This document shows positions 1 through 64,000 of a stretch of DNA of 64,000 nt, in pieces; position 1 is the stretch's first letter; every line of letters starts with the position of its first letter. The notes below the pieces were generated by a model. The model made no database searches and was not told where the DNA came from. It was given only the letters and a program-made list of their open reading frames with translations. The stretch is taken from positions 22,651 through 86,650 of the forward strand of contig JAJZVW010000015.1 of assembly GCA_021847015.1 (NCBI GenBank), given 5' to 3'. Source of the stretch: Pseudomonadota bacterium (lineage in GTDB: Bacteria; Pseudomonadota; Alphaproteobacteria; Rhodospirillales; Magnetospirillaceae). A program made the position numbers and the translations under genes.

Positions 1-144
1 GGTGGCATACGTCACCGCCGGGGCGAGCACCGCGGCATCGAAACCGGCGCGCAGCGCGAAGACGTCCTGGGCCGGGTCCCGGGGCGCGAGCGCGCAGCCC
101 GAGAGGAGGAGGCCCAGGACGGGGACGATGAAACCGTTACGCAT
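1..144 (-). CDS. Phage lipoprotein, partial (3' end outside window)
   Basis: Forty-eight codons run off the window edge from an ATG at 144. The N-terminus is a hydrophobic stretch ending in a lipobox-like LLLSGC, so the product should be a lipoprotein with the cysteine at residue 17. It overlaps the end of the upstream membrane-protein gene by 8 bases. It follows the endolysin, the 47-residue membrane protein and the two-helix protein, so an outer-membrane lysis (spanin-like) role is possible. That role is inferred from position only. Confidence 0.6.
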   Translation of the reverse strand, partial: MRNGFIVPVLGLLLSGCALAPRDPAQDVFALRAGFDAAVLAPAVTYAT

Positions 145-622
145 TGGCGCCTCCCGCGGCCTGGGTCGCGGCACCCGTGGCCGGCTGGGAACCGCTCGCG
201 GCCGCTTGCGGCGCCGGGCACTCCCCGGCCGGCGGAAGCGCGGCGGTGACGGCGATATGAGCCGCGCGCAGGCCGTCGATGGCTTTGCCCAGGGAATCGG
301 CCAGACCGGCGAAGTCGAAGTCGGACGCGGGCGGCGGCGCGGCCGCCGCCGGGATCAGCGCGGCGATCGCCGCCGGGTCGAACCTCGGCATGCGCTCGGC
401 GACGGCGTCGGCCAGACGCTCCAGCGACACGGCAGCGCTTGACGGCAGCAGGGCGTGGCCGACGGGGGTATCGGTGACGAAGCGCAGCGCGGCGTTGCCG
501 GCGGTGATCGCGAACAGGAACAGGTCCGCGTAATGGGCGGCCACGTCGGGCGCCAGGTGATACCCGAGCATGCCCGACAGGGCCATGGCGAGGTTGAAGA
601 TCAGCGTGCGATAGCCTTTCAC
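137..622 (-). CDS. Phage membrane protein of the lysis region
   Basis: The start is the GTG at 622, because AAGGAG lies 6 bases upstream in the transcript; longer in-frame readings are not typical protein. The 161-residue product has one or two hydrophobic segments near residues 5-50. A long Ala/Pro-rich, probably disordered tail follows. It sits between the 47-residue membrane protein and the lipoprotein, just downstream of the endolysin. That placement suggests a holin-type or accessory lysis protein, but no family motif is recognised. Confidence 0.7.
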   Translation of the reverse strand: MKGYRTLIFNLAMALSGMLGYHLAPDVAAHYADLFLFAITAGNAALRFVTDTPVGHALLPSSAAVSLERLADAVAERMPRFDPAAIAALIPAAAAPPPASDFDFAGLADSLGKAIDGLRAAHIAVTAALPPAGECPAPQAAASGSQPATGAATQAAGGANA

Positions 623-762
623 GGCGCTCTCCTTGAAGCGGGGTTGAAGCGGTGATGAATGCGCCGGACCAGGGCCGCGACGATGCCGACCCCCAGGATC
701 GCCACGACCGCGGCGGCCGAGATCCACGACATGGCGGCGAGGAACAGTCCCGCCGGCGTCAT
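619..762 (-). CDS. Small phage membrane protein, 47 aa
   Basis: The ATG at 762 overlaps the TGA of the endolysin gene (ATGA), which indicates translational coupling. Residues 5-35 form one strongly hydrophobic helix followed by a basic tail rich in Arg and His. The size, the single helix and the place directly after an endolysin fit a small holin or lysis accessory protein. Nothing more specific can be read. Confidence 0.65.
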   Translation of the reverse strand: MTPAGLFLAAMSWISAAAVVAILGVGIVAALVRRIHHRFNPASRRAP

Positions 763-1253
763 CAGGCTTTCGCCTGGAAGAAGGTGTGCCGCCCGATCAC
801 CGCCGTCTGGCGCATTGCCGCGATCCAGCCGGGCAGGCGGCCGTACAGCCGCTGCTCCAGGTCGATGTTGAGGTAATGGGTGGCGCCCCCGGTGGGATCG
901 GCCAAGGCGCCGGCGATGGCGCGCCGGGCGATCTCGGTCTCGACGGCCAGTTGGGCGTCCGTGGCCTCCAGGATGCGCTGGCGGTCGAAGGACCCCTCTT
1001 CCCAGCATGAGAACTGGTAGACGTCGCGCCAGCAGGCCAGGCAGATGCCGCGCCAGGTGGGCTCGCCGAAGGTGGGGTGGCGCGCCGCGCCGGGATGGGC
1101 GGCGACATAGGACTGGGCTAGCCTCAGCCGGTTGGCGGCGACGGCGGCGACGGCCTCCTTGCCGGCCCGCGGCTCGGCCGCCGCCTCACCGTCGATGGTG
1201 CGCGCCAGGGCGTCAAGGTCGGTGACGGGAAGGGCGGGTGGGGGCGTGGGCAC
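762..1253 (-). CDS. Phage endolysin, SleB-like cell wall hydrolase
   Basis: The 163-residue protein resembles the Hydrolase_2/SleB family of peptidoglycan hydrolases. An early TIDGEA segment holds the likely catalytic Glu (about residue 23). It is followed by VAAVAANR and a later GATHYLN segment typical of the family. It has no signal peptide, so export would need a holin. The start is a GTG with GGAG upstream. It lies between the Mor-type regulator and a coupled small membrane gene, the expected place for a Mu lysis gene. Confidence 0.8.
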   Translation of the reverse strand: MPTPPPALPVTDLDALARTIDGEAAAEPRAGKEAVAAVAANRLRLAQSYVAAHPGAARHPTFGEPTWRGICLACWRDVYQFSCWEEGSFDRQRILEATDAQLAVETEIARRAIAGALADPTGGATHYLNIDLEQRLYGRLPGWIAAMRQTAVIGRHTFFQAKA

Positions 1254-1324
1254 GGGAGTCGCTCCGGTGATGAACCGGAGACGACGCTACGCGCGCCGGC
1301 GCGGACAAATCAGGCTGAACGGGT

Positions 1325-1693
1325 TCAGAGGGGGAGCGCCATCTGGCGGGTCGGACCCGGGTCGGCAGGCTCCTCCGCCAGGACCTTATACACGAAACGT
1401 TCGGTGCAGCGGATATCCGCCGCGATGGCGGAAACGGGCACGCCGTCCCGCTTCAGGCGCCGGATGCGCGCGCGCTTGCCCGGTCCCACCGGCACGGTCA
1501 GCTCGTCGCCGCCCATGGCCCGGCCCAGGATGTCGGCCGCCTCTTGCCCCACCGCAGCCGCCAGGGGACTGGCGGGGCCAGGCCGGTGCGGGACGTACAT
1601 TCCCCGGCCGCCCCGCACCTCGGACAGGCGCTCGGCGGCATCCTGGCCGATCAGGGCGACAAGGTCGTCATAGGTCAGATCGCCGCGGCTCAT
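1325..1693 (-). CDS. mor: Mor-family middle-operon transcription activator
   Basis: The 122-residue protein is close to the length of Mu Mor. It has an N-terminal dimerisation-like part (DLVALIGQDAAERLSEV). A C-terminal helix-turn-helix follows (IRRLKRDGVPVSAIAADI, then the recognition helix CTERFVYKVL). Mor activates middle transcription in Mu-like phages. The gene sits at the expected boundary between the early genes and the lysis cassette. The ATG at 1693 is preferred over an upstream ATG at 1759 because the family homology begins there; no strong ribosome site is visible. Confidence 0.8.
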   Translation of the reverse strand: MSRGDLTYDDLVALIGQDAAERLSEVRGGRGMYVPHRPGPASPLAAAVGQEAADILGRAMGGDELTVPVGPGKRARIRRLKRDGVPVSAIAADIRCTERFVYKVLAEEPADPGPTRQMALPL

Positions 1694-1776
1694 GGGGACG
1701 GACTCGGGCGGGGATCGACAACCCATACTAAAACGGGCATCCTCGTCTGGTCCGACCACGAGGGGGGGAGCACATC

Positions 1777-2170
1777 ATGCGAAGGATGCTTGGCGCAGCA
1801 CTGCTTATCGGCCTCGGCGCATGCGCCTATTCCTCGGGGACCCAGATCAGTCAGCAACAGCTCGACAGCCTGAAGGTCGGCCAGAGCACCTGGTCGGATA
1901 TGGTCGCGGCGCTGGGCCAACCCACCACGACGGTGGCCATGTCGGACGGCGGCCGCGTTGCCAGCTATAGCTACGTCCATTCGGCGGCGAGGCCTGAGAC
2001 CTACATTCCGATCGTGGGCGGCTTCGTAGGGGGTGCCGATGCGACCTCCACCAGCGTCACCCTGCTGTTCGACAAGGATGGCAAGCTCGCGCGGACGATG
2101 ACGTCCAATTCCGCGACCAGCGCGGGCTTCGGGGGGGGCGACCACCACCACGACGGCTGCCGGTCAGTAG
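1777..2170 (+). CDS. BamE/SmpA-like lipoprotein moron, frame broken at a G8 run
   Basis: This + strand gene lies within leftward phage genes. It has a strong AG-rich ribosome site and a signal peptide ending LGAC (lipoprotein cysteine at about residue 16). A fold like SmpA/BamE follows (QLDSLKVGQSTWSDMVAALGQPTT, then an antiparallel beta region). As sequenced, the frame runs on antisense through the next gene to 2673. Losing one G from the run at 2131-2138 gives an Ala/Thr-rich tail and a TAG at 2168-2170, just short of the convergent gemA stop. I therefore give 2170 as the intended end. The role may be envelope modification of the lysogen. Confidence 0.65.
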
Positions 2171-2178
2171 GGCGCACC

Positions 2179-2604
2179 TCATCGGCGTTCCCCCTTCGCC
2201 AGTTCCCGCGTTTCCCACGCCTTGAGCGCCTCGATGACGGTGCGGGCCTGAATGGCCGTCATCCACTCGGGATCGTCGACGCCCGTCATCTTGCGAACGA
2301 AGCTTTTCAGTGCGGCCGGGGTGGGCGAGTCGGGAATGCCGGCGCGGCACATGTCGCCCCAGATCGCGAACACCTTGCGGACGTGGGCCTTGTCGGACAG
2401 CTTGCGCTTTTGCCCCGACCACCCCAGCCGCGTGAACTCGGCCAGCAGGTCCACCAGTTGGGGCCGCGTGCAGTCGGCCGAGCTGTCCCGGCGGGCGATG
2501 CGGCGCAGGATGTCGCGGTAGGACTCGTCGTCGAGGCCGAGCTGGCGTTTGGCGACGTGGACCTTCTTCAGCATCGCCTCGCGGTCGGGGAAGCCCGGGG
2601 TCAT
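2179..2604 (-). CDS. gemA: GemA/gp16-family phage regulatory protein
   Basis: The 141-residue protein matches the phage gp16 (DUF1018) family. Its N-terminal region is KKVHVAKRQLGLDDESYRDI, and the C-terminal half (GMITGVDDPEWMT-like, then an alpha-helical end) is also typical. Mu GemA alters host gene expression and DNA supercoiling. The start overlaps the previous stop (ATGA), so it is translationally coupled in the early operon. It converges with the lipoprotein moron with only a few bases between them. Confidence 0.82.
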   Translation of the reverse strand: MTPGFPDREAMLKKVHVAKRQLGLDDESYRDILRRIARRDSSADCTRPQLVDLLAEFTRLGWSGQKRKLSDKAHVRKVFAIWGDMCRAGIPDSPTPAALKSFVRKMTGVDDPEWMTAIQARTVIEALKAWETRELAKGERR

Positions 2605-3008
2605 CCGCGAAGCTCCTTGTGCCGCGCCAGCAGCCGGTCTGCGCGCCGCTCCAGACGATCCGCCTTGCCGTAGAGCCGGTCTCTCTGGGTGCGAAGCGCT
2701 TCGCAGGCTGCTTCGGCGGCTCGGAGGGCGGCTTTCGCCTTGTCGAGCGTTCTTTGTGGCCGAAGCGCCAACAAAGCCCCGTGGTAAGCGTCGCGGGCCA
2801 CCGCTTCGGCGCCCTCGGCGATGACGATCCTCCCATAGAGATCAAACGCTTGATCGCGCGCCGTCATGGCCCGGTCCAGAGCCACCCGCCACTGCGCCCA
2901 GATCAGGGCGCTTTCGTCGACGAGCGGGTAGACGCGGGCCAGTTGGATCAGTTCATCGCGGTCGAGGTCGTCGAGGGTGACGCGGGTGGGAGGAGGGGCG
3001 GCGCTCAT
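2601..3008 (-). CDS. Phage hypothetical protein with coiled coil
   Basis: The product has 135 residues. After an N-terminal part containing DDLDRDELIQLARVYPLVDE, the C-terminal half (about residues 80-135) is charged and Ala/Leu/Arg-rich with heptad-like spacing, so a coiled coil is likely. The gene overlaps both neighbours by 4 bases, which places it in the same operon as gemA and the 90-residue gene. I recognise no family. Confidence 0.65.
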   Translation of the reverse strand: MSAAPPPTRVTLDDLDRDELIQLARVYPLVDESALIWAQWRVALDRAMTARDQAFDLYGRIVIAEGAEAVARDAYHGALLALRPQRTLDKAKAALRAAEAACEALRTQRDRLYGKADRLERRADRLLARHKELRG

Positions 3009-3277
3009 CGCGGCGTTCCTTCATGCATGGTGTTGACGACGGCCACCACCTCGTGCCAGCCCAGGCCGGCGTCGATCGCCGCCTGGAGGACGCGCCGAAG
3101 GTCGGCCTTGGGGTCGGGGGTCGCCGCCTCGGCCGCCAGCGCCTGGATCGCCACCGCGCGCCGCAGCTGGATGCCCGCCTGGGCCAGGGCGCGGGCGGCG
3201 GGGCTGCCGCCCACCCGGCGCTCGTAGGCGCGCAGCGCGGTGTCGAAGTCCAGGACGGCGTCGAGGAGACTGGCCAT
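3005..3277 (-). CDS. Phage hypothetical protein, 90 aa
   Basis: A mostly helical protein of 90 residues with no cysteines and no membrane segment. It overlaps the next gene by 4 bases and lies 4 bases after the ParB-like gene. Tight packing and consistent codon use support a real gene. The family is not recognised. Confidence 0.62.
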   Translation of the reverse strand: MASLLDAVLDFDTALRAYERRVGGSPAARALAQAGIQLRRAVAIQALAAEAATPDPKADLRRVLQAAIDAGLGWHEVVAVVNTMHEGTPR

Positions 3278-3281
3278 GGGA

Positions 3282-4121
3282 TCACCGTCCGGCCATCAGC
3301 CGGTCCCGCGACGGGGGCTGGATGAAACTGGCGCCCCGGGTTGGCGATGGCTTGGCGGCATTCTCCACGGATTTCACGATCATCTGGGCGAGCGTACTGG
3401 CCCCGGTCATCCCCCGGTGCTGGCCGTTCAAGGCGTCGGGATCGTGCAGTGAGAAGAAGGATTGAATGGCACCCACGTCATCCGGCTTGAACTGGGCGGC
3501 CAACGCGGCCGCCTGGAGGATGACGGCCGTCGCCGCGCCGGCCCGCTTTTCGTAGGCATGGCCGGCGGCGATGACGCCGTTTCGGGCCGCGGGGTTGCCG
3601 CCCTTGACGATCCGCTCCAGGGTGTTCAAGGCCAGCGTCTGCCCCGGCGCCATCCTGTCCCGCTGGACGGGGTATTTGGGGATCGACAGGCGCGCCTCGT
3701 CGCAGAGGCGTTGCACGTCAAGCGCCAACGGCTCGCCGGCGGTCATGCGGGCGTGGAATAGCGTGTAGGGATTCACCTGCACGCGGATCTGGTTGGTGGA
3801 GACGAACATCGACGCCTGCTCGGCGAGCGAGGCCTGGTGAACGACGACGCAGGGCACCGTCTTTACGCCCAGCCGCCGGGCCGCCTCGACCCGGTGCTGG
3901 CCGTCGATGATCAGCCACCCTTCGTCCTGCTGGGTCACCAGTACGGTCCCGAAGCAGGACCACTTGAAGTGCTGGACGATCTGCTCGATGGCGACCTGGC
4001 TCCGGCGGCTGTCGATCTTGCGCTGGTAGCGGTCGTCGACCGACAGCAGGTCGACGGGGAGCCACCCCAGTTCAGGGCGCTGACCGAAATCCTTTGTGCT
4101 GGCGGTAGATTCCGTTGTCAT
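3282..4121 (-). CDS. ParB/sulfiredoxin-fold domain protein
   Basis: The 279-residue protein has a ParB-N-like domain in residues 20-110. It includes VDLLSVDDRYQR and the conserved IDGQHR motif at 72-77, followed by RLGVKTVPCVVV. Such domains occur in partition proteins and in phage nucleases or CTPases of this fold. Residues 130-279 are helical and not assigned. Mu-like phages often carry a gene of this type in the early operon. DNA binding is likely, but the exact activity is unknown. Confidence 0.75.
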   Translation of the reverse strand: MTTESTASTKDFGQRPELGWLPVDLLSVDDRYQRKIDSRRSQVAIEQIVQHFKWSCFGTVLVTQQDEGWLIIDGQHRVEAARRLGVKTVPCVVVHQASLAEQASMFVSTNQIRVQVNPYTLFHARMTAGEPLALDVQRLCDEARLSIPKYPVQRDRMAPGQTLALNTLERIVKGGNPAARNGVIAAGHAYEKRAGAATAVILQAAALAAQFKPDDVGAIQSFFSLHDPDALNGQHRGMTGASTLAQMIVKSVENAAKPSPTRGASFIQPPSRDRLMAGR

Positions 4122-4125
4122 GGCG

Positions 4126-4470
4126 TCAACCCTCCGCCATGACTCGCGCCTGGGCGCGGTCCCACGCCTGATAGGCGGCGACGGCCACAGCCGCGATTTT
4201 CAGCAGGCGGGCGGGGTAGTCCTCGGTCGGGTTTCCGTCGTAGTCGGTCAGCCGCCGGATATGGCTCCCGAAGATCAGTTCCCAGTCGATCGGCGTATGG
4301 CCGTCGTCGTGCGCCGGGCCACCCCACTGCATGTCCTGGAAGTACCGATGGTCGGCCACCAGGCCGAGGACGTGCATCAGGTGCTCGATACTTCCGGCCG
4401 GCATGTCGGTGGGATACTCGGTCGCCTCGATGGCGTAGAGCGGTTCGCCGGGTTCGATGTCGATGGCCAT
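4126..4470 (-). CDS. Phage hypothetical protein with QWGGPAHDD motif
   Basis: The start is taken at the second ATG (4470), which has AGGGAGG directly upstream; an ATG at 4485 is also in frame. The 114-residue product has the signature QWGGPAHDDGHTPIDW, then LLKIAAVAVAAYQAWDR. Proteins with this pattern are widespread in phages without a proven function. The spaced Asp/His residues suggest a metal or nucleotide site, but that is a guess. Confidence 0.65.
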   Translation of the reverse strand: MAIDIEPGEPLYAIEATEYPTDMPAGSIEHLMHVLGLVADHRYFQDMQWGGPAHDDGHTPIDWELIFGSHIRRLTDYDGNPTEDYPARLLKIAAVAVAAYQAWDRAQARVMAEG

Positions 4471-4481
4471 GGTCGCCTCCC

Positions 4482-5153
4482 TCACGCCGCGGCCGTGACC
4501 AGCGCCGACGGCAGTTCGGCCGAGGCGAGGTCGATGGTGACGTTTTCCCAGCGGCCCGTGGAGTTGGCGCGGCGGTAGAAGCGCAGGTACGTCTTGGAGC
4601 CTTGGACTCGGATCGAGTCGTTGATGGCCTGGATGGCCGATTTCCAGCGCTCGTCATCGATGTCGATCTTGCGCAGGCTGAACACCGCCTCGCGGCTGAC
4701 CTGGCCCTCCTTGTCGGTGCGGAAGGCGTGCTCCACCAGGGCGCGGATCTCGGCCCGGCTGCCCTCGGCCCATTCGGCGATGCACTCGTCGATCAGGCCC
4801 TTGGCGATCTGAAGCTCGGGTCCGAACATCAGGGTGTCGGCCACGGCCACCTGGACCTTCATGCATCCGTCGTAAGTGGTGAACGTCATGTTGCCCTTGG
4901 CGCCATCCCTCGGGCGCCAGCCGTACTTCTCGGCCAGCAGATCCAGGAAAGCCCCCACGTCGTCGAAGCAGTGGCCCTTGAAGCGCGCGATCTGCTGGTT
5001 GAGGTCGTCGGCGTGGCCCAGCAGCTTGCGGACCAGCTGGTCTTCCAGCTTGTCGGTGTCCTTGACCAGCTCGATGGGGGTGAGCCGGTCCTTGGCGTCC
5101 TTCATGTAGAACTTGTTTCCGATCTCGACGGTGGCGTTGGAGATGTGGGTCAT
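4482..5153 (-). CDS. DUF3164 family phage protein
   Basis: The 223-residue protein matches the DUF3164 family found in the early operon of Mu-like phages. Landmarks are the Lys/Asp-rich N-terminus (GNKFYMKDAKDRLTPIELVK), a central KGNMTFTTYDGCMKVQVAV strand region and the C-terminal KTYLRFYRR. I use the ATG at 5153 because it has TGAGGA upstream; the ATG at 5165 overlaps the upstream stop and is an alternative. Its function is unknown, though its constant place near MuB suggests a replication role. Confidence 0.8.
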   Translation of the reverse strand: MTHISNATVEIGNKFYMKDAKDRLTPIELVKDTDKLEDQLVRKLLGHADDLNQQIARFKGHCFDDVGAFLDLLAEKYGWRPRDGAKGNMTFTTYDGCMKVQVAVADTLMFGPELQIAKGLIDECIAEWAEGSRAEIRALVEHAFRTDKEGQVSREAVFSLRKIDIDDERWKSAIQAINDSIRVQGSKTYLRFYRRANSTGRWENVTIDLASAELPSALVTAAA

Positions 5154-5161
5154 GATGGTCC

Positions 5162-5311
5162 TCACGGGTGCGGGGGGAAGTAATCGGGACCGAGCTCCAG
5201 CTCGGCCTGTTGGATCAGGGTGTCGGCGCGGGAGAGCTCGGCGTCGAGCCGGGCGGCGGCCCAGGCCAGCAGTGAGGCCGCCAGCAGGGCGGCGAGGATC
5301 ATGGCGCGCAT
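5162..5311 (-). CDS. Small signal-anchored protein, 49 aa
   Basis: The ATG at 5311 has a strong GAGGTGA ribosome site 4 bases upstream. That site contains the presumed stop of the preceding zinc-ribbon gene. Residues 3-20 are hydrophobic (ILAALLAASLLAWAAA) and are followed by a short amphipathic helix. Because of the upstream frame problem it is currently fused in frame to the zinc-ribbon gene. I read it as a separate small membrane protein of unknown role. Confidence 0.55.
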   Translation of the reverse strand: MRAMILAALLAASLLAWAAARLDAELSRADTLIQQAELELGPDYFPPHP

Positions 5312-5315
5312 GGCG

Positions 5316-5584
5316 TCACCTCGCGTAGTACTTGCAGGGGGGGTGGCGAGGGGCAGTTGTCCGACGCCCGACGGCTTGCGCCCGTCGCGCCCGGGGCGGC
5401 ATCCCGCGAAATCGGCGGCGAGCTGGCACCAATGGACGGAACTGCCCATGGGCACCACCTCACCCCGGCGGTTCTTGACCGTGCGCTGATAGGTGCGCAC
5501 ATGGGCGCAGGCGCCGCACGTCAAGCCTTCGGGGCCTTCGCCGGGGAAATGGGCGAAGGTGGGTTTTCCATCTAGAACGCGCAT
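5316..5584 (-). CDS. Cys-rich zinc-ribbon phage protein, frameshifted at a C7 run
   Basis: The protein starts at the ATG at 5584 with GGAGG upstream and has CGACAH, then HWCQLAADFAGC, a likely zinc-binding set. As sequenced, the frame runs through into the small membrane protein (140 codons, to 5162). Adding one base to the G7/C7 run at 5337-5343 gives the ending PPCKYYAR and a TGA at 5316-5318. That matches the ACKCYEAR ending of its upstream neighbour and falls exactly on the next ribosome site. A real mutation or an assembly indel could both explain it. Confidence 0.6.
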
Positions 5585-5832
5585 GGTTCCCTCCTGACCG
5601 GCCGCGCCTCGTAGCACTTGCAGGCCTCGGTATGACCGTGCAGGAACTTGGTGAAATCGCGGGGATTGGCGTGACGCAGGCCGACCTGCGCCAGCGCCAG
5701 CCAGCACCATTGATGGGGCTGGCGGCCGCCGCGCTGGAACGCCTCGCGGCACCAGTGCCTGCACTCCCGGCAGACGGCGCCCGGCGGGCCGGAGGCCGGC
5801 AGGCGGGCGGTGTGGACCTTGCGGTTGCTCAC
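5572..5832 (-). CDS. Cys-rich zinc-ribbon phage protein, 86 aa
   Basis: It starts at a GTG with GAGGGG upstream. The pattern is CRECRHWC, then HQWCWLAL and a terminal ACKCYE, which resembles the next gene; the pair look like tandem duplicates. Four or more cysteines with histidines suggest a structural zinc site. It overlaps the following gene by 13 bases. A 17-codon frame (5882 to 5829) overlaps both it and the upstream gene and could be a tiny leader. The function is unknown. Confidence 0.6.
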   Translation of the reverse strand: MSNRKVHTARLPASGPPGAVCRECRHWCREAFQRGGRQPHQWCWLALAQVGLRHANPRDFTKFLHGHTEACKCYEARPVRREPCAF

Positions 5833-5878
5833 GATGTTTGCCCCTCAGGGGCCTCAACGGCCCAGTCGCTCGCGTCGC

Positions 5879-6199
5879 TCATGCCGCACCCCCCGTCAGC
5901 GCCACGACGGCCGCCGCCAGGATGTTGGCCTCGGTGGCCACCGGCAGCCGCTGGCGGTGGCCACCCAGCACCTCCAGCGCCAGCGCGCGGGCGACGGCGG
6001 GATCGACGGGGCCGACCACCAGACCGTCGGCGTCGGGCCGGGCGAGGTCGATCACCACGGTGGTGAGCGCGGCGCCGTCTTGACGGATGTCGCGGGCGCT
6101 GATGATCTGACGGGTGCCGGCGATGCGGTAGGTCACCACCTCGAGCATCCGGTCGTCCACGGCGAACCGCTCGCCGGCGCGGATCAGGTCCGCCGTCAT
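5879..6199 (-). CDS. Phage hypothetical protein, 106 aa
   Basis: The N-terminal half looks beta-rich (AGERFAVDDRMLEVVTYRI) and the C-terminal half is an Ala-rich helix. It is coupled to the upstream gene by a 4-base overlap at 6196-6199. No family was recognised. Position in the early operon between regulators and DUF3164 suggests an accessory replication or host-interaction gene. Confidence 0.58.
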   Translation of the reverse strand: MTADLIRAGERFAVDDRMLEVVTYRIAGTRQIISARDIRQDGAALTTVVIDLARPDADGLVVGPVDPAVARALALEVLGGHRQRLPVATEANILAAAVVALTGGAA

Positions 6200-6582
6200 G
6201 CCGCGTCTCCGTCATCGGGGGACTCGGCTGCGATCACCTCGGCCATGGTCCGGTGCGGGAACGCCCAGGGTGCGCCCGGCGGAACGTCGCGGGCGGCGGA
6301 GCCGGCCTCGCCGGCGACTGGCGCGTTGAGCGCCCCGGGGGGTGCGGACGCGCCCCGCCCGGCGCTTGAGGGGCCGGAGCCGATCGCCACCACGCCATCG
6401 GGCAGCGCGGCGGGGTCCAGGCGCATGTGGCCGGGGATGATGCCGGCCTCCAGAGCCGTGGCTTCCCCGGCGTGGCGGCGCAGCTCCTCGGCCGCGCGGC
6501 GCAGGAAAGCCCGGTTGGGCGCGATGGCTTCGGCCGTCATGTCGATGGCGGCGGCCAGGTTCATCAGGTCATGAGCGAGCAT
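6196..6582 (-). CDS. Phage hypothetical protein, 128 aa
   Basis: The ATG at 6582 is preceded by CAGGGGGAAACC, a good ribosome site; the longer in-frame reading back to 6714 only mirrors the previous gene. Residues 1-55 are helical. The middle (about 60-110) is Pro/Gly/Ala-rich and probably disordered. It overlaps the upstream HTH gene by 14 bases. The family is not recognised. Confidence 0.58.
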   Translation of the reverse strand: MLAHDLMNLAAAIDMTAEAIAPNRAFLRRAAEELRRHAGEATALEAGIIPGHMRLDPAALPDGVVAIGSGPSSAGRGASAPPGALNAPVAGEAGSAARDVPPGAPWAFPHRTMAEVIAAESPDDGDAA

Positions 6583-6970
6583 GGTTTCCCCCTGTCTGGT
6601 GGCGGCTGTGGGGACAGCCCGAGCGGCAGGCGCGGTAGAAGGCGATGCGCTGGGGATTGTGGGGCGCCCATGCCGCCCGCTGGTGTGCCAGGCAGGCGTC
6701 GGTGGCCAGTTCACCCACCAGGGGACAGGCGACGGTGGCGGCCATCAGCGCGCCCCTGACGGCCTGTTCAACGGCGGTTAAATCGCCCGTGTACTTGGCG
6801 TTGATGACGAAGCTGACGGCGGCGGCCGAATAGCCGATCCGCTTGGCCACCGCCGACTGGCTGGCTTGGTCGCAGGCGCGGCCAAGCGCGTCCACCCAGT
6901 CGGGCATCGATTCGCCCCAGGCGGCCTTGACGCGGGCCAGCGCGCCATGCTTGCCGTTGTCAGTCGTCAT
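6569..6970 (-). CDS. Cro-like HTH regulator with C-terminal cysteines
   Basis: The 133-residue protein has an HTH in residues 35-60 (SQSAVAKRIGYSAAAVSFVINAKYTGD). A helical part with conserved-looking Cys residues (ACPLVGELATDACLAHQ, then YRACRSGCPHS) follows. The layout resembles small regulators found between MuB and DUF3164 in Mu-like phages. Cysteine spacing could bind a metal. It overlaps the upstream gene by 11 bases. Confidence 0.65.
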   Translation of the reverse strand: MTTDNGKHGALARVKAAWGESMPDWVDALGRACDQASQSAVAKRIGYSAAAVSFVINAKYTGDLTAVEQAVRGALMAATVACPLVGELATDACLAHQRAAWAPHNPQRIAFYRACRSGCPHSRHQTGGNHARS

Positions 6971-7568
6971 GGCGCACCCCCGCGAACCACACGACCCGGC
7001 GCAGGTTGGGGTCGTAGACGCTCTTCACCCGCTGCACCATGGGTGGCTTCGGGCCGGTGTACTTGGACCGCACGAAGCGGTAGCGGGCCGGGATTCCGGC
7101 GTTGCCGGTACCCTTGCCGGGCGTCACGAGGTGCAGATAACCGGCGCGGCACAGGTTGACGCAGTAGTCGGCGGCGTCCCCGGGATTGACGGGCGCCTCC
7201 TCGGTCGAGGCGGCGATCGCCAGGTCGCGCCACGACCAGTCCCCGGACAGCATCCGCATGGTTCGCCACATCTGTTCGCGGGCGGACCCCTGGATGACGG
7301 GCTTGCCGTCCTTCGTGACGCGCGGCGCCTCGACGCCGATGTCGCGGGAAAGGGTCCAGGACGGTGCGCCTCCAACGGCGCGGCGGATGTAGCCGGCCGC
7401 CTCCAGCCCCGTCAGGTAGCTGCGGATCGTCGTGGGGTGGATGTCGGTCGCATCGGCGATCGAGGCGACGGCGAAGCCGTCGCGCTGGCGCCGGATCTCC
7501 TCCCAGATGGCCTGGCGCCCCTGCGGCTTGCCGCCGGCCTGGGCCAGATGAACGGGCTTGCGGGCCAT
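6960..7568 (-). CDS. Phage winged-helix/HTH protein, 202 aa
   Basis: Residues 20-65 form a helix-turn-helix (IWEEIRRQRDGFAVASIADA, then DIHPTTIRSYLTGLEAAGYI), typical of a winged helix. A second helical part (residues 95-150) contains EQMWRTMRMLSGDWSWRDLA. The gene starts one base into the MuB stop, so it is coupled to MuB. It may be a regulator or a replication-associated DNA-binding protein. Confidence 0.68.
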   Translation of the reverse strand: MARKPVHLAQAGGKPQGRQAIWEEIRRQRDGFAVASIADATDIHPTTIRSYLTGLEAAGYIRRAVGGAPSWTLSRDIGVEAPRVTKDGKPVIQGSAREQMWRTMRMLSGDWSWRDLAIAASTEEAPVNPGDAADYCVNLCRAGYLHLVTPGKGTGNAGIPARYRFVRSKYTGPKPPMVQRVKSVYDPNLRRVVWFAGVRHDD

Positions 7569-8311
7569 CAGAACGTCCTCCGGGGCGGCGGATTGCCGGT
7601 GAAGAATTCGCCTCCCAGCCTCAACCATGTGGCCAGGTCGATTTCCTTGATGTCGGCCGCCTCGGCTTTTTCGCGCACCCGGTCCCAGTTGACGCAGATT
7701 CGCCGCACCGATCCGGCCGACTTTTCGTGCAGTTCCTTCTGCAGGTCGTCGGCCGTGACGACCCCCCGGCAGTACAGCTTCGCCAAGTGACGGGTGTCGG
7801 CCAGGGTTCCGGGTTCGGCGCCGACCCAGTCCAGCATGCGGCCGTGGACGCGCTCCCAGACCTTCAGCTTCTGGGGAAGCTGCTCCTCGCCGATCAGGAT
7901 GACGGTGCCCTGGCTCGACTCGTAGATGTCGCGCACCACCTCGATCATCCCCTTGGAGACCAGGAAGTCGGCCTCGTCGATGACCAGGGGGCGCCGGGAC
8001 AGGGACAGTTCCTGGCCGATCTGATCGACCATGTCGGGGATGGTCCCCGCCGGCTGCACGCCCATCTCCAGCAGGACCGCCAGGCACAGCTTCTTGCGGG
8101 TCCACACCGATTTCACCTGGACGTGGTAGGCGCGGTGCCGGTTGGCGGCGTAGATGGCGGCGAAGGTCTTGCCGTAGCCCGAGGGGCCGTGGAAACAGCC
8201 CATGCCGGGAAGGCCGGACGGCCGGTTGGCCACCCGCTCGACCAGATCGGCGAGCAGCGCCACGTTGCGCAGCGGCGCGACGGTGTTGACAGGAGAAACG
8301 TCGATGGTCAT
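7568..8311 (-). CDS. MuB-like ATPase, transposition target selector
   Basis: A 247-residue AAA+ ATPase with Walker A GPSGYGKT at residues 42-49 and Walker B LVIDEAD at 109-115. MuB binds target DNA, recruits it to the MuA transpososome and gives target immunity. It lies directly downstream of the transposase with a 68-base gap, as in all Mu relatives. Sensor-like residues follow Walker B (TVILIGEEQLPQKL). The ATG at 8311 is clear. Confidence 0.9.
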   Translation of the reverse strand: MTIDVSPVNTVAPLRNVALLADLVERVANRPSGLPGMGCFHGPSGYGKTFAAIYAANRHRAYHVQVKSVWTRKKLCLAVLLEMGVQPAGTIPDMVDQIGQELSLSRRPLVIDEADFLVSKGMIEVVRDIYESSQGTVILIGEEQLPQKLKVWERVHGRMLDWVGAEPGTLADTRHLAKLYCRGVVTADDLQKELHEKSAGSVRRICVNWDRVREKAEAADIKEIDLATWLRLGGEFFTGNPPPRRTF

Positions 8312-8379
8312 TATAGACACCTCAACTTCTTGTTGATCGCGGCGGTACGGCCATGGCACGGCCGGCCGCCGTTTTCCGT

Positions 8380-10572
8380 TCACGCGGTCAACACCGCGTC
8401 TCCGAAATCCTCGTAAAGCTTCCGTCGGCTGCGGATGTCCGGCAGGCGCGCCTGCCGCTCCGCCCACCGGCGGTCCTCGTCGCTGACGTCCTGGTCCGAG
8501 GCGAGACGCGTCTCGATATCCAGCACGCGGGCGAACCGTTCCTCGGGTGATTGCAGGGTGATGATCGGTGCGGGCGTGGCGATCTCCGCCTCCAGCCTCT
8601 GCAGCCGGACTTGCTCGGCGGCCGAGATGGGCTTGGCCTCGGGGGCCTTGCCATGCCGCGCCGCCTTGGATGCCTCGGCCAGGGCCGGGGTGGCATGCTC
8701 GGTCGCCCGGTGTGGCAGGCGCGCCAGCTTGCCGGCCGACTCGGCGCGGTCTTGCAGGATTTCGCGGACGATGTCCTTGGTGCCAGCAGCTTTCGCAGCT
8801 GCCTTGAGCGCGGCTTTCTCTTCGGCGATCGCCTTCTTTTGGACAGCCTTGCGCTTCGCGGCCAGTTCCTGGCGGCTGATACCCGTCCGCTCGGGGCATT
8901 CGGCGGTGCAGATGTAGGCGCCGTCCTCGTCGAAGACGTAGATCCGGCCGATGTCGGCCTCGTCCAGCCGCACCTGCGCCCGGCTGCCCTCCAGGCCGCC
9001 CATCTCCGGCGCCTCGAACAGGGCGTTGTCGATGCGGATGCCTTTCTTCGTGATGGTGCGGAAGCCGCCATCGCCGGGCGCCTCCGCCAGCAGCACGTCC
9101 AGCGCCCGCTCGTCGCTGATTGTGGCGACAGCGCCGGTCCACGACCGTTCCATCTCGAACGGGGTCTTGCCCTTCAGCCCCGAATGGGGGGCGTGGGCGT
9201 AGATGTTGTCGGTCCACTGGTCGCAGAAGTGCTGCAACTCGTCGGCCGTCATGCGCATCTCGACCTTCTCGCCCTGCCGCATCAGCCGCTGGGCGAAACT
9301 GCGCCGGGCCTCGATATCTTTGCGTTCCGCCACGCTGTGGCCGATGTATCCGGCGCACAGCTCCACCAGGTCGTGGCTGAACGTCCCCAGGCCGCGTTCG
9401 ATGAACGGCTTATGCTCGGGGGTGAAGGGGGGTGCCACGTCGCGTTCGATGGCCAGACCCCACGCGACCCGCTTGATGTGCTGGCTGACGTAGTCCGAGC
9501 CGTTGTCGGTGCCGATCTGCTCCGGCACGCCCCAGGCCAGCAGCGCGCGGCGCAGCACCGCCGCCACCGCGGCCGCCGAGCTTGACCGGCTGACCAGCAG
9601 CCGCATCCGCCGGGTGTAGACGTCGATCACGCCGACGATGACGTGGCGCAACCCGTCGGCGAGCAGCAGGTCGGCCTTGGTGCTGTCCAGTTCCCAGCGC
9701 TGGTTGATGCGCTGGATCATGGCGTCGGCGTCGCCGCCGGCGGCCTGGTAACGGGAACGCCAGGAATCGGGGTTGGTCACCGCCGCGAGAAGCTGTTTGT
9801 TCTCGTCCTTCCAGCTTTGCAGGAACCGCTGCACCGTGCGCAGGTTGGGGATGGAATCTTCGCCGAACCGGGCACGCAGGCCCTTCATCACCAGCCCAGC
9901 GCCGGCATGGGGATGGTCAAGCAGCATGCCCAGCAGGAACTGCTTCATCTCGGGGTTGCTGTCGATCCTGCCGGTGCCCTTGCGGTGCTGGCCGTACTTG
10001 GCGGCCAGGCCGGCCAGGCCGTGCCGGGCCAACTCGCGCCGCCAGTTCTCGACGCTGGCCCGGCAGCACGCCGGTATCTCGGCGCGCACCCAATCCTCGA
10101 CCGGAATGCGCCCGGCCGAGTACTCGCGGGCGAAGATGTCGGTGCCCCGCTTCAGCGGCAGCCCGTGCAGGCGGATGTAGCCGGCGCAGGAATCGATCGC
10201 CGCCGCCTTGGCTTCGGCCTCGCGCTGCTGGCCGGGCGAAAGGCGCATGAACTCCGCCAGTCCCGCCGTCCGCGCCGCCAGCGTGGCCCGCGCGTCCATC
10301 GCCTCGCCCAGCGCCGCCCGCATCCCCTCGGCGTGGCCGGCGGCGCACGCCTCGGCCAGCTCGTGGCGGGAGATCAGGAGCCGCGCTTCCTCGGGCAGGG
10401 CGGAGAGGGGATATTCGACTCCACCGCCGCGCCCGGAACGGGGGCGGAAGGTCCAGTCGTTTCGCTCGGCGAGGGCATTCACACCCCGCTTTGTGCAGGT
10501 CATGATCGCTGCCGGCACGCCGGCCGCCTTGGCGGCCTCGGCCCATTCGGCAGCGCTGCGCCACTCACGCAT
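8380..10572 (-). CDS. MuA-like DDE transposase
   Basis: The 730-residue protein has the N-terminal Mu-type DNA-binding domain (residues 1-60), middle helical DNA-binding domains and a DDE catalytic core. Likely catalytic residues are D296 (WELDSTKAD), D356 (TDNGSD) and E392 (KPFIERGLGTF). Residues from about 500 include the Mu-transposase C-terminal beta barrel (VRLDEADIGRIYVFDEDGAYI) and a charged helical tail that should contact MuB. Length and order agree with an intact gene. It catalyses replicative transposition and integration. Confidence 0.94.
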   Translation of the reverse strand: MREWRSAAEWAEAAKAAGVPAAIMTCTKRGVNALAERNDWTFRPRSGRGGGVEYPLSALPEEARLLISRHELAEACAAGHAEGMRAALGEAMDARATLAARTAGLAEFMRLSPGQQREAEAKAAAIDSCAGYIRLHGLPLKRGTDIFAREYSAGRIPVEDWVRAEIPACCRASVENWRRELARHGLAGLAAKYGQHRKGTGRIDSNPEMKQFLLGMLLDHPHAGAGLVMKGLRARFGEDSIPNLRTVQRFLQSWKDENKQLLAAVTNPDSWRSRYQAAGGDADAMIQRINQRWELDSTKADLLLADGLRHVIVGVIDVYTRRMRLLVSRSSSAAAVAAVLRRALLAWGVPEQIGTDNGSDYVSQHIKRVAWGLAIERDVAPPFTPEHKPFIERGLGTFSHDLVELCAGYIGHSVAERKDIEARRSFAQRLMRQGEKVEMRMTADELQHFCDQWTDNIYAHAPHSGLKGKTPFEMERSWTGAVATISDERALDVLLAEAPGDGGFRTITKKGIRIDNALFEAPEMGGLEGSRAQVRLDEADIGRIYVFDEDGAYICTAECPERTGISRQELAAKRKAVQKKAIAEEKAALKAAAKAAGTKDIVREILQDRAESAGKLARLPHRATEHATPALAEASKAARHGKAPEAKPISAAEQVRLQRLEAEIATPAPIITLQSPEERFARVLDIETRLASDQDVSDEDRRWAERQARLPDIRSRRKLYEDFGDAVLTA

Positions 10573-10611
10573 GGGGCACCTCCCGGCCGCATCCGGCCGC
10601 CACTAGGGCGG

Positions 10612-10673
10612 TGACGGCCGGACTGCCTTCCCCTATGGTTGTGGCTGTCAAGACACACGAACCACCGGGGGAA
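10612..10673 (+). promoter_or_regulatory. Promoter-leader repeat, copy 1
   Basis: A 62-base segment upstream of the 69-residue + strand gene is repeated with few changes at 11661-11722. It contains TGACGG, a 16-base gap and TATGGT, a plausible sigma70 promoter. A leader ending in the purine-rich GGGGGAA that serves as ribosome site follows. The promoter reading is inference; the repeat is seen directly. Confidence 0.6.
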
Positions 10674-10678
10674 GCGGG

Positions 10679-10888
10679 ATGGCTTATTTGAACGATGAAA
10701 AGGCCTTCGACATCGCCGTGCGGATCTTCGAGGCCAATATTAGGGCGGGTCAGGCGAAGACCTGGGATCGCCTCCTTGAGGAAATCCCGGACATCCTTCC
10801 CCAGATCTTCGACAAGGTTCAGCTTGCCTGGGATGCGTGTCCGCGCGTGAACCCCTTGGGCATCGTCGACTTCAACGAGGGCAAGTAG
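10679..10888 (+). CDS. Small acidic phage protein, 69 aa (moron)
   Basis: It starts at 10679, 5 bases after the GGGGGAA of the shared leader. The 69-residue product is helical and acidic (AFDIAVRIFEANIRAGQAKT, then WDRLLEEIPDILPQIF). Its 3' end overlaps the convergent 60-residue gene by 70 bases. Opposite orientation to the early operon and its own promoter repeat suggest expression in the lysogen. The function is unknown. Confidence 0.6.
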   Translation: MAYLNDEKAFDIAVRIFEANIRAGQAKTWDRLLEEIPDILPQIFDKVQLAWDACPRVNPLGIVDFNEGK

Positions 10889-11001
10889 ACCTCGCGCATG
10901 CCGCCCGGGTTGAGGCACAGAATTCGCCAGACCCGGGCTGCGTCCTCGGGATTGGCCAGCGCCCAATCGGCCAGGGCGCGCGCCTTCATCTCGTCGTCCA
11001 T
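10819..11001 (-). CDS. Small phage protein, 60 aa
   Basis: The ATG at 11001 has a near-perfect ribosome site (AAAGGAGG), the main support for this gene. The product is helical at the N-terminus (MKARALADWALANPEDAARV). The last 20 residues lie over the 3' end of the convergent + strand gene. No family recognised; it belongs to the leftward early operon upstream of the transposase. Confidence 0.55.
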   Translation of the reverse strand: MDDEMKARALADWALANPEDAARVWRILCLNPGGMREVYLPSLKSTMPKGFTRGHASQAS

Positions 11002-11022
11002 TCGGTCCTCCTTTCTGGGTGA

Positions 11023-11517
11023 TCATGGCCGCCCTCCCCGGAACAGCGGCAGGCTGCCTATCAGCCGCCGTTGTTCGGCCTTGGCGAAGCGAATGAACAG
11101 CGCCAGGCGGTCCAGGCGCGACCGCACCAGGTCGGCGCTCTCGGTGACGGCGCACCCCGACGCCTCGGCCAAGCCCTGCAACAGGACCGAATTGCCCAGC
11201 GCGGCGCAGAACGCCGGCACCAGGTGGGCCGGAAGCGCGTGGGGCCGGCTGGCGCCGGTCCACGAATCGATCATCGCCTTGGTGACGCGCCGGCCGGCAT
11301 GGAAGCTGACGGCTTCCGCCAGCGCCTCGCGGTTGGCGAACGGGCCGGCCGCGATGGCGTCGTTGAGCAGCCGGCGCAGGCGCTGGTCCAGGTCCAGCGC
11401 CCCGGCGTCGCGGCGGCGTTCCGGCGCGGGCGGAAGCGCCACCGCGCCTTCGAGCAGGGACAGGAAATCGGTCTGCCGGGGATCGGCCGACCGGCCCTTT
11501 TGGGCTCTTCTGGTCAT
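11023..11517 (-). CDS. Phage HTH-like protein of the early operon
   Basis: The 164-residue protein has a region (about residues 40-125) of the type LDQRLRRLLNDAIAAGPFAN followed by REALAEAVSFHAGRRVTKAM and a C-terminal helical part. Similar helical modules are common between ner and the transposase in transposable phages and look DNA-binding. The ATG at 11517 has GAGAGG upstream. A leftward terminator-like hairpin lies just before it, so its expression may need read-through or a weak promoter of its own. Confidence 0.62.
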   Translation of the reverse strand: MTRRAQKGRSADPRQTDFLSLLEGAVALPPAPERRRDAGALDLDQRLRRLLNDAIAAGPFANREALAEAVSFHAGRRVTKAMIDSWTGASRPHALPAHLVPAFCAALGNSVLLQGLAEASGCAVTESADLVRSRLDRLALFIRFAKAEQRRLIGSLPLFRGGRP

Positions 11518-11541
11518 GTTGGCCTCTCGGGTTTGCAGGCG

Positions 11542-11584
11542 AAAAAAGAGGCCGGACGGGCTCTGTGCACCACCGCGTCCGGCC
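11542..11584 (-). terminator. Leftward rho-independent terminator inside the early operon
   Basis: The perfect 9-base arms GGCCGGACG (11550-11558) and CGTCCGGCC (11576-11584) are separated by 17 bases. In the leftward transcript they are followed by CTTTTTT. It lies between the Ner-side genes and the 164-residue gene. It could stop early transcription before the transposase genes or act as a regulated attenuator. Confidence 0.7.
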
Positions 11585-11660
11585 TTGAGGTTGACAGAGA
11601 GAGAGGCGGCGATGCCCTGCCGCCGGAAACGGCCGGCCGCCGTGCGGTCATGGCGACGCA

Positions 11661-11722
11661 TGACGGCCGGCCGGCTTTCCCCTATGGTTGTGGTTGTCGA
11701 GACGCACGAACCACCGGGGGAA
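11661..11722 (+). promoter_or_regulatory. Promoter-leader repeat, copy 2
   Basis: Second copy of the 62-base segment at 10612-10673, again TGACGG, 16 bases, TATGGT and a GGGGGAA leader. It stands directly upstream of the zinc-ribbon + strand gene at 11729. The differences between copies are a handful of substitutions with no gaps. Confidence 0.6.
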
Positions 11723-11728
11723 ACGGAA

Positions 11729-12151
11729 ATGGCTGAAGGAAATGGCGATCTCGCGCTGTATCGGTGCGCTTCCCGCGGCTGCGGCTTCGCCACCACGGCG
11801 CCGTACAACTTCTGCCCACAATGCGGCGCCACGCTGTACTTGTACGAAGGCGAGAAGGGGGTCGGACCATCGGTCCGGGTCAACTTCGAGCCGTCGAACT
11901 GCGATTTTGCGTGGAAATGCTCGCTCACGGAGAATTACCGCCATGATTGTGAAGAACTGCGCGTGACGCACCGCTGCGTGGTGGCTATCCTCGAATCGAT
12001 CGAAGGGTTAGAAGCCGAGATCCGGCGGCTGCACGCAGCGTTTTGGGAAGCGGGCCTTGCGGCACCTCCACGACCAGATCGTCGCCTACGAGATCGGCCA
12101 GCTCCGGCGCGGAAAAGAAGGCCCCCTGAATCTTCACCCCCTTGCGGGTGA
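11729..12151 (+). CDS. Zinc-ribbon phage protein (moron)
   Basis: It starts at the ATG at 11729 after the shared leader. Residues 12-36 form a zinc ribbon (CASRGCGF, then FCPQCGATL), and further cysteines follow (CDFAWKC, DC, RC). Residues 85-115 form an amphipathic helix (ILESIEGLEAEIRRLHAAFW). The final 55 codons overlap a convergent gene by 167 bases and become Arg/Pro-rich, so the true C-terminus may be disturbed. The role is unknown; its own promoter suggests lysogenic expression. Confidence 0.6.
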   Translation: MAEGNGDLALYRCASRGCGFATTAPYNFCPQCGATLYLYEGEKGVGPSVRVNFEPSNCDFAWKCSLTENYRHDCEELRVTHRCVVAILESIEGLEAEIRRLHAAFWEAGLAAPPRPDRRLRDRPAPARKRRPPESSPPCG

Positions 12152-12170
12152 CCCGGCGCGGGATGTTCAT
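11985..12170 (-). CDS. Small phage protein, 61 aa
   Basis: The ATG at 12170 overlaps the stop of the upstream gene by 4 bases (ATGA), typical of this operon. It is basic at the start and then has AFFSAPELADLVGDDLVVEVP. Its whole length lies antisense to the 3' part of the zinc-ribbon gene, so one of the two C-termini may not be functional. No family recognised. Confidence 0.5.
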   Translation of the reverse strand: MNIPRRVTRKGVKIQGAFFSAPELADLVGDDLVVEVPQGPLPKTLRAAAGSRLLTLRSIRG

Positions 12171-12418
12171 GCTGCCCCCTCCTCCGTCAGCGCCTCTTCC
12201 GTCCGTGCCACCAGGCGCTGCAGCGTGGCGCCGGCCTCGCCGACCCTGACCCTCCCCTCCAAGAGGTCCAGGTACAGCAGGGTGATCTCTCCGGACGGCT
12301 CGCGCACCCGCCCGCCGTTCTTGGCGCGAACCCGCTGACGGGCGATGGTGAGGATGGACTGGGCGGTGAAGCCCATGGACTTGGCGTCCTTCACGACGTC
12401 ATCGAGCTTGCTGTTCAC
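12167..12418 (-). CDS. Phage hypothetical protein, 83 aa
   Basis: GTG start overlapping the Ner-like gene's TGA by 4 bases. The helical, charged product (KLDDVVKDAKSMGFTAQSIL) may bind DNA, because its spacing resembles a short HTH. It is the second gene of the leftward early operon. The family is not recognised. Confidence 0.58.
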   Translation of the reverse strand: MNSKLDDVVKDAKSMGFTAQSILTIARQRVRAKNGGRVREPSGEITLLYLDLLEGRVRVGEAGATLQRLVARTEEALTEEGAA

Positions 12419-12738
12419 GCTGCCGCCTCCTCTTCGACATTGCGCCCGGCAGGGCGCGTGTTACGCTGCGGTTCGCGGGTCCAGCCCAGTCGCTTACCGT
12501 CCTCGGTGAACCGCTCGGGGAATAGCTGCTGGGGTGTTAGGCCGAGGGCCTCCGCTATGACCGTCTCCAGGTGCGAGGACGGGTTTCCCAGCGCATGGCT
12601 CATCGCCTGCTGTGACACCCCGTTTTCCACCGCCAAGCGGCGTAGTGAGGTGCCCCTGAGGCGAAGGTTGACCCAAATCCACAACCGCCGCTCGGCGGGA
12701 TTTTTTGGGACTTGGTGGCTTGTTGAGGCTTTCGTCAT
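12415..12738 (-). CDS. ner: Ner-like HTH regulator, first gene of the early operon
   Basis: The 107-residue protein (start at the ATG at 12738; an in-frame codon at 12768 is less likely) has a Ner/Nlp-type HTH. The HTH is LRLRGTSLRRLAVENGVSQQ followed by AMSHALGNPSSHLETVIAEA and the typical LGLTPQQLFPERF. Ner shuts down early and repressor promoters during lytic growth of Mu. It is divergent from the repressor gene across a 164-base region with palindromic sites. Confidence 0.8.
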   Translation of the reverse strand: MTKASTSHQVPKNPAERRLWIWVNLRLRGTSLRRLAVENGVSQQAMSHALGNPSSHLETVIAEALGLTPQQLFPERFTEDGKRLGWTREPQRNTRPAGRNVEEEAAA

Positions 12739-12751
12739 GGACAAGTGTATA

Positions 12752-13010
12752 GCCCAAATCTGGGCCACAGCGCAAGCTCACATTTGCGCGCTTGCTGGGA
12801 TTCCCAGTTCACATATGGCTGGAATTAGGATGAAGTGCCGAAAGACGTGGGATTTCAAGGCACTATCGATCAGCGGGTGTAACCCGGAACTGGGAATCCA
12901 TCATGCCCACTTCTAGCCCAGATCTGGGAATCCGGTTAGCAGAGGTCGCGAAGCTGTTAGGGGGCCACGCTAAGGCGGCCAATCTGATGGGAGTGTCGCT
13001 ATCCCAGTTC
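12752..13010. promoter_or_regulatory. Operator cluster between ner and the repressor
   Basis: Several related sites occur: GCCCAAATCTGGGC (12752-12765), CTGGGATTCCCAG (12795-12807), GAACTGGGAATCC (12887-12899), CCCAGATCTGGG (12917-12928, a perfect palindrome inside the repressor's first codons) and ATCCCAGTTC (13001-13010). The shared half-site is CCCAG or its complement. Position and repetition suggest binding sites for the repressor, Ner, or both. Confidence 0.65.
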
Positions 13011-13481
13011 AAACGTTATGTGGCCGGCGAGAATCAGCCCACATTCGAGGCGATATCGAACTTGCTGCGACATGGCGGTATCGATCTTGGGTGGCTGGCA
13101 ACGGGAGAGGGCCAAATGCGGGCTGCGCCACGTACCCTCGCCGAAGCGGCCAGCGCCGCCGGGTTGGAGCGGGCACCGACATCCGCCGAAGCGGCGGCCG
13201 GACAGCGGTTTGTGCCGGCCGTCACCACTCCGTCAATGGCCGTTGATGGCGAATTGAACGCCCGCATCGTCGAGGCGGTCGCCGCGACCTACAAGGACGT
13301 GGGTGGCGCCATCAGCCCTCGCGATCTCGGCCGCGTCGCTGCGGAGATCTACAACGACGTGGTCGCCGCCGGTCTCGAAACCTGGGATGAGAAGATGGTG
13401 GCCTTGCGCGTGGCCATCGGCCAGCTCCGCCGCCGCCTTTTGACGGCCCCGGCGCCTGGCGAAGACAAACGGCTGGCCTGA
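12903..13481 (+). CDS. Phage repressor, HTH without a visible peptidase domain
   Basis: The 192-residue protein has a lambda-type HTH in residues 8-50 (LAEVAKLLGGHAKAANLMGV, then SLSQFKRYVAGENQP). The following GGIDLGWLATGEG is typical of phage repressors. Unlike S24-family repressors there is no Ser-Lys protease signature in the C-terminal half, which is helical (DLGRVAAEIYNDVVAAGLET). It should keep the early promoter silent in the lysogen. It is divergent from ner, as c is in Mu. Confidence 0.8.
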   Translation: MPTSSPDLGIRLAEVAKLLGGHAKAANLMGVSLSQFKRYVAGENQPTFEAISNLLRHGGIDLGWLATGEGQMRAAPRTLAEAASAAGLERAPTSAEAAAGQRFVPAVTTPSMAVDGELNARIVEAVAATYKDVGGAISPRDLGRVAAEIYNDVVAAGLETWDEKMVALRVAIGQLRRRLLTAPAPGEDKRLA

Positions 13482-13755
13482 GGCCGGTTCGTACGGCCCC
13501 GCCGGATCATCGCCCACCTGGCGCGCTTTGGGTATGCCGTAAGATATACATACGAATGGGCATTGCGGTGGCCCAGGAGTGGGTGTCGTGCCCCGTCAAC
13601 GACGATGTCGCGCCCGAAAATCTGGAGCTGACAGCCCTCCCCCTCGCCGTCGGCGCCGAAAGCCAGCATCTCCGCGCTCTCCGTCCCACCCGGTCCCGCT
13701 TTATCCCGCCTCATCCGGGGCGCCGCGTTGGTCCAGTGGTATGTGTCGTGTCACA
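13482..13755. other. Prophage left-end region, putative transposase sites
   Basis: No convincing gene is seen between the repressor stop and the presumed phage end. Reading inward from the end, the first bases are TGTGACACGACACATACCAC (13755 to 13736). A related block GGGGCACGACACCCACTCC lies about 165 bases inside (13592 to 13574). Repeated CACGACAC blocks are what MuA end-binding sites L1 and L2 would look like. The exact end (CA at 13754-13755) is inferred from where host coding sequence stops. Confidence 0.5.
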
Positions 13756-13890
13756 GGAGATCATGCCTTTCTCGTGAAGGCGGTCCATCGCATTCCAGTC
13801 GAACCCCTTCCACGCCCGGCAGCCGTCATGCAGGCCGAGCAGCAGGAGCGCCAAAACGGCGTCGTCGATGCGGTCGGTGTCGATGTCCAT
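13756..13890 (-). pseudogene. DUF6429-like host gene cut by the prophage
   Basis: From the ATG at 13890 (GGAGGAAG upstream) the first 43 or so residues match the DUF6429 small-protein family (MDIDTDRIDDAVLALLLLGL, then HDGCRAWKGFDWNAMDRLHE and KGMI). The match stops at KGMI and the frame then runs into the phage end sequence to a stop at 13711. Family members are longer, about 75-80 residues. The missing 3' part should be at the other end of the prophage, outside this window. Confidence 0.65.
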
Positions 13891-14110
13891 GGCCGTCTTC
13901 CTCCGTTCCTTGGTGGTCGGCTTGAGTCTGCCGGTTCTTGGCCGAACGGCAGGGAGTGCCAAGAAAATAGAGACGCCGCACCGCTCCCTGGGAATGACCG
14001 GCACCAGTAAGGTGCATATGGCACTGCCGGGGGTCTTGGAGGGCTGCCACTTTGCGGTCTTTACGTAAATCCGGCGGCACCACGTCCTTAATCTTGCGAT
14101 CGCTGTTGCC

Positions 14111-15001
14111 ATGCCGGTGACCTACGCTCTCCTATATCTGCCCGGCTTCTCTGAGGACGCCAATCCCTACGGCCGACACGAACTGTTTTTGGCGGACCGA
14201 ATTTCCGCTCCGACCGATGCCGCTCGGGTGAGCGCTTTGATGCGCAGGATAGCTGCCAGTCAGAGTCTCCAGAAGTTTAGACTGGGGCATGATGTACCGT
14301 CGTTTGCCACCGTCCGCGAACGCGCCCTTGACCTTGAGCGCTGCCGGTTGGAGCAGGAGGGGGCGACCGACACTGAACAGTTGGCTGCCGCTCAAGCACA
14401 AATCAACGCTCTCAAGGAAGATCTGGCGAAAGCCGTTGATGGTCAGCAGTGGTTTGCCGACGAACACAAAGACGCAGAAGATCGCGCGAAAACAGCGGAA
14501 GCGCAAGTTGCCGCTGCAAGTTTCCGCATACAGCAACTCCTGGACCAACTCAAGGAGCGTGGTGAGAGTCCGGATACCAATATACCGCTTCCGATGTCCT
14601 GGGACCAATTCGCGGACTGGTGTGAACAGAATCTCATTGGCCGGGTCCTTCTTTCTCCCCGTGCCCGGCGGGAAATCAAAGCGCCATTGTTCAGTGATCC
14701 TTCGACGGCGGCAAAATGGCTTCTTTGGCTTGCAAATGAGTATCGCAACCGGCGGCTCAATGGGGGAGATGGCGACCTTCGAGTTCAAGTCGAGGGCGGC
14801 ATCCAAAATGACCGGTGCGGCGCCGATAGCTTCCAATTCGAATGGCAGGGCACTCGCTATGACGTCGAATGGCATGTCAAGAACGGCGGAAATACTCGTG
14901 ATCCGAGTCGATGTCTTCGCATCTATTATTTTTGGGATGATGCAAGCCAGCAGATCGTCATTGCGTCAATGCCATCTCACGTTCGCACTGGCGTAACGTG
15001 A
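14111..15001 (+). CDS. Unrecognised coiled-coil protein, possibly N-terminally truncated
   Basis: A 296-residue frame with lower G+C and different codon use from its neighbours, suggesting transfer. Residues 70-155 are predicted coiled coil (DTEQLAAAQAQINALKEDLA). The C-terminal 130 residues form a separate domain that includes WDQFADWCEQNLIGRVLLSP and ends WHVKNGGNTRDPSRCLRIYY, then FWDDASQQIVIASMPSH. The N-terminus reads like the middle of a protein and has no clear ribosome site, so a fragment is possible. The location beside a prophage and a toxin-antitoxin pair fits an accessory island. I do not recognise a function. Confidence 0.6.
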   Translation: MPVTYALLYLPGFSEDANPYGRHELFLADRISAPTDAARVSALMRRIAASQSLQKFRLGHDVPSFATVRERALDLERCRLEQEGATDTEQLAAAQAQINALKEDLAKAVDGQQWFADEHKDAEDRAKTAEAQVAAASFRIQQLLDQLKERGESPDTNIPLPMSWDQFADWCEQNLIGRVLLSPRARREIKAPLFSDPSTAAKWLLWLANEYRNRRLNGGDGDLRVQVEGGIQNDRCGADSFQFEWQGTRYDVEWHVKNGGNTRDPSRCLRIYYFWDDASQQIVIASMPSHVRTGVT

Positions 15002-15202
15002 GGGGGCATCCGAAGATACAATCAATGCAGCATTCTCGGCTCACTCAGCGTAAGCCCGGGCACGTACCGTGCCCCATGCGTTCTGCATGCGCGGATGCGA
15101 AGTAGGGTCAAGGGAGCCCGGTTACCCAGCCAGCATGACCGCCAGCGCCACCTGATCGGCGGAAACGGAGTGGATACGGTGAGGTGCCGCGCCCACCATG
15201 CG

Positions 15203-15493
15203 TCAGGCCGCGTCGTGCAAGGCCCTGGCGACCGCTTCGGGCATGCGGGCGATGACCCGCAGGTAGCTCTGCGTCGCCGCGTCCGGTGCCCGGCGGCCCT
15301 GTTCCCAGTCGCGCAACGACGCCGCTGGAATGCCGTATTGGGCGGCGAAAGCGGTCTGCGACAAGCCGGTGACGGCGCGCGCCCGGCGGGCCAGCATGGC
15401 GCCGTATCCCCGGTCGAATTCCTCGTCGGTCAAGGGCGCGTCGGCATCGGGGTCAACGCGGGGTGTCTTGATATCGTCGCGCTTCTCGGTCAT
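15203..15493 (-). CDS. HTH antitoxin of a BrnT-type pair
   Basis: The 96-residue protein has a disordered acidic N-terminus and an Xre-like HTH in residues 40-75 (LSQTAFAAQYGIPAASLRDW, then EQGRRAPDAATQSYL). It overlaps the end of the upstream BrnT-like gene by 41 bases. Antitoxins of this HTH type follow BrnT or RelE-like toxins, bind them and repress their own operon. The toxin-first order is normal for BrnT systems. Confidence 0.75.
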   Translation of the reverse strand: MTEKRDDIKTPRVDPDADAPLTDEEFDRGYGAMLARRARAVTGLSQTAFAAQYGIPAASLRDWEQGRRAPDAATQSYLRVIARMPEAVARALHDAA

Positions 15494-15728
15494 TGGCTTT
15501 CCTCACGCTGATGATGCGATACGTTTCACCGCGCATGGTGAATACGCAGACCCAGACACGATTTTCGACCGAGCCATAGGAAATGAAGCGCTCCTCGGCG
15601 TAATCGCACCGCACATCCAGGATATCCAGCCGATTGGCATCGGCGAGGATTTCGGCTCCGAATGCGAGGGAGATGCCGTGCTTCTCCAGATTGGCCGCAT
15701 CCTTGTCGGCGTCGAACTCGATCCGCAT
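15453..15728 (-). CDS. BrnT-like ribonuclease toxin
   Basis: I start at MRIEFDADKDAANLEKHGIS (ATG at 15728); an upstream start at 15779 would add 17 untypical residues. The N-terminal FDADKDAANLEKHGISLAFG and the C-terminal RGETYRIISVRKANDREARR are the conserved ends of the BrnT family. BrnT toxins cleave RNA with a RelE-like fold. The 91-residue length fits. The gene overlaps the antitoxin gene. Confidence 0.75.
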   Translation of the reverse strand: MRIEFDADKDAANLEKHGISLAFGAEILADANRLDILDVRCDYAEERFISYGSVENRVWVCVFTMRGETYRIISVRKANDREARRYQDTPR

Positions 15729-15778
15729 GGCGCCACTATACGGCATTGCCGTATGCAGCGCCAGGACTGCGTTTGCCA

Positions 15779-15973
15779 TTAAGCCCTTTCAGCATCGTCG
15801 AATCCCATAATCTTCGCCGAATTCCCTTCCATAGCCGCCGCGATTTTCCCCGGCACCGTAGCGGCAGCGGCATTCAGCGGGTCGCTGGCGAGGTGGGCGT
15901 AACGCTGGGTGGTGGCGGCCTGGCTGTGGCCCAGTTGCGTCGCCTGCTCACCCCCTGCGATTTCACTCCTCAA
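15779..15973 (-). pseudogene. Remnant of a tyrosine recombinase (C-terminal end)
   Basis: The fragment contains QLGHSQAATTQRYAHLASDP, the C-terminal part of a tyrosine integrase, including the nucleophile Tyr of TTQRY. No upstream catalytic part (Arg, His-X-X-Arg) is present, because the stop of the carbonic anhydrase gene lies immediately upstream at 15970-15972. It is therefore a decayed integrase, evidence of an older mobile element in the patch. Confidence 0.75.
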
Positions 15974-16692
15974 TCGAGGTAGGTCACGATGCCGGTTTTC
16001 AGGTCGTAAAACCCGGCGGCGATCTTCAGCTTCCCCGCGACGGCGAGGCCGGCAAGGAGCGTGCTCGCTGCGGTCAGCTGCCCCGCGGTCCGCTTGGCGC
16101 TTTCCTTGGCGGCGTTGTTGACGAAATCGCCAGGATTGCCGCGCACCGCAAGCGCCGCCGGCAGAATTGGATCGATCATCCGCCCGATCGCGCCGGGATA
16201 GGTTGCGTTCTTGGTGACGACGTCACAGGCCGCCTTCACGGCGCCGCAGTTGGTATGGGCGAGGACGACGATGAGCGGCGAGCCGAGCACGGCGGCGGCG
16301 TATTCGACGGTGCCGAGGGTGGCGGTGTCGACGAGATTGCCCGCATTCCGCGCGACGAAGAGTTCGCCCAGACCCTGGCCGCCGAAAATCAGCTCTGGGG
16401 GCACACGGCTGTCGGCGCAGCTGATGATCGTCGCCCACGGCGCTTGGTGCGCAGCGACGGCGCTCCGCTGTTCCGCGAGATCGGTGGAGCAGAGTTCCGG
16501 ATGGCTGATATAGCGTTCATTGCCCGATCGCAGCATGGCGAGCGCTTCGTCGGAGGAGCGCGGGGTCGCCGTGCCTTCAGCGGCACGCGCCGGCCATGAC
16601 AGGCCGCCGAGCCCGGACGCGACGAGCCCCGCCGCGCCGAACCTCAGCAGATCCCGCCGACCGATTGCTTCGCGCTCGCAGTGACGGCCCAT
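15970..16692 (-). CDS. Beta-carbonic anhydrase, Tat-exported
   Basis: The 240-residue protein starts at the ATG at 16692, which has GGGAGGCGG upstream. Its N-terminus carries a twin-Arg signal (GRRDLLRFGAAGLVASGLGG), so the enzyme should work in the periplasm. Zinc ligands are visible: C92, D94 and R96 of SCADSRVPPE, then H146 and C149 of AHTNCGA. It interconverts CO2 and bicarbonate. It ends directly at the integrase remnant. Confidence 0.9.
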   Translation of the reverse strand: MGRHCEREAIGRRDLLRFGAAGLVASGLGGLSWPARAAEGTATPRSSDEALAMLRSGNERYISHPELCSTDLAEQRSAVAAHQAPWATIISCADSRVPPELIFGGQGLGELFVARNAGNLVDTATLGTVEYAAAVLGSPLIVVLAHTNCGAVKAACDVVTKNATYPGAIGRMIDPILPAALAVRGNPGDFVNNAAKESAKRTAGQLTAASTLLAGLAVAGKLKIAAGFYDLKTGIVTYLD

Positions 16693-16873
16693 GCCCCGCC
16701 TCCCTTTTCCGCCAGCCCCGGAGGGCCGTTTCAATACCGAAAGTACCCTCAACGTTGCCGCCAGCCGTCGTCGCGTACGAAATACCGCTTAGGCGTTTTG
16801 TCCGCCACCGTTGCGATGGCGGCCTGGCTCCAAAGGGAAAAGAGCCGTAAGGCCGCCTATTTCCGCGACCTGT

Positions 16874-17083
16874 CTACCCCTTTGTGCGCCGCATTGCCGC
16901 GTCCATCCATGTCGCAAGTCGGACGAAGGCGACAAGCACGACCGCCCCCAGCGAGCCGATCACCCAGAGGTCGGCGCCCGCGAAGGCGGGCGCGCTGCTC
17001 TCGACGACCATCAGGTTGATGGTGCTCCAAATGACGATCGGCAGCGCCATCGCGGCGACCAGGACATAGGGCAGGAAGCGCAT
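16874..17083 (-). CDS. Small two-helix membrane protein, 69 aa
   Basis: The ATG at 17083 has AAGGAGA upstream. Helices lie at about residues 3-25 and 42-60, with a short periplasmic loop (VESSAPAFAGADLW). The upstream 17095-17130 is strikingly AT-rich, with CTTATTATTAAATAAG forming a short inverted repeat, a likely promoter or operator. The family is not recognised. Confidence 0.65.
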   Translation of the reverse strand: MRFLPYVLVAAMALPIVIWSTINLMVVESSAPAFAGADLWVIGSLGAVVLVAFVRLATWMDAAMRRTKG

Positions 17084-17216
17084 CGACGCCGTCTCCTTAT
17101 TTAAGCTAATTCTTATTATTAAATAAGGGACGGTGTCCGCCCATATGGCTTTGGCCATAGGGGGCTTCTGTCGGGCGACGCGGAACGGAGGGGCGGCATC
17201 CCGCGCCACGTCGCCG

Positions 17217-18098
17217 TTACCGTTGGACGGGGTCCGGCGCGAAAATCATGTCGGCGTATTCGCGGCCGTCGCCCAGCAGTCGTTCGGCCTCGTCATAGCT
17301 GATCGACCGGGCGCCCGCCGGGGCAATGGCCTGGACGCCGTATCCCCTCGCCCGGAAAAACCCCAGCAACTCGCGGAAATCGTCACCGACATTGGCCATC
17401 GACGATGGCGTCACTTCGCAGAACACGACGGGCCGGTCGCGCCCGATGGTGCCGGCCGCGCCGGCCAGCACCTTGTATTCGAACCCCTGCACGTCGATCT
17501 TGATGAGATTGACCGGCCGGCGGATGCCGCTGTCCGCCAGATGGGCGTCGATGGTCCGGACCGGCACCTCGACGACGCGCCCCAATTCCCGGACGTTCCT
17601 GGCCGAGAAGCTGTGGCCGCCCGGATTCCCGCCGTCGATGGACAGCGCCATGACCCCGTCGCGATCGGACAATCCGGCCTGCTCGGTCTTCACGTTCGGG
17701 CACGGCAGCAGGGCGACGTTTTCCACCAGCAGCGCGTAGGTGGCGGGGTCGGGTTCGAAGCCGATCACCAAACCCTCGGGTCCGACGACGCCCGATGACA
17801 GCAAGGCGTAGTGGCCGAAATTGGCCCCGGCGTCGATGACGACGGCGCCCGGCGTCAGATACCGGAGAAAGGCCCTGCTCTCGGGCACTTCCCAATCGCC
17901 GCGGCGGATGATCGCGCGAGTCAGGGTTCCCTTCGTTGGGTGGGCGACCACCGAATAATGGGGCGTCCTCATGATGAAGGGCTTGTCCGGCCGGATCGAA
18001 TAAAACAATGTCCGCCAAAGGGCGGCTGTTATCTTGCTCTTCGATATGTTCTGGGTCGGAAAATTTCGGGCAATCCAACAAAATAAGGAATTTTTCAT
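17217..18098 (-). CDS. FkbM-family methyltransferase
   Basis: The 293-residue protein has a SAM-binding motif (VVIDAGANFGHYALL, about residues 85-100). The family's later motifs follow: FEPDPATYALLVENV, then VNLIKIDVQGFEYKVLAGA and a GFFRARGYGV end. FkbM enzymes O-methylate sugars or other small molecules, often in surface-glycan loci. The start is uncertain; I use the ATG at 18098 rather than upstream codons at 18167. The G+C of the 5' part (18000-18110) is low. Confidence 0.83.
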   Translation of the reverse strand: MKNSLFCWIARNFPTQNISKSKITAALWRTLFYSIRPDKPFIMRTPHYSVVAHPTKGTLTRAIIRRGDWEVPESRAFLRYLTPGAVVIDAGANFGHYALLSSGVVGPEGLVIGFEPDPATYALLVENVALLPCPNVKTEQAGLSDRDGVMALSIDGGNPGGHSFSARNVRELGRVVEVPVRTIDAHLADSGIRRPVNLIKIDVQGFEYKVLAGAAGTIGRDRPVVFCEVTPSSMANVGDDFRELLGFFRARGYGVQAIAPAGARSISYDEAERLLGDGREYADMIFAPDPVQR

Positions 18099-18248
18099 TT
18101 TGTCTTTCCGCACCCGGAATCGACCCCGGTTCCACACTACCATACGGCCATCCCCGATCCATACCATTGTGCCGCATCCGTCCTGGCTTGAATCGGCGCC
18201 GTGCGCGGGTCATATGCCGGACGGACGCGCGATCGGAGGTTGGCCGGG

Positions 18249-18962
18249 GTGGCGTACGAACTCTTTTACTGGCCGGACATCCAGGGGCGGGGCGAATTCG
18301 TCCGCCTGGCGCTGGAGGAGGCGGGCGCGGAATACGTGGACGTCGCCCGCTCCGGCGGCCTGGGGGCGATGATGGCGCTGATGGAGGGCGAGGGCGTCGA
18401 GCGGCCCCCCTTCGCGCCGCCGTTCCTGCGGGACGGGGACGTCCTGGTGGGCCAGACGGCGGCCATACTCTTTTATCTGGGTCCCCGCCTGGGGCTCGCC
18501 CCTTCCGGCGAGGAGGGCCGCCTGTGGACCCATCAGATCCAGCTCACCATCGCCGATCTGGTGGCCGAGACCCACGACACCCACCACCCGATCTCGGGCG
18601 GGCTGTATTACGAGGACCAGAAGCCCGAGGCGGCCCGCCGCGCTAAAGACTTCCGCCGCGAGCGCATTCCCCGGTTCCTGGGCTGGTTCGAGACCGTGCT
18701 GGCCCGCAACCCCGCCGGGTCCGGCTATCTGGTGGGGGCGGGCCTCACCTATGCCGATCTGTCGCTGTTCCAGGTGGTGGAAGGGCTGACCTACGCCTTT
18801 CCCCGGGCGGCGAAACGGGCGATGCGCCACACGCCGCGCGTGGCCGCGCTGCATGCCCGGGTGGCGGAGCGGCCGCGCATCCGCGCCTACCTGGACAGCG
18901 GGCGGCGCCTTCCTTTCAGCGAGGAGGGCATTTTCCGCCGCTATCCCGAACTGGATGGGTAG
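18249..18962 (+). CDS. Glutathione S-transferase
   Basis: The GTG at 18249 is chosen because GGAGGTTGG precedes it. The thioredoxin-like N-terminal domain begins AYELFYWPDIQGRGEFVRLA. A GQTAAILFYLG segment (the glutathione-contact region) comes before the helical C-terminal domain (YADLSLFQVVEGL). The 237-residue length is normal. It probably conjugates glutathione to electrophiles; the substrate cannot be told. It is transcribed alone. Confidence 0.85.
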   Translation: MAYELFYWPDIQGRGEFVRLALEEAGAEYVDVARSGGLGAMMALMEGEGVERPPFAPPFLRDGDVLVGQTAAILFYLGPRLGLAPSGEEGRLWTHQIQLTIADLVAETHDTHHPISGGLYYEDQKPEAARRAKDFRRERIPRFLGWFETVLARNPAGSGYLVGAGLTYADLSLFQVVEGLTYAFPRAAKRAMRHTPRVAALHARVAERPRIRAYLDSGRRLPFSEEGIFRRYPELDG

Positions 18963-19163
18963 GCGTTCCCGCAGCCCCTGCCGGCCACTCGCCCGATGCG
19001 CGGCGGGAAGGTATGGCATTTGCGGACGATCTCCTATAGAAACCTGCTGACGCTTCCCGCCGGCAGGCAGGGGGCGCCTTAGTGGATTCAGACGTGATGA
19101 CGAAGGGCGGCGATCGTATCGTTCCGCCTCGCAACCCTCTTAACGCAACGGAACGCCTATAAA

Positions 19164-21308
<2,145 letters not shown>

Positions 21309-21353
21309 GTCGAGGCAAGAACGCCCCCGCCATCCCGGCGGGATATCGGCAAA

Positions 21354-21379
21354 GCCCCGCGCTCCGGCGCGGGGCTTTT
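21354..21379 (+). terminator. Rho-independent terminator after EF-G
   Basis: The stem GCCCCGCGC and GCGCGGGGC with a 4-base loop is followed by six T residues. It lies 45 bases after the EF-G stop and should end that transcript. Confidence 0.9.
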
Positions 21380-21476
21380 TTCTGGCGCAGCGCGGCGCCT
21401 TGGACGTCATCCGGGCGGCTGGCCCCGCAATCCGACCTCAGACGACCGAATCCTTAATGCGTCCCTGAATGACGGC

Positions 21477-21570
21477 GTCATCCCGAGCGAAGCCGAAGGA
21501 TCTTTCGGGAACAAACGGCAGCCGCCAGCGGCTGAAGGATCCCTCGGCGCTGTCGCTCTGTCGGGATGAC
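21477..21570. repeat. GTCATCCCGA palindromic repeat, copy 1
   Basis: The 94-base element has ends GTCATCCCGA and TCGGGATGAC and internal GGATCTTTC and GAAGGATCCCTC blocks that allow a long imperfect hairpin. It is the only feature seen besides the terminator in the 389-base gap between EF-G and the oxidoreductase. Related copies occur at 24333, 37362, 45938, 51939 and 55453. Confidence 0.8.
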
Positions 21571-21697
21571 AGGGGAGTAACGATACCATTAAGCGAATCG
21601 AAACCTGAGGTCGAAGCCCCGCCGCCCGACCTCCAGCCTCTTGCGCGGGAGTCGCGGGAGGGCCACTGTGGCGGCGGCTTTACCGCAAGAGGGCGCC

Positions 21698-22165
21698 ATG
21701 ATCTCGGTGGTGGTGAACGGCGAAGTCCACAAGGTCGATGCCGACCCGGACACCCCTTTGCTGTGGGTGCTGAGGGACCATTTGGGCCTGACCGGGGCCA
21801 AGTACGGCTGTGGGGCCGGGCTATGCGGCGCCTGCACGGTGATGATGGACGGCCAGCCCGTACGCTCGTGCCGCACGGCCGTCGGCGATATCGAGGGACG
21901 GCGCATCGTCACCATCGAGGGGATGCGCGGGCGGGTGATCGACGCGCTTCGGGCCGCCTGGATCGCTTTGGACGTGCCCCAGTGCGGCTATTGCCAGTCG
22001 GGCCAGCTCATCAGCGCGGCGGCCCTGCTGGCCGCCAATCCCCGGCCCTCCGATGCCGACATCGACCGCGCCATGGACGGCAATTTGTGCCGTTGCGGCA
22101 CCTACCGGCGCATCCGCGCCGGCATCCATAGGGCCGCCGCCACCCTTGCCGGGGCCGCGCCATGA
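21698..22165 (+). CDS. (2Fe-2S) subunit of a molybdenum hydroxylase
   Basis: A 155-residue small subunit of the xanthine oxidase family. It has a plant-ferredoxin cluster (C38, C43, C46, C58) and an alpha-helical second cluster (C96, C99, C131, C133; CGYCQSGQ and CRCGTY). It passes electrons from the molybdenum subunit encoded next, whose start overlaps it by 4 bases. The two-gene layout without an FAD subunit resembles isoquinoline 1-oxidoreductase (iorAB) and aldehyde dehydrogenases. The substrate is unknown. Confidence 0.88.
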
Positions 22166-24321
22166 CCGGCCTGCCGCGGCGGCGTTTCCTGCAACTGGCT
22201 GCGGTGGCCGGCGCCGGCCTGGCGGTGGGCGTTCGTCTGGGCGGTGCCGGCGAAGCCTTGGCGGCGGGCGGGGACCTCGCGCCCAACGCCTTCGTCCGCG
22301 TCGATACCGACGGGACGGTCACGGTGGTGGTCAAGCACCTTGAAATGGGGCAGGGGGTGGACACCGGCCTGCCGGCCATCGTCGCCGAGGAACTGTCGGT
22401 GCCCTGGCCGGCGGTGCGGGTGGTGTCCGCCCCGGCCGATTCCGGCCGCTACAACAACCTTCTGTTCGGGACGGCCCAGGGCACCGGCGGCTCGACCTCG
22501 ATGGCCAATTCCTGGCTGCAACTGCGCAAGGCTGCCGCCGCCGTCCGCGAAATGCTGTGCGAGGCCGGCGCCCGGCGGCTGGGCGTGCCGCGCGCCCAGG
22601 TGGACGCGCGCCAGGGTCGGGTGGCCGATTCAGCCTCCGGCAAGGGGTTCGGATACGGCGCCTTGGTGGACGAGGCCGCCACGCTGCCGGTGCCCCAGGA
22701 CCCGCCGCTGAAGGATTCCAAGGATTTCACGCTGATCGGCAAGGACGGCGCCGTGCGGCGCACCGATGCAACCGGCAAGACCGACGGCAGCGCCGTGTAC
22801 GGCGCCGACGTGATTCTTCCCGATATGGTCACGGCGGTGGTGGCCCGCCCGCCGACTTTCGGCGCGACCCTGGCGCGGTTCGACGATTCCAAGGCGCGCG
22901 CCGTGCCGGGGGTGCGGGACGTGGTCGCCATTCCCTCGGGCGTGGCGGTGGTCGCCGACGACACCTGGTCGGCGCTGAAAGGCCGCGAGGCGTTGCGCGT
23001 GGAGTGGCGCGACGGTGCCGGGGCCACGCTGTCCACGGATGCGATCCGCGCCCGATACGCCGCGCTCCTTGAGCAGCCGGGCTTGGCGGCGCGGCGCGAG
23101 GGCGACGCGGATGCGGCCCTGGCGGCGTCCGGCCGCCGCCTGTCGGCCGTCTACGAGGTGCCCTATCTGGCCCACGCGCCCATGGAGCCGCTGTCCTGCG
23201 CCGTCCGCCTCGGCCCCGGACGCTGCGAAATCTGGGCCGGGTGCCAGTCGCAGACCTCGGACCAGGCGGCGGCGGCCAAGGTTCTCGGCCTGCAACCCCA
23301 GCAGGTCGCGATCAACACCCTGTTCGCGGGGGGCAGTTTCGGGCGCCGCGCCAACCCGACCTCGGACTACATCGTCGAGGCGGTGGAGATCGCCAAGCGG
23401 GCCGACGGGCCGGTAAGGCTGGTGTGGACGCGCGAGGACGATATCCAGGGCGGCTACTACCGGGCGTTTTTCCTGCACGGCCTCGACGGCGCGCTGGACG
23501 CGGCGGGCAACCCCGTCGCCTGGCGCCACCGGCTGGTCGGCCAGTCCATCGCCGCCGGAACCGCCCACGCGGCGGCCATGATCAAGGACGGCATCGACCG
23601 CACCTCGGTCGAGGGGGCATCCACCCTTCCCTACGCCATTCCCAACCTGTCGGTGGAACTGCACTCGCCCGCGCTGCCGGTGACCGTGCTGTGGTGGCGC
23701 TCGGTGGGCAGTTCCCACAACGGCTTCGTCACCGAATCCTTCCTCGACGAGATGGCTCATGCCGCCGGCAGGGACCCGCTGGAATTCCGCCGCGCGCTGC
23801 TGGGCGACGCCCATCCGCGCCACCGGGCGGTTCTGGACCTGGCGGCGGAGAAGGCGGGATGGGGCTCGCCCCTGCCGGCCGGGCGGGGCCGCGGCATCGC
23901 CGTCCACGAATCCTTCCGCAGTTTCGTCGCCCAGGTGGCCGAGGTCAGCGTGGACGGCAAGGGCGGGTTCACGGTGGACCGGGTGGTGTGCGCGGTCGAT
24001 TGCGGCATCGCCGTCACCCCCGACGTGGTGCGCGCCCAGATGGAGGGCGGCATCGCCTTCGGTTTGAGCGCGGCACTGTACAGCGCCGTGACGCTCAGGG
24101 ACGGACGGGTCGGGCAATCCAATTTCCACGATTATCCGGTGCTGAGGATGTCGGAGATGCCGGCGGTCGAGGTCCACATCGTGCCCTCGGCCGAGCCGCC
24201 GACCGGGGTCGGCGAACCCGGCGTGCCGCCCATCGCGCCGGCCGTCGCCAACGCGCTGTTCGCCGCCACCGGCCGGCGCATCCGCACGCTGCCGTTCGGC
24301 GGCCGGATCCGCGAAGGCTGA
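22162..24321 (+). CDS. Molybdopterin-binding hydroxylase large subunit
   Basis: The 719-residue protein begins with a twin-Arg signal ([20 protein letters not shown]), so the complex acts in the periplasm or on the membrane. [17 protein letters not shown] segments, [19 protein letters not shown] and GGSFGRR are the cofactor-binding motifs of IorB-type subunits. [20 protein letters not shown] near the end carries the active-site Glu region. It is coupled to the iron-sulfur subunit. Isoquinoline or aldehyde oxidation is possible, but the substrate cannot be read. Confidence 0.88.
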
Positions 24322-24332
24322 CGCCACCGGCC

Positions 24333-24370
24333 GAAAGATCCCTTGTCGCTGCCGCTCCATCGGGATGACA
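24333..24370. repeat. GTCATCCCGA repeat, half copy
   Basis: Only the right half of the repeat is seen: GAAAGATCCCTT, then ending ATCGGGATGAC. It lies just after the molybdenum subunit gene and may serve as a transcription stop. The rest of the 170-base gap before 24492 shows nothing else. Confidence 0.6.
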
Positions 24371-24491
24371 AGGGGGGCGATGACATCAACCAGTTCGAAC
24401 CGGAGTTCGCAGCCCTGCGCGCCCGGGCATCGGCATTGCGTACCGTCCGCCGAAGGTCTAGGCTCCGCCAGCCCACATCATCCGGTCGTGC

Positions 24492-25232
24492 ATGCTGGCT
24501 CAACCTCAGGATTTCCTTGCCGACACCGTTCGGGCGACGCTGGCGCGCTGCTGGCCCAGGCCGGCGGCGGCCACGGTCGCGGCCGCGATGGACGAGGTGT
24601 TCCGGCTTGCCGAAGGCTGCTGGGAGGCGCGGCGCACGGGCGTCGGCTATCTGAGCGGGTCGCCGGCATCCGCCTGCGCCCCCGGGTGCGGCTGGTGCTG
24701 CCATCAGCAGGTGGGGGTCTCGGTGCCCGAGGCCGTCGCCATCGCCCGCCATGTCGGCGCCCTGCCCCGGGCCGAACGGGACGCGCTGGCCGAGCGTGTG
24801 GGCGCGGCCGACCGCCGCACCCGCGGCCTGACCACCCACGGGCGGGCGCGGGCCCGCATCGCCTGCGCCTTCCTCGGCGCCGACGGACGCTGCCTGATCT
24901 ACGCGGTGCGGCCCTTGCGCTGCCGGGGGCTTCATTCCATCGACGCCGGGTTCTGCGCCGACTGCCATTCCGACATCGATTCCATGCGCGCCAAGCTGGA
25001 GAGCGGCCTGCTGGCCCCGGTCTTCCTGGATGTTCCCGCGCAACTGTTCGACAGCGCGCTGGCCGGCGTGCTGGCGGCGTTGCGGGCGCACGCGCCGAAG
25101 GCGGTGGTGGCGCTGGAACTGCACGCCGCCCTGCACGCGCTGTTCGCCGATCCGCGCCTGGGCGAGCGCTGGCTGGCCGGCCGGGCGCCCGATCCGGCGC
25201 TGCATCTGCGACCCGATGCGGGGAAAGGATGA
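24492..25232 (+). CDS. YkgJ-family cysteine-cluster protein
   Basis: The 246-residue protein has the YkgJ-type cysteine cluster: [20 protein letters not shown], then [20 protein letters not shown] and FCADC. Such proteins bind zinc or an iron centre; their role is not established. The surroundings (after a molybdenum enzyme, before the cytochrome c maturation operon) give no clear clue. It lies 67 bases ahead of ccmC and could share its transcript. Confidence 0.78.
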
Positions 25233-25299
25233 CATTTATCCATCGGTGCGCGCCGACTTTGCTGGAATCTCTCGCCCGAGAAGGCTAAGAAGGACAGCC

Positions 25300-26034
25300 A
25301 TGCACCGTTTCGCCAATCCCGCGCGCTTCCTGCGCATCGCCAACGCGGCCCTGCCCTGGCTCGCCGGAGTATGCGCGCTCTCGATTGCCGCCGGACTGTG
25401 GTTCGCGCTGGTCGACTCGCCGCCCGACTACCAGCAGGGCGACAGCGTGCGGATCATGTACCTTCACGTGCCCGCCGCCTGGATGGGGATGTTCTGCTAC
25501 ACCGCCATGGCCGCCTTCAGCGCCATGGCGCTGATTTGGAAGCATCCGCTGGCCGATCTCCTGGCCCGCGCCACCGCCCCGGTGGGCGCGGCCTTCACGC
25601 TGTTGTGCCTGGTCACCGGCTCCCTGTGGGGCAAGCCCATGTGGGGCACGTGGTGGGCGTGGGACGCGCGGCTGACCAGCATGCTCATCCTGTTCTTCCT
25701 GTATCTGGGCTACATGGCGCTGTCGAACGCCTTCGACGACCCCACGCGCGGCTACCGGGCCGCCGCCATCCTGGCGCTGGTGGGCTTCGTCAACGTTCCC
25801 GTCATCAAGTTCTCGGTGGACTGGTGGAACACCCTGCACCAGCCGGCAAGCGTCATGCGCAAGGGCGGACCGGCCATCGATCCCAGCATGCTGCTGCCGC
25901 TGATGCTGATGGCGCTGGGGTTCCAGACCTACTATTTCGTCGTCCTCATCCTGCGGGCGCGGGCCGAGATCGCCGGCGCCAAGATCCACACCATTCGGAT
26001 GGCCGAGGTTCACGCCGCCGGCCGGGGAGAGTGA
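25300..26034 (+). CDS. ccmC: Heme exporter protein CcmC
   Basis: A 244-residue, six-helix membrane protein with the tryptophan-rich heme-handling motif WGTWWAWD (115-122) and flanking periplasmic histidines. CcmC loads heme onto CcmE in System I cytochrome c maturation. It opens a compact operon ccmCDEFGHI, whose genes overlap or nearly abut. The ATG at 25300 is used; a longer frame upstream crosses the YkgJ gene and is not real. Confidence 0.96.
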   Translation: MHRFANPARFLRIANAALPWLAGVCALSIAAGLWFALVDSPPDYQQGDSVRIMYLHVPAAWMGMFCYTAMAAFSAMALIWKHPLADLLARATAPVGAAFTLLCLVTGSLWGKPMWGTWWAWDARLTSMLILFFLYLGYMALSNAFDDPTRGYRAAAILALVGFVNVPVIKFSVDWWNTLHQPASVMRKGGPAIDPSMLLPLMLMALGFQTYYFVVLILRARAEIAGAKIHTIRMAEVHAAGRGE

Positions 26035-26035
26035 C

Positions 26036-26239
26036 GTGTCCATGGATGCCATCCGCGCCTTCCTCGCCATGGGCGGCTATGGCGCGTTCGTCTGGCCGGG
26101 ATACCTTCTGGCGCTGGTGGTGCTGGCGGGGCTGCTGGCGGTTTCGCTGAAGGCCGCCCGCGCCCGCGAGGCCGAACTGGACATCCTGCAGCGCGGCCGC
26201 CATCGCGCCGGGCGCCGCGGCGTTTCCTCCGGGGAGTGA
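26036..26239 (+). CDS. ccmD: Heme exporter protein CcmD
   Basis: The 67-residue protein has one hydrophobic helix (GYGAFVWPGYLLALVVLAGL) and a charged cytosolic tail, as CcmD has. CcmD links CcmABC and helps release holo-CcmE. The start is a GTG at 26036, one base after the ccmC stop; an ATG two codons later (26042) is also possible. The gene is longer than the typical CcmD. Confidence 0.9.
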   Translation: MSMDAIRAFLAMGGYGAFVWPGYLLALVVLAGLLAVSLKAARAREAELDILQRGRHRAGRRGVSSGE

Positions 26240-26243
26240 ATCC

Positions 26244-26720
26244 GTGACCCGCAAGCAGCGCAGGCTCTACTTCGTCGTTCTGGGCATGCTGGCCCTGGGG
26301 GCGGCGGCGGCCCTGGTGCTCTCGGCCATGAGCGACAGCATCGTCTATTTCTACAGCCCCACCGATCTCCAGACCAGGCATGTGTCCGCCGGCCGGCGCA
26401 TGCGCATCGGCGGGCTGGTCGAGAAGGGCAGCGTGATGAAGGCGGGCAAGACCGTCACCTTCCGCGTCACCGACCTCACCGCCACCGTGCCGGTCACCTA
26501 TACCGGCATTCTCCCCGACCTGTTCCGCGAAGGCCAGGGTGTGGTGGCCGAGGGCAAGCTCGACGGCAACGGCTTCTTCCACGCCAGCGAGATTCTGGCC
26601 AAGCACGACGAGAAATACATGCCCAAGGAAGTCGCCGACGCCCTCAAGAAGTCCGGCCAGTGGCAGGGCGGCAAGGGCGGCGCCTCCCCACCGGCCGCTC
26701 AGGAGGCTCCCTCGCCATGA
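26244..26720 (+). CDS. ccmE: Cytochrome c-type biogenesis heme chaperone CcmE
   Basis: The 158-residue protein has an N-terminal anchor (residues 8-28) and an OB-fold domain. The heme-binding motif HDEKY is at 121-125, with H121 the expected covalent heme ligand. It carries heme through the periplasm to CcmF. The gene starts with GTG after GGGGAG. A Gly/Pro-rich tail follows the motif. Confidence 0.95.
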   Translation: MTRKQRRLYFVVLGMLALGAAAALVLSAMSDSIVYFYSPTDLQTRHVSAGRRMRIGGLVEKGSVMKAGKTVTFRVTDLTATVPVTYTGILPDLFREGQGVVAEGKLDGNGFFHASEILAKHDEKYMPKEVADALKKSGQWQGGKGGASPPAAQEAPSP

Positions 26721-28708
26721 TCGCCGAGATCGGCCATTTCGCCCTCATCCTCGCCCTGGCGGTGGCGCTGGTGCAAGCTTCCGTGCCGCTGATCGGCGCC
26801 CAGCGCGGCAACGCCGCCTGGATGGGGCTGGCGGGGCCGGCGGCGGTGGCGCAGTTCCTGTGCGTGGGCATCGCCTTCGCCGCGCTGATGCACGCCTACG
26901 TGACCTCGGACTTCTCCGTGCTGAACGTGGCGCAGAACTCCCATTCGCTGAAGCCCATGCTCTACAAGGTGGCCGGCCTGTGGGGCAACCACGAGGGCTC
27001 GCTGCTGCTGTGGATCACCATCCTGGCGGTGTTCGGCCTGGCGCTGACGGCCTTCGGCGGCAATCTGCCGCCGGGTCTCAAGGCCCGCGCCCTGGCGGTG
27101 CAGGCCATGATCGCGGTGGGCTTCCTGCTGTTCATCCTGTTCACCTCCAACCCCTTCCTCAGGCTCGATCCGCCGCCGATGGACGGCAACGGCCTCAATC
27201 CCATGCTCCAGGACCCGGGCCTGGCCTTCCACCCGCCGTTCCTCTATCTCGGCTATGTGGGCTTCTCGATGGCCTTCTCCTTCGCCATCGCCGCCCTGAT
27301 CGAGGGCCGGGTGGATGCCGCCTGGGCGCGCTGGGTGCGCCCGTGGACGCTGGCCGCCTGGCTCTTCCTGACCTGCGGCATCGCGCTGGGAAGCTGGTGG
27401 GCCTACTACACCCTGGGCTGGGGCGGCTGGTGGTACTGGGACCCGGTGGAGAACGCCTCGTTCATGCCCTGGCTGGCCGGCACCGCGCTCCTGCATTCCG
27501 CCGTGGTGGTGGAAAAGCGCGACGCGCTGAAAAGCTGGACCATCCTGCTCGCCATCGTCGCCTTCGGCTTCTCGCTGCTGGGGACCTTCCTGGTGCGCTC
27601 GGGCGTGCTCACCAGCGTGCACGCCTTCGCCACCGATCCGGCGCGCGGCGCCTTCATCCTGCTTCTGCTGCTGGCGGTGCTGGGGGGGTCGTTCACCCTC
27701 TACGCCGTGCGGGCGCCGTCGCTCAAGCTGGGCGGGCTGTTCGCGCCGCTGTCGCGCGAAGGCGCGCTGCTGTTCAACAACGTGCTGATGGCCACCGGCG
27801 CCGGCACGGTTCTGCTGGGCACGCTCTACCCCCTGATCGCCGACGCCCTCAACCTCGGCAAGGTGTCGGTGGGCGCGCCCTTCTTCAATTCGGTGTTCCT
27901 GCCCCTGATGGCGCCCATGGTGGTGGCCATGGCCATCGGCCCGCTGCTGTCGTGGAAGCGCGGCGACCTTGCCGGCGTGCTCGGGCGCCTGAAATTCGCC
28001 CTGGCCGCGGCCGTGGCCGGTGCCGCGGCGGTGTGGGTGGCGCAGGGCGGTTCCGCCGGCCCGTGGTGGGCGGCGGCCGGCATGGGCCTTGCCCTGTGGC
28101 TGCTGCTGGGCACGCTCACCGAGCTGGCCGAGCGCGTGCGCCTGTTCCGGCTGCCCCTGGGACAATCCCTTCAGCGCGCCAGCCATCTGCCCCGGTCGGC
28201 CTGGGGGATGACCCTGGCGCACGGCGGGCTGGCGCTGGTCATCGCCGGGATGACGGCATCGTCGGCGTGGAAGTCGGAATCGGTGCAGAACCAGAAGCTG
28301 GGCGAGACCGTGACGGTGGCCGGCTACGCCTTCACGCTCACCGCCGTGAATGCGGTCAAGGGGCCCAATTACGACGCCCAGCAGGCCGTGTTCCAGGTGT
28401 CCAAGGACGGCCGGCCGTTCGCCGAGATGCGCCCCGAGAAGCGGATCTTCATCATGCCGCCGCGCCCGGCCACCGACGCCGCCATCCGCGGCACCCTGCT
28501 GGGGGACGTCTACGCGGTTCTGGGCGATCAGGCCGGCGACGGCGTGTGGGTGACCCGGCTCTATTTCAATCCGATGGTGCCGTGGATGTGGGCGGGAGCG
28601 GCGCTGATGGTCCTGGGCGGCCTCGTCTCGCTCAGCGACCGCCGCCACCGCATCGGCGCACCGGCACGAGCCCGCGCCGCCGCCGCCGCCGCCGCCGCCA
28701 AGGCCTGA
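26717..28708 (+). CDS. ccmF: Heme lyase CcmF
   Basis: The large polytopic protein (663 residues) has the WWD heme-handling motif WGGWWYWDPVEN at 235-246 and conserved periplasmic histidines. It attaches heme from CcmE to the CXXCH of apocytochromes. Its ATG overlaps the ccmE stop (ATGA). It ends in an Ala-rich tail. A G7 run near 27686 is in frame here. Confidence 0.96.
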   Translation: MIAEIGHFALILALAVALVQASVPLIGAQRGNAAWMGLAGPAAVAQFLCVGIAFAALMHAYVTSDFSVLNVAQNSHSLKPMLYKVAGLWGNHEGSLLLWITILAVFGLALTAFGGNLPPGLKARALAVQAMIAVGFLLFILFTSNPFLRLDPPPMDGNGLNPMLQDPGLAFHPPFLYLGYVGFSMAFSFAIAALIEGRVDAAWARWVRPWTLAAWLFLTCGIALGSWWAYYTLGWGGWWYWDPVENASFMPWLAGTALLHSAVVVEKRDALKSWTILLAIVAFGFSLLGTFLVRSGVLTSVHAFATDPARGAFILLLLLAVLGGSFTLYAVRAPSLKLGGLFAPLSREGALLFNNVLMATGAGTVLLGTLYPLIADALNLGKVSVGAPFFNSVFLPLMAPMVVAMAIGPLLSWKRGDLAGVLGRLKFALAAAVAGAAAVWVAQGGSAGPWWAAAGMGLALWLLLGTLTELAERVRLFRLPLGQSLQRASHLPRSAWGMTLAHGGLALVIAGMTASSAWKSESVQNQKLGETVTVAGYAFTLTAVNAVKGPNYDAQQAVFQVSKDGRPFAEMRPEKRIFIMPPRPATDAAIRGTLLGDVYAVLGDQAGDGVWVTRLYFNPMVPWMWAGAALMVLGGLVSLSDRRHRIGAPARARAAAAAAAAKA

Positions 28709-28724
28709 GGGGAGGGTCGAACCC

Positions 28725-29258
28725 ATGCGCCGCCTGCTCTATCTCCTGCCGGTCCTGGTGCTGGGGGTCCTCGCGCTCTTTTTCATGAAGGGTCTGGAGA
28801 TGGACCCGCACGAAATCCCATCGGTGCTGCTGAACACGCCGGCGCCGGCGATCAACCTCGCCGCGCTGCCGGGCCATGACCACGGGCTGACCACCGACGA
28901 CCTCAAGGGCAGGGTGTCCGTGGTGGACATCTTCGGTTCGTGGTGCGTCTCCTGCGCGCAGGAGCATCCCACCCTGCTCGCCATCAAAGAGACCGGCATC
29001 GTTCCCATTTACGGCATCGACTGGCGCGACGATCCGGTCAAGGGCGCCGAATGGCTGAAGAAGAATGGCGATCCCTACGAGCGCGTCGGCCTCGACCCCG
29101 CGCCGGGCCACGCGTCGGTGGATTTCGGCGTCACCGGGGCGCCGGAATCCTTCATCGTCGACAAGGGCGGCATCATCCGCTGGAAGCACATCGGCCCCAT
29201 CACACCCGAGGTGTGGGAGACCGAGTTGCTGCCGAAGATCCGGGAGCTTCAGAAATGA
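28725..29258 (+). CDS. ccmG: Thiol:disulfide reductase CcmG/DsbE
   Basis: The 177-residue protein has an N-terminal anchor and a thioredoxin domain with WCVSC (C74, C77), and the family's GVTGAPESF cis-proline segment near residue 140. It keeps apocytochrome heme-site cysteines reduced in the periplasm. It lies in the ccm operon, 16 bases after ccmF and overlapping ccmH. Confidence 0.95.
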   Translation: MRRLLYLLPVLVLGVLALFFMKGLEMDPHEIPSVLLNTPAPAINLAALPGHDHGLTTDDLKGRVSVVDIFGSWCVSCAQEHPTLLAIKETGIVPIYGIDWRDDPVKGAEWLKKNGDPYERVGLDPAPGHASVDFGVTGAPESFIVDKGGIIRWKHIGPITPEVWETELLPKIRELQK

Positions 29259-29722
29259 GGAAGGCCCTTGCCCTTTGCGCCTGCCTGCTGGCGCTGTCCG
29301 GCCCGGTGCTGGCCGCCGACCCCGATGAGATGCTCAAGGACCCGGCGCAGGAAGCCCGGGCGGAGAAGATCGGCCAGGGGCTGCGCTGCCTGGTGTGCCA
29401 GTCGGAATCCATCGAGAATTCCAACGCCGACCTCGCCCGCGATCTGCGCGTGATCGTCCGCGAGCGCGTCAAGGCCGGCGACAGCGACCGGCAGGTGGTC
29501 GGGTACGTGGTGGCCCGCTACGGCGACTACGTGCTGCTGAAACCTCCCTTCAAGGCCAGGACCCTGGTCCTGTGGGGCGGGCCGTTCGCGCTGCTCCTGG
29601 GGGCCTTGGGGGTGCTGGTCGTCTTTTTCCGCCGCCGTAGCGCCGCCGGCTCGCCGCCGCCGCTCACGCCCGAGGAGATTCGCCGCCTCGACGCGCTGCT
29701 GAAGGATTCGGGCAACTCATGA
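29255..29722 (+). CDS. ccmH: Cytochrome c-type biogenesis protein CcmH
   Basis: The 155-residue protein has a signal peptide (about 20 residues), the LRCLVCQ motif with C45 and C48, and a C-terminal membrane helix at about 105-128. It is a thiol oxidoreductase acting with CcmF and CcmG on apocytochrome. The start overlaps the ccmG stop by 4 bases, and the end overlaps ccmI. Confidence 0.95.
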   Translation: MRKALALCACLLALSGPVLAADPDEMLKDPAQEARAEKIGQGLRCLVCQSESIENSNADLARDLRVIVRERVKAGDSDRQVVGYVVARYGDYVLLKPPFKARTLVLWGGPFALLLGALGVLVVFFRRRSAAGSPPPLTPEEIRRLDALLKDSGNS

Positions 29723-30573
29723 TCTGGCTCGTCTTTACGCTGATGGTGGCCGCGGTTCTGGCGCTGACGCTGGTGCCGCTGTTCCGGGCCCGTCCCGCAG
29801 CCCCCGACCGCGCCGCCTACGACCTCACCATCTACAAGGACCAGTTGGCCGAGGTGGATCGGGATCTCGAACGCGGGGTGCTGACCGCCGGCCAGGCCGG
29901 CGCCGCGCGCACTGAAATCCAGCGGCGCATGCTCGCCGCCGCAGGCGAAGGGAGCCGCTCCGCCAAAGGCGGCAAGGCCAAGAAGAGCGGGCGCCGGGGA
30001 ATCTGGGGTGCGGCGGCCGCCATCGGCCTCGCCGTGCCGGCCTTGGCGTTCGGCCTCTACGGCCTGCTGGGCTCGCCCAATCTCCCCGATCAGCCCTATT
30101 CGGCCCGCGTCGGCCAGATCCACCAGATGCAGGGCCAGGTGGCGCAGATCAAAGGCATGGTCGACGGCCTCGTCGAGCGGCTGCGCCAGAATCCCGATGA
30201 CGGGCGCGGCTGGGCGATGCTGGGCCGCTCGCTGCGCGTGCTGGGCGAACCGGACAAGGCTCGGGACGCCTATGCCAAGGCGCTGCCGCTGCTGCCCGGC
30301 GACGCCCAGGTGCGGCTGGAATTCGCCTCGCTGCTGATCGAGGACGTGCCCGCCGGCTCACCCCTGCCGCCCCAGTTCGTGGCGGTGATGCGCGAGGTGC
30401 TGGCCATCGACGGGGAAAGCGTCGACGCCCTCTATTTCGTCGGCTTGGCCGAGGCTCAGGCGGGCCACGCCGCCAAGGCGCGTGAGCTGTGGACCAAGCT
30501 GATGGACAAGCTGCCCGCCGATTCCTCCGATCGGACCCAGGTGGCCAAGCAGCTCCAGGCGCTCGGCCAGTGA
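29719..30573 (+). CDS. ccmI: Cytochrome c-type biogenesis protein CcmI
   Basis: The 284-residue protein has two membrane helices (about residues 2-22 and 95-115) and a C-terminal TPR-like domain (DDGRGWAMLGRSLRVLGEPD). CcmI presents apocytochrome c to the CcmF-CcmH complex. The gene is the last of ccmCDEFGHI. A GC-rich inverted repeat (30582-30610) follows, without a T run, between it and the convergent lipoprotein gene. Confidence 0.93.
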   Translation: MIWLVFTLMVAAVLALTLVPLFRARPAAPDRAAYDLTIYKDQLAEVDRDLERGVLTAGQAGAARTEIQRRMLAAAGEGSRSAKGGKAKKSGRRGIWGAAAAIGLAVPALAFGLYGLLGSPNLPDQPYSARVGQIHQMQGQVAQIKGMVDGLVERLRQNPDDGRGWAMLGRSLRVLGEPDKARDAYAKALPLLPGDAQVRLEFASLLIEDVPAGSPLPPQFVAVMREVLAIDGESVDALYFVGLAEAQAGHAAKARELWTKLMDKLPADSSDRTQVAKQLQALGQ

Positions 30574-30613
30574 ACCGTCCGGCCGCCGCCGCGCCGAACG
30601 CGCGGCGGCGGGC

Positions 30614-31312
30614 CTATTCGGTCAGCTGCGGGGGCAACTGGCTCAACATTACCTCGGCACGCCGGTTGTCCTGGCGGCCGCTGGGGGACGCATTGGTGGC
30701 CAAGGGGTATTCCTCGCCCATGCCGCGGGCGAGGACGCGGCTGGGGGGAACGCCCTGGCCGACCAGATAATTCTTCACCGCCAAGGCGCGGAAAAACGAG
30801 AGCTGCTGGTTGACCTCGGGATGGCCGGTCGTGTCGGTGAAACCTTCCACGGTCGCTCGGACTCCGGGATGGGTCTTAAGGTAGGCGGCCACGGATTGCA
30901 GCCGGTTGGCCGCGCCGGCACGGAAGGTGGCCTTTCCCGTCTCGAACGGCACATTGGTTATCATCGCGCCCGGCCCGACCGCGATCCGGGCCTGTTCGCG
31001 CGCCATGTGCGCCTCGGTCTGGTAGCTGGCGATGGCGAGGCGTTGCCGGGTCATGTAGAGGTCGTGATCGAGTTGGGGCTCGTCCCCGGCGCGGGCGGCG
31101 GCTTCGGCATCCGTCAGGGATTGCTGCGCCTCCTGGAGCTGGTTCGGCGCGTAGCGGGTGATGTTGGGGTTGTTGCGGGCGACGTCCACCTGCCGGCGCA
31201 TATCCGATACCCGGGGGTTCTCGGCCATTTGGCCGGCGCAGGCGGCCAGCAGGGCGGCCGCCAGGGCGGATGGGAGCGCGCGGGCGGCGAGCGCGGTGAT
31301 GCGGCTGGTCAT
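30614..31312 (-). CDS. OmpA-family lipoprotein with DUF4398 region
   Basis: The 232-residue protein has a lipoprotein signal (LLAACAG), a helical DUF4398-like middle (QLQEAQQSLTDAEAAARAGD) and a C-terminal OmpA peptidoglycan-binding domain (TVEGFTDTTGHPEVNQQLSF, then RRAEVML). It should tie the outer membrane to the cell wall. It is the second gene of a two-lipoprotein unit on the minus strand. Confidence 0.88.
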   Translation of the reverse strand: MTSRITALAARALPSALAAALLAACAGQMAENPRVSDMRRQVDVARNNPNITRYAPNQLQEAQQSLTDAEAAARAGDEPQLDHDLYMTRQRLAIASYQTEAHMAREQARIAVGPGAMITNVPFETGKATFRAGAANRLQSVAAYLKTHPGVRATVEGFTDTTGHPEVNQQLSFFRALAVKNYLVGQGVPPSRVLARGMGEEYPLATNASPSGRQDNRRAEVMLSQLPPQLTE

Positions 31313-31339
31313 GGCGTTCTCCTGGTCAGCGGGCGGCGG

Positions 31340-31705
31340 TCAGGGCAGGGGGGTGACTTGCGGAAGCGGCGCTGCGGCCGGCGCCGGCGGGGCATTCCCG
31401 GCGAGGGCCTGGGTGGCCTTGGCGGCCTTGGTCTTGGCCATGGCGAGTTCCGCATCGACCTTTGCTTCCTTGGCCATGCGGTCGGCTTCCTCGGTGCGGT
31501 TGTCGTTCACCGCCTGCTGGGCGGCGTTCAGCCGGTCGGTGGCCGCCTGGAGCTCTGGAAGCGCGTAGGTGCTGGCGCCCTGGCCCTGCGCGGCGGTGAT
31601 CGCGTCTTGGGCCTGGGCGACCGAGGGCGGGGCTTGTCCCGCGGCGCAGGCCGACATCAGGACGGCGGCGGCACAGGCCAGGGGAGCGACGGCGATCCGG
31701 GTCAT
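31340..31705 (-). CDS. DUF4398-type lipoprotein
   Basis: The 121-residue protein has a lipobox (LMSAC) and a helical repeat-like middle (YALPELQAATDRLNAAQQAV) that matches the DUF4398 part of the OmpA-type lipoprotein just downstream. The C-terminus is Pro/Ala-rich. The start is the ATG at 31705; an earlier in-frame ATG at 31765 lacks a signal peptide directly after it. The pair probably forms one envelope unit. Confidence 0.8.
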   Translation of the reverse strand: MTRIAVAPLACAAAVLMSACAAGQAPPSVAQAQDAITAAQGQGASTYALPELQAATDRLNAAQQAVNDNRTEEADRMAKEAKVDAELAMAKTKAAKATQALAGNAPPAPAAAPLPQVTPLP

Positions 31706-31809
31706 GGCGTCCTCCTCGATTGCTCGGAAGGAGAACGCCCGCCCACCCCGCTTGTTCCCGCCCATCCCGATCGGTCATGCGGACGGGCCGAACGGGTCCG
31801 TTGCGAGGA

Positions 31810-32013
31810 TTATGGCAGGGCGGACGGCACCACTCCGGGCGTCGCGGGAACGATTTCGCGCACCGGGCCGCGCGGCGTGCCGTTCTCCGGCGATCCCGGC
31901 GCCTGAGGAATTCTTTGCACCGCGGTCGTTTGCGGCGGTGGAAGGTCGTCCGAGCAGGCCGGGACCAGAACCGTAAGCGACAGGCTGACGAGGAGGGCGA
32001 CGTACAGGGGCAT
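31810..32013 (-). CDS. Small lipoprotein, 67 aa
   Basis: From the ATG at 32013 (GAGG upstream) a signal peptide ends at LVPAC and is followed by a Pro-rich, probably disordered 45-residue tail. There are no other recognisable features. It lies upstream of the two DUF4398 lipoproteins on the same strand, with a 100-base gap. Confidence 0.6.
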   Translation of the reverse strand: MPLYVALLVSLSLTVLVPACSDDLPPPQTTAVQRIPQAPGSPENGTPRGPVREIVPATPGVVPSALP

Positions 32014-32135
32014 GGGTGGCCTCGCATGTGCGCTCGGCGGAGGGAACGCCGGTGCGATCCCCAGGTTCCGGCAGCAAGTCCAACGAGCGCGGCCGGTCTC
32101 GGATGTCCGCCATACCGACGGGTGCCTCCAGTGCG

Positions 32136-32176
32136 AAAAATCGAACGTTCGCGCCCGGCACAAACGTTCGATTTTT
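32136..32176. terminator. Perfect 14-base hairpin with A/T ends
   Basis: The arms AAAAATCGAACGTT (32136-32149) and AACGTTCGATTTTT (32163-32176) are perfect complements with a 13-base loop. T runs are at the 3' side on both strands, so it can act as a bidirectional terminator. It is the main feature of the 342-base gap between the small lipoprotein and the decayed SDR. Confidence 0.65.
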
Positions 32177-32355
32177 TCCGCGACGCAATAGTTCGGACCC
32201 TACAACCAAAGTCGATTCGCACGACACAACCGATATCCGAGCAAGAACCGGAGTTCGCCGGCCGGGCCTGCGGATTAGGTTTTGCCGACCCTGCCCCGAT
32301 TTCCCCGGCATCGGATTCGGAGCGGGATAAAGCAAATCGGAGAAGAGGTGCAATC

Positions 32356-32894
32356 ATGATGAGTTTAGCCGGCAAGATCGCCGTCGTAACAGGCGGCAGC
32401 GCCGGAATCGGGCTCGGCATCGCAAAGCGCCTGGTATTGGAAGGCGCCTCGGTGGTGATTGCCGGACGCCGGCAGGCCGAACTTGAGGCGGCGGCCGCCG
32501 AGATCGGCACCGCCGCGTCCGTTGTGCGTGCCGATGTTGCCGATCTCGCCGATCTCGACAGGACCTTCGCGATCAACGTCAAAGGAGTCCTGTTCACGGT
32601 TCAAAAGGCGCTGCCGCTCCTGACCGACGGAGCCTCCGTGATCGTCACCGGCTCCTCGACGTCCATCAAGGGAACCCCAGCGTTCAGCGTCTACAGCGCG
32701 ACCAAAGCGGCGGTTCGCAACTTCGCCAGGGCATGCGCGATACGATGCTTACCCATATGGCGGCCAGCATCCCGATGGGACGCATCGGCGAGCCCGACGA
32801 CGTTGGCAAGGCGGCCGTGTTTCTCGCTTCCGACGCGTCGAGTTTCGTGAATGGCGTAGAGCTTTTCGTCGACGGCGGGCTCGCGCAGATATGA
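32356..32894 (+). pseudogene. Decayed short-chain dehydrogenase/reductase
   Basis: The ATG at 32356 opens a typical SDR: TGGSAGIGLGIAKRL cofactor motif, then [19 protein letters not shown] and the active-site YSATK. About 45-60 residues with the NAG motif are missing between ADLADLDR and TFAINVKG. After RNFARACA a second segment is lost and the frame shifts. The normal ending [20 protein letters not shown], then [11 protein letters not shown], is found in another frame up to the stop at 32892-32894. The gene is not functional. Confidence 0.85.
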
Positions 32895-32938
32895 GGGATG
32901 CGGCGGACAAAGCGCCGCCGGCCGTCCCGGCCGCCGCG

Positions 32939-33604
32939 CTATTCCAGCGCCTGGCGCAACGCCGCCGCGGCGGCCCACGGGGCCAGGGCCAGCGCCCCCG
33001 CCAGCATGCCGCCCAGGATCAGCAGATGGGCGCGGGGCTCCAGGCCCTGGAGGGTGGCGTCGATGGCGCCCACGCCGAAGATCAGCACCGGCACGTACAG
33101 CGGCAGGATCAACAGCGACAGCAGCACGCCGCCGCGCCGGGCGCCGAGCACCAGCGCGGCGCCGACGGCGCCGACCAGCGACAGGATGGGCGTGCCCACC
33201 AGCATGGTGAGAAGCAGGATCTTGAACCCGGCCGCGTCCAGATTCAGCAGCACCGCCAGCACCGGCGCCGCCGCCAGCAGCGGCAGGCCGGTGGTCAGCC
33301 AGTGGGCCACCACCTTGGCGGCCACCACCACCTCCAGCGGCGTGGGCGTCAGCACCAGCAGCTCCAGCGAGCCGTCCTCGTAATCCGCCTGGAACAGCCG
33401 GTCCAGTGACAGCATCGACGCCAGCAGCGCGGTCACCCACAGCACGCCCGGCGCCACCCGCGCCAGGATGTTGGCCTCGGGGCCGATGCCGAACGGGAAC
33501 AGCACCACCGTCAGCACGAAGAAGGTCACCACCATGACGCTGTCCGAGCCTTGGCGCAGCGCCAGGCGCAGGTCGCGGCGGACGATTTCGCCGAAGCGGC
33601 TCAC
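32939..33604 (-). CDS. ccmB: Heme exporter permease CcmB
   Basis: The 221-residue, six-helix membrane protein has the family pattern (DRLFQADYEDGSLELLVLTP, then HWLTTGLPLL). It pairs with CcmA to form the ABC part of CcmABCD, which releases holo-CcmE from CcmC. It starts at a GTG overlapping the ccmA stop by 4 bases. Confidence 0.93.
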   Translation of the reverse strand: MSRFGEIVRRDLRLALRQGSDSVMVVTFFVLTVVLFPFGIGPEANILARVAPGVLWVTALLASMLSLDRLFQADYEDGSLELLVLTPTPLEVVVAAKVVAHWLTTGLPLLAAAPVLAVLLNLDAAGFKILLLTMLVGTPILSLVGAVGAALVLGARRGGVLLSLLILPLYVPVLIFGVGAIDATLQGLEPRAHLLILGGMLAGALALAPWAAAAALRQALE

Positions 33605-34281
33605 AGGAACATCTCCGCCAGCTCGGCCGAGGGGGCGAAGCGGTCGAGGTGGATCTCCCGCGCCCCCGGAAGGTCGATGTCGGCATGGGTGGACAGGGCC
33701 ACCATCCCGCCCTGGGCCCGGTGCTCGGCCAGTACCCCTTCCAGCACCCTGATCGAGCCCCGGTCGAGCGCGGTGGTGGGCTCGTCCAGCAGCCACAGCG
33801 GCGAGGGCGCCGCCAGCAGGCGGGCGAGGTTGGCGCGGCGCCGCTGGCCCGCCGACAGCATCTTGCCGGGCAGCGCCGACAGGTGCGCCAGGCTGAAGCG
33901 CTCCAGCGCCCCCGCGACCCGCTGTCCGGCGGCATCGCCGCGAGGCTCATGCAGGCGGGCCCAGAACGCCACGTTCTCGGCTACCGAGAGGACCGGCTTG
34001 ATGGCGTCGTGGTGCCCCACGTAATGGGAGCGCGCGGCATGCGCCTCGGGATCGTCCGACACCGCCCGGCGCCGCCACGCGAGGGTGCCGGAAAACGGCT
34101 TCAGCAACCCGGCCATCAGGCGCAACAGGCTCGACTTGCCCGATCCGTTGGGTCCCAGCAGCACCAGGGCGTCGCCGGCCGCGAGCGCGAAGGACAGCCC
34201 GGCGAACACCACACGGCCACCGCGCACGCAGACGAGTTGGGAGCCGGAGAAATCGGCGTCGGACGGATGAATGCCGGTCAT
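33601..34281 (-). CDS. ccmA: Heme exporter ATP-binding protein CcmA
   Basis: The ABC ATPase has Walker A GPNGSGKS, signature MLSAGQRRR and Walker B PLWLLDEPTTALD. I use the ATG at 34281; an ATG at 34293 is also in frame, and neither has a clear ribosome site. With ccmB it forms a two-gene unit on the opposite strand, 2.4 kb from ccmCDEFGHI. The split of ccmAB from the rest by lipoprotein genes and an SDR remnant is unusual. Confidence 0.92.
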   Translation of the reverse strand: MTGIHPSDADFSGSQLVCVRGGRVVFAGLSFALAAGDALVLLGPNGSGKSSLLRLMAGLLKPFSGTLAWRRRAVSDDPEAHAARSHYVGHHDAIKPVLSVAENVAFWARLHEPRGDAAGQRVAGALERFSLAHLSALPGKMLSAGQRRRANLARLLAAPSPLWLLDEPTTALDRGSIRVLEGVLAEHRAQGGMVALSTHADIDLPGAREIHLDRFAPSAELAEMFL

Positions 34282-34335
34282 GGCCGGCACCATGGCAGAA
34301 AGCGCGTGTTTTGCAAAGGTTACCGCGCAACGAAA

Positions 34336-34368
34336 GAGGCCGGCGCCGTAGGGGGGAGCGCCGGCCTC
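34336..34368 (-). terminator. GC-rich hairpin upstream of ccmA
   Basis: The 11-base arms GAGGCCGGCGC and GCGCCGGCCTC are separated by an 11-base loop. Leftward, the stem is followed by TTTCG, a weak terminator signal, 55 bases before ccmA. It may insulate or attenuate ccmAB. The other part of the 354-base gap holds the acnA promoter region, in which no clear box was seen. Confidence 0.5.
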
Positions 34369-34635
34369 CTCGACCCGCCAGCCGCCCGCGGGGTCCTCGT
34401 TCGGGCGGTTCGGGAAGGGTCTCGATGGGAAAAGAAAATACCCGGAATATGGCGGTTTTATGGGCGCCGCCGACCATCGGCGGGACGTGTGGGGCGTTGG
34501 GGTTGACCCATCCCGTCCGTTCGGATGGCCGGCTGGACAGGACGATTAAAGTATGGTGAAAGGGAATGCCGCGCCGCGCCCGCCGTTTCGCCGACCGGGC
34601 CCGCACTCACGTTTGCCGAGAGAGGATGTATTCCC

Positions 34636-37323
<2,688 letters not shown>

Positions 37324-37361
37324 GGCGCGGGCCAGCACGCCTCGTTGTACGTTTTTTCGCT

Positions 37362-37431
37362 GTCATCCCGAGCCGAAGGGCGAGATCTTTCACCCAAAGA
37401 TCCCTCAGTCGCTCCGCGTCTTCGGGATGAC
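37362..37431. repeat. GTCATCCCGA palindromic repeat, copy 3
   Basis: A 70-base element with ends GTCATCCCGA (37362-37371) and TCGGGATGAC (37422-37431), and GATCTTTC and AAAGATCCCTC inside. It is the main feature seen in the 281-base gap after acnA. It could form a large hairpin that ends acnA transcription. Confidence 0.8.
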
Positions 37432-37604
37432 AACGTCGGTATGGGGAGCCCATGGGGATGCGACAGTCGCGCGACACGTTTTCCGCATCGCCGCTGGCGT
37501 GGGGTGCCCTCCCGCGTGTCGGCGTCGCCGCCGCCGCCGCCGCCGGCTTATGGCTGTCGGTCGGCTGGGCTTTGGGGTGGTGGTGACTTTGGGGTGGCGG
37601 TGAC

Positions 37605-38351
37605 ATGGGCGCGGCGATCATCGAGCTGGACGACGTCACCCTCGGCTACGAGCGCCATCCGGCCGTCCACCATCTGCGCGGCGGCTTCGCGTCCGGCACG
37701 CTGACGGCCGTCGTCGGCCCCAACGGCGGCGGCAAGAGCACCCTGCTCAAAGGCGTGATCGGTCTGTTGCGGCCCCTGAGCGGACGGATTTCCGTGAACG
37801 GCGTGGACCGGCGCGACATCGCCTACCTTCCCCAGCAGGCCGACATCGACCCGCGCTTCCCGATCTCGGTCCTCGACACCGTGCTGCTGGGCCATTGGCG
37901 CCGCATGGGGGCGTTCCGGCCGGTCACCCGGGCGATGCGGGCGGCCGGCGCGGCGGCGCTGGCGGCGGTGGGGCTGGAAGGCTTCGAGGCGCGCCCGATC
38001 GGCTCGCTCAGCGCCGGCCAGAGGCAGCGGGCGCTGTTCGCCCGCGTGCTGGTGGCCGACAGCCCGGTCATCCTGCTGGACGAGCCCTTCACCGCCATCG
38101 ACGCCAAGACCACCGCCGATCTGCTCGCGCTCGTTCTGCGCTGGCACGGAGAGGGCCGCACGATCGTCGCCGTGCTGCACGACCACGACCAGGTCCGCCG
38201 GTATTTTCCGCAAACGCTGCTGCTGGCGCGCGAAGCCATCGGCTGGGGGGATACCGAAGCCGTGCTGACCCCGGACAATCTTCGGCACGTCCGGGCCATG
38301 AGCGAAGCCTGGGACACGGAAGCCCCCGTTTGCGAGCGGGGGGCGGCATGA
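37605..38351 (+). CDS. Metal (Zn/Mn) ABC transporter ATPase
   Basis: A 248-residue ABC ATPase with Walker A GPNGGGKST (38-46), signature LSAGQRQRA (SLSAGQ in place of LSGGQ) and Walker B VILLDEPFTAID. Metal-uptake ATPases of the Znu/Azt/Sit group have this form and sit with a permease and a binding protein, as here. Its stop overlaps the permease start. Zinc is the likeliest metal, but manganese is not excluded. Confidence 0.86.
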   Translation: MGAAIIELDDVTLGYERHPAVHHLRGGFASGTLTAVVGPNGGGKSTLLKGVIGLLRPLSGRISVNGVDRRDIAYLPQQADIDPRFPISVLDTVLLGHWRRMGAFRPVTRAMRAAGAAALAAVGLEGFEARPIGSLSAGQRQRALFARVLVADSPVILLDEPFTAIDAKTTADLLALVLRWHGEGRTIVAVLHDHDQVRRYFPQTLLLAREAIGWGDTEAVLTPDNLRHVRAMSEAWDTEAPVCERGAA

Positions 38352-39232
38352 GCCTCGCCGCCAGCCTCGGCGACTGGCTGTTCGGCCCGTTCCTCGATTT
38401 CGGCTTCATGCGCCGGGCGCTGGTGGCGTGCCTGGCGCTGGCCCTGGGATCGGGGCCGGTGGGGGTGTTCCTGGTGCTGCGGCGCATGGCCCTGATCGGC
38501 GACACCATGTCCCATGCCGTGCTGCCCGGCGCGGCGGTGGGCTTCCTGATCGCCGGCCTGTCGCTGCCGGCCATGAGCCTGGGCGGGTTCATAGCCGGCC
38601 TCGCCGTGGCGCTGCTGTCGGGCCTGGCGACCCGCTTCACCGCGCTGGAGGAGGACGCGAGCTTCGCCGCGTTCTTCCTCATCTCCCTGGCGCTGGGGGT
38701 GATGATCGTGTCGCTGCACGGTAACAACGTCGATCTCATGCACGTCCTGTTCGGCAGCATCCTGGCGGTGGACGACGTTTCCCTGGTCCTGGTGGCCGCC
38801 ATCGCCACCGTCAGCGTGCTCGCGCTGGCGCTGATCTACCGGCCCCTGGTGGTGGAGTGCTTCGATCCCGGATTCCTGCGCGCGGTTGGCGGCCGGGGGG
38901 GTGCCGTCCATCTCGTCTTCCTGGTGCTGGTGGTGCTGGACATGGTGGCCGGTTTCCAGGCGCTCGGCACCCTGATGGCGGTGGGGCTGATGATGCTGCC
39001 GGCCACGGCCGCGCGGTTCTGGGCGCGCGACGTGTGGGGATTGGTGCTGGCCGCCGTGCTGGTGGCCATGGTGTCGGGCTTCGTCGGGCTGGTGGCGTCC
39101 TACCACGGCAACCTGCCCTCCGGCCCGGCCATCGTGCTGTGCGCGGGGGTCATTCACCTGGCGTCCCTGGTGGCCGGGCCGCACGACAGTCTTGTCGCCC
39201 GCCGGCTGCGGCGGCGCCATCTCCGGGCGTGA
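38348..39232 (+). CDS. Metal (Zn/Mn) ABC transporter permease
   Basis: A 294-residue ABC-3 type permease with about eight membrane helices and the family motif LRRMALIGDTMSHAVLPGAA. It forms the channel with the upstream ATPase (ATGA overlap) and takes substrate from the binding protein encoded 10 bases downstream. Confidence 0.86.
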   Translation: MSLAASLGDWLFGPFLDFGFMRRALVACLALALGSGPVGVFLVLRRMALIGDTMSHAVLPGAAVGFLIAGLSLPAMSLGGFIAGLAVALLSGLATRFTALEEDASFAAFFLISLALGVMIVSLHGNNVDLMHVLFGSILAVDDVSLVLVAAIATVSVLALALIYRPLVVECFDPGFLRAVGGRGGAVHLVFLVLVVLDMVAGFQALGTLMAVGLMMLPATAARFWARDVWGLVLAAVLVAMVSGFVGLVASYHGNLPSGPAIVLCAGVIHLASLVAGPHDSLVARRLRRRHLRA

Positions 39233-39242
39233 GGGGGGCACC

Positions 39243-40157
39243 ATGGCCAAAGCGGCATTCCGCACGCTTCTTCTGGCCCTGGCCGTCCTTGCGGCGGCGA
39301 TCGGGGCGGCGCGGGCCGACGAGTCCCGCCCGCTGCGGGTGGTGGCCACCTTTACCATCCTGGCCGACATGGTGCGCCAGGTGGGCGACGGCCGGGTGGC
39401 GGTGACGGCGCTGGTCGGCCCAAACGGCGACGCCCATGTCTACGAACCCACGCCGGCCGACGTGCGGGCGGTGGCCGAAGCCGACCTGCTGGTGGTCAAT
39501 GGCCTGGGCATGGAGGGCTGGCTGGATCGGCTTGGCCGGGCGGCCGGTTACCACGGGCCCGTGGTGGTGGCGTCCCGGGGGATCGCGCCCCGCGAGATGA
39601 GCGAGGACGGCAGGACGGCCGTCGATCCCCATGCCTGGCAGGACCTCGCCGACGGCCGCCGTTATGTCCAGAATATCGCCGAGGGCCTGGAGAAGGCCGA
39701 TCCCGCCCACCGGACTGTCTATGCCGACCGCGCGGCCCGTTATTCGGCGGAGCTGAAGGATCTGGACGCCTGGGTGCGGGCCGAGATCGGCCAGGTGCCG
39801 CCGGACAAGCGCGAGGTCATCACCACCCACGACGCCTTCGGCTATTTCGGCGCGGCCTATGGCGTGAGGTTCCTGGCCCCCGAGGGGATCAGCACCGATG
39901 CCGAGGTCACCGCCGGCGATTTCGCCCATCTGATCCGGCAAATCCGGCGGACCGGGGTGAAGGCGCTGTTCGTCGAGAACATGTCCGATCCGCGGCTGGT
40001 CCGCGAGCTGGCCGACGAGGCCGGGGTGCCCGTCGGGGGAACGCTTTACGTGGACGCCCTGTCGCCGCCGGACGGTCCGGCGCCGACCTACGTGGACATG
40101 TTCCGCTCCAACGTGACCCAACTGGTGGCGGCCATGGAGCGCAACCGGGGGGAATGA
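39243..40157 (+). CDS. Metal-binding periplasmic protein of the ABC transporter
   Basis: The 304-residue cluster A-I binding protein has a signal peptide of 25 residues. Metal-ligand candidates are H65 (GDAHVYEP), H130 (DPHAWQD), the His of THDAFGYF, and an acidic residue late in the protein (YVDALSPP). The His-rich loop of ZnuA is absent, so it could be an AztC-like zinc protein or a manganese binder. It delivers the metal to the permease encoded just upstream. Confidence 0.84.
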   Translation: MAKAAFRTLLLALAVLAAAIGAARADESRPLRVVATFTILADMVRQVGDGRVAVTALVGPNGDAHVYEPTPADVRAVAEADLLVVNGLGMEGWLDRLGRAAGYHGPVVVASRGIAPREMSEDGRTAVDPHAWQDLADGRRYVQNIAEGLEKADPAHRTVYADRAARYSAELKDLDAWVRAEIGQVPPDKREVITTHDAFGYFGAAYGVRFLAPEGISTDAEVTAGDFAHLIRQIRRTGVKALFVENMSDPRLVRELADEAGVPVGGTLYVDALSPPDGPAPTYVDMFRSNVTQLVAAMERNRGE

Positions 40158-40161
40158 TGCG

Positions 40162-40668
40162 ATGATGGCGGGGTCCCATGTGGTGGTCGGCGCCGCCGCC
40201 TGGGCGGTCGTGGCCACGCTCGGCCACCATCCGCCGGCCGATCCGGCGGCGCTGGCCGCCGCCGCGGCGGGCGCGCTGCTGCCCGATATCGACCATCCCA
40301 AGTCCTGGATGGGCCGCAAGCTCTGGCCGGTCTCCGTGCCCCTGGCGGCGCTGATCGGCCACCGGGGGCTCACCCATTCCCTGGTGGCGGTGGCGGCCAC
40401 CCTATTCCTCGCCGCCACCTTCGGCATGGGGTGGATGGCGCTTCCGGCGGCGGTGGGCTACCTGTCGCATCTCGCGGCCGACGCGCTCACGCCGTCCGGC
40501 GTGCCGCTGCTGTGGCCTGTGCGCTGGCGCTTCGCCCTGCCGCTCTGCCGCACCGGCGGCGTGCTGGAAATCCTGGTGGTGGTGGCGCTGGCGCTGGCGG
40601 CGGGGTGGGCGACGGGAATCGATTTCGCCCATTTGCCGCGCCCGCACATGGCTTCCTGGCCCGGGTGA
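40162..40668 (+). CDS. YdjM-like membrane metal-dependent hydrolase
   Basis: The 168-residue membrane protein has the DUF457 family histidines: SHVVVGAAAW at the start, LLPDIDHPKS, and GHRGLTHSL followed by YLSHLAADALTPSGV. Several hydrophobic helices are present. The family is described as inner-membrane metal-dependent hydrolases (YdjM) with uncertain substrate. It follows the transporter by 4 bases and may be co-transcribed. Confidence 0.82.
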   Translation: MMAGSHVVVGAAAWAVVATLGHHPPADPAALAAAAAGALLPDIDHPKSWMGRKLWPVSVPLAALIGHRGLTHSLVAVAATLFLAATFGMGWMALPAAVGYLSHLAADALTPSGVPLLWPVRWRFALPLCRTGGVLEILVVVALALAAGWATGIDFAHLPRPHMASWPG

Positions 40669-40685
40669 CGGGCCGGCGGCGGGGC

Positions 40686-43600
40686 TTACAGCCGGCCGCA
40701 GACCGCCACGCCGCTTCCGACGTCCGGGACCGTTTCGGCCGCCGCGTGCATCTCGGCCGGCGGCGGCGGGCATGGCGCGGCCGGGGCGCCGTGCCACGAG
40801 GTGTGGGCGGGGATGTCCTCGCCCTTCATGACGATGGTGAGCGGCCCGATGCGGGCGAAGTCGCCGACCTTGGTGTCGTAGAGGACCGTGGCCGCCGCGC
40901 CCACGCTCACCCCCGTGCCCACCGCCACCCGGCCGACCTTCATCACCCGGTCTTCGTAGAGATGGGTCTGCAAGGCCGCTGCGGAATTGATGGCGGCGAA
41001 ATCCCCGATCGACACGCAGTCGAATTCGGTGATGTCGGTGGTGTCCATGAACACGCCCCGGCCGGTGCGCGCGCCGTAGATTCTCAGCGCCCAGGGCAGG
41101 AACGGCGTGCCGCGCAGATGGTCGAGCAGAACCTTGCCGGCCATGCCCCAATACATCACCGCGACCGATTCGGTCCGCAGCGCCCACCACGACCACATCG
41201 GCTTCGTCGTCGGCCGGTAGACGCCCATCATCAGCCACTTCACCGCCGCCGAGGACAGGGCCAGCGCCACCGAGATGGCCACGCTCGCCGACAGGAATTG
41301 CGGCACCGCCCGGGCGTAATCCCGGGCCAGGACCGCCGGCGCCAGGAGGTCGACCGCCAGAGTGCCGAAGGTGATGAACAGCATGGACGGCAGGGACACG
41401 GAGAGGGCCTCGAACACCGCCCGCGCGGCGATCCGCCAGCGTGGCGGCTCGTAGGTCCAGGTCGCCCCCACGTCGCCGAATTGCTGGCGCACCGGCAGTT
41501 TGATGGGCGGGCTGCCGAACCAAGTCCCCCCTTCGGCCATCGCGTCGTTGGCGGGAGGTTTGGACTTGATGCCGATGAGCGCGCCGGCGGGAATGTCGGC
41601 GCCGCCCGGCACCACCGCCTCGTTGCCGATGAAGACCCGATCGCCGGTGCGCACCGGCTCAAGGGCCATCCAGCCGCAGCGCACGGTCTCGTCGCCAAGC
41701 ATCACCTCGTCGGCCACGAAGCATTTGTCGCCGATGTCGATCAGGTCGTAGCGGCCCGACAGGCTGCACGAAATCTCGGAACCCCGGCCGATCCGGGCGC
41801 CCATCAGGCGATACCAGGCCCGCATGTAGACCGTGGCGTAGAGCGAGGACAGGGTCTCCAGCGTAAGCTCGCTGCACAGCGCCACCATCCACTTGCGGAG
41901 GTAGAACCAGCCGTGGACCGAGTAGGTCCCGGCCGTGACCCTGGGGAGAATGGCCCAGCGGATGGCGGCGATCAGCAGCACCGTCAGGACGATCAGCACC
42001 ATGGCCGTCGGCCAGGCCAGGACCGGCAGGGTGTAAAGCTCGCCCACCGACAGATACCGGCTGACGATGCCGTCCAGATGGTCGAAGACGGCGAAGGCGG
42101 GAAAAATCGGGATCAGGGTGATGGGCGGGAAGACCAGCAGCGACAGGGCGTAGGCCAGGCCCATGGCGGTCCGGCGCAAAGGCCCGGCGGCCGGAGGCGC
42201 CGGCAGATCGTCCGCGCCGACCGTGCCGACATGCCGTCCCGGCGAGCCGTCCCAGCGTTCGAAGGCTCCCACGACGGTCCCCGCCGGCAGGGCGGTAAGG
42301 TCGCCCAGTTGGGCGCCGCCGCCGACGACGCACCCGCGGTTCAGCACGGCGGAGCTGCCGATGCTCGCGCGCTCGCCGATGAGGACGGGACCGATCAGCA
42401 GTTCATTCCCCACCACTTCGGCATTGGCGAAATGAACCCGCCCGCCGATGGTGGCGTCCCGGCCGATGGAGATGAGGTCGACGGCGCCCGCGTCGATTTC
42501 GCCGATCACGCAGTCGCGCCCGATCCCGGCGCCCAGCAGGCGCAGGTAGACGCGCATGATCACCGTGTCCTGGAACCACTTGACGTGAACCAGGGTCAGC
42601 AGGCGCTGGGTCAGCCACCAGCGGAAGTAATAGGCGCCCCACAGGGGATAGCGTCCCGGCCGGGTACGGCCCAGCACCAGCCACTTGCCGGCGACGGCGA
42701 TGGCGACCGTGCCCAGGTTGATGACGCTGTAGGTGGCGAGCAGGGTGCCTACCTCCTTGAGGAAGCCGGCGTCATCGCCCGACAGCAGCATGTAGCTGAC
42801 GAACACCCCCAGCCACGGCGCGGTGGCCAGCGCGATGATGACGGGCAGCACGGCCGCCTGGGCCAGGCCGCACAGGAACCGCCGTGCCAGCGGGGGCGGG
42901 GTGAACGCCAAAGAGCGTGGAGGCTGGGCCTTCCCGGCCGCCTCCAGGCGTTGGGCCATGGCGCGCAGGCTGCGGGCGCCGTAGATGTCCTGGAGCGTCA
43001 GGCCGGCCAGGTCCGGCGTCTCGCGCGCCGCCGACACGAAACGGGCGGCCAGCAGGGAATGCCCCCCCAGATCGAGGAAGAAATCCGCGTCCAGCGGGAT
43101 GGCCTGTCCGGGAAACACCCGTTTGGCGGCCGCCAGCAGCGCCGCCTCGGTCGCGCCGGCGGGTTCCTCGTCGTCGCCGGCCGGGGCGGCCGACAGGGGA
43201 AGGGCCCGGAGCGCCTTTCGGTCGATCTTGCCCGACGCCAGCCGGGGCAGGGCGTCCGCCGTCTCGAAATGGGACGGCACCATGTAGCAGGGAAGCTCGG
43301 CCCGCAGCCGGGCGCGCACGGAGGCCACATCGACGGTTGCGCCTTGGGCCGGCACCAGGAACGCGACCAGCCGGTCGATGCCGCCGTCGTTGCGCAGCAC
43401 CACCGCCGGCGCGGCGATGTCCGTGCTGGCGGACAGGCGCGTTTCGATCTCGCCGAGCTCGACCCGGAAACCTCGGATCTTGACCTGATCGTCGATGCGG
43501 CCGTGGAAGATCAGCCGCCCCTCGGGATCGATGCTGACGGCGTCGCCCGAGCGGTAGAGCACGGGATCGTCGCCGCCGGCCGCGAAGGGATTGGCGATGA

Positions 43601-44732
43601 ACTTGGCCCGCGTAAGCTCGGGCCGGCCGAGATATCCGCCGGCCACGCCGGGGCCGCCGATCAGCAATTCGCCGGTCGCTCCCGGCGCCACCGGCCGTAA
43701 ATCCTCGTCTACCACGTGGCACGTATGGTTGGCGATCGGACGGCCGATGGTGACCGGCTCGCCCGGGCGGATTTCAGCGACGGTGGCCACCACCGTGGTT
43801 TCGGTGGGGCCATAGCTGTTGAACAGCCGGCGGCCGGGGCGGCACCAGCGTTCCGCCACCGCGGGCGGGCAGGCCTCGCCGCCCAGGATGACCACCCTGA
43901 GCGAAGGGACGTCGCGCGGTAGCAGGGCGAGCAGAGTCGGCACCGTGTCGAGAACGGTGATCCCGGCCTCGTCCAGCACGTTGCACAGCCGGTCGGTGGC
44001 CTGCATGGTCTCGCGCCCGGCCACCCACAGGGTCGCGCCGGCCAGATAGGGCAGGAAAATCTCCTCCAGCGACAGGTCGAAGGCCACCGACGCGCCCTGG
44101 AACACCACGTCCTCGGCGACCAGGCCGTAGATCTCGTTGGCCGCCCGCAGATAGTGGCAGATGTTGCGGTGGCCGATCGCCACGGCCTTGGGCCTGCCCG
44201 TCGATCCCGACGTATAGATGGCGTAGGCGGGGTCCTGCGACCCCGAATCCATTCCGGCCGCCGCCCCGGACGCCGGCCGGGGCGTTTCGGCGGCCAGCGC
44301 GCCGGCGAACAGCATGGGCGCGGGCAGGGTGCCGGCCCGTGCGGCGGTGGTCCGGTCGACCAGGACGGCGGCGGCCGAACAATCGGCCAGGCAGGCGGCA
44401 ACCCGGTCGACGGGAGTGTCGGCGTCGAACGGGATATAGGCGGCTCCGGCCTTCAGAATCCCCAGCAGCGCCACATGAAGGTCGATGGAGCGGTCGAGCC
44501 ACAGGCCGATGAAGCTTCCGCGCCCCAGCCCCCGCGCGCGCAGGGCCTGCGCCACCGCGTCGGAGCGTGCCGCCAGTTCGCCATAGGCCACGCGCCGGCT
44601 CCCGAAGATGATGGCGACCTTGTCCGGCGACGCGGCGGCGGTCGCGGCGAAGATGGCGTGCAGCGTCTCGTTGCGGAGATGGTCCGGCCGGCGGGGGCCG
44701 ATGAGGCGGCAGGCAGGGGGGCTAACCCGCAT
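40686..44732 (-). CDS. Pls/PosA-family non-ribosomal peptide synthetase
   Basis: The 1348-residue protein has an adenylation domain (about 25-510) with YTSGSTGRPK at 173-182 and later YGPTETTV and GRIDDQVKIRGFRVELGEIE. A carrier domain follows (FFLDLGGHSLLA, Ser near 560). After it come several membrane helices interspersed with left-handed beta-helix hexapeptide blocks like acyltransferases. This is the Pls/PosA layout; Pls makes epsilon-poly-lysine. The product here is unknown. Its start codon and ribosome site lie in an inverted repeat. An Sfp-type activator is encoded 380 bases upstream. Confidence 0.88.
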   Translation of the reverse strand: MRVSPPACRLIGPRRPDHLRNETLHAIFAATAAASPDKVAIIFGSRRVAYGELAARSDAVAQALRARGLGRGSFIGLWLDRSIDLHVALLGILKAGAAYIPFDADTPVDRVAACLADCSAAAVLVDRTTAARAGTLPAPMLFAGALAAETPRPASGAAAGMDSGSQDPAYAIYTSGSTGRPKAVAIGHRNICHYLRAANEIYGLVAEDVVFQGASVAFDLSLEEIFLPYLAGATLWVAGRETMQATDRLCNVLDEAGITVLDTVPTLLALLPRDVPSLRVVILGGEACPPAVAERWCRPGRRLFNSYGPTETTVVATVAEIRPGEPVTIGRPIANHTCHVVDEDLRPVAPGATGELLIGGPGVAGGYLGRPELTRAKFIANPFAAGGDDPVLYRSGDAVSIDPEGRLIFHGRIDDQVKIRGFRVELGEIETRLSASTDIAAPAVVLRNDGGIDRLVAFLVPAQGATVDVASVRARLRAELPCYMVPSHFETADALPRLASGKIDRKALRALPLSAAPAGDDEEPAGATEAALLAAAKRVFPGQAIPLDADFFLDLGGHSLLAARFVSAARETPDLAGLTLQDIYGARSLRAMAQRLEAAGKAQPPRSLAFTPPPLARRFLCGLAQAAVLPVIIALATAPWLGVFVSYMLLSGDDAGFLKEVGTLLATYSVINLGTVAIAVAGKWLVLGRTRPGRYPLWGAYYFRWWLTQRLLTLVHVKWFQDTVIMRVYLRLLGAGIGRDCVIGEIDAGAVDLISIGRDATIGGRVHFANAEVVGNELLIGPVLIGERASIGSSAVLNRGCVVGGGAQLGDLTALPAGTVVGAFERWDGSPGRHVGTVGADDLPAPPAAGPLRRTAMGLAYALSLLVFPPITLIPIFPAFAVFDHLDGIVSRYLSVGELYTLPVLAWPTAMVLIVLTVLLIAAIRWAILPRVTAGTYSVHGWFYLRKWMVALCSELTLETLSSLYATVYMRAWYRLMGARIGRGSEISCSLSGRYDLIDIGDKCFVADEVMLGDETVRCGWMALEPVRTGDRVFIGNEAVVPGGADIPAGALIGIKSKPPANDAMAEGGTWFGSPPIKLPVRQQFGDVGATWTYEPPRWRIAARAVFEALSVSLPSMLFITFGTLAVDLLAPAVLARDYARAVPQFLSASVAISVALALSSAAVKWLMMGVYRPTTKPMWSWWALRTESVAVMYWGMAGKVLLDHLRGTPFLPWALRIYGARTGRGVFMDTTDITEFDCVSIGDFAAINSAAALQTHLYEDRVMKVGRVAVGTGVSVGAAATVLYDTKVGDFARIGPLTIVMKGEDIPAHTSWHGAPAAPCPPPPAEMHAAAETVPDVGSGVAVCGRL

Positions 44733-44887
44733 TTCTCATACTCCTGCCGGTTTGACGGCGGAAAATCCGCCGGCAGGGCCGGCGGCGGCAGCAGCCAAGG
44801 CTGGACGCCTTGGCTGCGGGCCGCGACTTGGCACTCCTGCGCCCCGAAACGCGATCAAACCGGCAGGAGTGTGAGAAATGCGGGTTA
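44723..44887. repeat. 165-bp element with 33-bp inverted ends (MITE candidate)
   Basis: The ends at 44723-44755 and 44855-44887 are 33-base inverted repeats with a single mismatch, starting TAACCCGCATTTCTCA. Both ends finish in TA, the target duplicated by IS630/Tc1-type elements. Inside are GGCGGAAAATCCGCC (44757-44771) and a GCAGCCAAGG/CCTTGGCTGC hairpin (44791-44817). The left arm carries the AGGAG and ATG used by the synthetase gene. No transposase is encoded. Confidence 0.6.
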
Positions 44888-44994
44888 AGGGCGTTCATTG
44901 CTCGGATGGGGAAAAACGGCACTGGGATTATTGTCGCTTGGGATTGTGGTATTCGGCGGGCGGCCGCGCGCTTTGCCCCGCCTAGTGGTCCGAT

Positions 44995-45032
44995 CCCGAC
45001 AAAAGGTTCATGCCTGTGAACCTTTTGTCGGG
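44995..45032. repeat. Perfect 16-base hairpin
   Basis: The arms CCCGACAAAAGGTTCA (44995-45010) and their exact complement (45017-45032) enclose a 6-base loop. It lies between the phosphopantetheinyl transferase and the synthetase, both leftward. No T run follows on either strand. It may be an RNA processing or termination structure, or a repeat remnant. Confidence 0.7.
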
Positions 45033-45059
45033 TGAATCGGCCCACAAAATCAATGAATT

Positions 45060-45111
45060 GTGCACCGACACATTCGGAAGGCCGGTGCACCTTCCGAATG
45101 TGTCGGTGCAC
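45060..45111. repeat. Perfect 22-base hairpin at the transferase stop codon
   Basis: The 22-base arms at 45060-45081 and 45090-45111 (starting GTGCACCGACACATTC) are exact complements with an 8-base loop. The last base of the right arm (45111) is the final base of the transferase gene's stop codon. It would be a very stable 3' structure on the leftward transcript. No T run follows. Confidence 0.75.
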
Positions 45112-45725
45112 TAGGCAAGACAAGAGGGCGCGGGAGGAAGCGCCAATGCCCGCGCCGCCATGACGTTTCGCCGCCGGGTCGCGGCCGGGAACCACCGGAT
45201 CGCGAAATCGCCACCGGCCGCATGCAGCCGCACGTCCCCGCCGCCAAGGGGGCGGCCCGGAGTCAACGCCGCGGCAAGGTCGGGTTCGGCCAGCCCCTGG
45301 GCGATGCCCGTGCCGGCGGCCTTCAGCACGGCTTCCTTGGCGGTCCACAGGCGGGCGAAGGCGGCGCCGTCGCCATTCTCGGCCGACGACAGCCAGCGCT
45401 TTTCCCCGGCGGAAAAAAAAGTCCCGGCGACCGCGTCGCCACCCGCGCAAGGGAGCAATTCGAGGTCGACGCCGACCGGCCTGTTCCAGGCGAGCGCCAC
45501 GAGAACAATGTCGTCCCGATGGGACGTATTGAAGAAGAGCCGGTCGGTCGGATGTTTCAGCATCGGCTTGCCGTTCGCAGTTCTGCCGATGACGATGTCG
45601 CCTTCCGTGCAGTCGATCGCCTCCGCCAGCGTACGGCGAAGAACACGGCGACGGGCTTCGACGGACGGAATGTCCGCGAACAGCCATACGCCGTCATCGA
45701 GGCGAAGTGGTATCCGGTAATTCAT
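45111..45725 (-). CDS. 4'-phosphopantetheinyl transferase, Sfp type
   Basis: The 204-residue protein has the Sfp motifs FFNTSH, GVDLE (85-89) and WTAKEAVLKAAG (127-138), where the Asp and Glu residues bind magnesium. It adds the phosphopantetheine arm of CoA to carrier domains. The carrier domain of the neighbouring synthetase is the obvious partner. The start is the ATG at 45725; a longer frame upstream lacks family similarity. Confidence 0.88.
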   Translation of the reverse strand: MNYRIPLRLDDGVWLFADIPSVEARRRVLRRTLAEAIDCTEGDIVIGRTANGKPMLKHPTDRLFFNTSHRDDIVLVALAWNRPVGVDLELLPCAGGDAVAGTFFSAGEKRWLSSAENGDGAAFARLWTAKEAVLKAAGTGIAQGLAEPDLAAALTPGRPLGGGDVRLHAAGGDFAIRWFPAATRRRNVMAARALALPPAPSCLA

Positions 45726-45937
45726 CGGGCGGGCTTTTCTAGCACCGCCGCCCTGTCCGAGGAATGGAAAACACGGCCGCGGGCGTATGGCGGCCGCAAA
45801 AACGCCGACGCCCGTATTCCGCTCTTCGACCAAAAATTTCAGTCTTTTCCCTTAAGCGAACATTGGCTGTATCCGTTTCCCCCGTCCGGCTTGGGGTCAG
45901 GACCAGGGCTGTTCAGTGCCTGTTTTCACCCGCCGAT

Positions 45938-46041
45938 GTCATCCCGACCGGGCGTCCGCGAGCGGAGGAATCTTTCACGCAGGGTGCCGGAAAGGTCCCT
46001 CGGCTGCGCTCGGGACGACAGGGATGGATTTGTCGTTCCGA
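45938..46041. repeat. GTCATCCCGA palindromic repeat, copy 4, with partial second unit
   Basis: A full unit spans 45938-46019 (ends GTCATCCCGA and TCGGGACGAC, with GAATCTTTC inside). A second GTCGTTCCGA start follows at 46032-46041. It accounts for the 376-base gap between the transferase and the glucosaminidase, in which no gene is seen. Confidence 0.75.
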
Positions 46042-46101
46042 CGGAGCGTCGGCGACGAGGATCGTTCACGCGCGGCGGCCCGGGATTCCCGAATCCGCGG
46101 G

Positions 46102-47097
46102 CTAGATCGACCCCGCCGTCCCGGCACCTTGCAGGCGGGCACCATCGAAGCGCTCAAGGGTGTTGTCGTGGATGATGGTGCGCACGGCGCCCACATAGGC
46201 GCGGCCCAGTTCGGAATAGGGGGCGAGCGCGCCGGCCAGCGTGGTGCCGTCGGCCACCGTTCCGCGCGCATGGGCGCGGGCGCGGGCGCGGCGCAGGTCT
46301 CGGTAGGCGCGGTGGGTGTTGAGGTTGTGGACATAGGCGCGAACGGCATCGCCGGCGGTGGCGAAGGTGGCCGAGCGGGTGGTGTTGCCGTCGCCGGTCT
46401 CGACGGTATGGCCGAACAGGTTGTTGTCCCGCCGTACCAGGCGCGAGGTTCCCCAGCCGGTTTCCAGTGCCGCCTGAGCCAAGGCCAGCGACGGCGGCAC
46501 GGTATCCACCCGGCGCAGCAGGCGCTCCACGGCGCCGGGGCCGGGACGGACGTCGTAACGGCTCGCCAGGTCGGCGACCCAGGCGGCTTCGGCGGGCGCC
46601 AGCGCGCCGTCCCGCGCGGCGCGCTGGGCCACGGCTTCCAGCCGGCGGCGGTCGCGGGCGATCTCCTCGTCGGCTTCCAGTACCAGGGGGAGCATCAGCC
46701 GCAGGAAAACGGCCTTGCGGGCGTCGCCTTCCGGCAGGTCGGCCATGTCCGACGGCAGGGCTTCCAGGCGCAGACGCGGCACCGCGCCACCCCTGGCGAC
46801 CGTGTCGAGGCGGTAGCCGATGCGGCCGAAGGCCGCGTCCAGCCCGCTGGCGCTGGCGAGGTCGTCGCCGGAGAGCGCGGGGCCGGCCGCGGCGGCCGGC
46901 GCATGCCACCAGCCCGGGCGGAGCGTCCCGCGCAGGGCAAGCGCGTATTGCGCCGCAACCGCGGTGGCGGCGGCGATGAGAAGCACGGCGTGAAGGAAGG
47001 CGCGGCGCGGACGGGTCGGTCGCAAGGGCGGATCCGGCTCACACCCGCTACGCCCCGGAACGCCGGCTGGCGCTCCGGGTGCGGAGGGCAGTCCCAA
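46102..47097 (-). CDS. Bax-like glucosaminidase, membrane-anchored
   Basis: The 331-residue protein has an N-terminal membrane anchor (about residues 33-55). A C-terminal Bax/FlgJ-type glucosaminidase domain follows, with PSLALAQAALETGWGTSRLV (catalytic Glu in LETGWG), then NNLFGHTVE and YVHNLNTHRAYRDLR. It should cut peptidoglycan in the periplasm. The N-terminus is uncertain: the frame opens at a TTG at 47097, 4 bases after the NfuA stop, and no ATG precedes the anchor. Confidence 0.82.
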   Translation of the reverse strand: MGLPSAPGAPAGVPGRSGCEPDPPLRPTRPRRAFLHAVLLIAAATAVAAQYALALRGTLRPGWWHAPAAAAGPALSGDDLASASGLDAAFGRIGYRLDTVARGGAVPRLRLEALPSDMADLPEGDARKAVFLRLMLPLVLEADEEIARDRRRLEAVAQRAARDGALAPAEAAWVADLASRYDVRPGPGAVERLLRRVDTVPPSLALAQAALETGWGTSRLVRRDNNLFGHTVETGDGNTTRSATFATAGDAVRAYVHNLNTHRAYRDLRRARARAHARGTVADGTTLAGALAPYSELGRAYVGAVRTIIHDNTLERFDGARLQGAGTAGSI

Positions 47098-47100
47098 GCG

Positions 47101-47646
47101 TCATGCGACCGCCTGGACCGCCACCACTTCGGGGACGTAGTAGCGCAGCATGTTTTCGATGCCGTGCTTCAGGGTCGCGGTCGAGCTGGGGCAGCCCGAG
47201 CAGGCGCCTTGCAGGTGCAGGTAGACGATGCCGTCCTCGAAGCCGCGGAAGATGATGTCGCCGCCGTCCTGGGCCACCGCCGGACGCACGCGGGTGTCCA
47301 GCAGTTCCTTGATCTGGGCGACGACGGCGCTGTCCTCGCCCGCATCGGCGGAGTGGTCGCCGGAGGTCACCACCGGCTGGTTGGCGGCGAAATGCTCCAT
47401 GATCGCGGCCAGGACCAGGGGCTTGAGCACCGACCAGTCGGCGTCGGCGGCCTTGCCGACGGTGATGAAGTCCGAACCCAGGAAGACGCTGGCTACGCCG
47501 GGGACCTGGAACAGGCGGGTCGCCAGCGGCGAGCGGGCGGCCTTGGCGGCGTCGGGAAAGTCGGCGGTGCCGCTCCCCATCACGTCACGGCCGGGCAGGA
47601 ATTTCAGCGTGGCCGGGTTGGGGGTGGGCTCGGTCTGAATGAACAT
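47101..47646 (-). CDS. NfuA-type iron-sulfur scaffold protein
   Basis: The 181-residue protein has an N-terminal Nfu domain (MFIQTEPTPNPATLKFLPGR) and a C-terminal NifU domain with the CXXC cluster site GACSGCPSS (C149, C152). It carries 4Fe-4S clusters to apoproteins such as aconitase and lipoyl synthase; aconitase is encoded 10 kb away. The ATG at 47646 has GGATC upstream only. The length is typical for alphaproteobacteria. Confidence 0.93.
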   Translation of the reverse strand: MFIQTEPTPNPATLKFLPGRDVMGSGTADFPDAAKAARSPLATRLFQVPGVASVFLGSDFITVGKAADADWSVLKPLVLAAIMEHFAANQPVVTSGDHSADAGEDSAVVAQIKELLDTRVRPAVAQDGGDIIFRGFEDGIVYLHLQGACSGCPSSTATLKHGIENMLRYYVPEVVAVQAVA

Positions 47647-47736
47647 GGTTGATCCTTCGAAGTGGGCACGACGCTCAAGGTACCTTAGATGGCCCGCACC
47701 CCCGCGCGAGTCAAGGCGAATGTCCGACCTGGCTTG

Positions 47737-48234
47737 TCAGGTGATGGCGTTGATCTTCTCTTCGTCGAGGTTCCCCGGCACGATGGTCACGGGCACGCGA
47801 AGCCTGCTGATATACTTGCCGGTCAAGGCGCTGATCAGCGGCCCCGGGCCGCGCGGACCGGTGTCCGCCGCCAGGACCAGGATGGAAATGGCGGGTTCCT
47901 CGTCGATCAGTTTCAGCAATTCTTCACGGGGATCGCCTTCGCGGACATAAAGGACCGGCAATTGTCCCGAGCAGGCGTTCACCGCGCTGGCGACCGCTTG
48001 CAGGACCTCCTCGGCGTCCTGGCGCGCTTCCGCCCGCATGAGGTCGCCGATGGTGGCGAATTGCTGGAATTCGGCGGGCTCGATCACCCGCAGCAGCGCC
48101 ACGCGGCCGCCGGTGGCGCGAGCCCGGCGGCAGGCGAAACGCAGGGCGGCGAGCATCTCCTCGGTCTGATCGACGACGACCAGGAACACCCGGCCCGGCT
48201 TCGACATCTCGCTGGTGGACTCGGTATCCGACAT
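47737..48234 (-). CDS. Universal stress protein
   Basis: The 165-residue protein starts at the ATG at 48234 (GAGGGAGG upstream). A short charged leader is followed by a UspA fold (RVFLVVVDQTEEMLAALRFA, then SILVLAADTGPRGPG). The final nucleotide-binding-like loop (GPLISALTGKYISRLRVPVT) contains only part of the G2xG9xGS/T ATP motif. It belongs with the TIGR02186 gene, 20 bases upstream. Confidence 0.85.
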   Translation of the reverse strand: MSDTESTSEMSKPGRVFLVVVDQTEEMLAALRFACRRARATGGRVALLRVIEPAEFQQFATIGDLMRAEARQDAEEVLQAVASAVNACSGQLPVLYVREGDPREELLKLIDEEPAISILVLAADTGPRGPGPLISALTGKYISRLRVPVTIVPGNLDEEKINAIT

Positions 48235-48254
48235 GCGTGGCCTCCCTCGTCTCG

Positions 48255-49037
48255 TCAGCCCTTCCGGAAAGCGACGGCGGCCAGCCACCCGGTGGCGGCG
48301 GCGAGGACGATGGAGATGATACCGTAGGCCGCGGCCTGCTGGTGGGCGAAATCGTAGACGTCCGCACCCAGGCCGATCTTGGAAATGACCAAAGGCGTGG
48401 TCTGGGCGCTGACCACCTGGCCGTTGGCGATGAGGTACACCTCGACCAGATAGGTGCCGACCGGCACGTTGGCCGGGAAGTGCATGGTGATCCGGAACAG
48501 GCGGTGGCCGAGGAAGCCGATGTCCAGAACCTTGGCGCCGTAAAGGTCGGCCCGCTCCTTCAGGCGGACGAGGGCGTCCCGGTATTGCGCCTTGGTGGCG
48601 CCCGGGTCGTCGTCCTTGGCGTCGAGGTCGAGATGGTCGACGCCCAGCTGGTAGTGGTCGAGCACTTCCGGCGCGGCGATCTGCTCCAGCGGACGGGTGG
48701 CGGCGATCCGGTAGAACGAGGGCACGTTGTCGAACACCGCCCGGCCGGTGTTGATCCAGATGCCCGCCTGGCGGTCCTTGCGGCGCACGGTCTCGGTCCG
48801 CGTCGGGCCGCGGACGGCCACCACCACGTCGCCGTCGCTTTCGACCGCGCCGAACAGCAGCACGTCGGTGCCGGCGAACCCGGTGGTGATGGCCACCAGA
48901 TGGCTGGACAGGTCGGCGATCAGGGGCTCGACCGCGCGCGCCGGCAGGGCGGCGAGGGTGAACGCGCCGACCAGCAGCGTGAAGGCGACGGCGAAACCGA
49001 GCTTACGATTGGGGGCCTTCACGATGCACTCTCCCAC
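48255..49037 (-). CDS. TIGR02186 family transmembrane protein
   Basis: The 260-residue protein has a signal peptide or anchor (residues 14-36), a periplasmic domain (PLIADLSSHLVAITTGFAGT, then VVVAVRGP and GIWINTGR) and a C-terminal helix (about 235-255). It matches the TIGR02186 family, typically found near sulfite or TauE/SafE exporters and stress proteins. The family has no proven function. Confidence 0.85.
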   Translation of the reverse strand: MGECIVKAPNRKLGFAVAFTLLVGAFTLAALPARAVEPLIADLSSHLVAITTGFAGTDVLLFGAVESDGDVVVAVRGPTRTETVRRKDRQAGIWINTGRAVFDNVPSFYRIAATRPLEQIAAPEVLDHYQLGVDHLDLDAKDDDPGATKAQYRDALVRLKERADLYGAKVLDIGFLGHRLFRITMHFPANVPVGTYLVEVYLIANGQVVSAQTTPLVISKIGLGADVYDFAHQQAAAYGIISIVLAAATGWLAAVAFRKG

Positions 49038-49256
49038 GGCCGGGAAGAGATGGGGCGAACCGCTCGCCGCCCGTTCCCAGACGGATTTCCAAGCCTAGTT
49101 TTCCTGCGTCCCTCCGTCCCGCGCAAGAGGAAATTTGATCTTTTTCTAATATGCCGCAAGCCGTTTCCCGGCGGAGTGCCGCGCAGTTCGTTGGTGCGCC
49201 GGTAACCATCGGCGTGTAAACAGGGGCTGTCCTCCGATTGCCTCCATCCGCTTGCC

Positions 49257-50807
49257 ATGAGTCTGGTCCGCTCCATCGCCACCGTCGGCGGCTTCACAAT
49301 GGTGTCGCGCATCACCGGCCTGATGCGCGAGATGATGATCGCCCATTATATGGGCGCGGGCGCGGTGGCGGACGCTTTTTTCGTCGCCTTCCGGTTCCCC
49401 AACCTGTTCCGTTCGCTGTTCGCCGAGGGCGCGTTCAACGCCGCCTTCGTGCCGCTCTTCACCGGCAAGCTGGCCGGCGAGGGCGAGGCGGCGGCGCGCG
49501 GTTTCGCCGAGCAGGCGCTGGCGGTCCTGGCGGCGTCCCTGGCGCTGTTCGTGGCGGCGGTGGAACTGGCGATGCCGTGGGCGATGCTGGTGCTGGCCCC
49601 GGGCTTCGAGGACGTTCCCGGCAAGATGCCGCTCGCCGTCGAGCTGTCGCGCATCTGCTTTCCCTATCTGCTGTTCATCTCGCTGACCTCGTTGCAGGCC
49701 GGGGTGCTGAATTCGGTGGGCCGGTTCGCGGCGGCGGCCGGGACGCCGATCCTCCTCAACCTCACCGCCATGGCCGGCTTGTGGGCCCTGGCCCCCTACA
49801 CGGCGACGCCGGGCCATGCGCTGGCCTGGGGGACCTTCGCCTCGGGGGTGGTGCAGTTCTCCTGGCTGGTGTTCAGCGTGCGCAAGGCCGGGTTGCGCTT
49901 GCGGCCGGTGCGGCCCCGGCTCACGCCCGAGGTGCGGCTGCTGGTCCGGCGGATCGTTCCCGGCGCGGTGGGAGCGGGCGTCTATCAGCTCAATCTGGTG
50001 ATCAACACCATGATCGCCTCGACCGTGGCCAACGGCGCCGTCAGCTACCTGAACTACGCGGACCGGGTGAACCAGCTTCCCCTGGGGGTGGTGGGCATCG
50101 CCATCGGCACCGCCCTGCTGCCGCTTCTGTCCCGGCAGTTGCGGTCGGGGCAGCGCGAGGCGGCCATCGACAGCCAGAACCGGGCCATGGAGTTCGGCCT
50201 GCTGCTGACCCTGCCGGCGGCGGCGGCGCTGATGGTCATCGGCGAGCCGGTGATCCGCGTCCTGTTCCAGCGGGGCTCCTTCGGCCCGGCCGCGACGGCG
50301 GCGACCGCGTCGGCGCTGGCGGCCTTCGCCCTCGGCCTGCCGGCCTACGTGCTGGTCAAGGTGCTCACCCCGGCCTTCTTCGCCCGCGAGGACACGGCCA
50401 CGCCGGTGAAGGTGGCCGGCGCGACCATGGCGCTCAACGTCGCCCTCAACCTCGCCCTGGTCCATCCGCTCGCCCATGTGGGCATGGCCCTGGCGACGGC
50501 GCTGGCGTCGTGGTTCAACGTTCTGGCGCTGGCGGTGATTCTTCACCGGCGCGGCCATTTCACCATGGATGCCCGGCTGCGCTCGCGGGCCCCCCGAATT
50601 CTGCTGGCGACCGCGGCGCTGGCGCTGGCGCTGGCGGGCGGCGAGCACGCGCTTCATCCGCTGGCCACCACGTCGTGGCGGGCGCTGGGGGTGCTTGGGC
50701 TGCTGGTCGCCATCGGTGTCGCCGTCTTCGTCGCGGCGGCCCATGCGACCGGCGCCGCCAGGCTGGCCGAGGTGAGGAAGATGCTCCGCCGCCGGAAATC
50801 CGCCTGA
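49257..50807 (+). CDS. murJ: Lipid II flippase MurJ
   Basis: A 516-residue protein with about 14 membrane helices. The conserved N-terminus (SIATVGGFTMVSRITGLMRE, then FFVAFRFPNLFRSLFAEGAF) marks MurJ/MviN. It flips lipid II across the inner membrane for cell wall synthesis. No strong ribosome site precedes the ATG at 49257. The gene is transcribed with the following DUF2333 gene or alone. Confidence 0.95.
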   Translation: MSLVRSIATVGGFTMVSRITGLMREMMIAHYMGAGAVADAFFVAFRFPNLFRSLFAEGAFNAAFVPLFTGKLAGEGEAAARGFAEQALAVLAASLALFVAAVELAMPWAMLVLAPGFEDVPGKMPLAVELSRICFPYLLFISLTSLQAGVLNSVGRFAAAAGTPILLNLTAMAGLWALAPYTATPGHALAWGTFASGVVQFSWLVFSVRKAGLRLRPVRPRLTPEVRLLVRRIVPGAVGAGVYQLNLVINTMIASTVANGAVSYLNYADRVNQLPLGVVGIAIGTALLPLLSRQLRSGQREAAIDSQNRAMEFGLLLTLPAAAALMVIGEPVIRVLFQRGSFGPAATAATASALAAFALGLPAYVLVKVLTPAFFAREDTATPVKVAGATMALNVALNLALVHPLAHVGMALATALASWFNVLALAVILHRRGHFTMDARLRSRAPRILLATAALALALAGGEHALHPLATTSWRALGVLGLLVAIGVAVFVAAAHATGAARLAEVRKMLRRRKSA

Positions 50808-50877
50808 CCTTCGTCCCACTTGTCATTCCCGTGCGCGCGAGCGTAATCAGAAAGCGCCAGACCGAGGGTGCGTCCCC

Positions 50878-52092
50878 ATGACCGACCAGTCTCCTCCTTC
50901 CCATGCCGCAACCGGCGCCGGCGGTTGGCTGGCGCATCGGCCGTGGGACCGCCTGGCGGCGTGGGTCCGGGGGCGGCTCGGGGCGGGATGGCGGCCGGCG
51001 TGGCCGTGGCTGGCGGCATCCGCCGGCCTGGCGATCGTGCTCTATTACGCCGTCGGCGCCCTCGGCATCGAAGTCATCGATTCCGACCCGCAATTCGGGC
51101 CGGGAACGGTGACCGCGCGGCAATCCCGGACGGTCGCCCAGGCGGCGGCCCTGGTGCGGCGCGAGGTGGACGTCCACGCCTGGACCGCCAACGATCCCTT
51201 CTTCCTGCCCGGCTGGGTGCTGGACGACATGCCCAACTACCAGCAGGGGATCGTCGCCGCCGTGGCCCGGCTCATGGGCGGGTTGGCCGACCGGCAAACG
51301 GCCGGCGGCGTGATCGCGCCCGGCGGCGATCTTTCCCAGGCGGCGGGATTGCTGAAATATCCCGGCACCATCTGGCGGTTCGATCCGGCGATCTCGTGGG
51401 CGCCGACCGCCTCGGCCGAGAAGCAGTACCGCCGGGCCGCTCGCTCGCTCGATGCCTACCAGCGGGCGCTGGAGGCCGGGACCGCCGGCTTCGACCGCCG
51501 TCCCGCGGCCTTGGCCGCCACCCTGGCCGACATCGCCGCCGATCTGGGCGCGGCCTCGGCCGTCACCGAAAGCTACGTCGCCGAGGGCCATTGGGCGCTG
51601 GCCGGCGGCGCCGACGCCGTGTTCTACGCGGCCAAGGGCCGGCTGTACGCCTATTCCCTGCTGCTCAGGGAACTGGGCTGGGATTACGCCCAGGCGATCA
51701 ACGACCGGGGCGCCGGCGCCGCCTGGCAGCACATGCTGGCGACCATGCGCACCGCCGCCGCCCTGGAGCCGCTGGTGGTCATCGACGGGGCGCCCGACGC
51801 CAGCCTGCTGCCCAGCCACCTCGCCGCCCAGGGCTTCTACCTGCTGCGCGCCCGCCAGCAGCTGGGCGAGCTGGCCGAGACTTTGCGGCGGTGGGGTGTT
51901 TCCGCGGCCGGTGGGGGGGGGATCGCTCAAACGCCCCTGTCGTTCCGACCGAGCGATAGCAAGCGGAGGAACCTTTCACGCAGGGTGCCGGAAAGGTCCC
52001 TCGGCCGCGCTCGGGACGACAAGAAAAAAGACGTGTCGTTCCGACCGGGCGCCAGCGCATTTTTTCCTGGAATATTTATAAGAACCTGCTAA
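50878..52092 (+). CDS. DUF2333 family protein with repeat-derived tail
   Basis: The family core, about 340 residues, has one membrane helix (44-63) and a periplasmic helical domain (NYQQGIVAAVARLMGGLADR, then FDPAISWAPT). The core ends near GFYLLRARQQLGELAETLRR. Beyond a G9 run at 51913-51921 the frame passes into a copy of the palindromic repeat, adding about 55 odd residues (SFRPSDSKRRNLSRRVPERS). The natural stop was probably lost to a frameshift or to repeat insertion. The function is unknown. Confidence 0.78.
   Translation: MTDQSPPSHAATGAGGWLAHRPWDRLAAWVRGRLGAGWRPAWPWLAASAGLAIVLYYAVGALGIEVIDSDPQFGPGTVTARQSRTVAQAAALVRREVDVHAWTANDPFFLPGWVLDDMPNYQQGIVAAVARLMGGLADRQTAGGVIAPGGDLSQAAGLLKYPGTIWRFDPAISWAPTASAEKQYRRAARSLDAYQRALEAGTAGFDRRPAALAATLADIAADLGAASAVTESYVAEGHWALAGGADAVFYAAKGRLYAYSLLLRELGWDYAQAINDRGAGAAWQHMLATMRTAAALEPLVVIDGAPDASLLPSHLAAQGFYLLRARQQLGELAETLRRWGVSAAGGGGIAQTPLSFRPSDSKRRNLSRRVPERSLGRARDDKKKDVSFRPGASAFFPGIFIRTC
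51939..52044. repeat. GTCGTTCCGA palindromic repeat, copy 5, within a coding frame
   Basis: One unit runs from GTCGTTCCGA (51939-51948) to TCGGGACGAC (52011-52020), with GGAACCTTTC and GAAAGGTCCCTC inside. A second GTCGTTCCGA start follows at 52035-52044. The sequence is nearly identical to copy 4. It lies in the 3' end of the DUF2333 frame. Confidence 0.8.
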
Positions 52093-52104
52093 TGGACGGG
52101 CGCC

Positions 52105-52860
52105 ATGATCCGTCTCGCCATTCTCAGCGACCTCCACGTCGAAAAAGGCCCCTGGCGCCTGCCGCCGGTCCATGCCGATCTGTTCGTCCTGGCCGGGGAT
52201 ATCGGCTGGGGGCCCGAAGGCGTCCACTGGATCGCCGACAACGTCCGCGATTTGCCGGCCGTCTACGTCGCCGGCAACCGCGAGTATTGGCACCATCCGC
52301 CGGGCGTCGATCCCGTCGCCGCCCTGCGGTCGGCCGCCGCCAAGTTGCCCAACCTGCATTTCCTCCAGGACGCGGCCGCCACCTTCACCATCCGCGGCCA
52401 ATCGTTGCGCGTGCTGGGCGCCACGCTATGGACCGATTACGCCCTGGAAGGCGATGCCGCCGGGGTGATGGCCAAGGCGGAGAAGGCCATGCCCGATTAC
52501 CGCAACGGCCGGGGAAGCGACGGCAACAGGCTGACGGCGGCCGAGGTGCTGCGCTGGAATCGGGATAGCGTGGCTTTCCTGGAACGCGAACTGGCGCGCC
52601 CGTGGGAAGGCAGGACCGTGGTGCTCACCCACCACGCGCCGACGGCGGCCAGCCTCAAGCGGCGCCGCCCCGACCACGTGCCCACCATCGCCTCGGTGAC
52701 ATCGCTGGAGCCCCTCATCGAGGCCCACAATCCCCAGGTGTGGGTCCACGGCCACACCCATACGAGCTGCGAATACCGGCTGGGAGCTACTCGGATCGTC
52801 AGCAATCAGCGCGGCGAGCCCGAAAACGAGGATTACGCTCCCCTGATCGTGGCGCTCTGA
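52105..52860 (+). CDS. Metallophosphoesterase
   Basis: The 251-residue calcineurin-like phosphoesterase shows all metal motifs: SDLHVE (D-X-H), LAGDIGWG, AGNREYWH (GNHE-type), LTHHAP and WVHGHTHTS. It hydrolyses phosphoesters with two metal ions; the substrate is unknown. It is cytosolic, as no signal is seen. It begins 12 bases after the end of the DUF2333 frame. Confidence 0.88.
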   Translation: MIRLAILSDLHVEKGPWRLPPVHADLFVLAGDIGWGPEGVHWIADNVRDLPAVYVAGNREYWHHPPGVDPVAALRSAAAKLPNLHFLQDAAATFTIRGQSLRVLGATLWTDYALEGDAAGVMAKAEKAMPDYRNGRGSDGNRLTAAEVLRWNRDSVAFLERELARPWEGRTVVLTHHAPTAASLKRRRPDHVPTIASVTSLEPLIEAHNPQVWVHGHTHTSCEYRLGATRIVSNQRGEPENEDYAPLIVAL

Positions 52861-52963
52861 CCGCAGGGGCCGGCCCCGCCAATTTCGCCATAATTCGCGC
52901 GCACAAAGCGACGGTCCGCGATCGCGCGGCGCAACCGGGCGGGACGGCAGGATGGCGGGAAGG

Positions 52964-53164
52964 TTACTCGACGGCGGCCCTGAGGACGGCGCGGACCTCG
53001 TCCGGGTCGATCTGGCTGACGTCGTCCAGGTGCCGCTCCCAGGTTTCGACGAATTCCCGCACGGCGAGCCGAAGGCAGTCGTCCAACGGCCGGTTGGTGG
53101 CGGCCGCCAAGGTTTCAAGCCGAATCCTGAGGTCTTCGGTAAGGCTGAACGCCAAGGTTTCCAT
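52964..53164 (-). CDS. Ribbon-helix-helix protein, orphan antitoxin-like
   Basis: The 66-residue protein begins METLAFSLTEDLRIRLETLA, an RHH strand and first helix, then NRPLDDCLRLAVREFVETWE. It resembles CopG/ParD antitoxins. No toxin gene is seen on either side, so it may be a stand-alone regulator. It has GGAACGGAT upstream of the ATG at 53164. Confidence 0.72.
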   Translation of the reverse strand: METLAFSLTEDLRIRLETLAAATNRPLDDCLRLAVREFVETWERHLDDVSQIDPDEVRAVLRAAVE

Positions 53165-53280
53165 GCCGATCCGTTCCTTTACCGCCCTATGGCCGACGGC
53201 ATACGCGTCCTCCAGACCTTACAACCATTGTCACGGCGTTGCCAGTTTCGACATGCCCTTCAACCGTGATAAAAGCGCCC

Positions 53281-55419
53281 ATGCCCCGCAATCCCCCGCC
53301 GCGTGACCGCGATATCCCTTTCGAGCTTCATCTGGACCCGGCCGACCGCCCGCGTCTCAGCGGGGAGGGTGCCGGTGCGGGTCGGGGCGATAGCGGCAAA
53401 GGCGGCGGCGCGGGCGGGGGTAGCGGCGGCGGCCGGCCGCGGCCCCCGCGCCGCCAGCCGTCGCGCGGGGGAGGCGGTGGCGGACGGCCCACGGGCCGGC
53501 GCTCGCCGTGGACCCGCCTGCTCGTGTGGGCGATCACCCTGATGATCTGGGTGGGGATCGGAATCGGCGGCCTGGTCGCCTATTACGCCATCGACCTTCC
53601 CGACATCGACAAGGTCACCGCCACCACCCGGCGTCCCAGCGTGGTGTTCCAGTCGGTCGAGGGGGAAACCTTTGCCGCCTATGGAGACATCTACGGCGAG
53701 CCGCTCGATTTGGCCCAGATGTCGCCCTACCTGCCCGAGGCGGTGCTGGCGACCGAGGACCGGCGCTTCTACCATCATTTCGGCGTCGATCTGATCGGCC
53801 TCACCCGGGCGTTCATCGTCGACTTGCGGGCCGGCCATGTGGTCCAGGGCGGCTCCACGATCACCCAGCAATTGGCCAAGAACCTGTTCCTCAAGCCCGA
53901 CCGGACCATCAAGCGCAAGGTCCAGGAGGTGCTGATGGCCCTGTGGCTGGAGCACCGGTTCTCCAAGGACCAGATCCTGACCATGTACCTCAACCGGGTT
54001 TATCTCGGGTCCGGAACGTTCGGCGTGGACGCCGCCGCCAAGCGCTATTTCGATGTTTCCGCGCGCAAGGTGAACGTCTATCAGGCGGCGATGATCGCCG
54101 GCCTCCTGAAGGCGCCCAGCCGCTACAGCCCCCTCACCGACCCCCAGGCCAGCCACCAGCGCACGGTGGACGTGCTGCACAACATGGTCGAGGCCGGCTA
54201 TATCGACCAGAAGACGGCCGATCTGGCGGCGGTCACCGGCGCGGCGGCGCTGGTGCAGCGGCCGCGTCCGGCGGGGCGCTACTTCGCCGACTGGCTGCTC
54301 ACCCAGCTCGACGGCATCGGCGAGGTGCAGGGCAGGGATATCGTCGTCAAGACCACCCTGGATTTGGGGCTGGAGCGCACGGTGGAGGGGGACCTCAAGG
54401 CCATGCTGGACGGTCCCGGCGCCAAGGCCAAGGTCGGCCAGGGCGCCGTGGTGGTGCTCAGTCCCGACGGCGCCATCCGGGCGCTGACCGGGGGCAAGGA
54501 CTACGACGACAGCCAGTTCAACCGCGCCACCCAGGGATTGCGCCAGCCCGGCTCGTCGTTCAAGTCCTTCGTCTACCTCGCGGCCATGGAAAAGGGCCTG
54601 ACCCCCGACGACACCTTCGAGGATGCGCCGGTCAAGCTGGGCGATTGGAGTCCCAGCAATTACGAGGGCCGCTACGAGGGGACGGTGACGCTGCGCCACG
54701 CCTTCGCCCAATCCCTCAACACGGTGGCGGTCCGCGTCATCGAAACCGTCGGCCCGGCGCGGGTCATCGCGCTGGCTCATCGCCTGGGCATCACCTCGGA
54801 TTTGCGCAACGACGCATCCCTGGCTCTCGGCACCAGCGAGGTCAGCCCGCTGGAGATGACCACCGCCTATGCCGCCTTCGCCAACGGCGGCAACGGCGTG
54901 ATGGCCTATGGCATCGCCGAGATCGACGATCCCAGCGGCAAGGTGCTGTACCGCCGCCAGGGCGGCGGGGTGGGCCAGGTGATCACCCCCACGGCGCTGG
55001 CGCGCATGCACAGCCTGATGACGGCGGTGATCGACGAGGGCACCGGCAAGGCGGCGCGGCTCGACCGCCCCGCTGCCGGCAAGACCGGCACCACCCAGGA
55101 TTACCGCGACGCCTGGTTCATCGGCTACACCGCCGATTACGTGGCCGGGGTCTGGATGGGCAACGACGATCAGCGCCGCGCCATGAAGAGGGTCACCGGC
55201 GGCAGCCTGCCGGCCCAATTGTGGAAGCAGGTGATGCTGGCCGCCCATCGCGGCCTGCCGCCGCGCCCCCTCTACGAACCCGAGCCGCCGCCCGCCTTCG
55301 CGGGCATCGGCGAGGGCGTGGGCAAGGCCGCTTCCTCGGCCGCTTCCGCCGTGGGCGACGCCGCGCGGAGCGTCGGCAACGCCATCGACGGCCTGATCAA
55401 CAGCCTGTTCGGACGATAG
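53281..55419 (+). CDS. Penicillin-binding protein 1A
   Basis: The 712-residue class A PBP has a Gly/Arg-rich cytosolic N-terminus (25-75) and a membrane helix (79-103). The transglycosylase domain has E159 (ATEDRRFYHHFG). The transpeptidase has SSFK (catalytic S425), SLN (478-480) and KTGT (601-604). It makes and cross-links peptidoglycan. The start is the ATG at 53281; an ATG at 53239 would extend it by 14 residues. The C-terminus is a short amphipathic extension. Confidence 0.94.
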   Translation: MPRNPPPRDRDIPFELHLDPADRPRLSGEGAGAGRGDSGKGGGAGGGSGGGRPRPPRRQPSRGGGGGGRPTGRRSPWTRLLVWAITLMIWVGIGIGGLVAYYAIDLPDIDKVTATTRRPSVVFQSVEGETFAAYGDIYGEPLDLAQMSPYLPEAVLATEDRRFYHHFGVDLIGLTRAFIVDLRAGHVVQGGSTITQQLAKNLFLKPDRTIKRKVQEVLMALWLEHRFSKDQILTMYLNRVYLGSGTFGVDAAAKRYFDVSARKVNVYQAAMIAGLLKAPSRYSPLTDPQASHQRTVDVLHNMVEAGYIDQKTADLAAVTGAAALVQRPRPAGRYFADWLLTQLDGIGEVQGRDIVVKTTLDLGLERTVEGDLKAMLDGPGAKAKVGQGAVVVLSPDGAIRALTGGKDYDDSQFNRATQGLRQPGSSFKSFVYLAAMEKGLTPDDTFEDAPVKLGDWSPSNYEGRYEGTVTLRHAFAQSLNTVAVRVIETVGPARVIALAHRLGITSDLRNDASLALGTSEVSPLEMTTAYAAFANGGNGVMAYGIAEIDDPSGKVLYRRQGGGVGQVITPTALARMHSLMTAVIDEGTGKAARLDRPAAGKTGTTQDYRDAWFIGYTADYVAGVWMGNDDQRRAMKRVTGGSLPAQLWKQVMLAAHRGLPPRPLYEPEPPPAFAGIGEGVGKAASSAASAVGDAARSVGNAIDGLINSLFGR

Positions 55420-55452
55420 AGCGAACAGGCTTGTGCTTTCGGGCATTTTCGC

Positions 55453-55549
55453 TTGAAGGATCCCTCCGCTCGCTTGCGCTCGGTCGGGATGACACGAAAA
55501 GAGCCTGTCGTTCCGACCGAGCGCAAGCGAGCGGAGGAACCTTTCAGGC
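55453..55549. repeat. Palindromic repeat, copy 6, inverted arrangement
   Basis: Two half units face each other: GAAGGATCCCTC to TCGGGATGAC (55484-55493), then GTCGTTCCGA (55507-55516) to GGAACCTTTC. Together they form one long hairpin of about 35 base pairs around a 13-base loop. It sits between convergent genes (PBP1A and the YgjP-type protease), a natural place for a bidirectional terminator. Confidence 0.8.
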
Positions 55550-55568
55550 GGAACGGAGACGTGCGGGC

Positions 55569-56264
55569 TCACCCGTAAAGGTGCAGCCCGGCTCCGTTGG
55601 CCTTCAGCCAGCGCTTGGCCGCGCGGGGGTCGCCCACCAGTTCGGCCACCACGGCCCAGAAGGCGGGCGAATGGTTCATGTGGACCAGATGCGCGACCTC
55701 GTGGGCGACCACGTAGGCGAGCACCGGCTCGGGCGCCAGCACCAGCCGCCACGAGAACGACAGATCGCCCCGGCTGGAGCAGCTTCCCCAGCGCGAGCGC
55801 GTATCGCGCACCGACACCCGGCAGGGCGTGCGGCCGATGCGCGCCGAAAGGTCGAAGGCGCGGGTGTGCAGGTGGCGGCGGGCCTCGGCGCGCAGGAAGT
55901 CCAGCGCCCGGCGCGGCACGTGCTCGATCCGGCCCGAGATGTTGAGGCCGCCGTCCGCGACCCACACCCCTCGGCGTGCCTCGGGGACGTGGCGGATGTC
56001 GTGGTCGATGCCGAGCAGGGGGATGCGGGCGCCGGGCACCAGCGGCACACGCTGGGGCAGGCGCGCCAGCCGTTCGGCCAGCCAGACCCGGTTGTGCGTC
56101 AGGAAGCGTTCGGCGTCCGCGCGCCGCGCGCCGGCCGGCATCACCACCACAGGCCCCGCGGCGGGGTCGATGCGCAAGCTCATGCGCCGGGCTAGCGGCG
56201 ATGCGCGCACGGCGACCGGGACCACCCGTCCGCCGAGATCGAGGAGAATGGGGGCGGCGGTCAC
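55569..56264 (-). CDS. YgjP-like metallopeptidase
   Basis: The 231-residue protein has the SprT/YgjP metal motif HEVAHLVHMNH (H188, H192, H198) and SRWGSCSSRGDLSFSWRL upstream of it. Members are zinc peptidases of unknown substrate. It is cytosolic, with no signal. It starts a few bases from the end of cobT (56275), on the same strand. Confidence 0.85.
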   Translation of the reverse strand: MTAAPILLDLGGRVVPVAVRASPLARRMSLRIDPAAGPVVVMPAGARRADAERFLTHNRVWLAERLARLPQRVPLVPGARIPLLGIDHDIRHVPEARRGVWVADGGLNISGRIEHVPRRALDFLRAEARRHLHTRAFDLSARIGRTPCRVSVRDTRSRWGSCSSRGDLSFSWRLVLAPEPVLAYVVAHEVAHLVHMNHSPAFWAVVAELVGDPRAAKRWLKANGAGLHLYG

Positions 56265-56274
56265 GTCCCGGCCT

Positions 56275-58209
56275 TCAGGCGCGCATCGCCGCCTGCCGGC
56301 GGGGTGGCGCCGCCGCCTCGCCGGTTTCGTCGAACAGGGCGGTAAGCTCGCGCATCATGGTGCCGCCCAGCTCCTCGGCGTCCATGATCGTGACGGCGCG
56401 GCGATAGTAGCGGGTGACGTCGTGGCCGATGCCGACGGCGACGAGTTCGACCGGCGAGCGGGTCTCGATCCACTCGATCACCTGGCGCAGATGCTTGTCC
56501 AGGTAATTGCCGGGATTGGCGGAATGGGTGGCGTCGTCCACCGGGGCGCCGTCGGAGATGACCATCAGGATGCGCCGCTGCTCGGGCCGCGCCAGCAGGC
56601 GCTCGTGGGCCCACAGCAGCGCCTCGCCGTCGATGTTCTCCTTGAGGATGCCCTCGCGCAGCATCAGTCCCAGATTGCGCCGCGCCCGCCGCCAGGGTGT
56701 GTCGGCGGCCTTGTAGATGATGTGCCGCAGATCGTTGAGGCGGCCGGGATTGGAGGGCTTGCCGCCGGCCTGCCAAGCCTCCTGGGACTGGCCGCCCTTC
56801 CAGGCGCGGGTGGTGAAGCCCAGCACCTCGACCTTGACCGCGCACCGCTCCAGCGTCCGGGCCAGGATGTCGGCGCTCATGGCCGCCACCGAGATCGGGC
56901 GCCCGCGCATTGAGCCCGAATTGTCGATCAGCAGGGAGACGACGGTGTCGCGGAAGTCCGTCTCCTTCTCGACCTTGAAGGACAGCGACTGGGTGGGGTT
57001 GGTGACGATCCGGGCCAGCCGGCCGGTATCCAGGATGCCCTCTTCCAAGTCGAAATCCCAGGCGCGGGTCTGCTGGGCCATCAGCTTGCGCTGCAACCGG
57101 TTGGCCAGCCTCGCCACCACGCTTTGCAGGTGGGCGAGCTGGTTGTCGAGCTGTAGGCGCAGCCGCGCCAGCTCCTCGGGGTCGCACAGATCCTCGGCGG
57201 CGACGATCTGGTCGAAGCGGGTGGTGTACGCGCGGTAGGGCCGCTCGCCGGCGCCCGTCTGGTGGGCCGGCTGCTGGCGCCGCCCGGCGGGGCCCGAGGG
57301 TTCCTCCGCGCCCGCGCCGGCCACCATCATGTCGTCCGTCCCGGCGACCATGCCCTCCTGCTCGCCGTCGCCTTCGGCGGCGCCGGGTGCCGGACGCTGT
57401 TGGCCCTCGCCCTTGGCGCTTTCGCTCTCCCCGTCCTGGCCGCTCTTGTCCGCCGACGAATCCCCGTCGCCGTCGCCGTCCCGGCCCTCACCGCTTTCCT
57501 CGTCCTGGCACCGCTCGTTCTCGCGGTCGTTTTCGCCGATCAGGCCCAGATCCACCAGCAGATCGCCCAGGGTGTGGGCGAACGTCTCCTGTTCGGAAAT
57601 CAGCGAGCGCAGCCGTTCCAGGCGCGCCCCCGCCCGGCTCTCGATCTCCGGGCGCCACAATTCCACCGCCGCCCGCGCCGATTCCGGCGGCGGAAAGCCG
57701 GTGAAGGCCTCGCGGGCGATCAGCCGCATGACGTCCGCCAGCGGCACGTCCTCGCGCCGGGTGGCTTGGGCCAGTCCCTCGGCGCGGTAGCGCTGTTCGA
57801 GGATCGCCGCGATGTTGCCGGCGACCCCGGCCATGCGGCGCGCGCCCAGGGCTTCGACGCGGGCCTGTTCGACCGCCTCGTAGACCCGGCGGGCGTCCGG
57901 CCCCGTCGGCATGCGCCGCGCGTGCAGCCGGTCGTCGTGGTAGCGCAGCCTGAGGGCGACGGCGTCGGCGGTGCCGCGCAGACGCACCAGATCCTGGGGG
58001 GTGAGCTGGCGCGGCGGCGCGGGCAGGCGCACCTCCGTCCCATGGACGGAGGCGGCGCCCGCGGCGTAACTCACCGAGACCTCGGCGCTTCCGGCGATGG
58101 CGCGCAGCGCGGCGGCGGTGGTGCGCCTGAGGAGATCCGCCGGAGCGTCCTCGCCGCCGGGATCGACCGGGTCGGCCGGTATGCCGGAACCGTTCCGGGG
58201 CACCGTCAC
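56275..58209 (-). CDS. cobT: Cobaltochelatase subunit CobT
   Basis: The 644-residue protein has an acidic linker (about 240-330, rich in Asp/Glu/Ser/Gly) and a C-terminal VWA domain with the metal-ion site DNSGSMRG and SDGAPVDD. With CobS and CobN it inserts cobalt into hydrogenobyrinate a,c-diamide in aerobic cobalamin synthesis. Its GTG overlaps the CobS stop by 4 bases (58203 is a second possible GTG). Confidence 0.92.
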
Positions 58210-59207
58210 ATCACCACGCGGGCCGGGGCCAGAGGCAGTTCGACGCCGAAGCAGCGCTGGTAATACTCGGCGATGATGGGACGCTCCACCTCGTCGCATT
58301 TGTTGAGGAAGGTCAGCCGGAACGCGAAGGCCACATCGCCGAAGATCTTGGCGTTCTCGGCCCAGGTGATGACCGTGCGCGGGCTCATCACCGTCGAGAT
58401 GTCGCCGTTGATGAAGCCCTGGCGCGTCAGGTCCGCCAGGGACACCATGCGGGCCACCGCCTCGCGGCCCTCGCGGTCGTCGTAGGCCGGCAGCTTGGCC
58501 GCGACGATGTCGCACTCGGCGTCGTGTTCCAGGTAGTTGAGGGTCGCCACGATGTTCCAGCGGTCCATCTGGCCCTGGTTGATCTGCTGGGTGCCGTGGT
58601 AGAGGCCGGTGGTGTCGCCCAGGCCGACCGTGTTGGCGGTGGCGAACAGGCGGAAGGCCGGATGGGGCCGGATGATCCGGTTCTGGTCCAGAAGGGTGAG
58701 CCGGCCCTCGACCTCGAGGACCCGCTGGATGACGAACATCACGTCGGGACGGCCGGCGTCGTACTCGTCGAAGACCAGGGCGCACGGATGCTGCAACGCC
58801 CAGGGCAGGATGCCTTCGCGGAACTCGGTGACCTGCTTGCCGTCCTTCAGCACGATGGCGTCCTTGCCGATCAGGTCGATGCGGCTGACGTGGCTGTCGA
58901 GGTTGACGCGGATGCAGGGCCAGTTCAGCCGCGCCGCCACCTGCTCGATGTGGGTGGACTTGCCGGTGCCGTGATAGCCCTGCACCATCACGCGGCGGTT
59001 GAAGGCGAAGCCGGCCAGGATGGCCAGGGTCGTGTCGTGGTCGAAGCGGTACGCCGGATCGATGTCGGGGACGTGTTCGCCGCCCTGCGAGAAGGCGGGC
59101 ACCCGCAGGTCGATGTCGATACCGAAGGTCTCGCGGACGCCGACTTGGGCGTCGGGAAGCGCGAGCGCGTGGTCCGAGGCGAGCGGGCTTTGAGCATTGG
59201 CGATCAT
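58206..59207 (-). CDS. cobS: Cobaltochelatase subunit CobS
   Basis: The 333-residue AAA+ ATPase has Walker [10 protein letters not shown] (77-85) and Walker B LVFDEYD (144-150), followed by [11 protein letters not shown]. It powers cobalt insertion with CobT, which is encoded directly downstream. The ATG at 59207 follows AAGGACC and is preferred; an upstream start at 59249 would add 14 residues. Confidence 0.92.
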
Positions 59208-59245
59208 AAGACGGGGTCCTTGGGTGGTCGGGGCGGCGCCCCGGC

Positions 59246-59824
59246 TCATTCATTGAGGCTGTTGAGGAGCGTGTTGTAGGCTTGGTTGATTTCCTTGCAC
59301 TTCTCTTCGGCGGCCTTGTCTCCGCCGTTGGCGTCCGGGTGGTGGATCTTGACCAGTTCCCGGTAGCGCGCCCGCAAAGCCACCAGCGTCAGCGGCGGTT
59401 CCAGGGCCATGACGCGCATGGCCTGTTCCTCCGGCGACCGTCCGGCGGCGGCCTTGGCCCGGGCGCTGTCCTCCTCCTCGTCGTCGTCGAAGACGCCGAA
59501 GGGGTCGTGGACCGAGAAGGCGAAGCGCCGGTTGGCGGTCTTGGTTCCCAGCGGCCAGGTGGGCCGCTGCCAGGTGGTGTCGCGGCGCAGTTCGCCTTCG
59601 ATCTCGTCGGCCGACATTCCGGCATAATAGTTCCACGCGGCGTTGTAGGCGCGCACGTGATCGAGGCAGAACCAATAGTACTCGTTCAGGCGGTCGCGGG
59701 CCTGGGGCGCCCGGTACTCCCCGTCCTGCGGGCAGCCGGGATGGTCGCATCGGCGGTGCGCCTTTTTCCCGTCGGCTTCGTCGTATCCGAGTCTCCAGGA
59801 GGGTTTCGCGTTCGTCGCCTTCAT
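59246..59824 (-). CDS. J-domain protein
   Basis: The 192-residue protein has a C-terminal J domain (about residues 140-190) with HPD at 162-164. The N-terminal half has a CDHPGC...WFCLDH cysteine set that may bind zinc, and a [13 protein letters not shown] segment. Genes like this stand next to cobS and bolA in many alphaproteobacteria. It probably recruits Hsp70 for a special client. It is divergent from bolA. Confidence 0.88.
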
Positions 59825-59948
59825 GATCGGTCATAATGAGGGCTCGGCCGCCGGCTGGCAAGGCGGCAGCGGCCAGGTCCCAGGTCTTGACGGCAGGCCC
59901 CTGAACTACCACTTCCGGGAGGCTCAGGCCAATGACAGGAGGACCCCT

Positions 59949-60224
59949 TTGAGCGTCCGCGCCACCATCGAGAGAAAGCTTGCCGGGGGGCTCGCGCCCA
60001 GCCGGCTTGCCGTGATCGACGAATCCCACCGCCATGCCGGGCATGCCGGCCACCACCCGGACGGGGAAAGCCATTTCCACATAGAGATCGTGGCGGAAGC
60101 CTTCGTCGGCAAGTCCCGCGTCGAACGGCACCGCATGGTCAACGCCCTGCTGGCCGAGGAACTGGCCGGGCGCGTGCACGCCATGGCGCTGACCACGCTG
60201 ACCCCGGACGAGGCTGGGGGCTGA
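59949..60224 (+). CDS. bolA: BolA family protein
   Basis: The 91-residue protein starts at a TTG at 59949 with AGGAGG 5 bases before it; frames starting further upstream are not similar to BolA. The family pattern is clear: ESHRHAGHAG, HFHIEIV, GKSRVERHRMV and the C-terminal LAGRVHAMALTTLTP. BolA proteins act with monothiol glutaredoxins in iron-sulfur and stress regulation. The histidines H69-H90 region may bind a cluster. Confidence 0.9.
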   Translation: MSVRATIERKLAGGLAPSRLAVIDESHRHAGHAGHHPDGESHFHIEIVAEAFVGKSRVERHRMVNALLAEELAGRVHAMALTTLTPDEAGG

Positions 60225-60249
60225 CCCGGCGGACCGCCGGCGCCGCCGC

Positions 60250-61506
60250 TCACGCCGCCGCGGGCGGCGTGATGCGGATCGAGGTAAGCTGGTTGCGGTG
60301 CCGGCGCAGGATCTCGAACCGGAACCCGTGGAACAGGAAGACCTGGCCGACATTGGGGATCTGGCGGGATTCGTGGAGAATCAGGCCGGCGAGGGTGGCG
60401 GCCTCGTCGTCGGGCAGCCGCCATTCGAATTCGCGGTTGAGGTCCCGGATCGTCACCGTCCCGGCCACCACGTAGGATCCGTCCTGCTGCGCCCGCACGC
60501 CGGGCACGGACACGTCGTGCTCGTCGGCGATGTCGCCGACGATCTCCTCGATGATGTCCTCCAGCGTCACCACGCCCATCAGCGTGCCGTACTCGTCCAC
60601 CACCAGGGCGAAGTGCTCGTGCCGCTGGCGGAAGGCCTGGAGCTGTTCCAGCAGCGTGGTGGATTCCGGGATGAACCACGGCGGCGAGGCCAATGCCGGC
60701 ACGTCCAGGCCGTCGATCCTGCCGCCGCCGGCATGCAGCGCGCGGAGCACGTCCTTGGAATGGACCACGCCGACGATGTTGTCGGGATCGTCGCGCCACA
60801 GGGGAATGCGGGTGAACGGGCTGGCGAGAATCTGCGCCACCACCTCGTCCGCCGCCAGGCCGGCATCGACGGTGGTCATGGTGCGGCGGTGGGTCATCAC
60901 CGCGCCGACCTCGACGTCGTTGAGGTCGAGGATGGACCGCAGCATGCGGCGCTCCTCCCTCACCTCGTCGGGGGTCGCGTGGACCTCGATGGCCCCGCGC
61001 AATTCGGCCACGGCCGCCGCCACGTCGGCCTCGGGGCTGGCGTTGGCCCCCACAAGGCGGAGCACCCCGCCGACGAACAGATGAATGGCGTGGATCGCCG
61101 GCCCCAGGACGGCCACCACCACGCGCATCACCGGCGCCAGCACCACCGCCACCCGGTTGGCGTGGCGGATGGCGACGGTCTTGGGCATGATCTCGGCGAA
61201 GATCAGCACCACCACGGTCATCACCGCGGTGGCGTAGGCGATGCCGGCTTCGCCGGCCAGGCCGATGGCGACGCCGGTGGCCAGCGAGGTCGCCAGGATG
61301 TGAACCAGGGTGTTGCCGAGCAGGATCGACCCCAGCAGCCGCTCCTTGCGGGCCCGCAAGCGGTTGACCAGCGCCGCGCGCCGGTCGCCCTCGGCTTCCA
61401 GGGTATGCATCAGCGGCTTGGACGCCACCGTCAGCGCGGTTTCCGCCGCGCCGAAGAAGGCGAGCAGCAGAAGCAGGCCGACGATGGCGGCGATGGCAGC
61501 GATCAT
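60250..61506 (-). CDS. CNNM/CorC-type transporter (hemolysin family)
   Basis: The 418-residue protein has a DUF21 membrane domain (about four helices, residues 1-150), two CBS domains (residues 195-320, including VMTHRRTMTTVDAGLAADEV and EHFALVVDEYGTLMGVVTLE) and a C-terminal CorC_HlyC domain. Members export magnesium or cobalt, or resist them. Its ATG overlaps the aroB stop by 4 bases. Confidence 0.92.
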   Translation of the reverse strand: MIAAIAAIVGLLLLLAFFGAAETALTVASKPLMHTLEAEGDRRAALVNRLRARKERLLGSILLGNTLVHILATSLATGVAIGLAGEAGIAYATAVMTVVVLIFAEIMPKTVAIRHANRVAVVLAPVMRVVVAVLGPAIHAIHLFVGGVLRLVGANASPEADVAAAVAELRGAIEVHATPDEVREERRMLRSILDLNDVEVGAVMTHRRTMTTVDAGLAADEVVAQILASPFTRIPLWRDDPDNIVGVVHSKDVLRALHAGGGRIDGLDVPALASPPWFIPESTTLLEQLQAFRQRHEHFALVVDEYGTLMGVVTLEDIIEEIVGDIADEHDVSVPGVRAQQDGSYVVAGTVTIRDLNREFEWRLPDDEAATLAGLILHESRQIPNVGQVFLFHGFRFEILRRHRNQLTSIRITPPAAA

Positions 61507-62606
61507 GACGTGAATTCGTCCAGCATGGCGCGCAGGGCGTCGATGGGAACGTCCCGGGTGAGGAAGCTCCGGCCCAGCCCGCGCGCCAGCACGAAGGTCA
61601 CCTTGCCGTCCTTGACCTTCTTGTCGCCGGCCATGTGATGGAGCAGCCGGCCGGAATCCCATATCCGGTTGCCGGGAAGCCGCACCGGCAGGCCGATTCG
61701 GGCCAGGTGGCGCTCCAGCCGCGCGCCGTCGGCGGCGGGAGCCAGGCCGAGGCGGGCGGACAGGCGGAAGGCCATGACCATGCCGATGGCAACCGCCTCG
61801 CCGTGGAGGATTTCGTCGGTGAAGCCGATTTCGGCCTCCAGCGCGTGGCCGAAGGTGTGGCCCAGGTTCAAGAGCGCCCGGGCGCCGCTTTCGTGCTCGT
61901 CCGCGGCGACGATCCGCGCCTTGGCCCGGCAGCTCGTGGCCACCGCATGGCGGCGGGCGCCGTCGTCGCCGGCGATCACCGCCTCGCCATGGGCGTCCAG
62001 CCAGTCGAAGAAGGCGGGGTCGTCGATGCAGCCGTATTTCACCACCTCGCCGTAGCCGGCCAATACTTGGCGGCGCGGCAGGGTGTCGAGGGTGCCGGTG
62101 TCGGCCAGCACCAGCCGCGGCTGGTGGAAGGCGCCGACCAGGTTCTTGCCGTGGGGGGTGTTGATGCCGGTCTTGCCGCCCACCGAGCTGTCCACCTGGG
62201 CCAGCAAGGTGGTGGGGATCTGGACGAAATCCATGCCGCGCAGGCAGATGGCCGCGGCGAAGCCGGTGAGGTCGCCGATCACCCCTCCGCCCAGGGCGAC
62301 GACCATGGTCGAGCGCTCGCAGCGGGCGCCGAGCATGGCGCCCACCAGGCGTTCCAGGTGGGCGAAATCCTTGGTGCCCTCGCCGGCCGGCAGGACGATG
62401 GAGGTGTGGCCAATGCCCGCCCCGTCCAGGGATGCGGCCAGGCGCCCCAGGTAGAGCGGCGCCACGTTGTCGTCGGTGACGACGAAGGCGCGCGCGCTCC
62501 GCATCACCGGGCGCATCATCGTCCCCGCCTGGTCCAGCAGGCCCGGCCCGATGCGTATGGCGTAGCTGCGCGCGCCCAGATCGAGGCTCAGTTCGTCGAA
62601 GCTCAT
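61503..62606 (-). CDS. aroB: 3-dehydroquinate synthase
   Basis: The 367-residue enzyme closes the shikimate-pathway ring from DAHP. The NAD-binding [13 protein letters not shown], the substrate-site [19 protein letters not shown] and metal histidines ([11 protein letters not shown]) are present. The gene overlaps aroK by 4 bases upstream and the CNNM gene by 4 bases downstream. Confidence 0.97.
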
Positions 62607-63169
62607 GGTTTCTCCAGCAGTGCCGCCAAGGCGGCCAGCACCTTGTTCGCGGTATGGTCGGGCGGTTCGTCCCCGGAATCGACGACGATGTCGGCCTCGG
62701 CGTAGACGGGATAGCGGGCGTCCATCAGGCGGGCGAGGACTTTGCGGGGGTCATCCTGCGCCAGCAGCGGCCGATGATCCCGCCCGGCGGTGCGCTTGAC
62801 CAGCAGGTCCAGATCGGCCCGCAGCCACACCGACACCGCCTTGGCCTTGATGGCCCGGCGCGTCTCGGGGTCGCAATAGGCGCCGCCGCCGGTGGCCAGC
62901 ACGCATCGGGGCCCGTCCAACAGCCGTGCGATCACCTTGCGCTCGCCCTCGCGGAAGGCGGGTTCGCCGTGGCGGGCGAAGTAGTCGGCGATGGTGCATC
63001 CGGCCGCGTTTTCGAACTCGGTGTCGGCGTCGAGGAACGGAAGCCCCAGACGCAGGGCCAGCCGGCGGCCGACGCAGGATTTGCCGGCGCCCATCAGCCC
63101 GACCAGCACCACCGGACGGTCCAGCCGGGCGGCCAGCGCCTCGGGGGGAATGGCGGCGGTTTCAGTCAT
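62603..63169 (-). CDS. aroK: Shikimate kinase
   Basis: The 188-residue P-loop kinase has Walker A GLMGAGKS (24-31), DADTEFE for shikimate binding, [11 protein letters not shown], and the lid [11 protein letters not shown]. It phosphorylates shikimate, two steps after the AroB product. The start is the ATG at 63169; the longer in-frame reading upstream is not family-like. It is the first gene of aroK-aroB-CNNM. Confidence 0.96.
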
Positions 63170-63394
63170 GCCCGCCGAACCGGCGTTGATCGGCGGGGGG
63201 TGGGCCGGTACACTGCCCCATATTCGCCATGGTCGGACCCTAGCCTTGTCGTTGCGCGGAACGGGAGGAGCGGGAAAGCCCAGCGCGCCGCCTTCCGCGG
63301 GACCGGTGGAGGGCCGGCGCCCGGAGGCCGGCCGCAATGCGCTATTATCCGTCCGGAGCCGCGCCTGTCCAGAACGTCATAACGAAGAGAGCTC

Positions 63395-63535
63395 ATGAGC
63401 AAGATTGCCGGTCTGCTGGTCGTCGTGGTGCTCGCGGTCCTGGTGGGCGGCGGCGTCTTCCTGGCCACGTTCGATATTCCGCCGCCCTCCACCAAGGTGG
63501 AGAAGGTGATTCCCGATGCGCGCCTTCCACGCTGA
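63395..63535 (+). CDS. Small membrane protein, 46 aa
   Basis: From the ATG at 63395 (GAAGAGAG upstream) residues 4-25 form one hydrophobic helix. A conserved-looking FDIPPPSTKVEKVIPDARLPR tail follows. Genes encoding similar short proteins precede a larger secreted protein near aroK in alphaproteobacteria. It overlaps the next gene by 20 bases and is probably co-expressed with it. Confidence 0.75.
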   Translation: MSKIAGLLVVVVLAVLVGGGVFLATFDIPPPSTKVEKVIPDARLPR

Positions 63536-64000
63536 CCGCGCCTTGAAGGCCCGCGTTCTGGCGGCGGCGGGTCTCCTGGCGGGGTTCGGCGCGCTGACGG
63601 CGGTCCCGGCGGCGGCCCAATCGGGCCCCCCGGTGTCGCTGCTGGCCCCGCCGGCCGGGTCCGCCGACTCGGCGCCGGCCGTCCAGCCCGCCGCGCCGGC
63701 CGCCACTTTGCCGACCACCGATCCCCGCAACGTGACCATCCAGCGCGAGGACATGCCGGCGTTCTCGGCCGATTCCCTCGGCCTGGTGGATGCCACGCAA
63801 GGGGGGTTCGCCGACGATCTGTGGGCGGGGACTTCCGCCGGCGCGGTGCGTGCCCTGTTGGGGCGGCTGCCGACCGCCACCGAATCGCCGACGCTGCGCA
63901 ACCTCGCGCGGCGCCTGCTGGTGACCGCCGCGGACGCGCCCAAGGAATCGCCGCCCGTCGGCGGGCCGCTGCTCCTGGACCTGCGGGTGCAAAGCCTTCT
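63516..64000 (+). CDS. Secreted protein, partial (3' end outside window)
   Basis: 161 codons from the ATG at 63516 to the window end. A signal peptide (about residues 10-34, ending PAAAQ) is followed by a Pro/Ala-rich linker and a helical part beginning PTTDPRNVTIQREDMPAFSA. The protein is exported, but nothing identifies its function in the visible part. It starts inside the small membrane gene's last codons. Confidence 0.72.
   Translation, partial: MRAFHADRALKARVLAAAGLLAGFGALTAVPAAAQSGPPVSLLAPPAGSADSAPAVQPAAPAATLPTTDPRNVTIQREDMPAFSADSLGLVDATQGGFADDLWAGTSAGAVRALLGRLPTATESPTLRNLARRLLVTAADAPKESPPVGGPLLLDLRVQSL

Follow-up and report, generated by a model that had tools for sequence, protein, structure and literature searches.

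The way in which phages acquire variable genes such as morons has been called mysterious, and the cited portions of the same source recognise no recombinase target common to the variable regions of Mu-like Pseudomonas phages (PMC4378225). For T4 gene e and I-TevI, longer transcripts are reported, in the portions cited here, to be poorly translated (PMC3014915, PMC2988022). In Pseudomonas phage Fc02, the gene olg1 lies on the forward strand, antisense to early gene 10; it is apparently carried on the repressor transcript of the lysogen, and olg1 from a plasmid excludes phages (PMC9936078, cited in part).

We analysed a stretch of 64,000 nucleotides from a bacterium of the Magnetospirillaceae (contig JAJZVW010000015.1), henceforth referred to as the window. 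The original prediction was that two + strand prophage genes in this window share a nearly identical 62-bp promoter-leader, forming a modular cassette with swappable cargo that may be expressed in the lysogen. The repeat was borne out: positions 10612-10677 and 11661-11726 are 89% identical over 66 nt, and the motifs described (TGACGG, a 16-base gap, TATGGT and GGGGGAA) are found in both copies. The 17-mer TTCCCCTATGGTTGTGG occurs twice in the window, whereas 100 shuffles of the window gave an average of 0.07 occurrences and never two, which ruled out a chance repeat. Each copy directly precedes a + strand ORF within a Mu-like early region on the - strand. With moderate confidence, we read the 62-bp repeat as the core of a promoter-leader module of ~100 bp that would drive swappable small genes against the early operon, probably in the lysogen.

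The early region encodes a MuA-like transposase (8380-10572, -), head-to-head with copy 1, an AAA protein (~7568-8365, -), a 164-aa early protein without a Pfam match (gp164; 11023-11517, -), head-to-head with copy 2, and an HTH_35 protein (12415-12768, -). An HTH protein is encoded on the + strand (12903-13481). From Mu gene order, we take the AAA, HTH_35 and HTH proteins to be MuB-like, Ner-like and repressor-like, respectively. Copy 2 sits 770 bp after the cargo of copy 1, with gp164 in between. The similarity of the window to locus L009 resumes at ~12403, past the exchanged segment and near the HTH_35 gene. Between copy 2 and gp164, a GC-rich hairpin (11542-11590, -; -24.7 kcal/mol) is followed by TTTTTT on the early strand. 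A similar hairpin precedes the gp164 homologue of locus L029, where no cassette sits, and a generic scan did not list the hairpin of the window. The position immediately before the MuA gene is taken by gp153 (L003:160-621, -) in some phages and by gp164 in others; gp153 has a weak match, below the cut-off, to the phage CII-like regulator PF06892.

Each window copy is a nested double inverted repeat in which pairing begins further upstream than the 62-bp repeat, at ~10592 and ~11630. In the first hairpin (hp1), a motif near -60 pairs with the -35 and the spacer, and in the second (hp2) one arm holds the -10 box and the other the Shine-Dalgarno. For copy 1, hp1 spans 10592-10622 (arms 10592-10603 and 10611-10622, delimited from sequence, folds and partner tests). 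The -35 TGAC lies within its second arm, and one opposition is C.A on the cargo strand and G.U on the early strand. The predicted promoter of copy 1 (10612-10639, +), placed by sequence and by its family-wide position, comprises TGACGG (10612-10617) and TATGGT (10634-10639) with a spacer of 16 bases, or 17 with the hexamer read as GTGACG. In hp2 of copy 1 (10628-10673, +), TTCCCCT (10628-10634) and TGGTT (10636-10640) face AACCA (10660-10664) and GGGGGAA (10667-10673), the latter being the Shine-Dalgarno. For copy 2, the same kinds of evidence place hp1 at 11630-11673 (outer arms ~11630-11641 and 11662-11673) and the predicted promoter at 11661-11688 (+; TGACGG 11661-11666, TATGGT 11683-11688), and hp2 spans 11677-11722 (+), with TTCCCCT (11677-11683) and TGGTT (11685-11689) facing AACCA (11709-11713) and GGGGGAA (11716-11722). 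The module promoter is predicted to be of the sigma70 type. A generic promoter scan did not include the predicted promoter of copy 1 among the sites given. A known Rfam RNA family was rejected because the Rfam search over 9000-14000 returned only four sub-threshold matches and none above the gathering threshold.

The 69-residue acidic protein expected behind copy 1 was confirmed as an ORF at 10679-10888 (+) with a pI of 4.5. It is antisense to the early operon and groups weakly into one family with those of L146 and L045. Behind copy 2, where a zinc-ribbon protein was expected, stands a 140-aa ORF containing CxxC (11729-12151, +) that is zinc-ribbon-like, its zinc-ribbon match being below the cut-off (E 0.055). 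The two cargos belong to separate sequence families, so the description of them as unrelated stands. In the protein collection, the cargo of copy 2 has a single homologue, P0002 (75% identity), and the N-terminal extension predicted for P0002 resembles translated leader. The AlphaFold model of the copy 2 cargo is poor (pLDDT 44). A 61-aa ORF that overlaps the end of this cargo (11985-12170, -) matches the C-terminal domain of Mu transposases (PF09299, E 2e-5) and may have been shortened by the cassette. A simple terminator scan, which misses long-loop hairpins, gave no terminator directly 3' of the window cargos; its single site over 10400-13000 was 12685-12698, ~530 bp past the second cargo.

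An exact long pattern had no match in IMG/VR. An exact 17-mer from one arm retrieved three IMG/VR contigs. The pattern specified neither the -35 nor the second arm, yet all three contigs have a second arm that fits and a -35 at an unchanged distance. Further early finds were L012 and, from the genome collection, L024, L026 (two copies) and L028. A first covariance model built from 11 copies was run on loci near relatives of the ParB-like protein (L040-L114, 75/76 loci), on L029 and L030, and on 31 loci near gp164 relatives. A second model built from 26 copies was run on 94 loci and on the family of the host, and the L052 copy was spotted by eye. We dropped 8 of 10 stretches (L013-L020) by eye as AT-rich or out of context, and L025 and L027 from 5 contigs for having no right arm. 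Duplicates were removed (L151, the same as L026b; L163, as L026a; L155, as L028; L069, as L068). The distinct copies kept number 42, with the degenerate L041 and L062 outside this set. Three are in the genome of the window and the others in IMG/VR phages and further genomes. The third copy of the window's genome lies on contig C3 in a second Mu-like prophage, opposite a ParB_N protein and an HTH_35 (presumably Ner-like) protein. The check proposed with the original prediction, a search for the leader in other phages, thus yielded 40 more distinct copies beyond the window pair, some of them with weaker support.

In the Magnetospirillaceae, the module was found in 14 of 55 genomes (the genome of the window counted) across 13 of 17 genera. 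A class-wide sample screened with the first model and stricter filters gave 2 positives out of 385, again counting the window's genome. The regions of five annotated phages (RC1, RS1, HS6, MuM16-1 and TAB03) contained no module, and a DNA search of annotated phages with 10500-12200 returned 20 records, whose short matches account for 2-3% of the query. Among the matches listed from the openly licensed literature, the module is absent from titles and abstract openings on transposable-phage morons, promoters, hairpins and accessory-gene swaps.

A promoter-like sequence is found at a kept position across the family: the -35 TGAC is exactly placed in 31 of the 42 copies and a TAnnnT -10 occurs in 40, a count partly imposed by the anchor used. 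Cargos were obtained for 36 of the 42 copies and grouped into 18 sequence families (E < 5e-3); the remaining copies either had no credible cargo (L011, L061, L126) or had none extracted (L160, L162, L165). Wherever early genes were recognised within 3.5 kb, in 41 of 41 copies, the cargo runs antisense to these Mu-like genes, with all hits of the early-gene queries on the opposite strand (L162 has no such match in that distance and is outside the count). The nearest upstream early gene is gp164 (15 copies), gp153 (13), a ParB-like gene (9), MuA (1) or none in reach (3). In 35 of 35 comparable cargos, GC content is lower than that of the 825 bp upstream, by 8.2 points on average.

The cargos of L003, L010, L012, L046, L051 and L116 form one family. 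Via L012 this family reaches phrog_33093 (unknown function) and, with 28% identity, a gene present in Pseudomonas phages including JBD25 and TAB03. The TAB03 relative lies opposite the transposase, two genes after an annotated regulator. No module cargo obtained a firm assignment from Pfam (11 cargos searched), PHROGs (10, one being the protein of L009 site A, which has a leader of its own) or PADLOC (10), apart from phrog_33093 for L012. Cargos are dead, decayed or absent in L061, L062, L041 and L011, yet the hairpins are kept. In the cargo-less copy of L041 (1797-1842, -), hp2 has turned into a hairpin followed by TTTTTT on the cargo strand and hp1 is kept. L165 has a long, well-paired hp2 and no good -10 hexamer, with a Shine-Dalgarno and an ATG still downstream. 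At the MuA site of L009 (3590-4090, -), a 166-aa antisense ORF (phrog_1244) stands behind an unrelated leader, which also pairs with its Shine-Dalgarno; the left arm there is the complement of the MuA ribosome site.

We compared 14 locus pairs chosen by hand. All 10 different-cargo pairs with upstream similarity beyond the module (at least 134 bp) break inside the leader, no further than +65 from the -10 T (four within +1 to +5 and six within +36 to +65), and in most of them similarity comes back near the next early genes. L158 and L164, two contigs of one genome, diverge at +1. Copy 1/L026a and L120/L152 have just 58-80 bp in common upstream, with ends at +40 and +50. L009 and L120 have the same cargo and remain similar to +538, and L012 and L146 have the element alone in common. 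In the module-free relative L029, a gp164-like ORF overlaps the start of the MuA gene, giving the gp164-MuA order without a cassette. The regions shown for RC1, RS1, HS6 and MuM16-1 have no annotated antisense gene between the first early gene and the transposase. The reading as a modular cassette with swappable cargo holds because the copies form a family with antisense cargo in 41/41, 18 cargo families and breakpoints within the leader, and the lower cargo GC also bears it out. Leader homology would be what recombination uses for cargo exchange. The module likely lets cargo be exchanged and expressed apart from the lytic programme.

The most distinctive part of the module is its two predicted hairpins, hp1 and hp2, which covary. 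The hp2 arms of the window (TTCCCC-TAT-GGTT with AACC-GGGGAA) are replaced elsewhere by CTCGG/CCGAG, CATCGG/CCGATG, CGTCGG/CCGACG and GGTGG/CCACC. We paired each arm with its own partner and with the partner of every other element, and assessed the difference with 20000 permutations. On the cargo strand of the 42 copies, own partners gave -18.3 kcal/mol against -16.0 for cross pairings in hp2, and -22.3 against -19.0 in hp1; no permutation was as good in either case. The same 0/20000 was obtained for both hairpins on both strands, and also on 24 copies below 72% identity, which reduces the effect of relatedness and does not remove it. Control pairings of non-partner arms had no signal (4590 and 8906 of 20000). 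Pair counts support this in part: in the model alignment of 26 copies, 13 cells of hp2 changed on both sides, compared with 4.1 in shuffles (0/500). The paired cells, the double-change cells and the covariation score of hp2 were above all 500 shuffles, its number of double-change pairs was matched by 116 of 500 and its further pair types by 341 of 500. With the early strand simply aligned by MAFFT, RNAalifold recovered just 4 pairs, which we put down to the alignment.

These arms suggest how the cargo might be kept apart from its surroundings. Transcription would start 6-8 nt after TATGGT. Because this start lies just after TATGGT, RNA from the module's own promoter would lack the 5' arm of hp2 and have a freer Shine-Dalgarno, whereas RNA entering from upstream would fold hp2 and mask it, on the pattern of T4 gene e and I-TevI. 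Assuming this start site, the predicted unpaired fraction of the Shine-Dalgarno in 30 elements is 0.09 for read-through RNA and 0.52 for RNA from ~+12. Accessibility is predicted to be higher in own-promoter RNA in 29 of the 30, and the exception, L119, contradicts the prediction (0.58 vs 0.26). Because hp2 would hide the Shine-Dalgarno of read-through RNA, we propose that cargo is translated solely from its own promoter, whatever adjoins it after a random Mu-type insertion or a cargo swap. We know of no source of read-through on the cargo strand. We infer that the module insulates the cargo and gives lysogenic expression; for the latter, the basis is the promoter-like sequence, its orientation and the Fc02 precedent (PMC9936078).

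The strands of the module are not equivalent. With composition controlled, hp1 is more stable as early-strand than as cargo-strand RNA (mean z -3.24 vs -1.72, p 7e-9; p 3e-4 on 24 representatives), a preference that is unexplained by a T4-like model; hp2 has no preference for cargo-strand RNA (p 0.38). Partner specificity is higher on the early strand for both hairpins (hp1 z -10.8 vs -7.4; hp2 -7.7 vs -6.6). Predicted early-strand folds contain both hairpins, with at least 8 pairs each, in 41 of 42 copies, compared with 39 of 42 on the cargo strand, and the cargo-less L041 and the decayed L062 keep both in their predicted early-strand folds. The strand preference of hp1 and the folds would thus place the selective force on the early transcript or on both strands, and RNA selection may act mainly on the early transcript. 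The stability of hp1, the partner specificity and the folds favour a rival explanation, in which the selected structure is an early-strand RNA with two hairpins before the next early gene (gp164, gp153, ParB-like or MuA) and the cargo promoter is merely nested in it. Such an RNA could antiterminate in the manner of HK022 put, direct processing or stabilise 5' ends, and it would allow an essential operon to accommodate a backwards cargo. The put RNA likewise has two stem-loops, in ~70 nt, but put sites lie at most ~270 nt downstream of early promoters and the module is deeper in the operon (PMC9378689, cited in part). Moreover, the -35, -10, Shine-Dalgarno and start codon are kept at a spacing that serves the cargo strand, the module-free L029 retains the gp164-MuA order, and early-strand hp1 is on average without a U-tract: over 29 copies, including one that was mis-anchored, the following 10 nt contain a mean of 1.7 T. 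We regard this rival as tentative. As an early-strand intrinsic terminator, hp1 is unlikely for most copies given the absence of a U-tract on average; L052, with a T run after hp1 on that strand, is a possible exception. Two to four T come after hp1 on the cargo strand, where it may be a weak terminator.

The inverted repeats surround the promoter and the breakpoints fall within the leader, as might be expected if the repeats were DNA sites, either as the operator through which a dimeric regulator controls the cargo promoter or as the target of a cassette-swapping recombinase. However, the arm sequences vary widely while pairing is maintained, the loop lengths are variable, and arm lengths often differ because of the TAT in the -10 box. 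The strand asymmetry of hp1 is unexpected for a DNA site, and no module copy lies directly after a cargo within the window; we consider this explanation improbable. The 89% identity of the window copies would also fit a recent leader duplication in one prophage without wider meaning, but the forty further distinct copies have diverged with their pairing kept, and this explanation is scarcely credible. A promoter-leader module for exchangeable cargo remains our preferred reading; in it hp1 might, as a guess, protect or insulate the start of the early gene that follows. It is possible, if doubtful, that the module is two-faced, being both a self-insulating promoter-leader for interchangeable lysogeny genes and an early-strand two-hairpin RNA that keeps the essential operon working although it contains a backwards gene, and that it would be a general docking site.

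The exchange point is marked by a module that is shared and can be searched for, so that the exchange and its regulation become testable. A covariance model of the module pulls out unknown cargo genes, and the cargos (18 families, with no firm function in our scans) are candidate lysogeny, exclusion or counter-defence proteins. If the two-faced reading is true, Mu-like phages would have a general docking site by which they trade accessory genes.

Unlike an integron gene cassette, the elements in the window and in scans of its own genome have one copy before each cargo and no attC-like copy after each cassette. The two hairpins, predicted on the early strand in 41/42 copies, resemble the two stem-loops of HK022 put RNA in early transcripts (PMC9378689, cited in part); the module differs in being longer, in lying away from the early promoter and in having arm sequences that are not conserved. 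Like the cargos, olg1 and olg2 of Pseudomonas phage Fc02 are small genes on the forward strand that run antisense to an early gene in a transposable phage; those of Fc02 are apparently transcribed in the lysogen (PMC9936078, cited in part). The cargos also resemble morons as described in the cited portions of PMC4378225: they are small genes that stand singly, have a lower GC content, separate genes that adjoin each other in relatives and have a predicted promoter of their own. Unlike morons, ~18 unrelated cargo families share one structured promoter-leader, the cargo runs against the early genes in every copy that allowed the comparison, and an own terminator was not detected by a simple scan. 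As in T4 gene e and I-TevI, the module forms, here as a prediction, a hairpin with the promoter on its 5' side and the Shine-Dalgarno on its 3' side (PMC3014915 and PMC2988022, cited in part). It differs from them in its predicted sigma70-type promoter, its occurrence in Mu-like phages, its use of one module for many cargos and its second hairpin upstream.
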